From assembly GCA_025093555.1 (NCBI GenBank), contig JAIWNF010000061.1:186001-250000 (forward strand): a stretch of 64,000 nt of DNA, written 5' to 3'. The first letter of the stretch is position 1; each line of letters begins with the position of its first letter. This document shows positions 1 through 64,000 of the stretch, one piece after another. The notes under the pieces were generated by a model. The model had not been told where the DNA came from and did not search any database. It saw only the letters and a list, made by a program, of their open reading frames with translations. The position numbers and the translations under genes were made by a program. Source of the stretch: Circinella umbellata (taxonomy: Eukaryota; Mucoromycota; Mucoromycetes; Mucorales; Lichtheimiaceae).

Positions 1-1727
1 GTGGGTGGTTTCTTTTTGGTAGTTAGTTCCGTCAAAATAGATGGTAAGTTTGTACCAGATGCTTCCTATATATACATATAGTATGTTTAGTATACCAGTT
101 AATAAGTAGATATAGGTTTCGATTATAACTCTTATTAAATTCCTATCGTGATTCACTTCCACTGCTAATTCAAAAAAAAGAAGAAACAACGAACCGTAGC
201 ATTTTTCAACGCATGTTGAATAATAGAGATATCATTAGAAGCACACCACCCTTCGGCAATCAAACACTTGCGATTGACATCGTAATTGAAAAAATTCATA
301 GTATGATAAATAGCTTTTTCTTTACGAACCACAGTAGTCCATGAAGTAAGGTTTTCTGCGATCTTTTGAAGTTCGGCTCGTCGAGTTTGACTTGTATTAG
401 AAAGAACCTATTCATTATATATATATATATATGAGGGTGTAAAAAAATTAAGTATAAATAGAGATGATTACATTTGTATAATTTTATTAAGAAATAAACA
501 AATATCTAAAAAAAAACTTACATTGTTTAAATCTTCAATACGACCAGTTACTTCAAGATAAGCATCACGCCGTTTATCAGGTGAATCATCAACAGTATAC
601 AAAGTAGCACCCAAACTTTGTGAAATCTTTTTAATCTTGTTAATAATTTCTCGACCATGAGCAAAGATAGCAAAAACATTCTTATCGACGACTTCGTCGG
701 AATCAGGATCGGTGATGGGTTCATCAATCTCTGCCGAGTTCATATACAAGTTACCACGCAAAGAACGCCAAAGAACACGTTCAAAGGTTTGCATGCGAGC
801 ACGAGAAATTACACCAGTGACATAACCCAAGTTGAGACGACCCATCTCATCATGATTTTGTTGTTCTACGTCGTGTTCTAACAATGGTGTTGAAGCATCA
901 CCTTCATCCATAGAGTTACGAATGGTATCTTGGCGTGATTCAGCCTATATACATATAAATATTTCAAACATTAATTTATCTGTGCCTATGTATATCTGTG
1001 GGTGTGTGTCTTTGTTCAAGATAAGTTTATAAATGGTTTATACCTGTTCGAAGAAACCGCCAGTCTCGCGCAGGACATGTCGGAGTTCGGTGAGTTGCAG
1101 GTAACGACGTTGAAGTGTTTCATACGACCCATTCATTTGGATAATACGACCCTCATGCTCCTTTAACTTTTCTTCAAGATCATCGATTTCTTGGGCAGAA
1201 CGTGCACGAGAACCATAAGCTGTAGCTGTCAATGGTCGAATATGAACATCTACCTTTTCAATTTGGGTGTTAAAGAATCCTATTATTATATACGATAAAG
1301 AGAGAAAGAGGCGTAAAAAAAAGTGTTAGGGGTTTTTTCGTGTTTCAGCTGCTTATTTCGTTTTTTTTAACCATATATGATAAAAAAAATACACGTACGA
1401 CAAAGACGTTCCATTTCATCCAATCGTCTAATTTCAGAAACAAATGCTCGCTGAAATGCGTTTACTTCGGGATTGAGCTAATTATTAAACAATGAGATTA
1501 ATTAAGTTATCATAATTGGAGATGCAAAGCAGTAATATAAGATATTTATATAAATATAGATTATACTATGAAGATTTCCGGGTTTTCAAAAATTAAAAAC
1601 TTACATCTCTAAACTGCACCTTACCGAGTTCACCCAACTCTGCGACGCAAGGTTGGGCTACCTCTGCAGGAATATACAGTTGTATGAGTGACATCTCTTC
1701 CGAACGGAAGAGGGTAGTCGGTGCCAT
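1..1727 (-). CDS. VPH1: V-type H+-ATPase subunit a (Vph1/Stv1 family), 5' part
   Basis: Membrane-sector (V0) subunit a of the proton pump that acidifies vacuoles and endosomes. Only the N-terminal cytosolic domain lies in the window; the membrane half with the proton half-channels is beyond the left edge. The start is the ATG at 1727, giving [20 protein letters not shown], the typical family start. Exons by splice signals are 1605-1727, 1399-1477, 1044-1279, 522-944, 195-407 and 1-65. Joined, they read ..[20 protein letters not shown].., ..[10 protein letters not shown].., ..[11 protein letters not shown].., ..[20 protein letters not shown].. and ..[16 protein letters not shown].., all family hallmarks in order. 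The donor at 194 (GTTCGT) is weak. It is transcribed away from the BAR-SH3 gene with a 601-bp shared upstream region. Family assignment is firm; whether it is the vacuolar or Golgi isoform cannot be told. Confidence 0.95.
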
Positions 1728-2328
1728 ATTTTATTTTTTTCAAGGAATGGCAGTAAAAAAAATAAAAAATAAAAGAGTACAGAGGGAAAAAAAAGAGAGG
1801 AGTTCTGTTGTAAGCTAAACGAAAGGCGTAATCCACAGGCAGCTGGGTTTTTAAGGTCACGCTATTAATAAACCGGGCATGATGATGATGCCAGATGTGA
1901 TGGGAGTCATGGAAACAAATAAAAGATATACATCTTTCGTTAAAACACTATATTTTCATGGTAACTGGAATTTGATCATTAGATAAACTCTTTATCATAA
2001 TGAACAAGGCTTTTTTTTATATTCAAGAAAAAAGAGAAAGGTAACCCCGGGTTAAACTGTTAAATATATTCAATGACCCCTTTTTTTCTCTACATGTAAA
2101 AAAGAGACTAAATAACGCGTTTATTATATTATTATATTACTTGTTTCATTATTGTTTTCGAATTGTCGTATCAAAATTCTACTACTTATCACGCTGTTGT
2201 AAAAAAAAAACTCAACTGCTACTTTTCTCTCTCTCTCACTCTCTTCTTCCCCTCTTCCTTTTTTTCACTTTTTCTTCTTTTCTTTTTATATTCTCGGTGA
2301 AAAAAAAATAGCAGTAGTACAATATATT
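1728..2328. promoter_or_regulatory. Shared divergent upstream region
   Basis: This 601-bp spacer lies between two divergent genes and must hold both promoters. A strong pyrimidine tract (about 2223-2287: CT repeats, then T and C runs) sits just before the BAR-SH3 start, as is common in fungal core promoters or leaders. T runs and A runs alternate through the rest. No coding potential was seen. The regulatory role is inferred from position. Confidence 0.5.
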
Positions 2329-4471
2329 ATGCTGAAAAACTTGACTCGGTTAAAACAGGTAAAACCAAAATATATAAAAAATATTATTATTATTATTTAA
2401 TTATTTCGCTAAAGAGCTACCATATTTATATTCTTGTTATTTTATAGTGGACAGGAGAACGATTAGGAACTTCAAAAGCGACTACTTTACAAACAGAAGA
2501 TCTTAAAGAGCTCGAAGACCATCTTGATGAATGGCATGCTGGTTTTGAAACATTATATCAAACCATCAAACATTCACATGCGGAACTTGCAAAAACAAAA
2601 AACTTGGTAGAAGACTCGAGATTGAAATATACTCCCATGAAAGCCATTGGTGATATTTGGTCTTGTCATGGAAAAGATATCATTGAGTACTCACCTAAAT
2701 TAGGTAAAAGGAAAAGCTTTTGTTGTTCTTTGTTCTTTATTAGATCACTGTATATGTACATATTTAGGTATATATTTATATATTTATAACGAAGACAAAG
2801 AAAAAAATGACTAATACATTAGTTATAAAGGCACTGCACTACAGAATCTAGGTGAAGCTGAAAGTAATATCGCCACGTATTTCGATCAACTGACAATACA
2901 ACTTGGTACAAATTATTTGACGTTATTAAAAGAAAGTCGACACTGTTATCACAAGATTGTAGAACTGCGTAAAAAACTTGAAACACGGCGATTGGATTAT
3001 GCAGCTCATCTGGGTCGATTACAAAAGGCAAAAAAAGAAAAACCACAGCTTGAGCAAATATTACAACAATCTAAAATGAAGTTCGAGGAGACTCAACGGG
3101 AATTATTATCTAAAATGATTGAATTGGAGCAATTTAAGGTAAAATTATTATTATTATTCTTTATTATCTTATAAATACTATCTAATAGTTTAAATGGCAA
3201 AAACAGATAACAATACTACCCCGTGTACGTCAGCCAGTTTTACTTTACTAATATTCGTAGTTCTATAGGAAAAACATCGAGATGCTTTATATGATTATAT
3301 GGATTTACAAATTGGATGTTTTTTGAAGGCAGCAAGTTTATTACAGCAAGTAAAATTGGATTGGCCACAAGGGCCTGAATATGAAGAAGAAGAAGAAGAA
3401 GGAGAAGGAAGAGCAGAAGAAGAGAATATAGATACTGGATCTCTTTTAGATAACAACATACCAAATGACCCTACTTCATATGGCCGTGCAAGTTATTCCA
3501 GTACAACCCCCAGTAACAAGAATCGAAAATCAGCAGATTCAGCATTTGAACAATCTACCATTGTTGCGAGCACAACTAATCAAATTGATGACAATAATCT
3601 GCGACGTCCATCTACTATTTCAAATAATAACACTAATAATACCGAAAGTCAATATTTACATCCGGGCGATCGTCGATCTTTTTGTTCAACAAGTACCGGT
3701 GCTTCGTCAGCATCATCAGCATCATATCAAAGTAGTACTGTAGCAGCTACTATTCCATCCATTAATAATGAGAACAATTCTAATACTAACCCTTTCCGTC
3801 GATCACTTTCTCAAAGTTCCAAATCCAATTATACTTCACCTGAAAAACGAGAATCTTCTGCTAATATTTCTTCACGAAAACAGTGTAATTTTTTTTTTAT
3901 TATTAATACATTTCAATGAGGGGAAGAACAGAAGGATTATATTGATGATGAAAGCAGTCATGATATATTAACAAAAACTATATATATAGCAATATCTGGG
4001 AGTATTGCTTCATCCAAACTGTTACGAAGAGCACTTTATAGTTTTCCTGGTGATCATGATGAGGATCTTGCATTTAAAGCAGGTGATATTATTACAGTGT
4101 TGGAAGAAATTAATGAAGGATGGTGGCTAGGTGAAGTACACGATGATCAAGGGCATACACATTGTGGCATATTCCCGTTAAACTATACCACTGAATTGGA
4201 AACACCAGAATTACTCCCGCCCCCACCTTTACCTGTAAAAGATTGTAAGTTGGTTCAAACAAGAACTCCAAAGGTAGATTCGGAACTAAAATCTGAAGAA
4301 CAAAAAGAACAAGGAAAAGAACTACAAAATGAAAAACAAGAGCGTCAATTACAACCACAACCGCAACCACAATTACAGAATACAACAACCACAGTGACGT
4401 CAGCAAAACCAGATAATAATACGAGTGTTGATGCAATACCCAATGACACAAATAATACTTCACAAATATAG
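2329..4471 (+). CDS. BAR-domain protein with C-terminal SH3 domain
   Basis: Probable membrane-curvature or endocytic adaptor. Exons are 2329-2358, 2448-2703, 2831-3138, 3269-3884 and 3921-4471, giving about 586 residues. The N-terminal 230 or so residues are helical and charged (MLKNLTRLKQWTGERLG.., ..SPKLGTALQNLGEAES.., ..LETRRLDYAAHLGRLQKAKKE..), the pattern of a BAR coiled-coil dimer. An acidic run and a long Ser/Thr/Asn-rich linker follow. The SH3 domain reads RALYSFPGDHDEDLAFKAGD then EEINEGWWLGEV and GIFPLNY (ALYxF, WW and FPxNY motifs). The tail is Pro/Gln-rich. The last intron is uncertain: 3885-3920 is only 36 bp, while an alternative acceptor at 3989 is also in frame and would remove 23 residues. 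The domain order resembles fungal BAR-SH3 proteins; no exact orthologue is claimed. Confidence 0.85.
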
Positions 4472-4570
4472 TGTAATAATAATAACAATATTAATTTTAA
4501 TAATCACTATTAATAATATATATTATGATACTTGTATCTAATGTGATCGTCTATTCCGTTTTTCTTTTTT

Positions 4571-4607
4571 ATCATCATTATCATCATCATCATCATCATC
4601 ATCATCA
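4571..4607. repeat. (CAT)n microsatellite downstream of the BAR-SH3 gene
   Basis: An imperfect ATC/CAT trinucleotide run in the 317-bp spacer between the BAR-SH3 stop and the TDP1 start. The rest of the spacer shows AT-rich 3' and 5' flanks without coding potential. Confidence 0.85.
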
Positions 4608-4788
4608 CTAGCTTAAAAACCTTCTTTTATTTTTGTTTCTCCTCAATTGCTAGATATTATTTACGAGGAGCATTTCTAGAAGTGATCATCCATTTGGCAT
4701 TAAAAATAAAGAAACAAACAGCACCGCAGCCTAATTATATTATTATGCATTAAAAATCACTTTTTCTTTTTTTTTTGTAACACAAGCC

Positions 4789-7457
4789 ATGAGTTCTTCA
4801 CGACCACGATCAGAAGACGATGGACAAGATTTAAAGCTTGTAAATAGATACATTTTCCATTTCACATTTATTAATTATACAGATCACATCAAAATAATTG
4901 TTATATATAAAATGTGAATTCCATTACCAATATAGGATAACAACAAAAGACAAAAAACAGATCATGATCAAGAAGAACAACACAAACCCAGGATTGAATA
5001 TTTAGATTCTTGCACTCAGTTATTAGCGTCGGAAGGGGTGTCAGAAGAAGGAAATTTTGGTTGTGGTAAAGCATACCATTAAATATATAGGAAACAAAGA
5101 TAACATTGACAGCATATATAGATTGATATTGATATTGATATCTTTATATCATTTTTTTCTATAATAGTTCGACTGACCGATTTATTATATCATGTAAGTA
5201 ATAATAATAACTATAATAGACTAATTAAAAAAAGCTTATAGACACGTATATAATCAATTTCTATAGGATGATCTTGAACGTATTGTACAATTTAATTTTA
5301 CTGTCGATCTGGAATATCTTATGGAGAATATTCATCCAAAAGTTCGATCAAAAATTCCCATTACCGTTGTTCATGGACATCGATTTGATGAATCAAAACG
5401 GGCTATTCAGGTAAATAATAAGGATGATTATATAATATATATATATATATATATCAATTTTTTATTATCCTATATACTATTTATATCATAACAATATTGA
5501 GTGAATTTATATATAATAGAATGAAGCTAAAAACTGGCCTAATGTTCAATTAATTGCTCCTTATATCAGTGATAAATATGGTATATACTGTTATTATTTT
5601 TCACCAAACCCCCATATTATAAATGGATATAATAATAATAAAAAAGGCTATATAATGGTTTATCAACTCATCTCATTTGTATATTATTATAATTAGGAAC
5701 TCATCATACCAAGGTTGGTTATCAAATCAATATATCGAGGTTTTTTTATCTTAACATCCTTAATTGTTTCAAATATAGGCTATGTTATTATTCTTTAATA
5801 AAAATGGCATTCAATCCGTTCGCATGGTAGTGTGTACTGCAAATCTATGTCAGGCTGATTGGGAGTAAGTTATATATACCACACAAAACGTTTTTACTCA
5901 GAGGTCATTTAATGATATATTTTGCACGAAGAGTAAAAAGAAGAACCTTATTTTAACATGAACTTATTTTTTCAAGAACAATGACTCAAGGTATCTATCA
6001 AACTCCTTATTGTCCTTTGAAACCAAATAAGTCAACAAAAAATCAAGAAGGAGTTGTTGGATCAGAATATGGTTCTCGTTTCGAACGTGATCTTGTCAAT
6101 TATATGAATGCCTATAATACAAGTTTACGTGAAATTCGAGCTCTAGTAAGACTTTATGATTGGTCAGCTTGTAAGGTAAAATTACATTATTTTCACTTGT
6201 CTGGATAATTTTTGTAAATTTTAGTTAATGTATGATACTATTACAAGGGTATTCTAATTGGATCCGTTCCTGGGTACCATAAAGGCGATACTATGGAGTT
6301 ATGGGGATTACAAAAATTGGCAAACGTATTAAGAACACATGTATCATTGGATCAAGACTGTGTAAAGGATGGATCAACAATCATTGCACAGGTAAGATGA
6401 GAAAAGAAAGAACTTTATAAGCATATAACTAAAGTTCATGATTTCTATTATGAATTTTAATGAGTGGTATAATTTGAATAGTGCTCTAGTGTCGGGAGTT
6501 TAAGGGGTCAGTGGTTTCAAAGAGATTTTACACGATGTATGTCTGAAGCAATCAACTCATCTAAAGCTAAAACGCCTGAAATTAAATTTATGTATCCAAC
6601 AGTGGATGAAGTATGTCAAAGGTAATATCTACTCACAAACTACCAGATATAAATAACAATTTATAATCATACTGATAAAACACATTCTCTTTTTGTACGT
6701 GGATTCGTATATATAGTCATTCTGGTATTATTTCAAGTGCAGGGTTTTTACGTCTTGAAAAAGGTAAATACGTAACATAATTATTAGTATGAATATCCCA
6801 AAAAGAAAGCTATATTTTGACATATTAATTAACTTTATACGGATAACGTCTTTTTCAATTAGGTGTTTATGAACAAAGCAAAAATTGGCTCGATACACAT
6901 CTTTGTAAATGGATTAGCACTGAATCAGGTCGCCAAAAAATCATGCCTCATATCAAAACTTATACTCGAGTTTATGGATTTAATAGTATTGCCTGGCATT
7001 TATTGACTTCGGCGAATTTAAGTCGAGCAGCATGGGGAGAATTTCAAAAAGGTAATACACAATTACATATAAAAAGCTTTGAACTTGGTGTATTTCTCTG
7101 TCCTAATTTATTCGAGGTAAGATTTTCTTTTTTTTTTTTTAAAAAAAAAAAAAAGGATTCTAAGAACAGCTTGTTACTATCTATTAATAGACCCCAGAGT
7201 ACACAGATATTCAACTGTTAGCAGCTACAGTACATGATCCGAAACCAATGCCAGTTACTCTTAGTAATAATAGTATGATAACAACTAATGAAGATGGTGA
7301 CGAAGATCGAGTAGCAGGAATCGTTCCGATTCGTTTACCTTATGATTTACCTGTTGAAGCATATGGACCACAAGATAAATGTTATACTAGGCAGTATTCT
7401 CGTGATGCATGTGCTCAACTTTTTGGCGCCGATGCTGCTTCTGACCTTATTGACTGA
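4789..7457 (+). CDS. TDP1: Tyrosyl-DNA phosphodiesterase 1
   Basis: Nuclear repair enzyme that hydrolyses the phosphotyrosyl bond between stalled topoisomerase I and a DNA 3' end. Thirteen exons: 4789-4839, 4936-5065, 5168-5193, 5267-5410, 5520-5580, 5697-5713, 5779-5864, 5977-6175, 6248-6391, 6482-6621, 6717-6763, 6863-7116 and 7191-7457. They sum to 1,566 nt, or 521 residues. Both HKN/HKD-type motifs are visible: GTHHTKAMLLF (nucleophile His and Lys, split over exons 6 and 7) and MPHIKTYTRVY (general acid His, Lys) in exon 12, followed by HLLTSANLSRAAWG. The N-terminal 50 or so residues are polar and low complexity, as usual for the family. Exon 6 is only 17 nt. Intron 12 contains a perfect T13A14 block. 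No active-site residue appears lost. Confidence 0.96.
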
Positions 7458-8839
7458 TTGATTGATAAAGATCTAGAACAAGTATTACTAGCGTGGGTGA
7501 TTGGATGATTTGTTGTAAGAAGGAGAGTATAGAAATTATTGGTATTATAAAAATACAGTTATGCAACACAAACATATTTTGTTACATGTTTAACACTGCT
7601 ATCCAATTTGTACTACTAATACTAGCATCATAATGTGCTACAAAACTGATATCACCGTGCACAAACCTAAAATATACATACGATCCAACATTCTATTTTC
7701 AACAAATCATATAACTATAAACCAATTCATGTATATTGCTTGTAGTTTTATTAAGCAAAGTATAATACGATAATAATAATAATAATAATAATAACGAAGT
7801 AAAATATAAATAAGTGCGTTCATCGATAATGACGCTTTTTCCTGGATTATTTCAAAATTATCGTAATGCCAATTTATTTATAAATGTGCCACAGAGGACT
7901 ATCTGAGTAGAAAAATACCACAATAATGTTGTGATAATAGTGTGCTTTTTCTTTTTTAAAAAAAAAGAATGGAAGAACGTGCGTATTGTAAACAAATATG
8001 TATAAAAAAGAATGTAATACGATACTTTGTAATAAATGGAAAAGTGGTCTAGTATGTAAGTATGCAAAGCTAATTTAACAAAGAAAATAACAAGAACACT
8101 GGTGTTTTGATTTTAAAGTGATACGGTAATTTTGAAGTTTTCGACTTTATCAAGTGTTACAAGGTAATTTAGACTGTCATCCCATAAAGTAAAAGAAAGA
8201 ACTTTTTCTAGGGTCCACAAATGCTAATTGTCATTGATTGTTATTTTGTAGTATACGCATACACATTTCCAAAAATTATGGATTATTCACACTATTATTA
8301 ACATGTTCATTAAAACTTTGTTTTACCAAGCGATGTACTATTGTTATAGCATAGAACACTTTAGCTATATTGATAAGACACATAAATATTGCTACTAATT
8401 TTCTTCTACGGGAGATTAGATAATTTTAAAGTTTTAAGAATATCTTCTTGGAAGTGATGCACAAATCAACAAGATAATTATATATAGTTTAAAGAAAAAG
8501 AAAGCTGTTGCTTGGGATTTACAAACAAAAATCTTGTAAGGGGAAATCGGAAGCTCCGCGAATCAAAATATTCAGTTAAGCATAAAAAGAAGAAGAAAAA
8601 AGGTGACACCTTGAGTCTTTGTATTCCATTACCAAAAACCAAACGGAATAACGGTGTCCAACGAAACGGTTAAATTTTCTATTCTTAATTTTTATATGGA
8701 AATTTAAACATCTTAGAATTTTTTTTAAAAAAGAAACTGTGTTTTGTGGATAGATAATGCGACAATTGTTTTCTTCTACTTTTTTGTTTTTTGTTTTTTG
8801 TTTTTCACCGTTCTTCTTCTTTTATAACATTATTATACC
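7458..8839. other. Intergenic spacer, TDP1 to P450
   Basis: 1.4 kb without a convincing gene. It contains a (TAA)n run at about 7770-7793 and a T-run/A-run block at 7952-7966. A pyrimidine-rich leader (about 8765-8820, T runs and CTTCTTCTT) lies directly before the P450 start. Short ORFs here are AT-rich and look like noise. Confidence 0.6.
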
Positions 8840-11230
8840 ATGCCACTGATATCTACACTTGTTAAACAAGCTAGCAATTCTACCAATCCTGCGGTAGAAA
8901 AAATAAGTGAGGCTTACGCCACATATTTTTTGCCACAAGTAGAGCGCCACAAGGACTCTTTAATACCTTTGGGGACAGCAGCTGCTTTGGCATTTTTGAC
9001 TTATCGCCTTTATAACAAAATTATTCGAGCACCAGCCCATTTACAACACATGAAACAATGTGATTATTTTACTGCGATCAAGTATTATCTTAATAATGGT
9101 CTGGTTCACGATTATGCACGCGAAGTTATTGAGCCTGTGCGTGACGATAGTTCGGGTATATTTACAGTAAGTTTCTAGAAAATGAGGGATTGGGAAAAAA
9201 TGGTAACTCAATCATAGTAACTAAACCCTGTTTTTGTTACCATAACAACAATAATAGAGATTTAGTGCGCAAGGTTGGATTGTGGATATCACGGATCCTG
9301 TTGCTGCAAAGCAAATGGTGATGAAACCAGGTACGTAAAAAGAAAATGAAGAAAAAAAAGAGGCAGTCTGGTTAACACTATATTATAATCTCTACGTGTA
9401 TAGATCTATTTCCAAAGTCTGAGTCTACGAATGGCGTAAAAGGTACTTTGATTGAACGTTACGTTGGTGGACCCAATATTGTATTTTTAAGTGGCCCAGA
9501 TTGGAAGCGTCATCGCAAGGTAAAAATGAGAAAAAAAAATATTCATTATTTTACCCTATTTCCTCTCTATTCAATCCGGACTGTTTACGAAATAACTTGA
9601 CTCTGTTTTGTTACTCTTAATATTTATAAAGATTGCCAATCCAGCCTTCCATCGTGCACTCCCAGTAAAAGTATTTGGCAACTTGACCCAAACAATGTTT
9701 AAAGTAATTGATGAAGGCCCTGTGGATGTGACAGATTTATTTACTCGACTTACCCTTGATGCGATTGGCACTGCTGGTTTTGGTAAAAATAATGGACTGA
9801 TAGAATGATACAATATTCATTTTTTTTATACGAGATAAACTTAATAATTTAAAATGTTTCATTTTTAAAAAACAAAATTATATAGGTTTTAATTTCAATG
9901 CTTTGACTGATGAACACAATGAATGGGTAAACGGGTATAATCAAGTCAAAGAGGGTATGATAAAACCTATTTATATTCTACTTCCCATCCTTGATACAAA
10001 GTTGCTCCACTGGTTCCCCAAACGACAAGAAGCTCATCAAAGTTTGACTAACTTCTTGAGCATGTTGGATAAAATTATTCTTCACAAACGACAAACTATT
10101 CAAGAACGACGAAATAACCAAATGGAAGGAGATAATAATGAAAAGGATTTATTGACTTTAATGATTGAAAGTGAAATGAATGAAGAATATGGTGCTATTA
10201 TGTCTAATGAGGAACTAAAGGTAACATACGAAGACAAAACGTATTTTTTTTTTGATATTCACTCATTTTCATTTTCTATTTATTATAGAGTAATTTATGT
10301 ATCTTTTTCTTGGCTGGTAAGAACAAAGAATATATCTCGTAAAATGTAATTTACTCTTTGACTATAACTAAAAATATATTAACACTACTATACAGGCCAT
10401 GATACAACTGCTTTTGCACTTTCGTGTGCTATTTGCGAATTTGCAAAAAACCCTGTAAGTAATATAATAATACATAATGCTACAAGAAAAATAAACCATA
10501 CTTCTAACATTTTCAAACTATTATTACTATAATAATATAGGATATTCAAGAAAAAGCAAGACAAGAAGTAATTGATATCTTGGGCGACAGTTCTGAAAAT
10601 ATTACACCGACCATCGAACAAACCAAACAAATGACTTATCTCAATCAAGTGATAAAAGAAACTTTACGTATCCATAATCCATTATGTACAACACCTTCAC
10701 GTGTAGCAGCTGAAGATGTTGAGCTAAATGGTACTTTTATTCCAAAAGGAACATTAATCGATGTAGATATATATAATTTACATCGTAACCCAAAGTATTG
10801 GAAGGATCCAGAAACATTCAACCCAGATCGATTTTCTCCTGGTGGTGAAGCGGATAGTCATTCAACATCTGGATATCCTTGGTTTGCTTTTAGTAATGGT
10901 GGACGTCAATGTATTGGAATGAACTTTAGTATGGTTCAACAACGAGTTGTGCTATCGATGCTTTGTATGTATAACTCTTTATGTGTGTGTGTGCTTTGGT
11001 TCAAAATTACTATTGTCATTACGACTTCCCATTCTATAATACGTTCGCTTATTTTTCTGTTCTAATTTTATTTATACACTTTCACCACAACTTTTTTTAA
11101 AATAGTACGTAAATACATCTTTACACTTCCTGAAGACTCATTACACAAGAAGCATATTCAAAAACGGGGTGTTGTTTTTGCTATGGTTTCTCTAGACGAA
11201 ATGAAAGTGAACTTCAAACGTAGATATTAA
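8840..11230 (+). CDS. Cytochrome P450 monooxygenase
   Basis: Haem-thiolate monooxygenase, probably anchored in the ER membrane. Nine exons: 8840-9166, 9258-9330, 9404-9519, 9632-9782, 9886-10220, 10289-10316, 10396-10454, 10541-10964 and 11106-11230. They give 1,638 nt, or 545 residues. An N-terminal hydrophobic segment (SLIPLGTAAALAFLTYRLY) is the anchor. Later come SGPDWKRHRK (helix C), LAGHDTT (I-helix oxygen-activation motif, split over exons 6 and 7), KETLR (ExxR), FNPDRF (PERF region) and FSNGGRQCIG with the haem-ligand Cys. Length and motifs are complete, so it should be active. The substrate cannot be inferred. It resembles the general CYP groups expanded in Mucoromycota, but I assign no CYP family number. 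The 28-nt and 59-nt exons are unusually short yet needed to rebuild the I-helix. Confidence 0.95.
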
Positions 11231-12900
11231 AACTAAGGGAAAATATCATAAAAGAAAAAAATGTACAATAATGACCATTTGATCATAAATAAGATCTCTA
11301 CTAATATATATAATATAATATTCAAAAGCATATATCAATAAATTGCACCACTAGTTACTAGTATATACCTAGAATATAATTACTTTATATTTTTTCTATT
11401 TTGCAATGATTTTCTTTGTACAACAAAGTTAATTATGTTTCTCTTTCGAATAGATTGCTCAAAATAATACGTAAACATTCTTCTAAAACAATTACATATA
11501 CATTATGCGCGAGAAACAACAATTCTGATAGATATATAAAACAGTAACTAGTCAATGCAATATAATATAATTGGGACTTCTACTGCACCGTACATAATGA
11601 ATACTTTTTCTTCTGCTTTAGTTATCTCTTTGCATCTAAGAATCTTTTTCTTTGCTGATGCTATATTTAGCCTCAACCCCTAACAAAAAACATATGGTTT
11701 TTTTTTATATTCGAAAAAAAAAGTAACATCAAAACTATAAGACTTCGTGGCATAGCCAATCCTCTAAAGAAATGTAGAACGAGCAAATTATTTTAATTAC
11801 TCGTAATTTAGCTCAAGTTATCTTCGATTAGTATCAATTAACAAGCGTTCTTGAAATATTTATTACGGTCATTTAGTTAATTTTATCATTCATCATCCAC
11901 ATAAAATAGCTAACTATAAAATACGTATTATGCAATAGAGTAATAAAAAGTATAAGTACTCACGTTGTTGCTAATATCATAGTAAAGAATACTTTATTTC
12001 ACTTTCCATGACTATCAATCTATATATAATGTAATCTCGGAGGATTTATTTTATCCACTTTTTTATGGTTTTTATCTCTATTCTTGTTAAAATAATCAAT
12101 ACCAATAATTGAACTATCCGTTACTATTTAGTCTATAGCGACTATTGGTAAATGAAATTCAAGTTTCCAACGTTTTATGCTAAAATGGAATCTAAGTATG
12201 AACATATTTCTTTTACTACTTGATTAATACTAAACAGCTCATGTTCACAAATGAGTCAATATACATATCGCTTATTTCCCATATAATATACATTTAAACA
12301 GATGAGCCTTGGCATGCTAGGCTGACTCAAGAAGATTGTAGTTAAAATATTTTTTTATGAAAGGTTAACTAGTAAACACAACAAAATCAACATAAACCTT
12401 ACTTAGTTTTTAAGTTTATATGGAGATAAAAGAGTTGGCTGAATACATACTAAATGTATGAAGATATTAGCTTACAAGTTTTCTGGAAAACGCTATTTTC
12501 TATATCTCCGCAACAAACGAAAAATAAACTACCAGAATATTCATGAAAATATTTATTTGACACATGTAGAAAAATGAAAATCAATTAATCAGAGTTTATG
12601 ATTTTGTGAAAGCAAAAATGGTCGGTGCAAGATATGCATAAAGATATATTTATATGAAAATATATAATCATAAAATCTATAACTTCTAAGGGGCGCGATG
12701 AGTATTCATAATGCTATGAAGCCCATGACAAGACTTGAAATGTTGATATTTGTACAATGAAAATTAATGAAATACATGAAGATAGCTTTTTATATTTCTT
12801 TGCATGATCATGCTTAAACGCCAAAAAGTTTAACTGTTCCTGGTGAAAACTTCTTTATTAATCATTTAGTCTTTTTATTTAATCGAGAGTCCCATATATA
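11231..12900. other. Gene-free AT-rich spacer
   Basis: About 1.7 kb downstream of the P450 and upstream of the solo LTR. It is AT-rich with no long reading frame, no recognisable RNA gene and no clear repeat. A T-run/ATATTCG/A-run block lies at about 11700-11721. Confidence 0.6.
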
Positions 12901-13391
12901 TTGTTACCCCTCCTTTCGGGTTTTCCCCCTCTATTTTTTTTATCATTATTATTATTTTTACAATCAGTACCATCAGTCTTATCTCAATATTTTCACAACA
13001 TTACAATTTTATTTAAATAAATACAAAAAGTTTTACAGCCAATAATAATTTTCACTCTTATCCAATAAGAATTAACTATACGTACCTGGAACTGGATTCG
13101 ATTTTACCTGAAATAAGATTCGAATTAACGAGTTAGTATAAAAAGGATAGTTTCTTCCTTTCACACAAAATAACTATTAGTTCACTCTCTTTCATTTTTA
13201 TTGAAATAAACTCTTTTCCCGACTATTTTGATCGGTTGAATTTGCTGGTTATAAAAACCGCCCTTTTATTTATTTTTCTTTTTATTGAATAAGTTATTAA
13301 TATAACTTCCCTTATTCCTTGAGTCTTTTACTCAGAATTTCTTATATTTTCTTTTTATTTTATTAATTACGATCCGAACGGGACGTAACAA
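12901..13391. mobile_element. Solo LTR of an LTR retrotransposon
   Basis: The segment starts TGTTACCCCTCC (12902) and ends CGGGACGTAACA (13390). The ends are the inverted TGTTAC/GTAACA expected of Ty3-like and other fungal LTRs, about 489 bp apart. Flanking bases fit a 5-bp target duplication (ATATA or TATAT), although the surrounding TA repeat leaves the edges ambiguous by one base. A TATA-like box (TAGTATAAAAAGG, about 13134-13146) sits two thirds of the way in, as in the U3/R region. No internal retrotransposon coding sequence adjoins either side, so it is a solo LTR left by recombination. The family is not identified. Confidence 0.7.
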
Positions 13392-14379
13392 TATATAAGA
13401 GACCACACTAAGCTGTGACCATATTAATTATAAAAAACTCAATAAAAATGGTTAGTATTGGCGATAGTGATAGAAAGCTGTTTTGATATACTATCCACGT
13501 TAGTAAACAATACAGATGTTAAGTTTATCTATTATTCCTAAAGCTACATGAAGCAGCAGCACAAATATAAAGATCTACAAAAAAGCTATTATCAAGTAGC
13601 CCATAACAGACCATACAGTGATAACACGTTCCAGGGTCTTTTATCAACTTCTAAAGAACTGCTGAGTGTAGTTAATTTAAACTTTATTACAAGTGTCGGG
13701 CATATTTTCTTGATTATGGGTAAAAGAAAAGCTCGGATTGGCTTCCCAAACACGAACCAATATATAAAGTTATATACACACACACAAGTTATAACAATCT
13801 AAGAAGCTTCGAGTAAAATAAAAAAGAATAAACCAGCTAATATTTTTACAGCTGCAGGGACTCCGTTTTTACTTTATCTTAGGAGTCGTTCATTCTTACT
13901 AACAGCAAAATAATCGAGCACTACTATCATCAAAACGACAATAAGAAGAATGATATTTTTAAACGTAAGAAAAATCTTATGAAGCATATATTTTGTTTAC
14001 TATATTTCACTATAACGAAAGTATATTTAACTACCAAACTTGTCCTTGAGTAAACCTCGATCTCTTTTTTTACTCCAGAGGTATTTTTTCACGGAATAAG
14101 AAACTAAAATGCAAGATTATGTACAAACATTCTGGCTGATGCCTATTTGTATGGCTTTTTTTAAAACCACCGCAAAATGTTAAGATTTATATATTTCCCC
14201 TATTATTGACAGCAAATCGAAAATTCCTTTTTTTTTCTCCTTTATCCTTTATCTATTTTTGAGACGCAGCATATACAAAAATAATTAATAGCGTCAATAA
14301 TAACCGTTACAAGAACTATATCTTACATATATTATCACTTAACATTCTGTCTCTGTTCTTCTGGTTGACAAAAAAGGAT
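13392..14379. other. Spacer between solo LTR and first MFS gene
   Basis: About 1 kb of AT-rich DNA. An 84-codon frame at 13548-13802 has no recognisable domain and looks like chance. The last 150 bp contain T runs and CT stretches (14228-14265) that may form the promoter of the MFS gene. Confidence 0.5.
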
Positions 14380-16474
14380 ATGACATCTCAAGTAAAACAA
14401 CTGTTCAAATCTCGACTTTTTATTCGACCTCCTGTTGACGAGGATCCACGATTATTCTCGAGTCGAACAAAATGCTTAGTTATAGTTATTCTTGCCATGT
14501 GCGCGGCTAGTTCTGGATTTTCTAGTACAATTTATCTTCCTGGTAAACATAATAATAATAATAATAATAATAATGTCATGAGTTATATACATACACCAGA
14601 TAATATATTACTAAAAATGCAAAATGAAAACGGCAGGTATTCCTGAAATCACATTAGAGCTAAATTCCCCACCGATTGCAACAGCGCTGACAGTCTCTTT
14701 ATTTATTCTATTTATGGGTTTAACGCCTGTTGTCTGGGCAGCATTATCGGATTACTATCGGATACGTCGATTTTTATTAATCTTACCAATGGTCATCTTC
14801 GGCCTTGCATCACTTGGTTCAGCGCTTGTAAATAATATTTGGGGTTTAGTTATTTTACGATGTGTTCAAGCATCGGGGGCCTCATGTGGCCAGGTAATCT
14901 TTTTTTTATCTTTTTATACCTTTCCATATGATCGCTTATTAGTTTTGACAATGAAAATAAGAATCTAAAAAAGAGAATAAAAATACATAGTCTGTCGGTG
15001 CTGGTGTTATCGCAGATTGTTACCCGATTGAACGTCGAGGTGCTGCTTTTGGGAAATATTTCTTTGGTGTTTTTTTTGGTCCAGTACTTGGTAAATTTAT
15101 AAATTTGTAGAATAGTGTAACAAATGACATATTTTATATAATAGGTTTAATATTGAAAGTTTATTCATCAAAATGTGATTTAGGACCTATTCTTGGAGGT
15201 TTTTTGATTATGAGTAATCTAACTTGGCGTACTGTATTTTGGTTTTGTCTCGCTTTTTCTTGTACTGTACTTGTATTGATCTTATTTACATTTCCAGAAA
15301 CTTATCGTGATAATGAAAAATGGGATACTTTTTCACAAACGGCAGCAATGGATGTTAGTAATAGTGAAAAACCCAAGAGTAACAGCGACCAATATTCTGA
15401 TCTTGTCATACAGATTCCAATGGAAAAGGATCAATATGTACGTCCATCCCAAAGTCAAAGTAGTGCAATAACAACACCTAAGAGTAATGGTGATGGGAAG
15501 AAAAAGACATTCAATCCTATCAAACCTTTTCAATATTTTCGTCATACACATGTTTTGCTCGCGTCTTTGATTATGGCTTTTGTATTTGGTTCAATGTTTG
15601 TTGTAACTATCACTCACATCTCTATAAACATATATCTATTACTCAAAAAAAAAATTGATATGTCTACTAACTTTTTTTACGCATTTCAAAAAAAAAAAAA
15701 AAAAAAAAAGGTAGAAACAATTCTTCCTATCCTTTTCAAAAGAATCTACGGGTTTAGTTCGTGGCAAATTGGTACATTAAATAATAACCTACACCCCCTT
15801 CCAAAAAAAAAGTTGAATAGAAGGACATTAACTTTTTTTTCTTTCCATATAGGTCTAAGTTACTTGGGAGGAGGGGTAGGAAACTTCTTTGGTGCTGTAA
15901 TAAATACATTTTTGTCAGATTATCTTCTTCTGCATGCACGGTCCAAACGAGGAGGCCGTGCATCAGTTGAGGATCGCATTGGGATTAATGTTTGGCTTAG
16001 TCTTTTCGTTTTTATGCCATTTGGTTTATTATTATTTGGATGGAGTCTCGAAGATAAAGAGATGAGTTTTTGGGCAGGCATTGTTGGTTACGGTTTGGTG
16101 AACTTTGCCATGAATCAAACTGTCACATCATTATCTGCCTATCTAGTTGACAGTGCTCCTAGCATTGGCGCTTCTTTCACAGCATGTGCAAATTTTGCAA
16201 GGATGATTATGGCGTGTATTTTGGTTAGTAACAGCTAAAAAGAAGGAGAAAAAAATTCGGAAATGAAGTAGTTGATAATTTTTATTTCAATTTACTATAG
16301 ACTATTGTATCAAATCCCTTGGTAGATATTATAGGACCTGGTCTTACATGTGTATTTTTAACTGGATTAATTGTAATAGCTATGATATTATTAATTATTC
16401 TTAAAATATTTGGTGGTCAGTTTCGTTTTTGGTCTGGTTATCAGCAAAAAAATGAACTCAAACAACATTTATAA
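14380..16474 (+). CDS. MFS transporter (drug:H+ antiporter-1-like), copy A
   Basis: Major facilitator superfamily secondary transporter, probably in the plasma membrane; substrate unknown. Seven exons: 14380-14542, 14637-14893, 14991-15090, 15184-15602, 15711-15771, 15853-16223 and 16301-16474 (514 residues). The TTG at 14365 is in frame, but the ATG at 14380 matches the paralogue's start. Seen in order: TM1 (VIVILAMCAASSGFSSTIYLP), the loop 2-3 motif ALSDYYRIRRF (motif-A-like DxxxRR), VILRCVQASGASCGQSVGAG, GPILGGF (motif C-like), PETYRDNEKW, a long polar central loop of about 90 residues, then the second six-TM half with YLVDSAPSIGASF. Intron 4 ends in an A22 tract directly before the AG. 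Copy B lies downstream on the opposite strand and shares the same architecture. The two are the only transporters in the window. Confidence 0.93.
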
Positions 16475-17631
16475 TTTCCTCTATTTTTAAATCTATTTTT
16501 CTTTCCCCATTATCTTTTTTTTGTTTATTATGCAGCGTTCTCGTTAGTCCTCCGGTCAACAGTATGTAATTTGTACATTCGGCACTACTTTATTTCTTTT
16601 ACATTTTAAAAATATGATATTCTTTGTACATCTATTAAATTTTTTTTAGTTAATTACTCACATAAAGACCTGATTTCTCTTTTGCCAGTTGCCAAGCAAC
16701 AAAATCATTTTGAGTTTGATAAAGTGAAAGCGTAATTCTTTATGTATTAAAAAAGGACGTCAAATTATGATGCACTGATAAGAAAAAAAACAATTATTGA
16801 ATTTATCTATACAACATACATTGTATACAACATACATTGGACCAAATGAACCCCTGATATCAACGATGCCAAAAAAAAATACAAATGGGTCTCGAAGCAC
16901 AAGGAATAGTTCAATATGAACAAGTTTTTCTACTGTATCATTGTTCAAATTGTTCGTTATTGAAACATATTTCTGGCAAAGGAAAACAAAAACAAGAACC
17001 GAAAAGAAACGAATTTAGCAATTCCACATTCAAATAAAGACCAAAGATCGAAATGTTGCTCGTTACGTTTGGTTTTTCATAATTATGCTACCTCCTACGA
17101 CATGATCCATATAACAGTTTGCACAGATTTTCGTACGATGACGGTGACACTGTCATATAATTTACATATACTATGAGGGCTTAAAAAGCTACTTTATTTT
17201 TTCTTTACATATATCTAGCAATTTAGTTCTTGTATTATTATTAACCATAGATACTAAAAAAGCGTATATATTGGAAATACATCAAAAGAAAAATATTTAT
17301 TGGCTTCTATACAGTAAACCCCCGCTTTTTGTACCCACGATTTTTGCACACCTTTTGGTCAAAATCCCACCTGTGCAAAAACCGGGGTCCAACTGTACAT
17401 ATGTATATATCGATCAGTAAATGAATAAAGGTTACGAAATTACGAATAATAACTACAATAGGTAAAAGTAGATGAGGTATAATAACTTTTAAAAAGAAAG
17501 AGAAGATGCAATAAAAATCTATATGTATATATATATAAGTGCGTAATTATAAAGATAATAAAATGCAAGAAGAGGGACGGATTAGAGGTTTGATAAGATA
17601 TGTTAAGTTACGTAATTTTGTTTTCTCTTTT
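16475..17631. other. Spacer between convergent MFS genes
   Basis: 1.16 kb between the two stop codons, so it holds both 3' flanks. It carries a MITE (separate entry). A short tandem repeat of ACATACATTG units lies near 16814-16838, and a (TA)n tract at about 17522-17536. The 62-codon minus-strand frame at 16760-16948 has no recognisable feature. Confidence 0.6.
17310..17397. mobile_element. Short pogo/Tigger-like MITE
   Basis: An 84-bp segment flanked by TA on both sides, TA|CAGTAAACCCCCGCTTTTTG ... GGGGTCCAACTG|TA. The terminal inverted repeats are imperfect (CAGTAAACCCCCGCTTTTTG against CAGTTGGACCCCGGTTTTTG). A second inner pair, TTTTTGCACA/TGTGCAAAAA, extends the hairpin. TA duplication and CAGT termini are typical of Tc1/mariner-pogo elements, and there is no coding capacity. 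No parent transposase with these termini is in the window. Confidence 0.65.
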
Positions 17632-19605
17632 TTACTTCCAAAAAGCGCGTTCATTTTCTTGTTCATAACCAGAATAACGTCGCATTCGACCACCATATAT
17701 CTTGAGAATAACTAACAGTCCCATGGAAATATATGTTAATGCAGCTAAAAAGACACAAGTATACCCTGGACCAATAGCTTTTACCATTGGATTAGCAGCC
17801 AATGTAAGAACACAAGCGGTGATCATTCTAAGAAAATTGGCTGCTGCTGTAAATGAAGCACCAATACCAGGTGCACTATCGACTAGATATGCAGATAAGG
17901 CTGTCATTATTTGATTCATACCGAAATTCTGAATACCAAAACCAATAATACCGGTCCAATAACTCATTCTAGTACCAATCCCCCAACCAAATAGTAAAAG
18001 ACCAAATGGCATCAAAATGAATCCACATGGCCACAAGTTGATACCAATACGATCCTCTACTAAAGCATGACCACCTCGTTTGGCACGAGCACGTAGTAAA
18101 AGTCGGTCACTTAAAAAAGTGTTAATGAATGCACCACATAAATTACCCACACCAGCACCTAGGTAACTGAGACCTAAATATATATAAATATAAGCTTTTT
18201 TTTTTCTTCTTGCTATTCTTTAATGTTCTTTTTTTTCCTAAGATTCCTCCCTTTTATTACCTGTTTGCCATGGAACAAACCCATAATTGCTTTCGAATAG
18301 ATCAGGAATAATAGTCTCTACCTGTATACAAAATAAATATAAGATATTATTATTGTAAGTATATACTCTTCTATAAAATAGCCATTATATAAATTCTCTA
18401 CAACTTGATTTTTGAGATGCTTACAGCAAACATGGAACCAAATGCTACGGCTGTAACCAAGGAAGCAAGCAAGACATGTGGATGACGAAGGTACAAAAAG
18501 GGTTTAATAGGATTTAATGTCTTTTTCTTTTTAGTTTCGATGGCAATTTTACTATTGTTATCGTTGTTATTTTTGTTGAAAGCAGGATCAATATTCGATG
18601 AAGCAGCAATTGTACGACTTTGTTTTGAATTATTTGATAAATTATCGGGTTCTTGTTTAATTGAAATACGTGTACTTTCCGAACCATTATCGTTGTTATC
18701 TTCGGTGGCTGTCTGTCGTTTTTCATCTTCATAAGAATCTGATGTTGCTATGGTAGGTAAACTAGTATTCCATTTTTCATTTTCACGATAAGTTTCAGGA
18801 TAAGTGAAAATAATTAACAAAACCACTGTAAAAGCAAAGGCAAAACAAAATAAAAAAGTTGCTCTCCATTTCAAATCACTCATAATCAAAAAACCACCGA
18901 GGATGGGACCTAGAATATTGAAAGTTATATATATATTTGAGAAAGCTGAACCCTATTTTTTTCTCATTTCAGTGAAATAAGTAATTTCTTACCAACCAAT
19001 GGACCAAAAAAGACACCAAAGAAATATTTTCCAAAAGCAGCACCACGTCGTTCAATAGGATAACAATCAGCAATAACGCCAGCACCCACACTTTGACCAC
19101 AAGATGCACCTAATGCTTGAACACATCTTAAAACGACTAGACCCCAAATATTAGTCACAAGAGCAGCACCTAATGAGGCTAAACCAAAAATCGCCATTGA
19201 CAAGATAAACAAAAATCGACGTATCCGATAATAATCCGAAAATGAAGCCCAAAAAACAGGTGCAATACCCATAAATAAAATAAATAAAGCGGCCGTTAAT
19301 GTTGTTGCGATAGGTGGTGCATTAAGATCGACAGTAATATCGGGGATACCTATTTTTGGGAAATATTTAGCATAAATAAGTTTATTATTATTTTTAATCT
19401 CCAAGTCCTTAAAGAATCAAGAAAAAGACTATTTACCAGGAAAATAGATTGTGCTAGAAAAACCAGAACTTGCTGCACACATGGCTAAAATTACAATAAT
19501 CAATGCTTTTGTTTGACTTGATAATAACCTTGGATCATTTTCGACAGGCGGTCGAATAGTGAATCGAGATATAAGCACATGCTTGATAGGAGATTGCTTT
19601 GACAT
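17632..19605 (-). CDS. MFS transporter (drug:H+ antiporter-1-like), copy B
   Basis: Paralogue of the MFS gene at 14380-16474, in inverted orientation. Five exons: 19437-19605, 18993-19349, 18425-18909, 18261-18321 and 17632-18173 (537 residues). The start MSKQSPIKHVLISRFTIRPP aligns with copy A. The protein repeats all landmarks: AMCAASSGFSSTIYFPG, SDYYRIRRFLF, LRCVQALGASCGQSVGAGV, GPILGGFLIMSDLKW, FTYPETYRENEKW, a polar Asn/Ser/Lys-rich central loop, and AYLVDSAPGIGASFTA. Two introns of copy A (after SCGQ and after ACIL) are absent here, where the coding sequence runs straight through; the other four introns are at matching positions. The central loop and the C-terminus diverge most. Substrate unknown. 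Confidence 0.93.
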
Positions 19606-21327
19606 ATTATAACACTTCTTTGTACTCTCTTTGTATAGCGATAATAATAAATGCCACTTTGAAAAACTCAAAAAGGGGGGTAGAAATCTATTGTTCTTTT
19701 TTTCTATAACAGGCAAAAACAAATGGCTGTTGTAAAGAAGAGGAAAAAGAGTGAAAACAAAATCTTATTTAATCAAGAGGATATTCTTTTTTACACTTCG
19801 CGGTGGTTCAAAAGCGAATACATCAGAAACATTTGCCCAAAGTAACACTCGGTCTTCATCTCCAAGCTCCCCGCTCCCGCGCCCTCTCTTTTGTCTTTCT
19901 TTTTTCCGATCTTTTGATACAAGAACAAAATCATATCACTCATTTATACTGAACAAGCTATAAGTTTCAAATTAATTATAGGCACTTTTTCTCTATATGC
20001 CAAATATTTCATTCAGACGGGAACAACAAGCAAGACAACACCTTACTGACAACTTGTCGCTTCTTTTTATTATTATTGATCAATTATATTATACGATAGC
20101 AATTCGTATTGCAGTTAGAAAAAAAGAAAATCGTTATCGTAATTTAAAGAGATCAAACGGAGAAGATTTTGATAGAGAAATAATGGATAAAAAAAAGACA
20201 CTATTTTTCTCACGCACTCTGTGTTACTAATGATGGTGAATAATTTATAAATGTTACCACAATCCATCAAAATGACGAATCTTTAACGAAAAAGTGCATT
20301 GTGGGATAAACATGTAAATTTTATTATGAAAACAATAATAAAATGATCAAAAGTTTTTAGTTTTTGACATTCATTAAAAAATGTACTCATCTTGAGTTAA
20401 GTGGGACTTTTCAAATCAAGAAATAATACTGTTCAAATCATTTTTATTTGAAAATGATGGTACTTCATGAATTATTAGTTTTATCCGGCAACTCGGATAC
20501 TATTTATCAATGGTTTGGGATGTGTCATGAAAATAGCAACTACTTCTTTATGCGCATTTTTATATATCAATTCAAACCGCGTCAATATAAAAAAAAGGAG
20601 GCAAAATATAATGATTCTGTGGTTGAGCCTAAGAAAGCTTGCCACTTCATAATAACAACATATTAACAAATATGTCATATGCTATCTAGATGATAGTGTG
20701 ATTAAGAATACATACGCTATCTACCCTACCAATATTTGACACTATCAGATTTAATGGTGTTCTTACATAATGATATAATAATAATGAAAGTCGGAGCCGG
20801 GGAGAAAGGTACTTGACCATATTAAAATTAATGGTTTGGGTAGTTGTAAACGAAGAAGTAGAATAAATGCTTCATGGACGAAGAAAATGGTCTAAAACGA
20901 CATCCTTTATTTAGTGAGTGTCAATATAAAAAAAAGCATAAAAGAACACACGATAATCATAAAATTGATAAAAAAGAAAGCAATTTCTTAGAAGCTTTTT
21001 ATAAATACTAGAATTTGATTATATATTATCAAAGCGCATAATAATAATAATAATAGTACAACATAAAATTGTATGCTGCTAAATAACATTAACTGACAAC
21101 AATCGAGTTGCTATGGCAAAAGTAAAAAAAAAAAATCCAGTTAAATCCCCGACCAGTTTCGTTTGATGACGTTGGATGAATTTTTCAGATTGTTTTTTAT
21201 TGAATTGTACCGGCTGTAGTGCTCTATTGGTGAAACAAGACAAAAAGGTAATAATAGTTTAGACAACTTTGTTTTTCGCTAATCAGAGATTAATTGATCT
21301 TCATTGATACCTTTAGCTCTATATAAA
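19606..21327. other. Spacer upstream of MFS copy B and of the complex I gene
   Basis: 1.7 kb divergent intergenic region. Several 60-80 codon frames occur (for example 19997-20230 and 20448-20666), but none has a recognisable domain, splice support or repeat partner. No RNA gene seen. Confidence 0.55.
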
Positions 21328-22263
21328 ATGTCGTGGAATACAAAGACCTGGTCCTGGGTGAAGAAATATTTCTCGGTGGTAAATGATTTTTTATTTTATT
21401 TTGTTGTCATGTATACACAGATATAATGCTAGAATGGGTTCATAATTAATGGTGTTATATACTCTAATTTAATAGAACCCATTGTCAACTGACGGTATGC
21501 CTGCCGTTGGCAAATTCCGTACACCAGCTCCCGGGTAAGCAACATGAATTATTATATTTACGAAGATATAAAAAAAAAAGGACGATCGATCACGATTATA
21601 TATTGTACACATACACGAAAAATAAAGAAAAAAAGTCGAGTTATGAACAAAAGTAATATACCAACAATAAACCATACGCGTTATATTTTTATAGTTCTCG
21701 ACCAGAAAAATATACTGAACCTACCACACACGCATCCAACGTCGCCAATAACTACTATTTCCAACGTGATGTTCGTCGTAACTATCCTCGTTTAGCTGTC
21801 TACACTCAATCCAAGGTTGCTGGTTTGCTTGAAGGTGCTTCTGCTCAAGCTAGGTAAAAGAAAAATAATAGTGACAGAGAAAGTCGAATGGATTACATAG
21901 TATGTAAGTATATTTATTAACTAATATATATATATATATATACAGCCTTCCTCCAGCTGGTTCTGAAGAACAAGCTCCTGCCAAGGTAGCTGAATCAAAG
22001 CCCCTTGTTGAAGTTTTGAACACCAAGAAGTTGTATAACCAAGAAAAATTGGCTCCTACTCCTACATGGGGTCGTCAACTCAAGTGGGCTGAATCCGAAG
22101 ACTTTATCCATCCTGGTCGTAAGTTACACTCTACATTTATTTATTTTTTAATGGAAATTCTAAAAATGAGAAGTTGGAAAACTAATTCTTTAATTATTAT
22201 TAACATTGAACTTTATCTTATTTATTAGCCGATTTCCCTATGAGAAACTATACTACCGTCTAG
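21328..22263 (+). CDS. NUZM: NADH:ubiquinone oxidoreductase accessory subunit, NUZM-like (21 kDa class)
   Basis: Probable fungal-specific accessory subunit of mitochondrial complex I. Five exons: 21328-21378, 21476-21534, 21695-21853, 21946-22118 and 22229-22263 (158 residues). The N-terminal MSWNTKTWSWVKKYFSVNPL, then STDGMPAVGKFRTPAPGSRP and NNYYFQRDVRRNYPRLAVYT, matches the pattern I associate with the family: VNP..S.G.P....RTP.PGS, then ..Y..RD.RRNYP. The C-terminal part has TPTWGRQLKWAESEDF. The fungal 21.3-kDa subunits are somewhat longer, so this is a short version. No classical cleaved presequence is evident. The assignment rests on remembered family motifs, not on a search. Confidence 0.7.
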
Positions 22264-23266
22264 ATTTTTTTTTCATATACACAGCAAAACACAAAACATT
22301 TAATAAAAACATCTAATAAACCGAGAACAACTGGACTAGGTTTGTCTGTAAAGAAATGAAAAAAAAAGCCTATAGACTCTGCTTCTGTTGGTTTTAAGAT
22401 TCGTCCTATTGGATAAAATGTGAAAGGATTATTATTTATATAATTGATAATAATAAGATGTCAGGACTAGGTAGCGAATAACAATATTTTGGTATATTCA
22501 ATTTGAATTAATACTATTAAATGATGATTGTATCACACAGTAATAAAGTATATAAAAAGATAATGTTATATTATACGAAAACTGGATAGAAATAGAGTTA
22601 TGAGTTGATCTTGCTAAGTTAATGAAACTTATTCACAAAAAACAGTGTATCTATGTTGATCATTCTTACCATATTTGGATTCCATTTGAGCTAACACACT
22701 GTATATGAGAATAGTAGCTAAGTATTAAATGTTATGATATACATTAATCAACAAAAATTTATACGATGCATTTATCTTTAGATATATTCATTATACAATA
22801 TGTTCATTGTTCTCAATCAGCTTTATGGAAAATATTCTTGCTGTTTAAGTAATTATAAACAAAATAGAAGTTAATAATTTATTATGGTGAGTAAAAATAA
22901 AAGTACGTATAATAAGTTGAGTTACCTATATTAGATGATTCAAACATTCTATACTGAATGTGTCACATGTATCAAGGACAAATACTATTGATAAAATTTA
23001 TAATGATCATAAACATTGAATATCAATATAGCATAAATTAGGGTAAGACATGAATAAATCGAAAACAATATATTATAATTCATTATGACATCAATTGCTA
23101 TGAAATACGAATATATCCAAGATGTCACGATCTAACCCAGATTTTGGCACTTATACAATTCCTAGGGAATAAATTGAGGAAAGGGGAAAAATAAAAGTGC
23201 TCTTAAATGGTCCATGAATAACAGTGGATGTCTGACTTGCACCTATGATAAATGAATATATAACAG
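22264..23266. other. Gene-free spacer
   Basis: 1 kb downstream of the NUZM-like gene. AATAAA-like sites occur at about 22300-22320 and could serve as its poly(A) signal. The rest is AT-rich without coding potential. Confidence 0.55.
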
Positions 23267-24710
23267 TTAAATTATTCGATAAGACTTTTGGTTTACTTTA
23301 CACGTATGCTCATCATCTTGGTTACTTAAAATATATACCATACGAACGGAGTGATGGCGAAACCAAACTAGATTTTTCATCCAGTTGGAATTTACTGGTT
23401 GTAGTTGATTATGTTGTGGTAGTGGGGGAAGGGTTATACGGTCGGGTGATAATAGAGTTGTTGCACCTGCCAATCCAATACCGGTTGCACCAACCGAATC
23501 TCGATTAAAAGTGGTATAGCCAGCTTTCACTGCAGGACAGTCAGGGTTCGTGTAGATGAGTGCACCGTGTGATGTTTTCTTCTTTTTCCCATTCTTGACA
23601 ATATTTGACGGTAATAGTTCCAAGGGTGAGAAACAAAAAACGCATGTTTGACTAGATCTGTGTTCGTTCTATAAACCAACAGCCATCGAATGGTAATGTG
23701 TACTTCGAAACTTCTTCCCACCAAGGTTGAATTTTTTAAAAACAAGGTCAGCCCATAATGGATGGATGGTATCGTTGTTATTATCTTTTTTATTTCCAAG
23801 ATGATGTGACTGTATGAATTGTAAGTGGGCGTTGGTGCATATTTCTTGTAAATCTTTTGCTCTGGTATTGGGCTTATATAACTTATCAAGTTGGTCCTTT
23901 AGAGCAAGATTTGGGTGAGCAACCATAATCTTGTTAATGTTGTTCAAGAGTTCTTTGTTACGGATAGTAAATGATTTTGGTAGAATTTTTGTAATATTAA
24001 AACCGGACTTTTCTTTTTCGAGCTGAACGTCGTCCCTTTTGATAATTGATATATTTTGTTGAGCTAGTGATAATAATGTCATCCGAACAAGAGCACTAAC
24101 ATTTGATACTGTTGTAGTTGCATCCATTGCTGCTTGCTTTAGTGAGTTGTAAAGCAGATAATTGGAAATATCATCACGTAACACACGGACAATTGCAACA
24201 GGTGAAGTCATTCGTAATGTGTCTTCGACGCTGCCAATGGAATTTGCTTCATTTTCGTCATTTTCAGGTTGTTGTTCCTCTAGTTCCTCTTGTTGTTGTT
24301 GTGACAATACTTTATCTTTATGTTCCTTGTACAAACGCGTGGAATGGTTCTTTTTAACTTGTTTCCATAATTGTTTAGTACCGCCTAAACTTGCTAAAGC
24401 TTTGCTTATTTGTATTGCAGTTCGATGAATATTATGATTTGTTGTGGCAAGGTTGCCGACCATTTCTAGTGATTCTTGTAAGAAAGTCTTCTTTGTTTCA
24501 AAAAACACCACCATTCCTTCTTCGTTGTATTCTTTAATCTTGTCACTGATGATATTTGATAATTTTTGTTGCTAAACTTCTTTGACTAAATCACGTAAAA
24601 TTTCTTTATCATTTTTCGACGTTGTTTGTCTTTTACGTTTTTCCTAAACTAACTGAACCTTCTTCAATTATGGTAGCTGCTGGTTGCTTTTGTGTTGTTG
24701 AAGATAACAT
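23267..24710 (-). pseudogene. Broken unknown gene, possibly transposon-related
   Basis: The longest intact part is a 281-codon minus-strand frame (23669-24514: KKTFLQESLEMVGNLATTNH.., ..KLYKPNTRAKDLQEICTNAH..), rich in Lys, Gln and Asn. Upstream of it the same frame continues through one TAG (..EILRDLVKEV*QQKLSNIISD..). A further segment in another frame leads to an ATG at 24710 (MLSSTTQKQPAATIIEEGSV..). Downstream, 23267-23623 continues in a shifted frame with SHGALIYTNPDCPAVKAGYT then TFNRDSVGATGIGL. The NRDxxGAxxI pattern after a Cys resembles the zinc-ribbon end of TnpB/OrfB-like or Fanzor proteins, but only weakly, and I see only one certain Cys. At least one stop and two frameshifts, with no good splice sites, indicate a relic. 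The function of the intact gene is unknown. Confidence 0.55.
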
Positions 24711-24950
24711 TTTGATGTATGATTCATACTATGTAAATATGGATGTGTCAAAAAAAAGGGGGGGGGAAGGGAAAAGAAAGAAAAAGAAAGAAAAAAAAAC
24801 GTGTCGCGTGCGCGAGACGCGTTCCAAATATTTATACAGCCAGTTACTGCACTTTTTTTTGTTATTGTTCAGCTTCAAAGCTTCGATTCACAACCATGAC
24901 AAGCCTTTATCCAGCTTACAAGTGTAACAAAAAAAAATTGGCTCAAGAGG

Positions 24951-25342
24951 GCTATTGATAATACTACATATAATCCAAAATTTAATGAGAGTATTGATAA
25001 AGCTTTTGATAAAACCAAGCACAAAGCATTTTGTAAAGATAAAGGACAAGCATCTTTAAATCGTTTGCGTGAATATGAATTAGTTGAAAGTCAAACAAGA
25101 GATGGTATTCCAAGTTAAGTTACTAATGTTCTTGAAGGAGATAATGAAGTGAAATATATCTTTGATTTACCAAACAATTTATCTTTTTCTGTCACGCAGG
25201 ATCACCTCTTGCTTGAATTTATCGTTGATCATTACAAAGAACACTCTGTTTATCTCTTTTCTAGTCGATCAGCAACAGTAAGTAATCGGACATGGATCAT
25301 TTGTTGTCGCTATATTATACCATATCCCAAAGGGACAAGGTA
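24951..25342 (+). pseudogene. Unassigned coding relic
   Basis: One plus-strand frame reads AIDNTTYNPKFNESIDKAFD then KTKHKAFCKDKGQASLNRLR, meets one stop near 25117, and continues VTNVLEGDNEVKYIFDLPNN to LLLEFIVDHYKEHSVYLFSS. The composition (Lys/Asp/Glu/Leu-rich, protein-like) is unlike chance AT-rich frames. No start codon context, domain or partner is recognised. It lies next to the other relic, in the opposite orientation, and could belong to the same dead element. Confidence 0.35.
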
Positions 25343-25352
25343 AAGGCTGACA

Positions 25353-26404
25353 TTTTGTATATAAAAAAAATCAGTTTACATACGCAGTGCTGACACAATG
25401 TACATTTTTATATCATATGTATATAGGTACAAAAAGCTTTATTCCTTTGTGTCCATTCAAACATTAATACTTGCAATTAACAATCGTAGCTTTAATGGTA
25501 TAATAGTGCTAAAAGTTTTCAATTATTATAAATAGTATTATACGTAATATGTTATCGCTTATAATACAACATACTATCGGTAGCTTAGGCTTCTCAAAGC
25601 TAATCGGATATCTGGTCTAACAATAGTATTATATATTCATCGTTCACATCAATTACTGATTTTCTTATGATATTTATTTATATAACAATAAAAAGTATAT
25701 ATCTCGAACGGTTAAGTCGTGATTTCATTGGCTCAATTAACATCTTCTTAAGTCACCCAATAGTTGGCCACAAATTTCCTCTTTTCAATTCAAGCACTAC
25801 AACTTAAGGTTCTATTCTAGGCAGGAAGACGTTTTTTACATTTTGGTTTATTTTTACTACCGAACAGTCTACCAGGAATGCGTTTCTCTAGAGAAGATAC
25901 GTCATCGTTATCCATATTATAACAAGAGGGAAAACCTGTGTTGTATAAAAAATAATTCAATTGAAAATTCCATACGCGCATAAACGATCTTAGTACACAT
26001 AAGCTCAGGTCGCACATAAACGTTAAATCATGATTTCATTGGCTGAAATTGTTGCTTAACTTATAAAATGATTGGCCCTAGGTACTTTAACACCACCCAG
26101 ATTTTGCCTAATTAGATCAATTCGCGCCCTCTCGCGCCTTTTTTTTTAAAAAAAAGGGCCTGCTTTTGAATTTTTTTTGTGCCTTGCTTTTGTACATATA
26201 TTCTCCTTTTTTTATAGAAAAAAAAAGGACCTGATTTCCATTTCTTCTTGCCACACTTTTTTTTTAATTTAAGGGAAAGAAAAGTATTCAGATAAATACC
26301 AGGGCAAGATTCCCCCCTCCCCACCCTCCAACGTTTTATAATTAATTACATCAAAGAACGAAGAAGGATCTTTTTTTTTATTATACACCATATAATTCAG
26401 TTTA
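25353..26404. other. Spacer with short repeats before the TOG gene
   Basis: 1 kb without an intact gene. It contains two similar 30-bp sequences in direct orientation (25709-25738 and 26021-26050), a 32-residue minus frame between them (25817-25915) and T-run/A-run blocks at 26139-26155 and about 26206-26226. A C-rich stretch (26310-26326) lies 80 bp before the TOG start. Confidence 0.55.
25709..26050. repeat. Diverged 30-bp direct repeat pair
   Basis: Copy 1 at 25709-25738 and copy 2 at 26021-26050 share GTTAARTCRTGATTTCATTGGCT with a few mismatches. Weaker similarity continues to a TTGGCC about 30 bp further on. They enclose a 282-bp segment holding a short minus-strand frame ending GRLFGSKNKPKCKKRLPA, which has an AT-hook-like flavour. 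They may be remnants of one mobile element. Confidence 0.45.
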
Positions 26405-29400
26405 ATGGACGCTGGAGGTGAAGACTTTCAATCACTGCCAGTAACTGACAGATTACAACACAAGGTATTATTTTATTATTATTACTGTTTTATGCAAGAA
26501 CCATTTAAACTAATAGAACTAAACATGCGAAACTAAATATTACTATCACTATTTTTTAGCTATGGAAAGCGCGTGTATCTGCTTATGAAGAATTAACATC
26601 ACTCTTTCGAAAGACGGACAACGATTCGGATTTCTATACATATGAAAGCTATCTAAAAAAAATTGCAACAGATGCCAATGCTGTTGCTCAAGAATCAGGT
26701 CTTAACGTAATATATGAATTTGTAAATAATGCACCCAACGCCTCAAGGTAAGAAAGAACGAAAAAAAAGGGCTTTTTTTTATTTTGCTGCGGGTTTCTTT
26801 CTTCCTTTAGTTGTTTACTGTTCAATAAAAAAAAAGTACAAAGAAACAAAGAGAACAAAAAAAAAAGATAAAGAGGTTAAGAGGAAGAGGGAGGTGAAGA
26901 GGAGGAGAGTAAGTTGTTTAGATAGAAAAAAAAAAGAAGCATATAGAAGATAAAAACTTACGATATATAATAGCACCCGTGAAACTGTTGTACCTGCAAT
27001 TGTAGAAAAATGTCTCGGTGCTACAAAAGCTGGAACAAAACAAAAAGCTATTGATATTCTTTTATTATATGCAGAGATAGATGTAGCTGATCCAGTAGTG
27101 GTAAATATATTCTTAATATTATAATTTTAAAGAAAATAAACTAATCTTTTTGTCATTATTATTATTATTACAGGAACTCGTCATACCCGGAATTAATGCT
27201 AAGCAACCAAAACTGGTGACTCAAACAGTAATTGTCTTGAAGGAATTTGTAAAGTTAGTATTATCAAAAGTTTGAGATTCGGGTTTGGGTTTTTTGGATA
27301 TTGGAAGAAAATAACAAATGTATAAGGTAAAAAGAAAGAGGGAGACAAAGCTCTAATATAACACACACACGCACACACACATATACATAGACAATATGGT
27401 ATTAAGACAGTAAATCCTAAATCACTTTTAAAAATCATACCAAAATTATTCGGACACACAGATAAAAATGTGCGAGCGGAAGTAAGTATATACATATATA
27501 ATATGTATTGTAAAAAAAAAACGAGAGAGAAATTTTAGAGTTACTAATGATAATAAAAATCATCAACTTTATTAGACATTTGCATTAACGGTAGAACTTT
27601 ATCGGTGGTTGGGTGCAGCTATCAATGGATATTTGTCAGATCTTAAACCTGTTCAACAAAAAGATTTAGAAGAAGCCTTTTCAAAACTTCCAAATGAAAA
27701 AGCTACCCCCGAACGTTTATTACGATCCGAACAAGCTGCTGCTGCCGAAGCTGCTGCTACAAATGAAGCTGATATGGGTAATATATATTCAATATATTCA
27801 ATGTTTTTACTTTTTTTTTCTGTCTTCAGATTGTATCAACAACCCTTCTTTGATATTATTAGATGAGGAAGTAGATGGAGAAGATGATGGAGGCGAAGCA
27901 ATGGATGATGAACCTATTGATCCATACGATCTAGCTGATCCAGTGGATATTACAAGTAAATTACCCGGAAACTTTTTTGAGTTACTAGTAAGTAAAAAAT
28001 ACTAGATATAATATTTTATTATATAGAATGGGATCATTATTGCTTGTTATTAATGAAATACCGTTCGTATCTTTTAGGCTTCTAAAAAATGGCAAGAACG
28101 ACGAGAAGCATTAGATGCATTAGTTAAAGTGGTAGACACACCAAAGCTAGCAGATAGCGATTATACAGAATTAATGGGTGCATTGGCAAAAGTATGACCA
28201 AGAAAAAAAAGGGGGGGATTTATTTTCAACAAACAAGTGTACTAACTAGAAGGGAGAATATTAGCGTATTAGTGATACGAACATTTTATTGGTTGGAACA
28301 GCTGCAAATTGTATTGAACGTATCGCAACAGGTCTTCGTCAAGATTTTGGGAAATATAAAGGAGTGGTACGAATAAAGATAATAACAGTTATAACAATTC
28401 TACTACTATTATTAAAAGTACTAAAAAACTATTATTCGAAACACACACACACATATATATATTATCAGGTTGCACTACCAATGATTGAAAAATTAAAAGA
28501 ACGTAAACCAGCTATTCTTGAACAGCTCTTAAATGGTCTTAATGCAGTATTTGCATCTGTACCCCTGAATGAAATTATTGAAGATATTACTACTGCGGTT
28601 AAACACAAAAACCCTCAGGTACGTGCTAACTCGGGAAAGTTATTATCACGACGGTTAAAAGAAACACGTATTGCGCCTATCAAATCGGAATACAAAGCAT
28701 TTGCCGAATTAATGTTAAAAACATTGGATGATGCCGATGCTGGTGCAAGAGAAGCAAGTGCAGAAGGTCTTGGTACATTAATGAAAGTCATTGGTGAAAA
28801 GGCATTATTACCTTGGACAGAAGGACTTGATGATATCAAAATGGGAAAAATCAAAGAAGCTTGTGAAAAGGCTGAAGTGAAGGCGAAACCAGTTGTTGCA
28901 AAGAAACCACCACCACCTGTTAAAAAGGTAATAAGTTATATAGAAATATATATATATATATAACTAAGAAAGTGAAATGTTAACTGATGTTAACTGTATC
29001 TTTTTTCAATGTGAACTTATAGGCCCCTGCAGCAAAAGCACCTGTCAAAAAAGTTGCACCAAAACCAAAACCGAAACCTGAACCTATGGTCATTGATGAT
29101 GAGTCAGCAGCAGCACCCCCTGTCAGCCCACCTAAACGAAAACCCCCTGCTCGTCTCGCAGGTGCAAGTTCGGCTAAAAAACCAACACTGTCATCTTCTA
29201 AACCAAAAGCAAAATCTGCTGCTGTTGCTTCTAGTGGACCTAAAAAAGCAGGAGCCGCCAAATTACCGCCATCTAGTGGACCAGAAGAAGTACGCTATCG
29301 ATTTTCAGCTGATGATGCTGAAGCACGAACAACAGAATTTGTACCTGAAGCAATATGGAATGATCTTCAACAAAGTCAATGGAAACTTCGATTAGCAGCT

Positions 29401-32400
29401 ATGGAATCTCTTTATAGTCATTTTAATCAGATGGAGGAATCTATAGATACTGAACCTGAAATTGTTTTTCGCGTTTTTTCAAAGAAACCTGGATGGAAAG
29501 AAATGAATTTTCAAGTTATGGGAAAACTTTTTGCAACAATGCAACTTTTGGCTGAAAAATGTCCAAATTTTTCAAAGGCATGTGTTGCTATTGCTGTACA
29601 AGGTAAAAAGAAAAAGAATGAAAGATTCGATATGACTTTGATACGACTTTGAAAGAAGAACGGAAAAAAAGAGCGAACAACTAATACTTGTTATAATGAA
29701 TACTATTATTTCATTAGTACTCGTCGAAAAATTGGGTGATATCAAATTAAAAAAACCAGCGGGTGAATGTTTAGTTGTATTTGCAGAGAAGACATCATTA
29801 CAATTTGTATTTTCACAATCCTATCCTATTTGGAAAAAGGCTAAATCGCCCAAGGTACTGGCTGATTCGTTAACATGGATACATACTGCTGTCATGGAAT
29901 TTGGTATTGCGGGTTTACAAGTACGTGACTTAATTGAATTTCTTAAATTTGCATTAAGTAATACCAATGCATCTGTACGTACTAGTGCAGTCAAAGTCTT
30001 AGGTGCATTAAGGCTTTATATTGGGCCAGGTAATTTTTTATTTAATTTTTTGCCGCGAATAATGAAAACGTACTAGTCGGAAAGAAGAAATTATGCTAAA
30101 ACGAAAAATAAACTATTATTAGAGATCAAGTCATTTGTTCAAGATGTTACACCGGCTTTGATGGCAAACATTGAAGCAGAATTTGATAAGGTTGCACAAA
30201 TGGACCCACCTCAACCAACTAGGACAACTGTATGTGCTTTTGTTGTTTTTTCAATTGCTATCATACTCTGGAATACTATTTACTAAATCAAACACTTTTT
30301 GTTTCCATAGGCTGAAAGCCAAGCTGCTAGTGGTGGAGGAGGTGGTGGTGGCAGTGGTAACGCTGCTGCTGATGCTGTCGAATCATTATTTCCGCGTGTC
30401 GATATCTCATCTTCATTAAGCAAAGCCTCTGGTGAATGTAATGACGCTAACTGGAAAATCCGTAAAGAAGGTCTCGAAAAGGTTCTTGGTATTATTGAAG
30501 GCGCCAACAAACGAATCAAGCCTAATTTGGGCGAGTTCCCTGGTGTATTAAAACAACGGCTTAATGACAGTAACAAGAATCTACAAATCATGGCTTTGGA
30601 AATTGCTGGTCTATTAGCTGAATCATCTGGCAAACCTTTTGAGAAATATATCAAGCTTTTAACCGGTCCAGTCACTGGATCTCTTTCTGATAACAAAACA
30701 AACGTACGTGCAGCAGGTGTTGCTGCATTGGAGCAATTCCGTAAAGTATGTGGGCTGGAAGGTATGATTGGATCTTTTGCTACAAGCTTAGCAGCGGATT
30801 CTCCTATGTTACGAAAAGAATTACTTGCTTGGTTAGCTACACATTTAAAAGAAGATCCAAATGCGGCAACATATGATCTTGTTTCTATTATTGCACCCAT
30901 GCTTTCTTGTTTACAAGATCGAAACGGTGATGTTCGAAAATCAGCACAAGCATGTTTACCAATGGTGATAGCTAGTGCGGGTTATGATGCCGTTGTTCAC
31001 AAGGCGGCTGATTTGAAAGGTGCTCAACGACAAGCTATTATGCCACTTATTGAAGCCAATCGAGGGGCTGCATCAGCTGCTGCTGTTACAAGTGCAGCAC
31101 CACCATCAGCAGCAGCGGCATCTACTCCTGCGAAACGTGTAGCAGCAGCAAAATCAACAACAGAAGACTCTGCCAAGCCAGCATCTGTTGGACGTGGGCG
31201 AGTACTTACAAAACGCAAACCAGGACTACAGCCACCAAGAGCATCTGGCATTACTTCTCCATCCAGTGCTTCTTCTGCCTCTGCCACAGCTTCAAGCGCC
31301 GCTGATACAGTTCAAGCTCCAGTATTAACCAGTGATGCTCGCGCGAAACAAATGCGTGCCAAAAAAGAAATTCGATGGCAATTTGATACACCACGACCCG
31401 ATATTATTGATGGTTTACGAACAGCGTTTGAACCTAATGTCAGTAGTGAAGTGTGTAATCTATTATTTAGTACAAGTCAATATGCCGAACGTGATAGATT
31501 GAGCGGTCTTACCCAATTGAACGAATGCCTGGCTAAACCCGAAGTATCTTCCGACAGATATGATGTTGACTTTTCAGACATGAAGCAACGATTTATTGTT
31601 AATGCCGATCTTATTTTCAAGTACCTGACCATTCGATTTTTTGATACAAACACAAGTATGCTTATCAAATGTCTAGACATTACTCAGAACCTGGTTGCAG
31701 TCATGGATGAAGAAGGATATCATTTGACAGAATATGAAGCCGTCTCTTTCTTACCTTTCTTAATCAACAAAGTGGGTGACCCTAAGGAAGTGATGCGTAC
31801 GCGTATTCGCAACATTCTCAAGTCTTTTTGCCGAATCTATCCTGCTAGCAAATTGTTCAATTATCTTTTGGATTCAGCAGCTACCTCTAAGAATGCCAAA
31901 GCTCGTGCCGAATGTTTAGAAGAAGTCGGTGCTCTTATTCAACGTAATGGTATTTCTGTCATGCTTCCGAATAAATCCCTTCCATTGATTGCTGCTCATA
32001 TTGGTGACCGCGACGCTGGTGTACGTAACGCTGCTTTGAGCGCTATTGCTCAGGCATATATTCTTACTGGTGATGCTGTATTTAAACATGTCAGTCGCTT
32101 AGGTGAAAAAGAAAAAGGCATGCTGGAAGAACGACTCAAGCGCACCAAACCATCAGCTAGTGTACTCGCAGAAAAGGAAGCGCGAGAAAAGCAAGAGGCT
32201 GAAGAAATGGAGATTGACGAATTTCCTACAGTAAGCCAATTGCCTCGTCTCCCACGAGCTTCGCAGGGAAAACAAAGATCTATCGCTCCACCATCATCCA
32301 TGCCATCTCCACAGCAATATCAACAGCGACAGCAGCAACAGCAATATGATCCTGAGCCAATGGAAGATGTAACTGACGATTATGGTAATCAATATAATGA

Positions 32401-34524
32401 AACCGGTGGTATGGCAGGTATCAGTGAACCGCGATCATTACCGGGACCTTCGTCTATGCGACAGCCTCGTTCAGCAACACATCAAGCATTCCAGAAGGCT
32501 GTTCAGCAAGACCGTGGTGATTACATTGTCGATTATTTGATTTCACAAATTACCAGCGGAGATCCACAACCGAGCATTGAAGCTTTGAAACAATTGGATA
32601 AATTGTTGAATTCCAAACCTGAATTGATCTTACCTGATATCGAACAACTTATTAATGCAATTACACTTCAAGTACGCCTTGCTTACTCAAACGTGGATCC
32701 TCGTGTACCAGCAATGACACGTTTATGCAAACATCTTGTGAACGCACTTGTCCTTCTGTTTTCAAATCGGGATCTTGCGTGTGCAGTATCGCAAGAAGCT
32801 TTACATCATTTGTTGGAAGAATTAGCGCATCGTTTATTGGATCAAAAGATGCTTGCAATGGAATCTGGTCCCCAATTGTCCAAGGCATTGAACGTTGCTA
32901 TGGTCAAGGTCCTTGAGAATAGTAATCGAAACGCTACCTTTAGGTAAAAGAGAAAGAAAACTACAGTTATATCGCTCAAAATGTATATATACCATTTACT
33001 AACGTAATACATATATATAGTGCATTGTTATCGATCTTGGGATCTTGTGCAGCAGGCCTTCACCCTGGAGATAACACAAGTGCCAAGGAAACACGCTACA
33101 CAGAATTAACCATGAAATGTTTGTGGAAACTGGCAAAAACGGTTCAAGAAAACTTACGTGCACGCGTCTTGAACCCAGATGAACTATTATACGAAATTAA
33201 CAGATTCTTTATTACAACACCACCGGCTGAATGGAAACGTCGTGCAGCTGAGAATGTTCCCTTGGGTGAAATGCCATTACGAACGGTCAAGACATTGCTT
33301 TTGGAACTTGTCAATGGATTGGGTGATTCGATATTCCAACATTTGACATTAATTGAAAATCCACCAGCAAGCAGTGTATATCCTTATTTACATCACATGC
33401 TAGAAGCTTGTCGAAAACGTGAAAGAATGCAACAAGCACGTTTACAGCAGCAGCAACCATCTACTCCACAATCACCAGTAGCACCAACACTACAGCAACA
33501 GCATAGTTTAGAAAATCATTATCAACAGCAACAGCAGCAGCAGCAGCAAAGGTTTTCAATGAATTCGCTTAATTCCTCCTTAAGCCGACCATCATCCATG
33601 TCATCACTTCAATCAAATAGTATGCTACGATCAACATCCATAGCATCCTACCCTTCATCAGGAGAAGGGGATGTTCCCACATCACTGGACACTACTATAC
33701 CCGTTGCTACACCTATGCGTAACAATATTTCTATTAATAATATTAACAACAATAATAATACTAATAATGTCCAACCCATGCAAGTGGATGAACAAGCTGA
33801 TCCAAACAAACCAATATCTGATTATGAAATGAATAACTTACTTACACAAATCTTTGTCAAGATTGGAACACGAGAACAAACTAAACAAGGCATAGTCGAA
33901 CTGTATGAGTTTCAAAAGAAATACCCACTCGCTGAAGCCAAGGTCAATACATACCTTAGTCAATCTGGAACGTATTTTCAAAGCTACATTCGTCGTGGCT
34001 TAAGTAATCTTGCCGCTGAAGATAATGAGCTACGATCAAATTCTTCTCCTACACATCAACAACAACAATCAACTCCATCACCTGCTATAACTCCAACTAA
34101 TGCTACTACTACTACTACTCTTCCACCTTCGTCGGCAAGTTCTCCTTTGGCAAACATAACAGCAACAACAACAACACCACCACCGCCACCGCCACCACTC
34201 TCATCTACAGGAGACTATGGCAGTCATCATTCATCGCCGCGTAATTCATCATCTCAAATTTCGTCTCCAGTTCCCCAAGAGCAAAAACAATCGTTTGATT
34301 TACATCGTACTTCATCCATGTCAAATGCACGTGCTAGTATGCATGCAGGTAAGATAATAAATACATATTTATAATGCAAACACATCGAAGTAAAGAAAAT
34401 TAGCTTATCTAACAATAACTTTTTTTTAGATGATGCCTCCGAGATCAAGCAACGATTACAACGATTAAAGCAAAAGTTTGGTGGGAAAACTTCGCAACAG
34501 CAACAACAGCAGCAGCACTATTAA
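26405..34524 (+). CDS. STU2: XMAP215/Dis1/Stu2-family microtubule polymerase with five TOG domains
   Basis: Microtubule plus-end polymerase acting at spindle and cytoplasmic microtubules. Sixteen exons: 26405-26464, 26560-26747, 26974-27100, 27174-27253, 27391-27481, 27576-27777, 27863-27987, 28078-28191, 28265-28366, 28469-28927, 29023-29602, 29718-30029, 30123-30229, 30311-32943, 33021-34348 and 34430-34524. They sum to 6,603 nt, or 2,200 residues. TOG1 begins DRLQHKLWKARVSAYEELTS. TOG2 lies in exons 8-10 (LLASKKWQERREALDALVKV). A basic Ala/Pro/Lys linker follows. TOG3 is in exons 11-13 (WKLRLAAMESLYSHFNQME), TOG4 early in exon 14 (NWKIRKEGLEKVLGIIEGAN), and TOG5 near 31350-32130 (ARAKQMRAKKEIRWQFDTPR then SSEVCNLLFS). 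Poly-Gln and Ser-rich linkers and a C-terminal conserved region (..RYTELTMKCLWKLAKTVQEN..) follow. Exon 5 needs donor GTTAGT at 27254. Yeast homologues have two TOG domains; this layout matches animal proteins. Confidence 0.95.
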
Positions 34525-36078
34525 TATTATTATTCTTTCTCTTCTCTTTTCTCTTTTATTTCTTTATTCTCTAACGCACACTCACACTCACACTCACATA
34601 CTCTTCCTTTCTTATTTCATCTTCCTTTCTTCTTTTTTATATATCAATGACATATAATTTGTACTCTCTTTTATATAAAAAAATATATATATTTTTTGTT
34701 GTCGATTGGACTGGTTATATATTACCAAATTGATGATCGTTGTATTTCTGAGGATAACATAATGAAAATGGATATATAGTTGATATAATTTATTAATAAG
34801 TTGATGATAGCCAACTTTTTATCGTCACTTGTCTTTGCCTCCTGCATTCAATTATTATCAAACCTGTGCCTGTTTCCTTTTATTCTTTACTATTAGTTTA
34901 GGATACGTTTATTATTTTATTCATTTTTTAGTTGCTTGCGACGACAGGCAACATCGAGCCATCATTTTTTTTACTTGCTGAATATACCTGGACACTCAAC
35001 TGACCAATATCCGAGAGCTTCTGATAGTACCACCTTTTTCGCTCGGATTAAAAAATATGTCTATGAGAACAGTGCGTTATAAAGATGCCAAATTTTATAA
35101 TTATATCGAAACGGTTAGTTCTCATACATTAATTAAATTCTTTGATTTAGAACTTATTTTCCGTGCAATACTCTACGTGTACTTATCCTGTTCCCCAAAC
35201 TATAATCATTAACTCTGTCTATTATCACACTAGTAATATGTACCGATCTATATAAATTAGTACGAATGCTCGAGGAAAGTGAAAACTTGAAATGAGTTTC
35301 TATCTATATAGTTTATAACTGACTACTGTGGATGAAGAGAGCGATCATTTTATCAGATAAAAGCATAATGTAATCGAAAAATATAATGTAACCATAAATC
35401 CAGACGTATTACCACACACTACCCTATATAAACTATTTTGTCTCAGTGCGACTTAAAAATAAGACAGTTGCAATTTGTAATTTGGATAGAAAAAGACTAT
35501 GTAAACAGAATAATTAAAAGATCCATACTTTTATATTTGCATACAAGTGTTGACACCAGCAGCTTTTGAATGGGTAAATAAAAGCTTATCAATTATGCTT
35601 AATGCAGTCAAAGCAAGAAGACTAACAATTGTATGACAAAAACAAAAATCCACCCACGACCTTGTAAAAGGATGTTTCATGACATAGAAAAGTGTCCCCA
35701 TTAAAAAAAATAGCATATACCCAAAAACATATAGTTTACTGAGCTTTTTTTAAAGAAAAATTAATGGTATATGTTGGCTTTTCTCTAACGGTTCATGACC
35801 AAGTTATTGTTGAAAAAGCATTTATGACCTGCTAAGCCTATAATTAGCAACAATATTTGGTTCCGTGTAGCACAAAAAACGCCTTGCCGCACTGCATTTG
35901 ACCAAAACTTGGATAAAAAAGGGTGCAGACAAGATGCTAACTTGTTAATCAAATTTGGGTTTATTTTTTTTCTTATTTGCTAAATTCCCCTTTTTCTTTT
36001 ATTTGTAACATTTGTTGTTCTTCTTTAATCTTTTTTTTTTTTAAAAAAAAAGGAAGAATTGCATATGGAACAAAAGAC
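34525..36078. other. Spacer between TOG and LEA-2-like genes
   Basis: 1.55 kb. The first 200 bp are a T/CT-rich 3' flank with a CACACTCACACTCACACT run (34573-34598). A possible small minus-strand gene (35453-35716) is listed separately. A T12A9 block (36031-36051) lies 28 bp before the next start codon. Confidence 0.55.
35453..35716 (-). CDS. Candidate small membrane protein, two exons
   Basis: The frame from the ATG at 35716 encodes MLFFLMGTLFYVMKHPFTRS then WVDFCFCHTIVSLLALTALS, with two hydrophobic segments. A donor GTATGC at 35544 and an acceptor TAG at 35497 join it in frame to a short second exon (35453-35496: FFFYPNYKLQLSYF) for a total of 71 residues. The protein-like first exon and clean splice sites argue for a gene or an exon of one. 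No family is recognised, and the start could lie further upstream (the frame stays open through KLYVFGY). It may be a relic of a multi-pass protein. Confidence 0.3.
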
Positions 36079-37221
36079 ATGGACGAGCAAGTCCACTATT
36101 ATGATCCATATCGATCACGTAATAGTAACAGCAATAATGATAATAAGAATGATATAATTCAACCATTACCACTTGGTTTACTTTCTCAAGAAGATCAAGA
36201 ACAACGAGCTAATTCATATCTTCCTTATTCCAATCATCCACCTGATTTTTCTCATGCAAAAAACGAACTATACTTAAATGAAGAACAAGATGCTCCTTCA
36301 TCACTACGTCATCCACACTTTCAAAATCGTCTTGACTTATTACACCATGATGGTTTTAGCAGAAACGCAGAACATGGAAATGAAAGTGGTCCAAGTCGTT
36401 CCATGTTTTCTGCTACCACAATGTCATTTTTATTTAAATCAGCAACATTAGCGCCTGTGCATAAAGAACAAACATCTCTATCGCTTGAAATTGAACGTCG
36501 AAAAAAGAATCACCCAAAGCGACGATATCAACAACGCTGCTGTCATGTTTTGTTTTTTATTATAGCATTGATATTACTAGCAGCTGGATCAATTATCTTT
36601 TTTTGTTGGCCTCGGACACCACAGCTTTTAATGGACGATAGTGCACAAAGTATATATGCACCAACAGATTGGGGACAAGATAATTTAATTTCCTTGCGAG
36701 CAACATGGTTATTGAATGTTACATTTGATAATACACAAAACTGGCTGTCAACCCATATTTATTGGATGGAACTTTATCTTGTGGATGCATTACATCAAGA
36801 TAAACAATTTGGAATGGCAACAGAATCACTTGTTATACCACCACGAACAAGTTCACTTCAACAAATGATATTTCATGTTAGTTATGATGCTGCATCTTTA
36901 AATGATCCTACTTTTCAGAATTTATATAACGCGTGTGGCCCAAAAAAAGTTGGTACTTTATCCGATCTCGCTGTTGAAATACAAGTACTGTCTCTCTTTT
37001 TTTATTAGCTGTTTATAAATAATTCATTATTATATATAACAACATTAGTTAATCATGATTATTACTAACCGTTTCTGTTTTTTTCTTCTTCTATCTCTTT
37101 TTTTTATCCAATACTATTTTCAATGTATATGTAGGGTCAATTACATATTCGGGGGCTTGCATGGACACAGTATGTTAAAACAACACCATCCCGAGGAAAA
37201 TTCTTATGTCCAACAATATAA
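36079..37221 (+). CDS. LEA-2-like single-pass membrane protein A
   Basis: Two exons, 36079-36984 and 37135-37221 (330 residues). The start MDEQVHYYDPYRSR is chosen because the nearby ATG at 36065 runs into another frame and stops early. A polar N-terminal half of about 155 residues, with many Asn, Gln, His and Ser, ends in a basic run (ERRKKNHPKRRYQQR). One strong membrane segment follows (VLFFIIALILLAAGSIIFFC), then a C-terminal domain with alternating hydrophobic pattern (..LISLRATWLLNVTFDNTQNW.., ..LAVEIQGQLHIRGLAWTQY..). This order is that of fungal LEA-2/Tag1-like proteins, which place a beta-sandwich on the lumenal or outer side. The role is unknown. A second protein of this type is encoded at 45958-47218. 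Confidence 0.7.
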
Positions 37222-38329
37222 GTGTTATGTATATGATACTCGTATATATTGCGTATCTTTATGCAACACAAATGTGTCTAACATACTACTATATATTGCT
37301 ATTGATTTACTTTTAACTTATATCAATCCATTATAATCGCTTTATATCTAACCATAATACTACTAGAATAAAAGTATAAGCCTTAATACTCTTCTTGTTC
37401 GTATTTTTCTTTATAACATTTTTTTGTCTCTTGAATTCTTCTCGTTTTTTATTCTTATATAATAAACAACACCGAGAGCTATAAATTTATTTATCTTTAT
37501 AAAGAAAACAATAGAAAAGAGCCTTGACCATATTTTTTAAATGAAAAGGCAAATTTTCGACAATGACTGTGTTTGCTGTTCTCTTCTTTTTTTTACTTGT
37601 TTAGTATGTATTTTATTTATGTTTTAAAGAAGAATTTCTTGTTAGTTGATAAAGTAACTACTATTATAGCATGATCATATGTACAATACAACTAATACCG
37701 GGTGGTAAGTATCTACGTATAATATTTAGTATAAAACATTACTTTTGTACTATATAAAACAATGCTTGAATTTTATATTCCCCTTTTCTTCCTGCAGAAG
37801 AAAAAAAAGAAAAACGCGGCTTGCATATAATAACAACGAATGTAACCGTATTTAATTATATACTCTTTGTCAAAATTCCTATTTTTCAAGAAAATAACTG
37901 GATATAATCGTTGTTTGTTTGTTTGTTTTCATTTACTTATGACAGTTACTTCAATTCATCAAGTTAAACGGTAATATCAACACATCCCAGAGTCTTTATT
38001 ATTTTTACCTTTAATATTGAAGTTATGAGACATCATGTTTTAAATCTTATTCACTGGTAATAACCAGTTTATGCATGTTGTACATCAACATCGTCCGTAG
38101 CTAGAATAGGAGTAAAAAAAAAGTATACTGATCTTCGCTTCTCTTAGTATTAGAGGCAACAAATAACCCATTTAATAAATTCAGCTTTCTTGATGCCGAA
38201 CGCCATCACTCCTTTTTTTGAAATCATTTCTGAGTTTACAGCCCCTGTCATCGATATTATATAAAAGAGTTGAAATAAAAATAAAAATAATAGGAAAAAA
38301 ACAATTGGTTGTATCGTTTCTAGAAGAAA
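37222..38329. other. Spacer before the GH12-like gene
   Basis: 1.1 kb AT-rich, with a GTTTGTTTGTTTGTTT run (37913-37928). Only short chance frames are seen. A run of A/T and AATAAAAATAA just before 38330 may be the leader of the GH12-like gene. Confidence 0.55.
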
Positions 38330-39064
38330 ATGCAACTTAAACAATTTATTGGAGTTACTGCTTTATTTGCCTCAATTACAACTGCTGTACCCACCAGCAA
38401 AGAGTTTTGTGGTACAGAAGATAGTGTACAATATGGTGACTACAATGTTTACAATAACCTTGTCGGGCGAAGCAAATCTGGTACACAATGTACACGATTA
38501 ATAAAAGCAGACCAAGCCAATAGTGTTGGTTGGACTACCACATGGAGTTGGTCTGGAGAAGAAAAGAAAATCAAATCCTTTGCCAATGCAGCTTATCATT
38601 TTGAACCTAAGGCTATTTCTGATATCAAAAGTATTCTGATTAATTGGAATTGGTCTACTGGTCGTGGTGCTAAAAAAAGCAACGTAGCTTTGGAATTATA
38701 TACATATGCGTCCCCAGAAGATAGTGAAAAGGATTACGACTATACAATTTCAATCTGGCTTGGAAAAACCGGAAGTACGAAACCTTTGGGTAATCGGCTA
38801 GATAGTCCCATCTTCTCTACTGATGATGGAAACGAATATCAGATCTACGTAGGTTATAACGGTGCCCAAAATGTCGTTACCTTTGTTGCTACCGAACAAG
38901 TAAAAGAGTTTGATGGTGATGTTTTTTCGTTCATTCGTCATCTGATTGATACATATCATTTTCCTGATTCACAAGTATTGGGAGCGATCCGTGGTGGAAT
39001 AACTACTTATGTTGGCGATAAGGCCACTTTTACTACAAAGTCTTTCCAAGTGTCTGTTAATTAG
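38330..39064 (+). CDS. Secreted GH12-fold protein lacking both catalytic glutamates
   Basis: Intronless, 244 residues. Residues 1-20 (MQLKQFIGVTALFASITTAV) are a signal peptide. The mature part follows glycoside hydrolase family 12 endoglucanases/xyloglucanases throughout: FCGTEDSVQYGDYNVYNNL, SGTQCTRLI, GWTTTWSWSGEEKKIKSFAN, ISDIKSILINWNWS, SIWLGKTGSTKPLG, YQIYVGYNGAQNVVTFVA and a C-terminal FQVSVN. In active GH12 enzymes the nucleophile is the Glu of YE(L/I)MIWL and the acid/base is the Glu of FGTEPF. Here the first reads YTISIWL (Thr139, codon 38744-38746) and the second GGITTYVG (Thr225, codon 39002-39004). The frame is open and the fold residues are kept, so it looks like a maintained pseudoenzyme or lectin-like protein, not a decayed gene. 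Hydrolytic activity should not be assumed. Confidence 0.85.
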   Translation: MQLKQFIGVTALFASITTAVPTSKEFCGTEDSVQYGDYNVYNNLVGRSKSGTQCTRLIKADQANSVGWTTTWSWSGEEKKIKSFANAAYHFEPKAISDIKSILINWNWSTGRGAKKSNVALELYTYASPEDSEKDYDYTISIWLGKTGSTKPLGNRLDSPIFSTDDGNEYQIYVGYNGAQNVVTFVATEQVKEFDGDVFSFIRHLIDTYHFPDSQVLGAIRGGITTYVGDKATFTTKSFQVSVN

Positions 39065-41662
39065 AAAAAAGATTTATAGAAAGTTGTTTATTTGCAATCT
39101 TCTTTATTTGCTATATTCCTTATTATCAGTTTTTCTTTTCTGTCTCTCAATACTTTTTTGCAACATTTTTTTTTTATTTTGTTGTTGTAGTAGTACTCGT
39201 AAAACAAAAGGTTATCATGAAGCGTACCACCACATTATTAATGAATAATTACTTCTGTTACTATTATTTTTATTTCATTGTAGTCATCAATAAAGCCATT
39301 CATTTTAATGTAAATGTTTAAAATACAATGCGCACTACCTTATATCTATTTGTTCTGTAACGTCAATGTACCAAGAAAAAGGTTCGCTTCTCTTTTGTCA
39401 TTATCTTCTTTTTTTCGCTTTACATCACCCCTGAATTTGTCCTCAGCTAGCTTTTGTCTTAGTGTTTATGGCATAATATCTAGTATTACTGAAGTATATG
39501 ACTGATATAAAAAATAAAGGACGAGTTAATTATAAACTATAAAATGTTTAAATTAGTAAAAGTATTAATAAGCTATACCGGACGCATAACAATAATAGGA
39601 TATGACACTCTTTTTCAATAGCACCAGATATCAAATACAATTTCTTACAATTCTTTTTTTAAAAAAATACTTCTTGAATAAAAAGAATATGACAAGTTCA
39701 ACTTTTCAAGTGAATTACAATGCACTGTCTTCAACCACTACGGTATGTATATCAAAATAGCTATAATACAGTTTTCTTTCTTTTCTTAAGAAAATTGAAG
39801 AGGATATTTTACCCGATGATTGAAGATAAATAGATCTAATAATAATGATATAATGATCGACGGGATAATAATAAATAGTGGCGTTTTATATTTTATGCGA
39901 ACAGACCAGTTTCCTTTCTTAGAATCATAACTACTCTTTTCCATTCCGGGAATCTAAAAGGTCTTTTTTGGAGTTGTACGTAGGTACTCTCAAACTCAAA
40001 CATATATTTGTTTTTCTTATCCTGAAAGCAATGGTTAAATAAGAGGCCATTATTTCAAGAAACGTATATATAATTTTCTATATATATCAGATATTTATGA
40101 ATGTAATTACTATTATAATATTGAACATGTATACAGTATAAGTTAATATTAAAGTAAAATGATAATAATAAGTTGACTGCAAATGAGCATGATAGCCACT
40201 GTGCTGAGTTTTATGTTTTTGTGTTCTTGTTCAACCTTGGCATTGATGTCAATTTGCTTTTTTTTGCGGAGTGTGCTGCAAAAATACAAAAAGTATTTCT
40301 GTTTTAAGGTTTTTACTTCTTTAAATAGCTTTTGTCCTCTTTTTACAAGAAAATCTCGGGACAGTTTTTTCGGATTTGATCGGTTGAAAAAAAAAGTAAT
40401 CATCTTCTTCTATTTTCTCTTTGCAATGAGAAATAAGTGTGAGTTTATTACAGTCTAACAATAAATTGAATTGAGTTAAACTTTGCCTATTTTAACTACC
40501 ATTTTCATTAGCATACAACTATTAGCTACTTAATTACTTATTTTATTTTACAGCTGAAGAAACTGGGTAACACCAAAGATGGGCTTCAATATTATGCACA
40601 AATTATATATTTAGCTTCACAAATCATGTGCCATTCACTCAAAAATTTATTTATTTTTTACAATCATATTCAATGACTCAATAGGGTCTTTATATAAATT
40701 CATGTAATAACATTAATTATGGTCTATTCTCATTTAGAAAAGCAAGACCCCATCAATGATAAAGAAACTGAGATGATTGATTAGTAACCAATTTTCAACT
40801 CTGAACTGATTAATATGTTCATTGTTACACTAGCAAATAGCCAAGCAATAAAAAGGTGCTTCATTTCATTTATAATAAAGTAGAAACTTATGATTTTTAA
40901 AAAAAAATGGTGTAGCATCGAAAAAAAAAAAGGAGAAGTGAAGTAATGTACGTATTTCTCTCTTTGTACCTGTCTTATTGAAGGAATCTCCGGTAATTTT
41001 TTACCATACTACTTTGGTAATAAAAAAAACCATAATAACATTCTGCCTCTTCTTTTGTTCTCACTCTTCCCATTGAAAAGAGATACCTTTTTTTGTCAAT
41101 CAAGCCCATTCCTGTGTGGCGCACCGTACTCTTCTCGTCTTTCTTCTACAATAGGAAACTCACTCTTTTTTTATATCTTTTTTTTTTATTTTCTCGCCTT
41201 ATTTTTTCTCCTCTTTCGTTTATAATAACAAACGCTCTTTCTTTTCGTACATTTCAACTATTCTCTCTCTCATATTCTCTCACTTATTCACATACTTAAG
41301 TAACTCATTAACAACAAGGTATTATATATTACTACTTCGTTATTTTTCTATTACTCAGAAAGAGAAAAAAAATAAGGGGCTTCTTTATTACTATTCTGGT
41401 CTTTTGCAATCTCTATTTTTATGAATTAATTCATTAAGCCTTGCAGGGGTGAGGATTTCATAGTGTGTTGAAGCTCTATGGGATTCTTTAAATACTTGTT
41501 ATCCTCATTGGGTTATTAATACACATATTATTATATGAATATCCCCTTGGCAACCACGAGGAAAAACTTTTTTTGGGGTGAAAAACTCGTTTTATAACAA
41601 TTGTATGTTAACCAAGTAACATATATTCACTTTTCTTTTTTTACTTTTAGAGAAACAAGATC
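39065..41662. other. Spacer between GH12-like and Caf120-like genes
   Basis: 2.6 kb. It holds one weak gene candidate (39689-40676) and, near the right end, a CT-rich stretch (about 41040-41300). A likely 5'-UTR intron of the next gene lies at 41319-41650 (CAAG|GTATTA ... TTTTAG|AGAAAC). The rest is AT-rich without recognisable features. Confidence 0.5.
39689..40676 (+). CDS. Candidate 58-residue two-exon gene or relic
   Basis: Exon 1 is 39689-39742 (MTSSTFQVNYNALSSTTT, donor GTATGT). Exon 2 is 40554-40676, after a strong acceptor TTATTTTATTTTACAG, and reads LKKLGNTKDGLQYYAQIIYL then ASQIMCHSLK to a stop. The join is in frame, but the intron would be 811 bp, far longer than others in this window. 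The exon 2 pattern is faintly like the start of PEX11-type peroxisomal proteins, which are much longer, so this could at best be a truncated remnant. Confidence 0.2.
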
Positions 41663-44006
41663 ATGTTACCTTCAGAAACTTCAGACGATGATCTCGATTC
41701 CAGAGCTGACACTTTTACAGATCAATCTTCTATTCAACAACAACTATCACCACAGGCACTGCGTCGAAACCAACCTCCGACTGCAAGTACAAGACGTATA
41801 TCAAGACAACTTTTTGCTCAAAAATATGGATTGAATGCCCAGGACGATGAATCTATCGATTCTAATGATTCTCCTTCTTTTAATGGTAGAAGACTAAGTG
41901 ACCCATATGATCATGAATCTGGGGATGACTCAGATGATGATCAACCATTAAAAACTGTAACCGAACAACCTACTGCTGGTTCATCTTATCAACAACCTCA
42001 ACAACAGCATCCGTATCAAAGGGGACCACCACCACCGCTAGTTACGACAACAAGGATAGGAGGACTTGCAAGACCAATTTCGGTGTGCAACATTGCGGAA
42101 GCAACAAGTCCTGCAAGACCACCAAGATTTGTGAAACCAGCTACACAAGCAGCACTGCAGCAAGTTCAGGTCCCACCTGATATGCAACCAGTGCAGCGAC
42201 TTAGCGATCATTTCAATCGCAAAGTATATATGGAAGGTTATTTAATGAAAATGAATGTCATGAATACCGATGGTCGACCTTGTACCGAACAACGATGGGT
42301 AAAGCACTATGTAGAATTATGTGGCCCCGTGCTCACTTTGTGGAACGCAACTATAACAGAAGATCAGGATGAAGAAAAAAAAGAACAGCACTTCTCAAAT
42401 CCCGAATATATTAATATCACCGACTCCTATGTAAATCTTATTGATCAAAAAGAACAATTTATGCTTAATTCAGCAGGTACCAATCGATACGTTTTCCAAA
42501 CTACAATAAATGATGATAATAACGCAAGTGCACAGACATGGGTATTAGCGATCCGTCTTGCATGTTTTGAAGGGGCACGCATTCATGAAATTTACACACG
42601 ACGATTTGTATCTCGTACCAACTTGGATAAGCTATTAAAACAATCCCCCAAAACAGAAGGATGGTTACAAGTCCGGTTTCCTGGACAAACAGGATGGCAA
42701 AAATATTGGACCGTAGTAACCGACCGCCGTACAGAAAAAAAGCTTTTTGGCAAGAAATCTATACCAACAAGGGGTCAGCTCATGTTTTATGGATCTAAAA
42801 AGGCGAAATTCCCCGTGAAAATAATTGTAAATGTTGTGCAAGTCTATACCATCTATCCTGAATCGCCGCAATTAATTGATTTAGCGACTATGATGAAGGT
42901 GGAAGGCAATATTCTTGATTGTACTAATACTGGTGAACAAAAGCTATCAAGAGCTGCTGCAAGTACCTTGCTCATGACGAATACTGCAAAGGAACTGACT
43001 CAATGGCTTGTGGGGACCTTTGATGCATTTAAGCTGTATGGTAGACCTGGGAAACTTCTTAATAATTCCTCTGATAGTCATGCACTTAATTTTGGTGAAC
43101 CAGGTCGAGGAGGGGATTTACCACGATTGTTTTTAGAAGTTAGCGAAACAACTAATGTCAGTGTCATGAATGGTGAAACTTTGTTGGATAACAAGCTAGA
43201 ATTTGGAAGCATTTTGGAACAAAAAATGGGACAAACAAAACATCGGCCTTCAATACCTCCTCCCAACATCGCTGGTATAATGGGATCTAGAACAAATAGT
43301 ATGCCTTTGCTCTCAGGTATTCCTGCAGCATCATCTTCAACGCCTCGTGGACCCGAAAATGGTCATCAACAATATCCACAACGTCGACCTACAACCAGAT
43401 CTACGGCAAATTCATTACCTTCTGCACAGACAAATCGACATTCAGCTCCCTTGTTGCAGCAACAACAAAATGGACCAATTCGACCAGAACAACAGCAACA
43501 TAATCGCTATTCAGCAATATCACCCGTGGCGGCAGGTCGGTCACGGCAATCGATGCACCTGATATATGCAAGTGACGATAGTGAAGAAGACGATGATACT
43601 AGTGAAGACGATGACGATGACGATACTAGTTCAACGTCAAGTACATTGCAAAAAACAATACCCATTTCGAGGCCTACACCAGCAACAACATCACTCCCAT
43701 CACCTCAACTAGAGACTCAAACAAAAACCGAAGTTACTATTTTAACACATAATTTAAACGCTCCTGTCACTTCTACTGCGACTGCCACTACTACAATCTC
43801 TTCTCAAACATATCCATCAACTCCACCATTACAATTAGAACCCAAACCACACCAAGAACCAGAACAGGCACTTGATAATAATATTGAACAGCGTAGATCA
43901 TCTACTATGATATTGCCGGAAATATCTGAAAGTACAGATTTCATGTCTTCCATTTTAGGAGACATGAGTATAAGGAATAATAATAACAGGAACAATAATA
44001 ATACCA

Positions 44007-44041
<35 letters not shown>

Positions 44042-45598
44042 CGGGGACCGCCTCCACCCCCACCGGCCCATGTTATACCTATATCTTCAACATCAACTCC
44101 AATTCTTGGTCAAACAACAAACCATCAACGTGATATTTCGAACTACAATAATTACAGTCCTAGTACAGCCAGCAGTAGTAATAGCAGCACAACTAGTGAT
44201 AGTGCCAAAAAGGCAGCGACTCCATCTCCTGTTTCACCATCAACACCACAACAGCAATTTTCAGGCAAGTCTCGACTTCCATCTGCAATGGGCTGGAGAC
44301 AATCATCTAGTAACTTGTTAATGCGGCCACAAAACAGTAGTTCTGGTAGTAGTGTAAAAAGTATAACACCAAGCGGTTCTGAAACAGGCAGTATGGGTGT
44401 AGCACCACAACAACAAAGACAACGATATCATCATCAACATCGTGGATCTGTACAACTCCCTCACCAAGGACAACAGCAACAACGAAGATCTATGTATATG
44501 AATGATAATGGTGGTCGACGATCTTCTAGTGCTATTCTATTACAACAGCATTGGGAGACACCGAAAGAGGAAGAGCATGAAGAACAATATCACCAGCAAC
44601 AGCAACAACATCATATACATATGATGCAACAACAACAGCAACAACACTTTCCCTATCACCAGCAACAACAACAGCAGCAACAGTATGATCCATATGGTTA
44701 TCAGCAATATCAACAATATGCTGATAATGGTCAAAGTGGACATGATTCAGATGATGATGCACCTATTATCTCACAAATCGGAAACAATTTTGTCACACAA
44801 AACAGCCTCTTAGACATGTATCAATCCGAGCAAGTACCAGCCCGTTTACAAGAAGAACATGCAAGGATGAGTGGACAACCCTTGGTTAATTTACCAAGCA
44901 AACATCCTCAGCCACGTTCAGGGTTAGTCGGTATGATTTCACAATTGGAGCATGAAAAGAGGGAGCGTGATAATGTTAAGGGTCGGCTTATGGAAATGGA
45001 AAAGGATCGTGCTTTAGAGCAAGAACGTGAAAGATTCTATTTGGATCATCAACAGCAACAGCAGCGACACTCGGCAATGATGCAATCTCCAACACCGCCA
45101 GCACCTTCTACTCCTAAGGTAGCTTCATTTTGTTTATTATTTGTTTGCTTGTATCATTTCGCTAATTTACAAAATTTTCTACTTTTTCCTTTTTAGTCAA
45201 CCATGATGGGACCAAATCCACAAGCTCCATTCGGTGGAGGAGGCGGTGGTTTAATGATGATGGATCCACGTATGTCAATGTCTACTCCTGCATCACCACC
45301 ACCGCAAGTGATGAATCCACAAATGATGAATCCGCAAATGATGATGATGCCCATGATGCCACCACAACCCATAATGGATCCAAGAATGTCGATGATGCCC
45401 AATATGGCCATGATGTATATGATGCAAGGCTCGTATGGTCAAATGGGTCCTACTTCTATGCCCATGTTTTATAACCCAATGATGATGCAGCAACAAGAAA
45501 AAGTAGAAGATGCAGATGCAGATGATGATGTACCATTACATAATCATCATCTTCACCATCGTCAACACCGTCAACGTAGTAATAGTCACCATTTTTAA
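41663..45598 (+). CDS. CAF120: PH-domain protein, Caf120/Skg3-like
   Basis: Large regulatory protein; yeast Caf120 is linked to the CCR4-NOT mRNA-control complex, and Skg3 is its paralogue. Two coding exons, 41663-45118 and 45197-45598 (1,285 residues). After a polar N-terminus comes a PH domain at about residues 190-305 (YMEGYLMKMNVM.., EQRWVKHYVELCGPVLTLWN.., TWVLAIRLACFEGARIHEIY). A second PH-like segment follows at about 330-460 (TEGWLQVRFPGQTGWQKYWT.., LTQWLVGTFDAFKLYG). The long remainder is disordered: Ser/Thr/Pro-rich, acidic Asp runs, poly-Asn (about 44000-44040), poly-Gln/His, a short coiled coil (LEHEKRERDNVKGRLMEME) and a Met/Pro-rich C-terminus. Orthology to Caf120 is judged from the tandem PH layout and is fairly likely, not certain. 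An acceptor-like TTTTAG 12 bp before the ATG suggests a 5'-UTR intron. Confidence 0.75.
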
Positions 45599-45957
45599 AC
45601 TTGCATAGAATCCTATCATTCGATATTATGCTCAATAATAATATATCTGGTTATTTTTTTTTCCTTCTCTTTCATTGTGAAAAGCAACTAATATTCTTTT
45701 GTGTTCCTTTTAAAAAGTGGAGATTGTTTATGTAAGAAAAATTGATAAATATCAAATACAAGGGTATATACTCTTTTTTGAGGTTGAATGGTTTTGTTTT
45801 TCCCTTCTTTTCTAATAGAACTAATGTACAAAAAATGATGATTGATAATAATGATAATAACAATACATGGACAAAGAAAAACATAGAAGAGGTAAGAGGA
45901 GTTACCGTTGGATTATTACGATCGGAGAGAGGTTAAGAAGGAAAAAAGTGCTTACAA
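45599..45957. other. Convergent spacer
   Basis: 359 bp between the stop codons of the Caf120-like gene (plus) and the LEA-2-like gene B (minus). It is AT-rich and must contain both 3' ends. No other feature seen. Confidence 0.6.
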
Positions 45958-47218
45958 TTAAAATAAATCACCCAAAGACATTCCACCTAAACCTGGAAGT
46001 CCTCCGTTCTGGACACACAAAAAAAAAAACAGAATGAGGTTTTCGGAGATCGAAAAGACAGGCATATAAATTAAATAAAGAAACACATTGATAAAAATAA
46101 AACTTACTGTAAGCGGGCATCCAAACGTAGCCGATCCGCCCAGGTCCAGGTTTAGCTTAACGAATAATACTCTTGCATTCACATTAATGCTATAGTTTAC
46201 AGTAATATCTTGTGCATCACCACCATATAGTCCACATTTTTCCATCAGAGTATTTAACATAACTTGAGATTGTGATGATTGCGTATCATATTCAATGGAG
46301 AATGGGTATGTAAAGTTATAATCAGAATTCGTTGGTATCTTTTCGCTATCAAGATAACCATGTCCAAGATAGGCCTGTGAACCATCTTCCTCTGGCAAAT
46401 TAGCCTATAAAATTATCAGATATGTATTCCAGTTATTATTAATTTATCCGTTTCATTCCGTTGTTGTTGATTGCTTTGACACTGTTTTTTATATACCAAT
46501 ACATATATACTTCGTCTTTTAAGAAACATAAAAGAATAGTTTACTTACCGTGGCTTTCATTTCGGATAAAAAGATAGGTAATACATTTGGATTTTGTACG
46601 TTAACAACCAGCCCCAAATTAAACAAAAACTTTTGACCATCGTACGTAATTTGAGATGCATTATCACCAGGATACTGAGTTACATCTAATACATTAACGG
46701 TTGGCATATCAAAAGAACCTGCAAGACCACCAATGACTACAACACAAATAATAATGCTGATGATGATGAACCATAATATATAACGTGCCCAAATTGGTAA
46801 ACAACATGTACAGCACAAACATCGACAACATCGGTTACGTTCAGTAAAATGTGGTTTTCGTGTAATTTCTTCTTTTACTGTTAATTCTTTTTCATTTTGA
46901 CCTGAAGGAGGTGGTGGTGTAGATTGCTGATACTGTTGTTGTTGCTGTTGCTGTTCGATATCTATATGTTATTTACAGAATTTATTATAAGCCCCTTGCA
47001 TACATGTTTTCTATGCAATTTTAGCCCGTCAAAAAAAAAAATAACGAAAAAAAAATTGATTTTGTTTCATAATGGTTTATGTGTAAAAAAATTTTCTTTC
47101 TTTTTTTACCGTTACCCGGATAATATTTCTCGTCGTGGTAACCATGTAGTGGAGGAGGAGGCGGTAAGTCATTCCCGTGTATCGTCCGTTGTGATACTGA
47201 ATTACTATTATCATACAT
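45958..47218 (-). CDS. LEA-2-like single-pass membrane protein B
   Basis: Four exons: 47110-47218, 46549-46961, 46108-46404 and 45958-46008 (289 residues). The start MYDNSNSVSQRTIHGNDLPP leads into a Pro- and Gln-rich cytosolic tail. A Cys-rich patch (RNRCCRCLCCTCCLPIW), a likely palmitoylation site, follows. Next is one membrane segment (ILWFIIISIIICVVVIGGLA), then a domain with LEA-2 character (TYDGQKFLFNLGLVVNVQNP then NVLPIFLSEMKATA; ..ITVNYSINVNARVLFVKLNL..). LEA-2 proteins show this [I/V]xVxNPNxxP signature in a beta-sandwich. The C-terminus is Gly-rich (NGGLPGLGGMSLGDLF). It matches fungal LEA-2-like plasma-membrane or vacuolar proteins; the function is unknown. Its 5' flank reaches the left arm of the palindrome within 250 bp. 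Confidence 0.78.
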
Positions 47219-47504
47219 TTTTTATTGATGGTATATTGTTATTTATGAAAATAAAAAATAAAAGTAAAAATAAAAAAAGAGAGAAAAAGAAAAAGCTAAA
47301 AAAAAAAAGAGAGACAAGAAGAAAAAAGGAAATTCAGCAAAACCATCAAAAGGTTTATATAAAAGTCCGGGAAAACACGATGTCTGAAGGGCAAACCACA
47401 TTTCCTCCTTTCCTTCGATACTTGTCTTTTTCACTCCCCTCCCTCCAAAAAAGACGGCCCGAAATATTGGACTTTTCCTATTACTTCGCGTCCCCCCATT
47501 TTTA

Positions 47505-48716
47505 CTTTGGCGGGATCTGAATTTCAATTTCGCCAAAGGTAATTTTCGAATTTACACATCGTGAATTTACACATTCGCGCACTTAATAATTTCAATTTCG
47601 CGTTCCAATATTATCATGTTTGCATCCCAAACCTTTTTAAATCTGCGTCCTAGTTATTATTATTGACGATCTATTCTTTTCAATTGTACATAATATAGGT
47701 TCAGAAAACAGGTAATTATAATTATAAATTAAACAACACTCCAGAAGACATCGTGGAAAAAATGATTTAGAGTGCAATATCCAACCCTGGCAGTTTTTAG
47801 CAGTTACTTGCTTGGCAGATTCGATAATACGTGGTGTCAAGGTGTGACATCCTTGGTCAAAAGGTCGCGCCTTACACCAGATTTTAGGTTCGACCAGAAT
47901 AATTCAATGGAATTTAAAAATGGTGAATATGCTGAGAGATATAAAATTTTATATCCTCTGTCTTTAGCTGCTTGACGTACAAAATTCGCATGATGAATTC
48001 TTGCATTATCCATTATAAGAGTCTTTCCGTACAAGTTGTTTTTGTCAAGAGCGTCCATTACTAAGTCCAAAAAATTCAGGAAGTGCTGTGTTCTTATTCC
48101 AATGTTAGCAACAATGCGTTCCTCTCGACCGTCCAACTTTCGTTTCTTCGATCCAACTATGGCTTGAGGACTTCTTAAAGACAAGTTCACTAGTCCTTCT
48201 CTGACAATAGCACCTAGAATTGTAACATTCACACCACGATTATTCGAAACAACTGCTTTGGCAGGGGTACCACATTTTGACCGACTAAATGTGCGTTGCA
48301 TATGAAAACTGAAACCAGCTTCATCTTTGAACACACAGCTTTCAAAATCGATATTTTCTTTCTCGATATTTAAAACCCATTGCGCTCGCATTGTAATTGT
48401 TTTTTCAGAGTTGCGAGCCTGAAATATTTTTTCAAGTTTCATCATAGTCAAACTACACTTGGCCACCAAATGCTTATGTACATCAGTGAAAAAAAATGTT
48501 TTTAGAGGGAGTAAATGGTGTTACTGTCACTTTTATAGTATTTATGCACAGTTCTAAGAATTTCTTGGCAAATGAAAACAACTCTTTCCCAAAAGCAGGG
48601 ACTTCGTCCGCTCCGTCAACATTGAAAAGCGATATTTTATGAAAAAGCAATACTTTGTGTTTTATTAGTCAAGAATAAAAAAAAAATGGGAAATTATTCT
48701 GTGCGCGAATTACCTT
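47505..48716 (-). mobile_element. Tc1/mariner element, left copy, truncated at inner end
   Basis: The outer terminus is TA|CTTTGGCGGGATCTGAATTT. The inner end stops at 48716 inside the other terminal repeat: about 31 bp present in the right copy (51179-51209) are missing, and an unrelated sequence begins. The lack of one complete terminus means this copy could not move by itself. Confidence 0.85.
47637..48469 (-). pseudogene. Tc1/mariner DDE transposase, frameshifted (left copy)
   Basis: The main frame (47837-48469) has the catalytic regions CVFKDEAGF (first Asp), LIMDNARIHH (second Asp) and PFLNSIELFW (third acid, Glu). It ends TKDVTP* and continues in another frame (47637-47840) as TPRIIESAKQVTAKNCQGWI then LHSKSFFPRCL, the usual transposase C-terminus, so there is one frameshift near 47840. 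No complete N-terminal helix-turn-helix region is found upstream; there is no ATG in a good context, and the frame begins at a TTG. It differs from the right copy by FSFHM and ANFVRQ. Not expected to be functional. Confidence 0.85.
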
Positions 48717-49013
48717 ATGTCAAAAGCTGTTCATCAGTCAACCGATCCCAGTCATTATCAAAGCACATATATGCATCGAGAGAGTATTCGATTGGGGTGT
48801 CGTATCTTCCCATTACTGGAAGGTCATTTCGAGAGGGAATTAACTCGATTACATCGTCAAATGTCGTATGTTGTCAGGAATTGATTGATTCACGTTACTT
48901 GGACGTGCACGACAACGATCACAAGTATTATAAGACTCAGTTCTGCCTTCGAACATATCAAAAGGGTGATTAGCCTTGCAACCAGAGCAGTATTTCAAAT
49001 TCGTCGTGTCCAT
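48715..49013 (-). pseudogene. Small zinc-binding-like protein, frameshifted
   Basis: From the ATG at 49013 the minus strand encodes MDTTNLKYCSGCKANHPFDM then FEGRTESYNTCDRCRARPSN, a CxxC...CxxC pattern spaced like small fungal zinc-ribbon proteins. The frame stops at 48849, but a one-base shift continues DVIELIPSRNDLPVMGRYDT then PIEYSLDAYMCFDNDWDRLT to a TAA at 48715-48717. That stop overlaps the junction with the truncated Tc1 copy. One frameshift suggests a broken gene; a missed small intron is possible but no good sites are seen. Function unknown. Confidence 0.5.
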
Positions 49014-49240
49014 TTTAATGTAAAAAGTATATTAAAAAAACTATTTTTCGTGTTTTCTGAATTTTACTATCAGGTATTAATGTAGCCGACGAATTTCTAT
49101 TTTTGGTTCCGTGAAAAATGGGGACAAGATGGACAAAATGCCAAGGTGGTTGGTCACACGTCTTCTTGCCTCGGCATCTTAGTCGATTACCACGGCAATT
49201 GTACCCATAACAATCCAAGTTTCCTCAATATTCTCAAGCT

Positions 49241-49477
49241 ATGACCACAATTACTAGGGAGCAAGCAATCTGCATGTTTTTCTGCGAAGAGTACAACGAA
49301 GAAAATGTCGCTAGATTGACGAAGAGAATCGACGATCAGGAAAATATAGACATTTGCTATAAAGATGACCCTACCAAACCTTTTTTATATCTACTTCAAA
49401 ATATACAAGCTAATCAGCTTGAATATCACCAGTATCCTGCTCTTTGGGTGAATGATGAAATAGACAAATCTCAATAG
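49241..49477 (+). CDS. Small ORF of unknown function (MTTITREQAIC family)
   Basis: An intact 78-residue frame, MTTITREQAICMFFCEEYNE then ENVARLTKRIDDQENIDICY to DEIDKSQ. It has acidic, Asn/Gln-rich composition, two or three Cys, and no membrane segment or known motif. A diverged inverted partner at 50886-51128 begins MTTITREQAICAFYCVEYND, showing the reading frame was real at the time of duplication. It sits 228 bp from the broken zinc-binding-like gene and is divergent to it. No function is proposed. Confidence 0.5.
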   Translation: MTTITREQAICMFFCEEYNEENVARLTKRIDDQENIDICYKDDPTKPFLYLLQNIQANQLEYHQYPALWVNDEIDKSQ

Positions 49478-50885
49478 TTGTTGCGACATTTTGTATACAT
49501 AATCAATTTTGTTACTGCTAATAAATACTATTGTTGGTCATTTTTGGCACAACCACAATTTGGGTGGACTAGTTTAATCCTGGGTATGGTTGGTTTCTAC
49601 TAACGGGCTTTATGTTTCAGCATAATGACAAGGAGCAAGAAGTAGTAAATGGTTATCCTAAAAGTTAAAAGCTATATCTCGAACCGGACAACGCGGTTTA
49701 GCAGCATGAGAAAATGTTCGGTTATTATTAGCATGTATGTTCAGATAGCGATTTCAAACTTTATCGTGCAGACGGCGAAAGCTATGTTCAATGCATGGAT
49801 GGAAGATTGATATATTATCAGTGTTTTTAGTGGCTTGATATGTCAACCATGAGGTTAGGATTTTGTGAATTGTGGCGATCGCCAAGCAGAGCTATTTCTA
49901 TTACAAGATTCATCCACCATATATTTCATCATGCACCACAATTTTTAGAAAAAGAAGACCAAAGACATGGAGGATGTTAAATGGAATGGTATAGTTTATT
50001 TTGATATATTTGTAACAATATAATATGTGTGAAAAAAAGAAAAAAAATTGATATACAAAGGTATAAAATAGAAAACTGCCATATAAAATAGCAGCTACGG
50101 TAGTCATGAAGATTCATAATACAGTAAGTATTCGTTAAACCGGTACTCAATATATGTGAGGGTTTGTACCGGTTTAGCGAATTACCGGTTTAACGAATTG
50201 GAACGCAGCTGGTACTAATATGTAGAATCGGACATTAAGTAGGTGTGTTTCCACAGTAAACTCAGAACATCATTCATTGTTATGCTCACAGGCTCATACA
50301 CTTCAGTATTGTTCGGATTTTCTGGTAGGTATACGGCGTTAAGGAAAGCAACAACTTGACCCAAGGTTTCTGATACAGTAATATAGTAAGTTACTTGCAG
50401 ACCCGAACAATATACTACACCATCACCACCAATAAATAACTTTGGTCAGCCATTACTTCAATGGATAGAACCACCAACCACACCTTCTGCACCATCCATA
50501 AATTCATAAAACCAAAAAAACAAAAACAAAAAAAAAAAAAAAAAAAAAAAAAACCAGGTGCTTCATTTCATTTACCATGTTTCCACTCCCCCTAGTCTAG
50601 ATGTCTCTTCTTCCTACTCTATTTTTATTTTAGTAGTTCCCTATCTTAGTTTCCTTTTATAATTCTATATCCCCTATTTACCTTCGTTCCACCCCCACAT
50701 TTTTCCTGCTGCCTAGCAGGTTTTTCAGTACCGAGCTTTGTTTGAACTGGCGAGAGCAATAAGCTGAAAACAGCGTGTGTTCATTTAATTTCGCCCTTAA
50801 TAAAATATATAATTTCAACGTAATATAGTAAGTAGTAAGTATCCTGATTTACAAAATGTTTTTATTCTGCAGTCATTACCAAGTT
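49478..50885. other. Inner part of the palindrome loop
   Basis: 1.4 kb between the two small ORFs. It holds a MITE (50120-50214) and an uninterrupted A26 tract (50528-50553) that could be the tail of a retroposed sequence. No intact gene; the 65-codon minus-strand frame at 49910-50107 is AT-rich noise. Confidence 0.5.
50120..50214. mobile_element. Second pogo/Tigger-like MITE
   Basis: About 91 bp flanked by TA: TA|CAGTAAGTATTCGTTAAACC ... GTTTAACGAATTGGAACGCAG..|TA. The outer CAG/CTG ends and the inner TTCGTTAAACCGGTA / TACCGGTTTAACGAA pair form a strong hairpin. A further GTACCGGTTTAGCGAATTACCGG lies inside. The sequence differs from the MITE at 17310, so it is a distinct family. Confidence 0.65.
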
Positions 50886-51128
50886 TCATTTTAGGTCGTT
50901 CTGCCACAAAGTTTGACGCAACACTCTTCTTGGAGTACTTAAGAATATGAAATGGTTCAGAATTGATGGTACGCCTACATAACAAGATCGATTTGTGGAA
51001 TCCTTCATGTAACAGATTTCGATATCCTCTAGGTTGTCGATTATTTTGGAATATTTCGCAACATTCTAATCATTGTACTCTACACAGTAAAAAGCACAAA
51101 TAGCTTGTTCTCTTGTAATGGTGGTCAT
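50886..51128 (-). pseudogene. Diverged partner of the MTTITREQAIC small ORF
   Basis: The minus strand from the ATG at 51128 reads MTTITREQAICAFYCVEYND, then one TAG, then NVAKYSKIIDNLEDIEICYM to a TGA at 50886-50888. It aligns with the 78-residue protein of 49241-49477 over about the first 45 residues, then differs. It is placed in mirror position with respect to the palindrome. Confidence 0.5.
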
Positions 51129-51178
51129 AATGAAGATGGATGGACAAGATGGGACAAGATGGATGGAGCGACTTTTTA

Positions 51179-52421
51179 CTTTGGCGGGCTCTGAATTTTA
51201 ATTTCGCCAAAGGTAATTCGCGCACAGAATAATTTCCCATTTTTTTTTTATTCTTGACTAATAAAACACAAAGTATTGCTTTTTCATAAAATATCGCTTT
51301 TCAATGTTGACGGAGCGGACGAAGTCCCTGCTTTTGGGAAAGAGTTGTTTTCATTTGCCAAGAAATTCTTAGAACTGTGCATAAATACTATAAAAGTGAC
51401 AGTAACACCATTTACTCCCTCTAAAAACATTTTTTTTCACTGATGTACATAAGCATTTGGTGGCCAAGTGTAGTTTGACTATGATGAAACTTGAAAAAAT
51501 ATTTCAGGCTCGCAACTCTGAAAAAACAATTACAATGCGAGCGCAATGGGTTTTAAATATCGAGAAAGAAAATATCGATTTTGAAAGCTGTGTGTTCAAA
51601 GATGAAGCTGGTTTCAATTTTCATATGCAACGCACATTTAGTCGGTCAAAATGTGGTACCCCTGCCAAAGCAGTTGTTTCGAATAATCGTGGTGTGAATG
51701 TTACAATTCTAGGTGCTATTGTCAGAGAAGGACTAGTGAACTTGTCTTTAAGAAGTCCTCAAGCCATAGTTGGATCGAAGAAACGAAAGTTGGACGGTCG
51801 AGAGGAACGCATTGTTGCTAACATTGGAATAAGAACACAGCACTTCCTGAATTTTTTGGACTTAGTAATGGACGCACTTGACAAAAACAACTTGTACGGA
51901 AAGACTCTTATAATGGATAATGCAAGAATTCATCATGCGAATTTTGCACGTCAAGCAGCTAAAGACAGAGGATATAAAATTTTATATCTCTCAGCATATT
52001 CACCATTTTTAAATTCCATTGAATTATTCTGGTCGAACCTAAAATCTGGTGTAAGGCGCGACCTTTTGACCAAGGATGTCACACCTTGACACCACGTATT
52101 ATCGAATCTGCCAAGCAAGTAACTGCTAAAAACTGCCAGGGTTGGATATTGCACTCTAAATCATTTTTTCCACGATGTCTTCTGGAGTGTTGTTTAATTT
52201 ATAATTATAATTACCTGTTTTCTGAACCTATATTATGTACAATTGAAAAGAATAGATCGTCAATAATAATAACTAGGACGCAGATTTAAAAAGGTTTGGG
52301 ATGCAAACATGATAATATTGGAACGCGAAATTGAAATTATTAAGTGCGCGAATGTGTAAATTCACGATGTGTAAATTCGAAAATTACCTTTGGCGAAATT
52401 GAAATTCAGATCCCGCCAAAG
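51179..52421 (+). mobile_element. Tc1/mariner element, right copy, both ends present
   Basis: A 1,243-bp element flanked by TA (51177-51178 and 52422-52423). The terminal inverted repeats start CTTTGGCGGG and end CCCGCCAAAG, and extend about 45 bp inwards (..TCTGAATTT.AATTTCGCCAAAGGTAATT). Each terminal repeat is itself a small hairpin, CTTTGGCG ... CGCCAAAG. It contains one frameshifted transposase frame. Confidence 0.88.
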
Positions 52422-52462
52422 TAAAAATGGGGGGACGCGAAGTAATAGGAAAAATCCAATAT
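51210..52462. repeat. Right arm of a 5-kb palindrome
   Basis: Inverted near-identical copy of 47464-48716. It extends 41 bp beyond the outer end of the Tc1 element, so flanking DNA was duplicated together with the element. Confidence 0.9.
51457..52289 (+). pseudogene. Tc1/mariner DDE transposase, frameshifted (right copy)
   Basis: Frame 51457-52089 carries CVFKDEAGF, LIMDNARIHH and PFLNSIELFW, then stops at TKDVTP*. The C-terminus continues in another frame at 52086-52289 (TPRIIESAKQVTAKNCQGWI ...). The break is the same one as in the left copy. This copy reads FNFHM and ANFARQ. The first codon called is TTG, the N-terminal DNA-binding region is not recognisable, and the frame stays open only a short way upstream (..FFFTDVHKHLVAKCSL). 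Inactive. Confidence 0.85.
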
Positions 52463-52928
52463 CCCTTTTTCGATGTGTTCTACCCAAAAATAACGTCAAA
52501 TCGGCTATCTTGGGACTTGTAAGCGGAGGAAGGGGGGCTGATTACTTATGGTGCACGTGTACAATTATAGTTTATATGGAGAAAAAAAACAAAGCACGAT
52601 ATAATTAACATACAATCTTTGCATTAGGTTTTCTTTTTCCTTTCATTTTTTTTATATTCGAAAAAAAAAACGTTTTTTTTCAAATGACGAATAATATAAT
52701 CAAGAGAGCTGCTATGTAAACCCACAAGTCGAGCATGGTGATTTAACGTTTAAGGTTTCGCCGATTTTAGTATAAATTTTTCAATCTTCATAACATCGTT
52801 ATAAGCTAGAGCTCACTACTTCGTAATCCATAAGTTGAAATGAGTGTGGACAGGCGATGGAGATTTACACAATTCAAAACAAAATAAGAAAAAGATTTAA
52901 AATAAAGTTTCTGTTTACTTTTATTAGT
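52463..52928. other. Spacer right of the palindrome
   Basis: 466 bp between the right arm and the stop codon of the RhoGAP gene. It contains a T-run/ATATTCG/A-run block at about 52648-52670, like that at 11700. No coding potential. Confidence 0.55.
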
Positions 52929-55900
52929 TTAGTCGTCGTCAAAAAATGGATCTAGTTCACCGTTATCATTATGCGACTCCTCTGTTGCATCAAATACTAT
53001 TTGTTTTATAGTAGCTCCTTCTGACGTATTTTCTTCTACTTTAGAAATAGTAGATGATGGCGTTGACGACGAATCTTCTTTACTGATACCAGTATTGTTT
53101 CTCATCGTCGGGGAGGAAGGAGGTGAACCTTGTGTGATAGCAGTTGCAGCTGTTGGGATCGGCGGTGTTGGTCGACTAAATGAAGTTCTCTGTTGCTCCG
53201 ACGATGAATTCGTTGATGCCGATGAGGATGATACTGAATTGTTACGCTGAAACACCCCCATCCATCTATTAGTGTCGGTGTTATTCATTGCTGATGTTTC
53301 ATTACTATTACTGTTATTGTTGCTACGCATAAAAGACATGATGCCACGTCGTTGTTTTGTCGGACTTGGTGCCGGAGGAGAAGATGCATCATCATTATTA
53401 GTGGCATTACTAGTCGATGTTGGTGTTCCTACTAATGATGATGACATAGCTAAAGGATAATTTGTTGCTATCAATGGACGTGCTTGGCGTCGTTTTTCGT
53501 TCTCAGCATGTGATTTAAGGCTAGATTCACTAAATACACTGTCATAATGATTTAACAAATCTTCAGCAAATAACGTTGGCATGGGGGTTGTCAATGTTGC
53601 TAATGACTCTACTTGTGGTCGTAAAATGACTGGTCCGAGTGATTGACTAACCGTCTGAATACCATCTTGTTGTACAGCCCTATTATAATAAAATAGTGTC
53701 ATAAATAGCTTTTAGACTCTTGACTTTTTTTGGGGGGATAGATGTACCAATGATAATATTAAAAAACAAATAGTATTACGAGTTATATATTCTAGATACT
53801 TACTTGTGAATATAAGATAAAATGTATTTTAATGTAGCAAAATGGATTCCTGGTAAAGTTGCTACCAAATTGCTTAACGAAGGTATTCGTAAATTATCGT
53901 CTTGTTCAACTATGTTAAAAAAATACAACAGAATCAAAATTAACAGCGTGTAGCTTTTTTTTCGTCGGTAGTTGTCATAGCATCGATGGTCAGTCGGGGA
54001 AGGTTATGCTGTTGGCTTGTGTTCTTCTTTTTCATCCTTTTTAGAATATTTTACTTACCGTTACTAGTTGTATACAAAGCTTGAACAGCATCATAAAATT
54101 CAAATGTCATTAAACATTCAGGTAGTTCTAAAAGATATAAACGTAAAATAGCAACAAGTGTCACCGGTTCATATTGTTGTAATAGCTCGACTGTAATTTG
54201 ACTGCTGGGTATATTAAGGTCAGCGCATATCGCATGAATTCGGCCTAAAGGAGGTCGGGCTGACCATAGCTGTTGTTTTTCTATTTTTTAAAAAAAAAAT
54301 AGTTTAGTATGTTGTTTTTCATACCCAACTTCACTAAAAAAAGAAAAGTAAATAACACCTTTTTCGTCTAGTGCCTCGGATCCTGCGTACAATATGGAAT
54401 AGATCGTTTAATCTCCAGAAAAATCAAAAGGATTTTTTTTTTCATTCATTTATTATAATTACTACTCAAATATATTTTTTTATCTTGAAACAAAGAAACT
54501 CTACCTTTATCAACAGCTTCCAAAAGACAGTGAATAAATTTAGGTACTTTATCGTCGCTTATTTTACCGAGGCTGTTGAGAGGAACGCCAAATATTTGAT
54601 CTAAAAAAAATACATGTTTATGTGATTATGCGAAGCTGAAGGAATAGCTTTGTGTTAACTTCAGCAGTTCGATCAGATAATAACATTTACCTAGTGCGAC
54701 GCCATGGTTTAGATTATCATATAAAATAGGTTTAGGTGAAAAATCAGAAACACAGTATTGTTGAATAATGTATTGAATATCTTGTTCAGGTTTTAAGGAT
54801 TCTTGATACACAAGCATTTGGTCAACGATAGCTTTGTCTCCCGGTAACATTTCCGAGATACACAAAGAAAAAGAAGCAATAGCTGAAATTTGTTTATAAA
54901 TATAGAATCTTTAACTATAAATATATCTTGGTTCGCGTTTTCTTTGTTTTTTTTTCACATAACTAAAACTATACGATCCCTCCTTCCTTTGCCTCTTTTT
55001 TTTTATACCTTGTTTTAAAACAGTTAGCCGTTTTAGTTCCACCTGTTCCATTTCCGCGAAATGAGCAAACTATCCGCCAAGAAAATATAACACGAACATC
55101 TTAATTCAATAATTACATATATAAATCGACTAAACAATAAATAGGAGCTAAAGCTCTTTTCTTTTCTTTACCAATGCTTGTTCCACAACCATCCGCATTT
55201 GATCATTTCGTTTGACAGCTGTACGATAAGCTTCATCAGCTAATGCTGCTTCTTTTTGTGCGCGCTTAAACACTTCCTCACCAGGTATAGGTTGACCCCC
55301 GATTCGTTCAAGAAATCCAAACCCATAGTTAGAAGCTGTTCCAGTGCTAGTATCATTCTCTTGGTCTTTTAATTTATGTACTTGTTGCTGTTGTTGTTGA
55401 GAAATATTTTGCCATTGATAATAAGATTGTGGCGACGGAGAAAACTTGTTACCACGTTGACCAACAAGGCGTAAAATACCCAAGGGATGAATCAATTGTT
55501 GAGCAACAACATCTGCCATAGCGGGTGAATCCTTACATTGGGGTAAATTATGTTGAAGCCAAATGGATATATCTTCACCTGTTGATGTGTTTTGATATTT
55601 TCCTAAGATTGGGACACGGTAGTCACCCACTTTGACCTCGCTACGCATTCTAGACACCATGCTATTCAATTCAACGCGTGACATGCGCTGGTTACCGATC
55701 AAAATCATTTCATTGATAATTTCATCTTCTCCTTGCCCTTGTTGCTCCTCTTTTTCATTTTTATTACTCATTTCTTCTTCGACATTTTCCTGTGAGTCTT
55801 GCTTTTCAAGCCCATTAACTTCTTCGTCTCTCTCTTCATCTTCGTCTCTGACTAATTCCTGTTCTTCTTTCTCTACAGCTGCAATAGCAGCAGCAGTTTC

Positions 55901-56437
55901 TTCTTCTTTTTTTTGTTGCTGCCAGTGTTCACCAGCAGACATTGCTTCTTTCCACCTTTTTTGATACACAATTTTTGCACGCTCCATTTCCTTGACCAAT
56001 CCATCGAACTGTTTCAATGCTGCATCTACTGACTGTTTACTCGTCGTAATCGATCTTTTATACTCATCTTGAAACTTGTTTAAAGGCTTAAGTACGGTAT
56101 CCGTCATTGCTGCTGCTGTTTCTTTGTGTTGCGTGCCAAACCGACTACTTGCCATTCGCATATTTTCAAAACAATTTTTTAACACAGCACCTTCATCGCG
56201 ACCAAATCCGGACGATTTGAAGGCACCCTTAGCTTGATCACCCAAGCGATTGGCATAATTGTCTTCAATGGTTATACGCTCTTTGAAAAAACTAATGAAT
56301 TCATCATTTTCCACCTTGCTTTGATTTAACTTATTATGGAGGACTTGTAACCCCGTTTGAAAATCTGGAAGGGGATCATTGGGTCGTTGTTTGGACCAAA
56401 ACGCATTTTCAAAATGAAGTGTTGCTGGTGTAGTCAT
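52929..56437 (-). CDS. RGD2: F-BAR/DEP/RhoGAP protein, Rgd2-like
   Basis: Rho-family GTPase-activating protein that binds membranes through its F-BAR domain; yeast Rgd2 acts on Cdc42 and Rho5. Seven exons: 55172-56437, 55009-55069, 54691-54882, 54505-54600, 54059-54280, 53804-53909 and 52929-53679 (897 residues). The F-BAR begins FENAFWSKQRPNDPLPDFQT and contains FFKERITIEDNYANRL. It is interrupted by a Glu-rich insert and a DEP domain (GKYQNTSTGEDISIWLQHNL .. LIHPLGILRLVG), then resumes to EMEQVELKRLTVLKQ. This FCH-DEP-RhoGAP order is diagnostic for Rgd2. The RhoGAP part has IFGVPLNSL, LVAILRLYLLELPECLMTFE, LVATLPGIHFATLKYILSYI and SLGPVILRP. The usual GIFRxSG arginine-finger segment is replaced by QLWSARPPLGRI. 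The C-terminal tail is Ser/Thr/Asn-rich. Confidence 0.9.
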
Positions 56438-56773
56438 GATTTCTTTTTCCTTGTTTTTTTTTTCTCTCCCTCCCTCAATTTAAAAGAATATATATAATAG
56501 TCCTATATGAATATGAGTATGTAATAAGGGAGAGGGGAAAAAAGAGAGACTTTTTTAGTTTTAGCCCTTTTTTTTCACTCCTTTCACTCAGCAAAGTTAT
56601 ACCACGCGCACAAATGTATGTGTAACCAAGCAACATTTTACAGCAAGGCTGAGTATGCATATTTCCATCCACAGACACAATTACTGCCGTCATTGATAAT
56701 AAACTACGAGAAGTAACATTTATTTATCCAGTTTTTTCAACTGCATACAAGTAAATTAACATCATTTAAAAAT
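56438..56773. other. Short spacer
   Basis: 336 bp between the FMO stop and the RGD2-like start, both on the minus strand. It contains the promoter of the RhoGAP gene and the FMO 3' end. T/C-rich runs flank the RhoGAP start. Nothing else seen. Confidence 0.55.
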
Positions 56774-58746
56774 TTATAATTTATGACCATTCGATTTGGT
56801 AGGAACAATGGTACTACGTTTTGCTAGAATTTCGGTGGTACGTTTCTTGTACTGCTCCTTAAGCTCATCCCAAAGTTCAACCAATGATGGATCCACACCT
56901 TTCAGTATATTCACATTCTTCTTTTCATCTTGTTGTTTTGCATGTTCGTTTAACCAAGTAACGAACTGTTGCGAGGACAATATACAACCCAATAAGTTCA
57001 TGTCAAAAGGGGGGAATGGATACATGTTTGTTTTTAAAAAGTGTCGCATCTTAGGTCGTGAAGGTAAGCATGCCAATCCAGCCCATACACGTGCCACAGC
57101 TTGTGCTTGATAATAAAAGAACTGCACACTTGTTAAATGACCTGGGGTTCCCACAAAGGCTAATGTTGGATCACGGATTACAAAAATGTCTCGGTAAGTA
57201 TTAATAGGTCGCATACCATTGGTAATTACTAAAGGACCTTGTGTTTCTTGTTCTTCTGCTTCTTCAACACTTGTTCCATATGCGCGCAATGGTCCCAGAA
57301 ATCCCAAATCATTGACATAACCAGTACAAAAAATGACACAATCAATATTATTTACTATGGTATCATCCTCAAAAGTGATTGAGCCGTTAACTTGCCCTTG
57401 AACATCAGAAAAGGCACGAATGTTTGGCTTGCGAATTATATTATCGGATAATCCTGATCGTGCAAGATTAAGAATTTTACTAATGGATACAAATGGACCA
57501 CGCATTGACATGTAAACATTATCGGCAATACCGTCCAAACGTTGGGCTATCTCGATTGCAGAAATATTACCACCCACAATAAGTACATTCTATACATTTG
57601 GTCTTAATCATTAATTTTTCTCTACTTATCAGCATCCACATATCTGTTAATAGTTGTTTTTACCTTCCCGATATAATCTTGATAATGACGATACTGTTTA
57701 GAATGAATGATTCGTTCTGGATACTTGACATTATACTCGCTCAAGTTCGAAAAATTGGGTAGAAATGGATCATTATAGGCCCCAGATGCTACAGCTACTG
57801 CATCAAAAGACTCTGTCCAAGTCTTGTAACGGATCATTGTACGGTCATTGATATATTCGGCCTTGCGTAACGTCAATGTCCATAGATGTTCATCATTCTT
57901 GTCATTCTTGTCATTCTGCTGAACATATTCAACACTTGTGCTTAACTCCATATGATCATAAAGCCCAAAATGATTTGCATAATTTTTAAAATAGTTTTGG
58001 ATTTCATGATAAGGAAGGTACCAGGAAGTACCTTCTGGCCAAGGAAAATCTTCATAATTCATCATTAAAGGAGCGGCAGTGTTGTTATGCAGGTCAGGAT
58101 AGCATGCAGATGGTGGCGCATGTTTCAATTTCTTGAGTCGTTCTTCTGGAGTAGCTTCGACTATTTTCTCTTCTTCACTTAAAGGCTTTTGACGTGTGCG
58201 ATAGGTATCACATGGGATTCTCGGCTTTTCATCTGTTTCTTCTGAGTATAGCCTAAGTAAAAAAATACAGTATTAAATAAAGCATTTATGTATATTCGCT
58301 CAAACTCGTAACTAATTGATGATGTCACAACAGACAGGCTCTCCCCTTTACTTATTTGTCATTATTATTCTTACCATATACCACCCACGCTATCCATACG
58401 CTCGAAAATTCTGACCTCAATACCATGCTCTTTTAATGACTTTGCTGTAGGTAACTATTAAAATAAATAAGTTAAATTATATATATATTGCACTGAGCGA
58501 AAGAAAGCAAGAAAAAAACTGAGAAAATTGTTAGCTTACACCAGCAGCACCTGCACCGATGACAGCAACGCGTTTGATGGGCTTATCAAAAATAAATGGG
58601 TCTTCTTTGGCTTCCGCAGCTTCTTTAAGAGTTTTTTGAATAACTTGCTCTACAGTAGCTACTGGCCACTCAATGTTTGGAGGCAGTCCTTTCTTTTTGG
58701 GAAATGCTTTAGGTACCTTCTGTTCAACAGGATACTCAATTGTCAT
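56774..58746 (-). CDS. Flavin-containing monooxygenase
   Basis: FAD- and NADPH-dependent monooxygenase of the FMO family, oxidising soft nucleophiles (N or S) of an unknown substrate. Four exons: 58540-58746, 58375-58454, 57664-58252 and 56774-57589 (563 residues). The FAD-binding GxGxxG reads AVIGAGAAGL across exons 1 and 2, followed by a Glu-ended strand (IEVRIFERMDSVGGIW). The FMO-type stretch before the second Rossmann fold reads RIIHSKQYRHYQDYIGK, and the NADPH fold NVLIVGGNISAIEIAQ across exons 3 and 4. The dinucleotide-site motif is thus GGNISA instead of GGGNSG. Later motifs are DCVIFCTGY (the ATG-type motif) and FVGTPGHLTSVQFFYYQAQA. The frame stays open upstream of the ATG and would add a hydrophobic stretch (FSILFPFSFLIFFLRKP), but no ATG supports it. 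Confidence 0.9.
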
Positions 58747-59596
58747 TTTTTCTATAATAGGTTTTCTCAGAAAAAAAATTAAGAATGAGAAAGGAAAGAG
58801 TATACTAAAAAAAACCAGATCCAAGGTAATTTTCTTATTTTAAGGTCTTTATAAATAAAGCAAGGCTTGACTAGCGCGTGACAAAAATCGATTGAGGTAT
58901 GATGCACGCTCATAAATTAAATGCATATTTGTTAGTAGCAACATGTATAGATATTTACTACATAAATAAATGCGAGCTATTTTGATTGTTTGCGAGAAGC
59001 ACGCACTCTGCATACAACACCAGAATTATTTTTCCTACTTTCTTTGTGTTTTTGTGTTTTATATGTAATACAAATTTCTTTGTCTCTTACCCTTTATTCT
59101 CTCATAAAAATATTTTTCACCAGAAAAAAATAAAGTATTGGACGAATCAACATTTAGAATGAATATGTGATATTATAGTATTCCGCTTACAACTACTTAC
59201 AGAAGTCTGCTGGCACTTTATTTTTAATCGGAACGCCACCATCTAATAAACACTCGTTATAATCTAGCAAAGAATAATCTACAACAAAGTAGTGTTATTA
59301 AGCTAAAAAGTTATTGGGCTGGACTTATAAACAGAGAAAGAATAAGACCGTTACAGTATTGTATATTGATTAAAAATTAACAAGATACTCATGTGTTACA
59401 GACGAAACTGCAGGTCCCTCAACATAAGCTGCGCCGTTTAGCTTTTAAGTTTAATTATTGGACTTTTATAGTAAGTTACACTAGTTTACTGGTATAAATT
59501 TTGACGTACTATTTGAAAATTATAAAGTAGCACGTATATTAATATTTAACAGTAACATTGCTTACGGGGGTAATTTGTATGGGCAAAACAAATAGG

Positions 59597-59917
59597 GTAG
59601 TTCTTCCTGTGCGATTTTTTTTTCTTGACTGTGCGCTTTTTTTCTCGCGGGTTTTTAATTGTAGTGGTACAGCGCCAACACCTCTTGTAATATTAACAGC
59701 TCAATTTCATTTACTAAACAGACTTCATCAAAAAACTATACGATTTATCTTTTTTGTTTATATAATGACTTCTTATCTTGAATGATATTCGTTTTGATTA
59801 ATTTTACATTATTGAAACCATTGAAGTAATTTATATAATATAAAGATGTATTGATTATGACTGGTCATAAACACGAACTTGCTCAAATGTTATTCACGAA
59901 AAAGAGATAATACTTCT
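59597..59917 (+). repeat. Left arm of a 321-bp inverted repeat
   Basis: Starts GTAGTTCTTCCTGTG and is the inverted partner of 61705-62025. Identity is high over the first 260 bp, including an identical 30-residue potential reading (CSGTAPTPLVILTAQFHLLN..) on facing strands, and falls off towards the inner end. It may be a terminal repeat of a DIRS-like or foldback element. Confidence 0.8.
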
Positions 59918-61379
59918 GAGGGAATTGCTACGGACACCCACTCTATTTTTAATTTTGAATTTGTTACACTATACGACAAACAAAAATATAATTATAGAAA
60001 TAACTGTGTTCCTCTGTTTAGCAAACAGATATACATTTAATACAAAAAAAAGAAGAAAACATACATAATATACAATTAAAGAGACTATGTTTATATAAAA
60101 GTTAAGCAAGAAAACAAAATATCACTATGTATAGGTCTTATGTGTCAGCCATGAAGCCAATAATTATTATAATTTTATATTATATCTATACATATTGATA
60201 AAGAATAGAAGTATCTGAATTATTTGATTAAAATGGCTTTATTGATGCGATTTTTTTTAGAAGTGATCTTCATGACTACGCAGATTTTTTATTGACATGA
60301 CTCATTATCTGCTCGACTTAACTTGATATTTTACATATCTCTTATAGTGTAATGTTCCAAGCCAAAATCATGTGAATCAATAAGTTGACTGTATCCATTC
60401 GTAATTTCATTTTAACAAGAAAATTGCGGAATAGCGATTTCCGTCTGAAGCCAAGGGTGTCAAAGCGAGTCGAAACTCAAGGATCGTCCATTGTAATGTT
60501 CAGCAGAGTTGTAACTGTATAAAAACATAGTGTGTCACTAGTCATATTACTTATTTTTAAATGTACATCACCAAATTTCATCTTATATGGGAAATTTGTA
60601 GCAAATTTTATATAATTCGGGAGCATCAAACATCACAACACTAATCAACAAAAATAGAAAACATTGTATAGTAATGTTTTCATGGGCAGAATAACTGCTG
60701 GTACAGCACTCTGAACTATATTTACCTGACCATGGATTAAGTATATGATGGGCATAAAGGTGTTCAGTATATTAGATAGGAGCTTCTATAAATAGTTATG
60801 CTGTTTCTAGTACATAGCTGTGTAATCCATACTTACAGAAAGTTCTACTGTATTCTAATGGAACATTTGCAAGGAAATTTTGTTTTAAGAATGGATGAGC
60901 ACTGTTCATTTGTCGATCAGAAAATTCGAGAACACTTTAAAGCAAGGTATAGTGTTGAGAGATATTAATAGATATTTTGTAGCCGATTTTCAATGGTGTC
61001 TCTTATTTATTTTATTACGTACAGAAATTAATCAAGTACGTATCTTGTCATCAATGAATATCTCTTATAATCTAACCAACACATTCAGAATGTTTTGATT
61101 ATACGTATGCATGTCCATTAACAATACTTCAAATACGAGCGATACCATTCTAATTATGTTTTTACTTTATGTGTCTCCTATCTCCTACAATAATGCAACT
61201 GTTTTCTGAAGTAGTCTGAAGAATGCTCAATATTGTGTAGAAGATAATATTATTACTTATTGCTACATTGCAACATGTTGTTATCGTTGATTATATCGAA
61301 AAATCAATATCAAAATATCAAATAAATAGATGTTAAGTTTTATTGTTAATAAGATAATTAACGAACCAGCGAGTTAGAA

Positions 61380-61825
61380 AAAAATCTCAAGGATAAGCAC
61401 TTGTAATTTTTTTTTAAAGGATTAAAGAATCGCACCAATAACGCCATTTTAATCTAATAATCTAGAAGCATTACCCCTTTTTTGTGTATAATATTCAAAC
61501 ATGTTGTACTAATAAACATTTATGATCCATACATCTTTATATTGTAAATTTTAGTAGACCAGTTTTACATTATCAATAAGCTGATAGCAATACCATTCAG
61601 AAGTAACACTCAGACAAAAAATTGCACGGATAAGTACTCGTAAGCTTTTTAAAAAATAAAAAATCTCATCACACTACCAATGAAACCATTTTAATCAATA
61701 GTCCAGAGTATTATTGGTTTTTTTGTGGATAATATTTGAGCAAGTTGATACTAATGAGCAGTATTAATCAATACATCTTTATATTATATAAATTACTTTA
61801 ATGGTTTCAATAGTGTAAAATTAAT
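61380..61825. repeat. Diverged tandem duplication, period about 233 bp
   Basis: Unit 1 (about 61380-61590) and unit 2 (about 61613-61825) share, in order, a GGATAAGYACTYGTAA block, an ACCAAT then CCATTTTAATC block, a TTTTTGTG.ATAATATT block and an ATCCATACATCTTTATATT / ATCAATACATCTTTATATT block. The second unit overlaps the right arm of the inverted repeat. Confidence 0.7.
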
Positions 61826-62025
61826 CAAAACGAATATCATTCAAGATAAGAAGTCATTATATAAACAAAAAAAAAAATCGTATAGTTTTTTGATGAAGTC
61901 TGTTTAGTAAATGAAATTGAGCTGTTAATATTACAAGAGGTGTTGGCGCTGTACCACTGCAATTTAAAAACCCGCGAGAAAAAAAGTGCACAGTCAAGAA
62001 AAAAAATCCCACAGGAAGAACTACC
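61705..62025 (-). repeat. Right arm of a 321-bp inverted repeat
   Basis: Ends GGAAGAACTACC at 62025, mirror image of 59597-59917. It lies 232 bp before the gag-like frame of the DIRS-like element, where an inverted terminal repeat of such an element would be expected. Confidence 0.8.
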
Positions 62026-62256
62026 TTTATCAATATAGCCAAGAAGAGGCAGAATCTATCTTGTTACATTACACATCCTTGTCGGAGACCTTGGCTGTGG
62101 ATCAATTCTTTCTTTATTTAAAATCGAAACATTATACTACTGAGAATTAATTATGAAATAATAAAAGGAAAAATATTGTCTAAGTCTATAATCTCTATCT
62201 TCTTTTCATTCGAACATTTTACTATGCTCCTAGACATATCACCGCCATAGCTTCTT

Positions 62257-63042
62257 ATGAATTATGATGATGCCACCCCAGAATGGGCTAATGCCCTCCT
62301 TCAACGATTGCATGCAGTCGAACAGCAATTGGCTAATACAACCACTACTCATCAAGACCCTAATGTTACAGTTCGCAATCCTGGAGCTGATTTTACTCCA
62401 ACTGAACAAATGTTGGCTCAGTATCCATTCCTTCAAGAGAATTTCTTCAAACGACCATTGGAAGATAACCAATGAAGACAATTTCTTTTCGATTGTTCTA
62501 AGAATTCTGTTCGCACTTATGATCCACCCAAGATCAATAAAGTCGCAATATCGAATTTAGCGAAGCATTATGATTCTGTTTTATATAATATACAATATCG
62601 ATTATCAGGCCTCACAAGACTACTGGATTGGTTTTTATATCAAAACTTACATGGCAACTTCGATGATGTTCACATTCAACAACAAAGTAGTGATTTTGCT
62701 CAAGCTATGCACGAACTATTATCTGATTTGGCTTCTTATATCACCACCTTATGACCTGATAATCTTTACAAGGGTCTTCCCAATCACATTGAAGTTCCTG
62801 CTACCCAACAAGAAAAATTTTTGGTTGACACCCAAGACATGTTGGAACACATTAAACTCCAGCAATCAATACAAACTATCACTCAACGAAGACCCAAGAA
62901 AAACAAGGGACCTCGATTCTATAGTTTCCAAAAACAAGATCATGATAAGCAACATCATGAACAATCTCAGCGTCGCTCTGCAGACAACACCAATCATCAG
63001 CAATCATCATCTTATAATATGGTCAATAACGGGGCTTTCTGA
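62257..63042 (+). pseudogene. Gag-like ORF of a DIRS-like retroelement, with internal stops
   Basis: One frame starts MNYDDATPEWANALLQRLHA (62257) and runs 262 codons with internal stops TGA at 62473-62475 and 62752-62754, ending at a TGA at 63040-63042. Between stops it reads protein-like (..YDPPKINKVAISNLAKHYDS.., ..LYKGLPNHIEVPATQQEKFL.., ..RRPKKNKGPRFYSFQK..), with a helical N-terminus and a basic, Gln-rich C-terminus as in retroelement structural proteins. It lies directly upstream of the RT frame. The two internal stops can each be explained by a single C-to-T change. Confidence 0.6.
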
Positions 63043-63062
63043 CCCCAGCAACAATCTCAGCA

Positions 63063-64000
63063 GTGGGATTTTCATCCTCGCCAATCTCACCCAAAAACAA
63101 CTTAAAAAAGGTTGGAGGACGTCTATCTTTTCTTCTACATGGTCTTCTTCTCTTGGTTTCCAAATTTCACCATGGCTCAGCACACTACTCAAGTGCAGTT
63201 ACCGCCTTCCGCTCCTGTCTCCACCACCACTTACAAACCACCACAATTTTCTGCACTCCTTCGAAGACTCCACTTCAATAATAGACCAAGAAATCAAGAC
63301 TCTATTAGACAAGAATGCTATCGAACAAGTTTCTCCACCATCTCCAGGCTTCCAGTCTCACCTATTTTTACTCCCGAAAAAGGATGGAGGCCTTCGTCCG
63401 GTTCTCAACCTCCATCCCCTCAATCAATTTCTACCAACAATTCATTTTAAGATGGAATCTTGGCCCACCATAACCAATATGGTCCAACAAGGAGACTACC
63501 TAACATCAATCGATTTAAAAGATGCATTCCACCACATTCTGATTCACCCAGCACATCGTCATCTTTTGCAGTTTCAATGGCGCAAACAACTGTACCAATA
63601 CAAAGTACTCCCCTTCAGTCTCAGTCTGTCACCAATAATATTTACCAAAACACTGAAACCAATATTGAAATGGGCTCAGCAGCAGGGCATTCGTTTGACA
63701 GCTTACATGGACGACTTACTGATTATGGCAAAATCAGCAACACAAGCACAACAACACACTCAGCTGATCTCTCAAAAATTACAAGAACTTGGTTGGCTCC
63801 TCAACTTCAAGAAGTCCTAACTCATTCCAACACAAAAAATCGATCATTTAGGGATGTGTCTCAACACACAAACAATGACGATCTCAATTCCGGGCAAGAA
63901 AATTCGTACCCTTCGACGCACAGCCTACCAAATGCTTCATATGAAGACCATACCATGGACAAGGCTAGCCCAATTCATCGGTTCGGCAGTCGCCACTCAA
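63063..64000 (+). pseudogene. DIRS-like reverse transcriptase, partial and broken
   Basis: RT of the DIRS (tyrosine-recombinase retrotransposon) type. The order is VGGRLSFLLH (63110 on), a one-base frame change near 63141, SLGFQISPWLSTLLKCSYRL, DQEIKTLLDKNAIEQVSPPS, PKKDGGLRPVLNLHPLNQFL, DYLTSIDLKDAFHHILIHPA, LPFSLSLSPIIFTK, then the catalytic YMDD box (TAYMDDLLIMAKS) and LGWLLNFKKS. A TAA stop (63818-63820) follows, after which the same frame continues LIPTQKIDHLGMCLNTQTMT .. RRTAYQMLHMKTIPWTRLAQ to the window edge, entering the RNase H region. The YMDD and both upstream Asp motifs are intact, but the frameshift and stop make this copy defective. The recombinase would lie beyond the right edge. 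Confidence 0.85.

What the first reader, a model, noticed from the sequence alone, without database searches (positions are those of the whole stretch)
38330..39064. Secreted GH12-fold protein with both catalytic Glu changed to Thr
The protein follows GH12 enzymes closely from signal peptide to C-terminus, but the nucleophile position (YE.MIWL in enzymes) reads YTISIWL and the acid/base position (FGTEPF) reads GGITTYVG. Two independent catalytic losses in an otherwise intact, intronless, secreted frame suggest a maintained non-enzymatic role such as a glucan-binding protein, wall component or decoy. The catalytic motifs are family knowledge; the maintained role is inference.
Basis: partly seen in the sequence, partly recalled or inferred. 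Interest (0 to 1): 0.8.

Follow-up and report, generated by a model that had tools for sequence, protein, structure and literature searches.

The report
Non-catalytic GH12-like protein lineage
The mould Circinella umbellata carries a protein built like a plant-glucan-cutting enzyme whose cutting residues have been replaced; related moulds keep proteins of the same kind, so it probably now does another job, such as binding a sugar polymer.

Summary
Window 38330-39064 (+) is an intact, intronless 244-aa GH12-fold protein of Circinella umbellata (Mucorales) with a probable signal peptide. T139 aligns with the nucleophile Glu, T225 with the acid/base Glu. It is not a lone decaying copy. Nine proteins (three named genera plus unnamed records) form one clade that arose inside mucoralean GH12 enzymes. 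All nine lack the acid/base Glu: Thr in five of five of the window's subfamily, Gln in four of four of a second subfamily, which also has a copy in this genome. The nucleophile position reads T, K, E, Q, E in the window's subfamily (two keep Glu) and Gln in all four of the other. So the Thr/Thr pair is peculiar to this copy, while loss of the acid/base is old and shared. More is changed than two Glu: of five residues reported as invariant in GH12 (W22, M118, W120, E116, E200) this protein keeps only W120. Fold residues, the Cys pair and several cleft Asn are kept. Best reading: a maintained pseudoenzyme with a rebuilt cleft, most likely an extracellular or wall glycan-binding protein. Absence of GH12 catalysis is near certain; the binding role is inference.

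The parts
38330..39064 (+). Intronless ORF, 244 aa: GH12-fold pseudoenzyme (P0001)
   Evidence: PF01670 E 1.2e-28; homologue of equal length in Circinella minor
38260..38267 (+). TATAAAAG, possible TATA box about 60 bases before the ATG
   Evidence: read by eye; no test
38330..38386 (+). Probable signal peptide, residues 1-19 (to TTA|VPTS)
   Evidence: read by eye; residues 1-21 have pLDDT under 50 in the model; no signal-peptide program was run
38408..38410 (+). Cys27, first Cys of the conserved GH12 pair (TrCel12A C4), kept in 9 of 9 clade members
38489..38491 (+). Cys54, second Cys of the pair (TrCel12A C32), kept in 9 of 9 clade members
38417..38419 (+). Glu30 at the -4 subsite aromatic position (TrCel12A W7; W in 45 of 49 enzymes)
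   Evidence: subsite from PMC4680936
38462..38464 (+). Val45 at the -2 subsite stacking Trp (TrCel12A W22; W in 49 of 49 enzymes)
   Evidence: PMC4680936
38693..38695 (+). Glu122 at the auxiliary Asp (TrCel12A D99; D in 49 of 49 enzymes)
   Evidence: role from PMC3597598
38744..38746 (+). Thr139 (ACA) at the nucleophile Glu (TrCel12A E116)
38750..38752 (+). Ser141 at the conserved Met (TrCel12A M118; M in 48 of 49 enzymes)
38990..38992 (+). Arg221 (TrCel12A Q196 position): Arg in 9 of 9 clade members, in 0 of 49 enzymes
39002..39004 (+). Thr225 (ACT) at the acid/base Glu (TrCel12A E200): Thr in 5 of 5 of the subfamily

Best explanation
The gene encodes a folded, probably secreted, non-catalytic descendant of a mucoralean GH12 endoglucanase. 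A duplicate of an enzyme gene lost its acid/base Glu early. The lineage split into a subfamily with Thr there (this gene) and one with Gln at both catalytic positions. Fold residues and sugar-contacting residues N20, N151 and W120 were kept, while the aromatic residues at the -4 and -2 subsites were removed and an Arg was fixed in the cleft. The protein most likely works outside the cell as a lectin-like binder of a glycan other than plain beta-glucan, perhaps a polymer of the fungus's own wall. Shown: the frame, the substitutions, the clade, the predicted fold. Inferred: secretion, absence of activity, binding, ligand.
For: Both Glu replaced. 9 of 9 clade members lack the acid/base Glu; of 65 aligned GH12 proteins 53 are E/E and 3 are fragments with gaps. 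One clade, bootstrap/SH-aLRT 96/96, 98/89 with cleft columns removed. Of 45 enzyme-conserved columns, 10 of 14 cleft columns are changed in most members of the window subfamily against 7 of 31 others, Fisher p 0.003. Published Ala mutants of W22, D99 and M118 keep under 1% activity (PMC4680936, passages). Neutral-decay simulation of this CDS to 56% and 52% identity left 4 and 0 of 5000 frames open. N20, N151 and W120 are invariant in 9 of 9. The fold matches GH12.
Against: No binding, expression or localisation data. The subfamily evolves faster than the enzymes: 56% identity Circinella-Phascolomyces against 79% and 77% for two enzyme pairs, which also fits relaxed constraint. At the divergence of the nearest relative (91%) 1085 of 5000 neutral simulations also stay open. 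Protein databases tend to leave out broken copies, so the open-frame argument is biased. The nucleophile site is not conserved, so that part of the cleft is not held to one ligand. Two of five relatives keep the nucleophile Glu, and one of them (Zychaea) keeps the auxiliary Asp. dN/dS could not be computed because no DNA of relatives was held.
Confidence: 0.5

Rival explanations
1. Non-catalytic partner of the active paralogues: it binds or stabilises secreted GH12 enzymes, or draws inhibitors away from them, as PsXLP1 does for PsXEG1 in Phytophthora sojae.
For: Three enzyme-like paralogues with E/E lie in the same genome. PsXLP1 is a GH12 decoy that binds the soybean inhibitor GmGIP1 (PMC8960721, passages).
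Against: I know of no plant host of Circinella (recalled). PsXLP1 lost its acid/base by C-terminal deletion; this protein is full-length. A GH12 enzyme was solved with the protein EDGP (3vlb, title; that EDGP is an inhibitor seated in the cleft is recalled), and a rebuilt cleft would be a poor mimic (inference).
Confidence: 0.15
2. Structural wall, spore or sporangium protein that uses the stable jelly roll as a scaffold without ligand.
For: Fold core and Cys pair are kept while the cleft changes; position 139 varies freely in the subfamily.
Against: Arg at TrCel12A 196, Tyr at 202, Asn at 20 and 151 and Trp120 are invariant in 9 of 9, which a pure scaffold might not need. I saw no repeat, anchor or low-complexity tail in the sequence (by eye).
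Confidence: 0.15
3. Relaxed, slowly decaying gene without a current role.
For: Faster divergence than the enzymes; 91% identity to C. minor is compatible with an unconstrained frame: 1085 of 5000 neutral simulations at that divergence have no stop.
Against: Intact relatives in Phascolomyces and Zychaea at 51-56% identity, where 4 and 0 of 5000 neutral simulations stay open; 24 of 31 enzyme-conserved columns outside the cleft kept in most members; Thr225 and Arg221 fixed in 5 of 5.
Confidence: 0.12
4. Enzyme with changed chemistry, using other residues.
For: Glu122 stands at the auxiliary Asp, whose side chain is hydrogen-bonded to the nucleophile in ThEG3 (PMC3597598); Arg221 is new and fixed. 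No model coordinates were available to me, so no distances were measured.
Against: Position 122 is E, E, E, N, D in the five, so no second acid is conserved there; W22 and M118 are gone as well.
Confidence: 0.06

Closest known systems
GH12 endoglucanases and xyloglucanases (TrCel12A 1h8v, Aspergillus niveus 4npr, Rhizomucor miehei xyloglucanases A and B)
   Same: Pfam family, fold, Cys pair, length, probable signal peptide; the clade nests among mucoralean members
   Different: Both catalytic Glu, auxiliary Asp, W22, M118 and W7 replaced; the window gene has no intron whereas the three enzyme genes of this genome have two, two and one
PsXLP1, GH12-like decoy of Phytophthora sojae
   Same: Catalytically dead GH12 paralogue kept beside an active one (PMC8960721, passages)
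   Different: PsXLP1 is shortened at the C-terminus and so loses E222; here substitutions in a full-length protein of a fungus, with a rebuilt cleft; no host inhibitor known
Beetle pectin-digestion pseudoenzymes
   Same: Plant-wall-degrading enzyme family with members kept after catalytic loss (PMC6549527, start of abstract in the listing)
   Different: Other enzyme family (GH28, recalled), other kingdom; only the kind is shared

Membership tests
GH12 enzyme | Sequence match to PF01670 over the curated cut-off | tested here: met
   101.1 bits, cut-off 27
GH12 enzyme | GH12 beta-jelly-roll fold | tested here: met
GH12 enzyme | Nucleophile Glu and acid/base Glu | tested here: not met
   T139 and T225 at the two positions
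GH12 enzyme | W22, M118 and W120, reported as invariant (PMC4680936) | tested here: not met
   V45, S141, W143: one of three kept
GH12 enzyme | Hydrolysis of beta-glucan or xyloglucan | not testable with these tools
   needs an assay
PsXLP1-type decoy | Dead GH12 paralogue beside active-looking paralogues in one genome | tested here: met
   L001-L003 carry both Glu; their activity was not tested
PsXLP1-type decoy | Loss by C-terminal truncation | tested here: not met
   match runs to profile position 207 of 207
PsXLP1-type decoy | Binds a host glucanase inhibitor | not testable with these tools
   needs a binding assay
Maintained pseudoenzyme family | Catalytic loss shared by relatives with intact frames | tested here: met
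   9 of 9 lack the acid/base Glu and form one clade; one of the nine (P0004) is a partial record
Maintained pseudoenzyme family | Purifying selection (dN/dS under 1) | tested here: inconclusive
   Only a neutral-decay simulation on open frames; no DNA of relatives held

The most novel reading that the evidence does not exclude
A Lichtheimiaceae lineage turned a secreted glucanase into a two-subfamily set of wall lectins that bind the acidic polyuronides of Mucorales walls. The Gln/Gln subfamily has three new cleft Arg and neither catalytic Glu; the Thr subfamily, to which the window gene belongs, shares one of these Arg.
Probability: 0.12. Interest if true: 0.75.

Novelty: new variant of a known kind. 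Interest (0 to 1): 0.48.

Why it matters
It would show that a cellulase fold was converted rather than merely broken: catalytic acids lost in order, cleft rebuilt, fold kept, over at least three genera. One genome holds three enzyme-like copies and one copy of each kind of pseudoenzyme, a clean set for testing what a dead glycosidase does. It also warns that PF01670 counts overstate glucanase content in such fungi: 2 of the 5 matches in this genome are non-catalytic by sequence.

Tried and rejected
An early reading that the acid/base is Ala in the relatives was wrong by one residue; the alignment shows Thr in all five (corrected in the notebook).

Basic cleft for the whole clade: the mean charge of 20 cleft columns is -4.1 in 49 enzymes, +0.2 in the window subfamily (Zychaea copy -3) and +1.0 in the Gln subfamily; random column sets shifted as much in 5 and 3 of 10000. 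Much of this is the catalytic acids themselves. With the triad left out, sets as large number 131 of 5000 (window subfamily) and 78 of 5000 (Gln subfamily) against all enzymes, 390 and 338 against mucoralean ones. With the less surely aligned loop 123-129 left out too, the window subfamily shows no shift (785 and 1810 of 5000), while the Gln subfamily keeps it (5 and 27 of 5000). So the polyuronide idea rests mainly on the Gln subfamily and one shared Arg.

A lone decaying copy was rejected. A contaminant origin was not pursued: the gene lies on a 262,962-base contig with a fungal PH-like domain protein and other eukaryote-type genes in the window. A promoter and terminator scan with bacterial patterns found promoter-like sites at the chance rate and does not apply to a fungus. 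An mRNA-derived origin is suggested by the lack of introns in both pseudo-genes of this genome, but intron structure in other species was not available. Foldseek and VIA lists for the window model show GH12 and then GH11 chains among the rows printed (50 each); other folds were not excluded by that. Paper searches: GH12 with Mucorales (8 papers), with pseudoenzyme (0), with XLP1 and decoy (1), wider ones with 32, 100 and 54 papers of which 15 each were listed, Circinella with genome and CAZy (1), Circinella umbellata with genome (3). By title and start of abstract none of the listed papers reports this lineage; the library holds open-licence papers only. PMC5872309 was seen in passages and not used.

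Full report
What is there. The window is part of a 50.8-Mb genome in 210 contigs. Three GH12 proteins named Circinella umbellata in public sets lie on contigs of 199867, 1523114 and 196182 bases; the contigs of L001, L003 and L002 have exactly these lengths, and P0014 is identical to the spliced L001 protein. The genome is therefore C. umbellata, Mucorales, Lichtheimiaceae. The ORF at 38330-39064 (+) reads 244 codons without stop, matches PF01670 at E 1.2e-28 and has a C. minor homologue of equal length, 91% identical.

The catalytic sites. Aligned to 4npr, T139 and T225 stand at the two Glu. TrCel12A numbers were carried over through the Trichoderma protein P0060, aligned to 1h8v. Of 68 proteins held I aligned 65, leaving out two duplicates of one frame and one vector copy. 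Of the 65, 53 are E/E, 4 Q/Q, 5 have Thr at the acid/base with T, K, E, Q, E at the nucleophile, and 3 are fragments with gaps. They come from three searches, two of them started from the odd proteins and one from a mixed alignment, so this is not a census of GH12.

More than two residues. For 49 full-length E/E proteins (seven fragments left out), 45 columns with a TrCel12A number are at least 90% conserved. Most members of the window subfamily differ at 10 of 14 cleft columns and 7 of 31 others (Fisher p 0.003), of the Gln subfamily at 12 of 14 and 12 of 31 (p 0.004). The cleft list comes from residues named in PMC4680936 and PMC3597598 (passages), with position 201 added by me. Changed in the window subfamily: W7 to E; W22 to V or I; D99 to E, E, E, N, with D kept in Zychaea; M118 to S, S, S, E, A; E116 and E200 as above; P201 to T or A; F202 to Y. 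N in 5 of 5: positions 20, 62, 95 and 151 (at 95 the enzymes have 33 D and 16 N); W120 and P129 are kept in 5 of 5. Arg at 196 is in 9 of 9 and in 0 of 49 enzymes. PMC4680936 names W22, M118, W120, E116 and E200 as absolutely conserved in GH12; this protein keeps W120 alone. The paper reports that W22A, D99A and M118A keep less than 1% activity. It also gives a CMC association constant of 3.45e6 per M for W22A against 8.18e6 for the comparison protein, so binding can outlast that loss.

The second subfamily. The same genome holds L005:1492-2319 (-), 275 aa in one frame, PF01670 E 9.8e-13, with Gln at both catalytic positions. Two unnamed ENA proteins and one of Phascolomyces share the Gln/Gln pair, 4 of 4. 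Its cleft has three Arg not seen in the enzyme consensus (positions 7, 118, 196). Its predicted model (mean pLDDT 76.4) matches GH12 structures, best Foldseek E 1.6e-19.

History. For a tree I used 37 of the 65: all nine odd proteins, 12 mucoralean E/E and 16 others out of the 37 remaining full-length ones. The nine form one clade (96/96), inside a 16-row group with seven enzymes of Circinella, Phascolomyces, Fennellomyces and Lichtheimia (99/96). With the cleft columns removed the clade stays (98/89), and the group too (97/93). The branch to the Gln subfamily is long (1.9 and 1.7) and its composition odd, so the union of the two subfamilies deserves some caution. By parsimony on that tree the acid/base was lost before the genera split, and the nucleophile at least twice within the window subfamily (my reading). 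The three enzyme genes have two, two and one introns; in all three one intron lies directly before the codons of [AS]GTEPF. Both pseudo-genes of this genome have none. That fits an mRNA-derived copy, unproven.

Is it maintained? Circinella-Phascolomyces identity is 79% and 77% for two enzyme pairs, 58% for the Gln and 56% for the window subfamily: faster, but intact. Random mutation of the window CDS to 91, 77, 56 and 52% identity leaves 1085, 74, 4 and 0 of 5000 frames without stop. The nearest relative alone therefore shows nothing. The far ones speak for constraint, with the caveats that databases favour intact proteins and that the Phascolomyces record P0004 is partial. No dN/dS was possible.

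How it may work. The model has the GH12 fold. Without nucleophile and acid/base, catalysis by the GH12 route is excluded on family knowledge. The kept Asn and Trp of the cleft, the lost aromatic platforms and the fixed Arg suggest a changed sugar ligand. Mucorales walls contain glucuronic acid polymers, mucoran and mucoric acid (PMC6433966, passages), so an acidic wall glycan is a fair guess. The charge test supports it for the Gln subfamily and not clearly for the window one.

Compared with what is known. PsXLP1 is the nearest described dead GH12 protein that I found (PMC8960721, passages), but it is shortened and acts on a plant inhibitor. Rhizopus oryzae was reported to have no apparent GH12 xyloglucanase (PMC3032700, passages). 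I found no description of this lineage in the searches, judged by title and start of abstract of the papers listed. I rate it a new variant of a known kind: a pseudoenzyme lineage of GH12 descent, not a GH12 enzyme.

Noticed in passing
L005:1492-2319 (-), contig C90 of the same genome: Second intronless GH12-like gene with Gln at both catalytic positions and three new cleft Arg; the Gln pair is shared by 4 of 4 members found.
   Followed up: yes
47837-48469 (-) and 51457-52089 (+): Two nearly identical 210-aa DDE_3 transposase ORFs in opposite orientation about 3 kb apart.
   Followed up: no
62570-63820 (+): Reverse-transcriptase ORF (RVT_1) near the window end.
   Followed up: no
38330-39064 and L005:1492-2319: Neither non-catalytic protein of C. 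umbellata appeared among the protein-database hits, although its three enzyme paralogues did; they may be missing from the public annotation.
   Followed up: partly
35977-37008 (+): ORF upstream of the gene with a central hydrophobic stretch (by eye) and no Pfam match at E 0.001.
   Followed up: no
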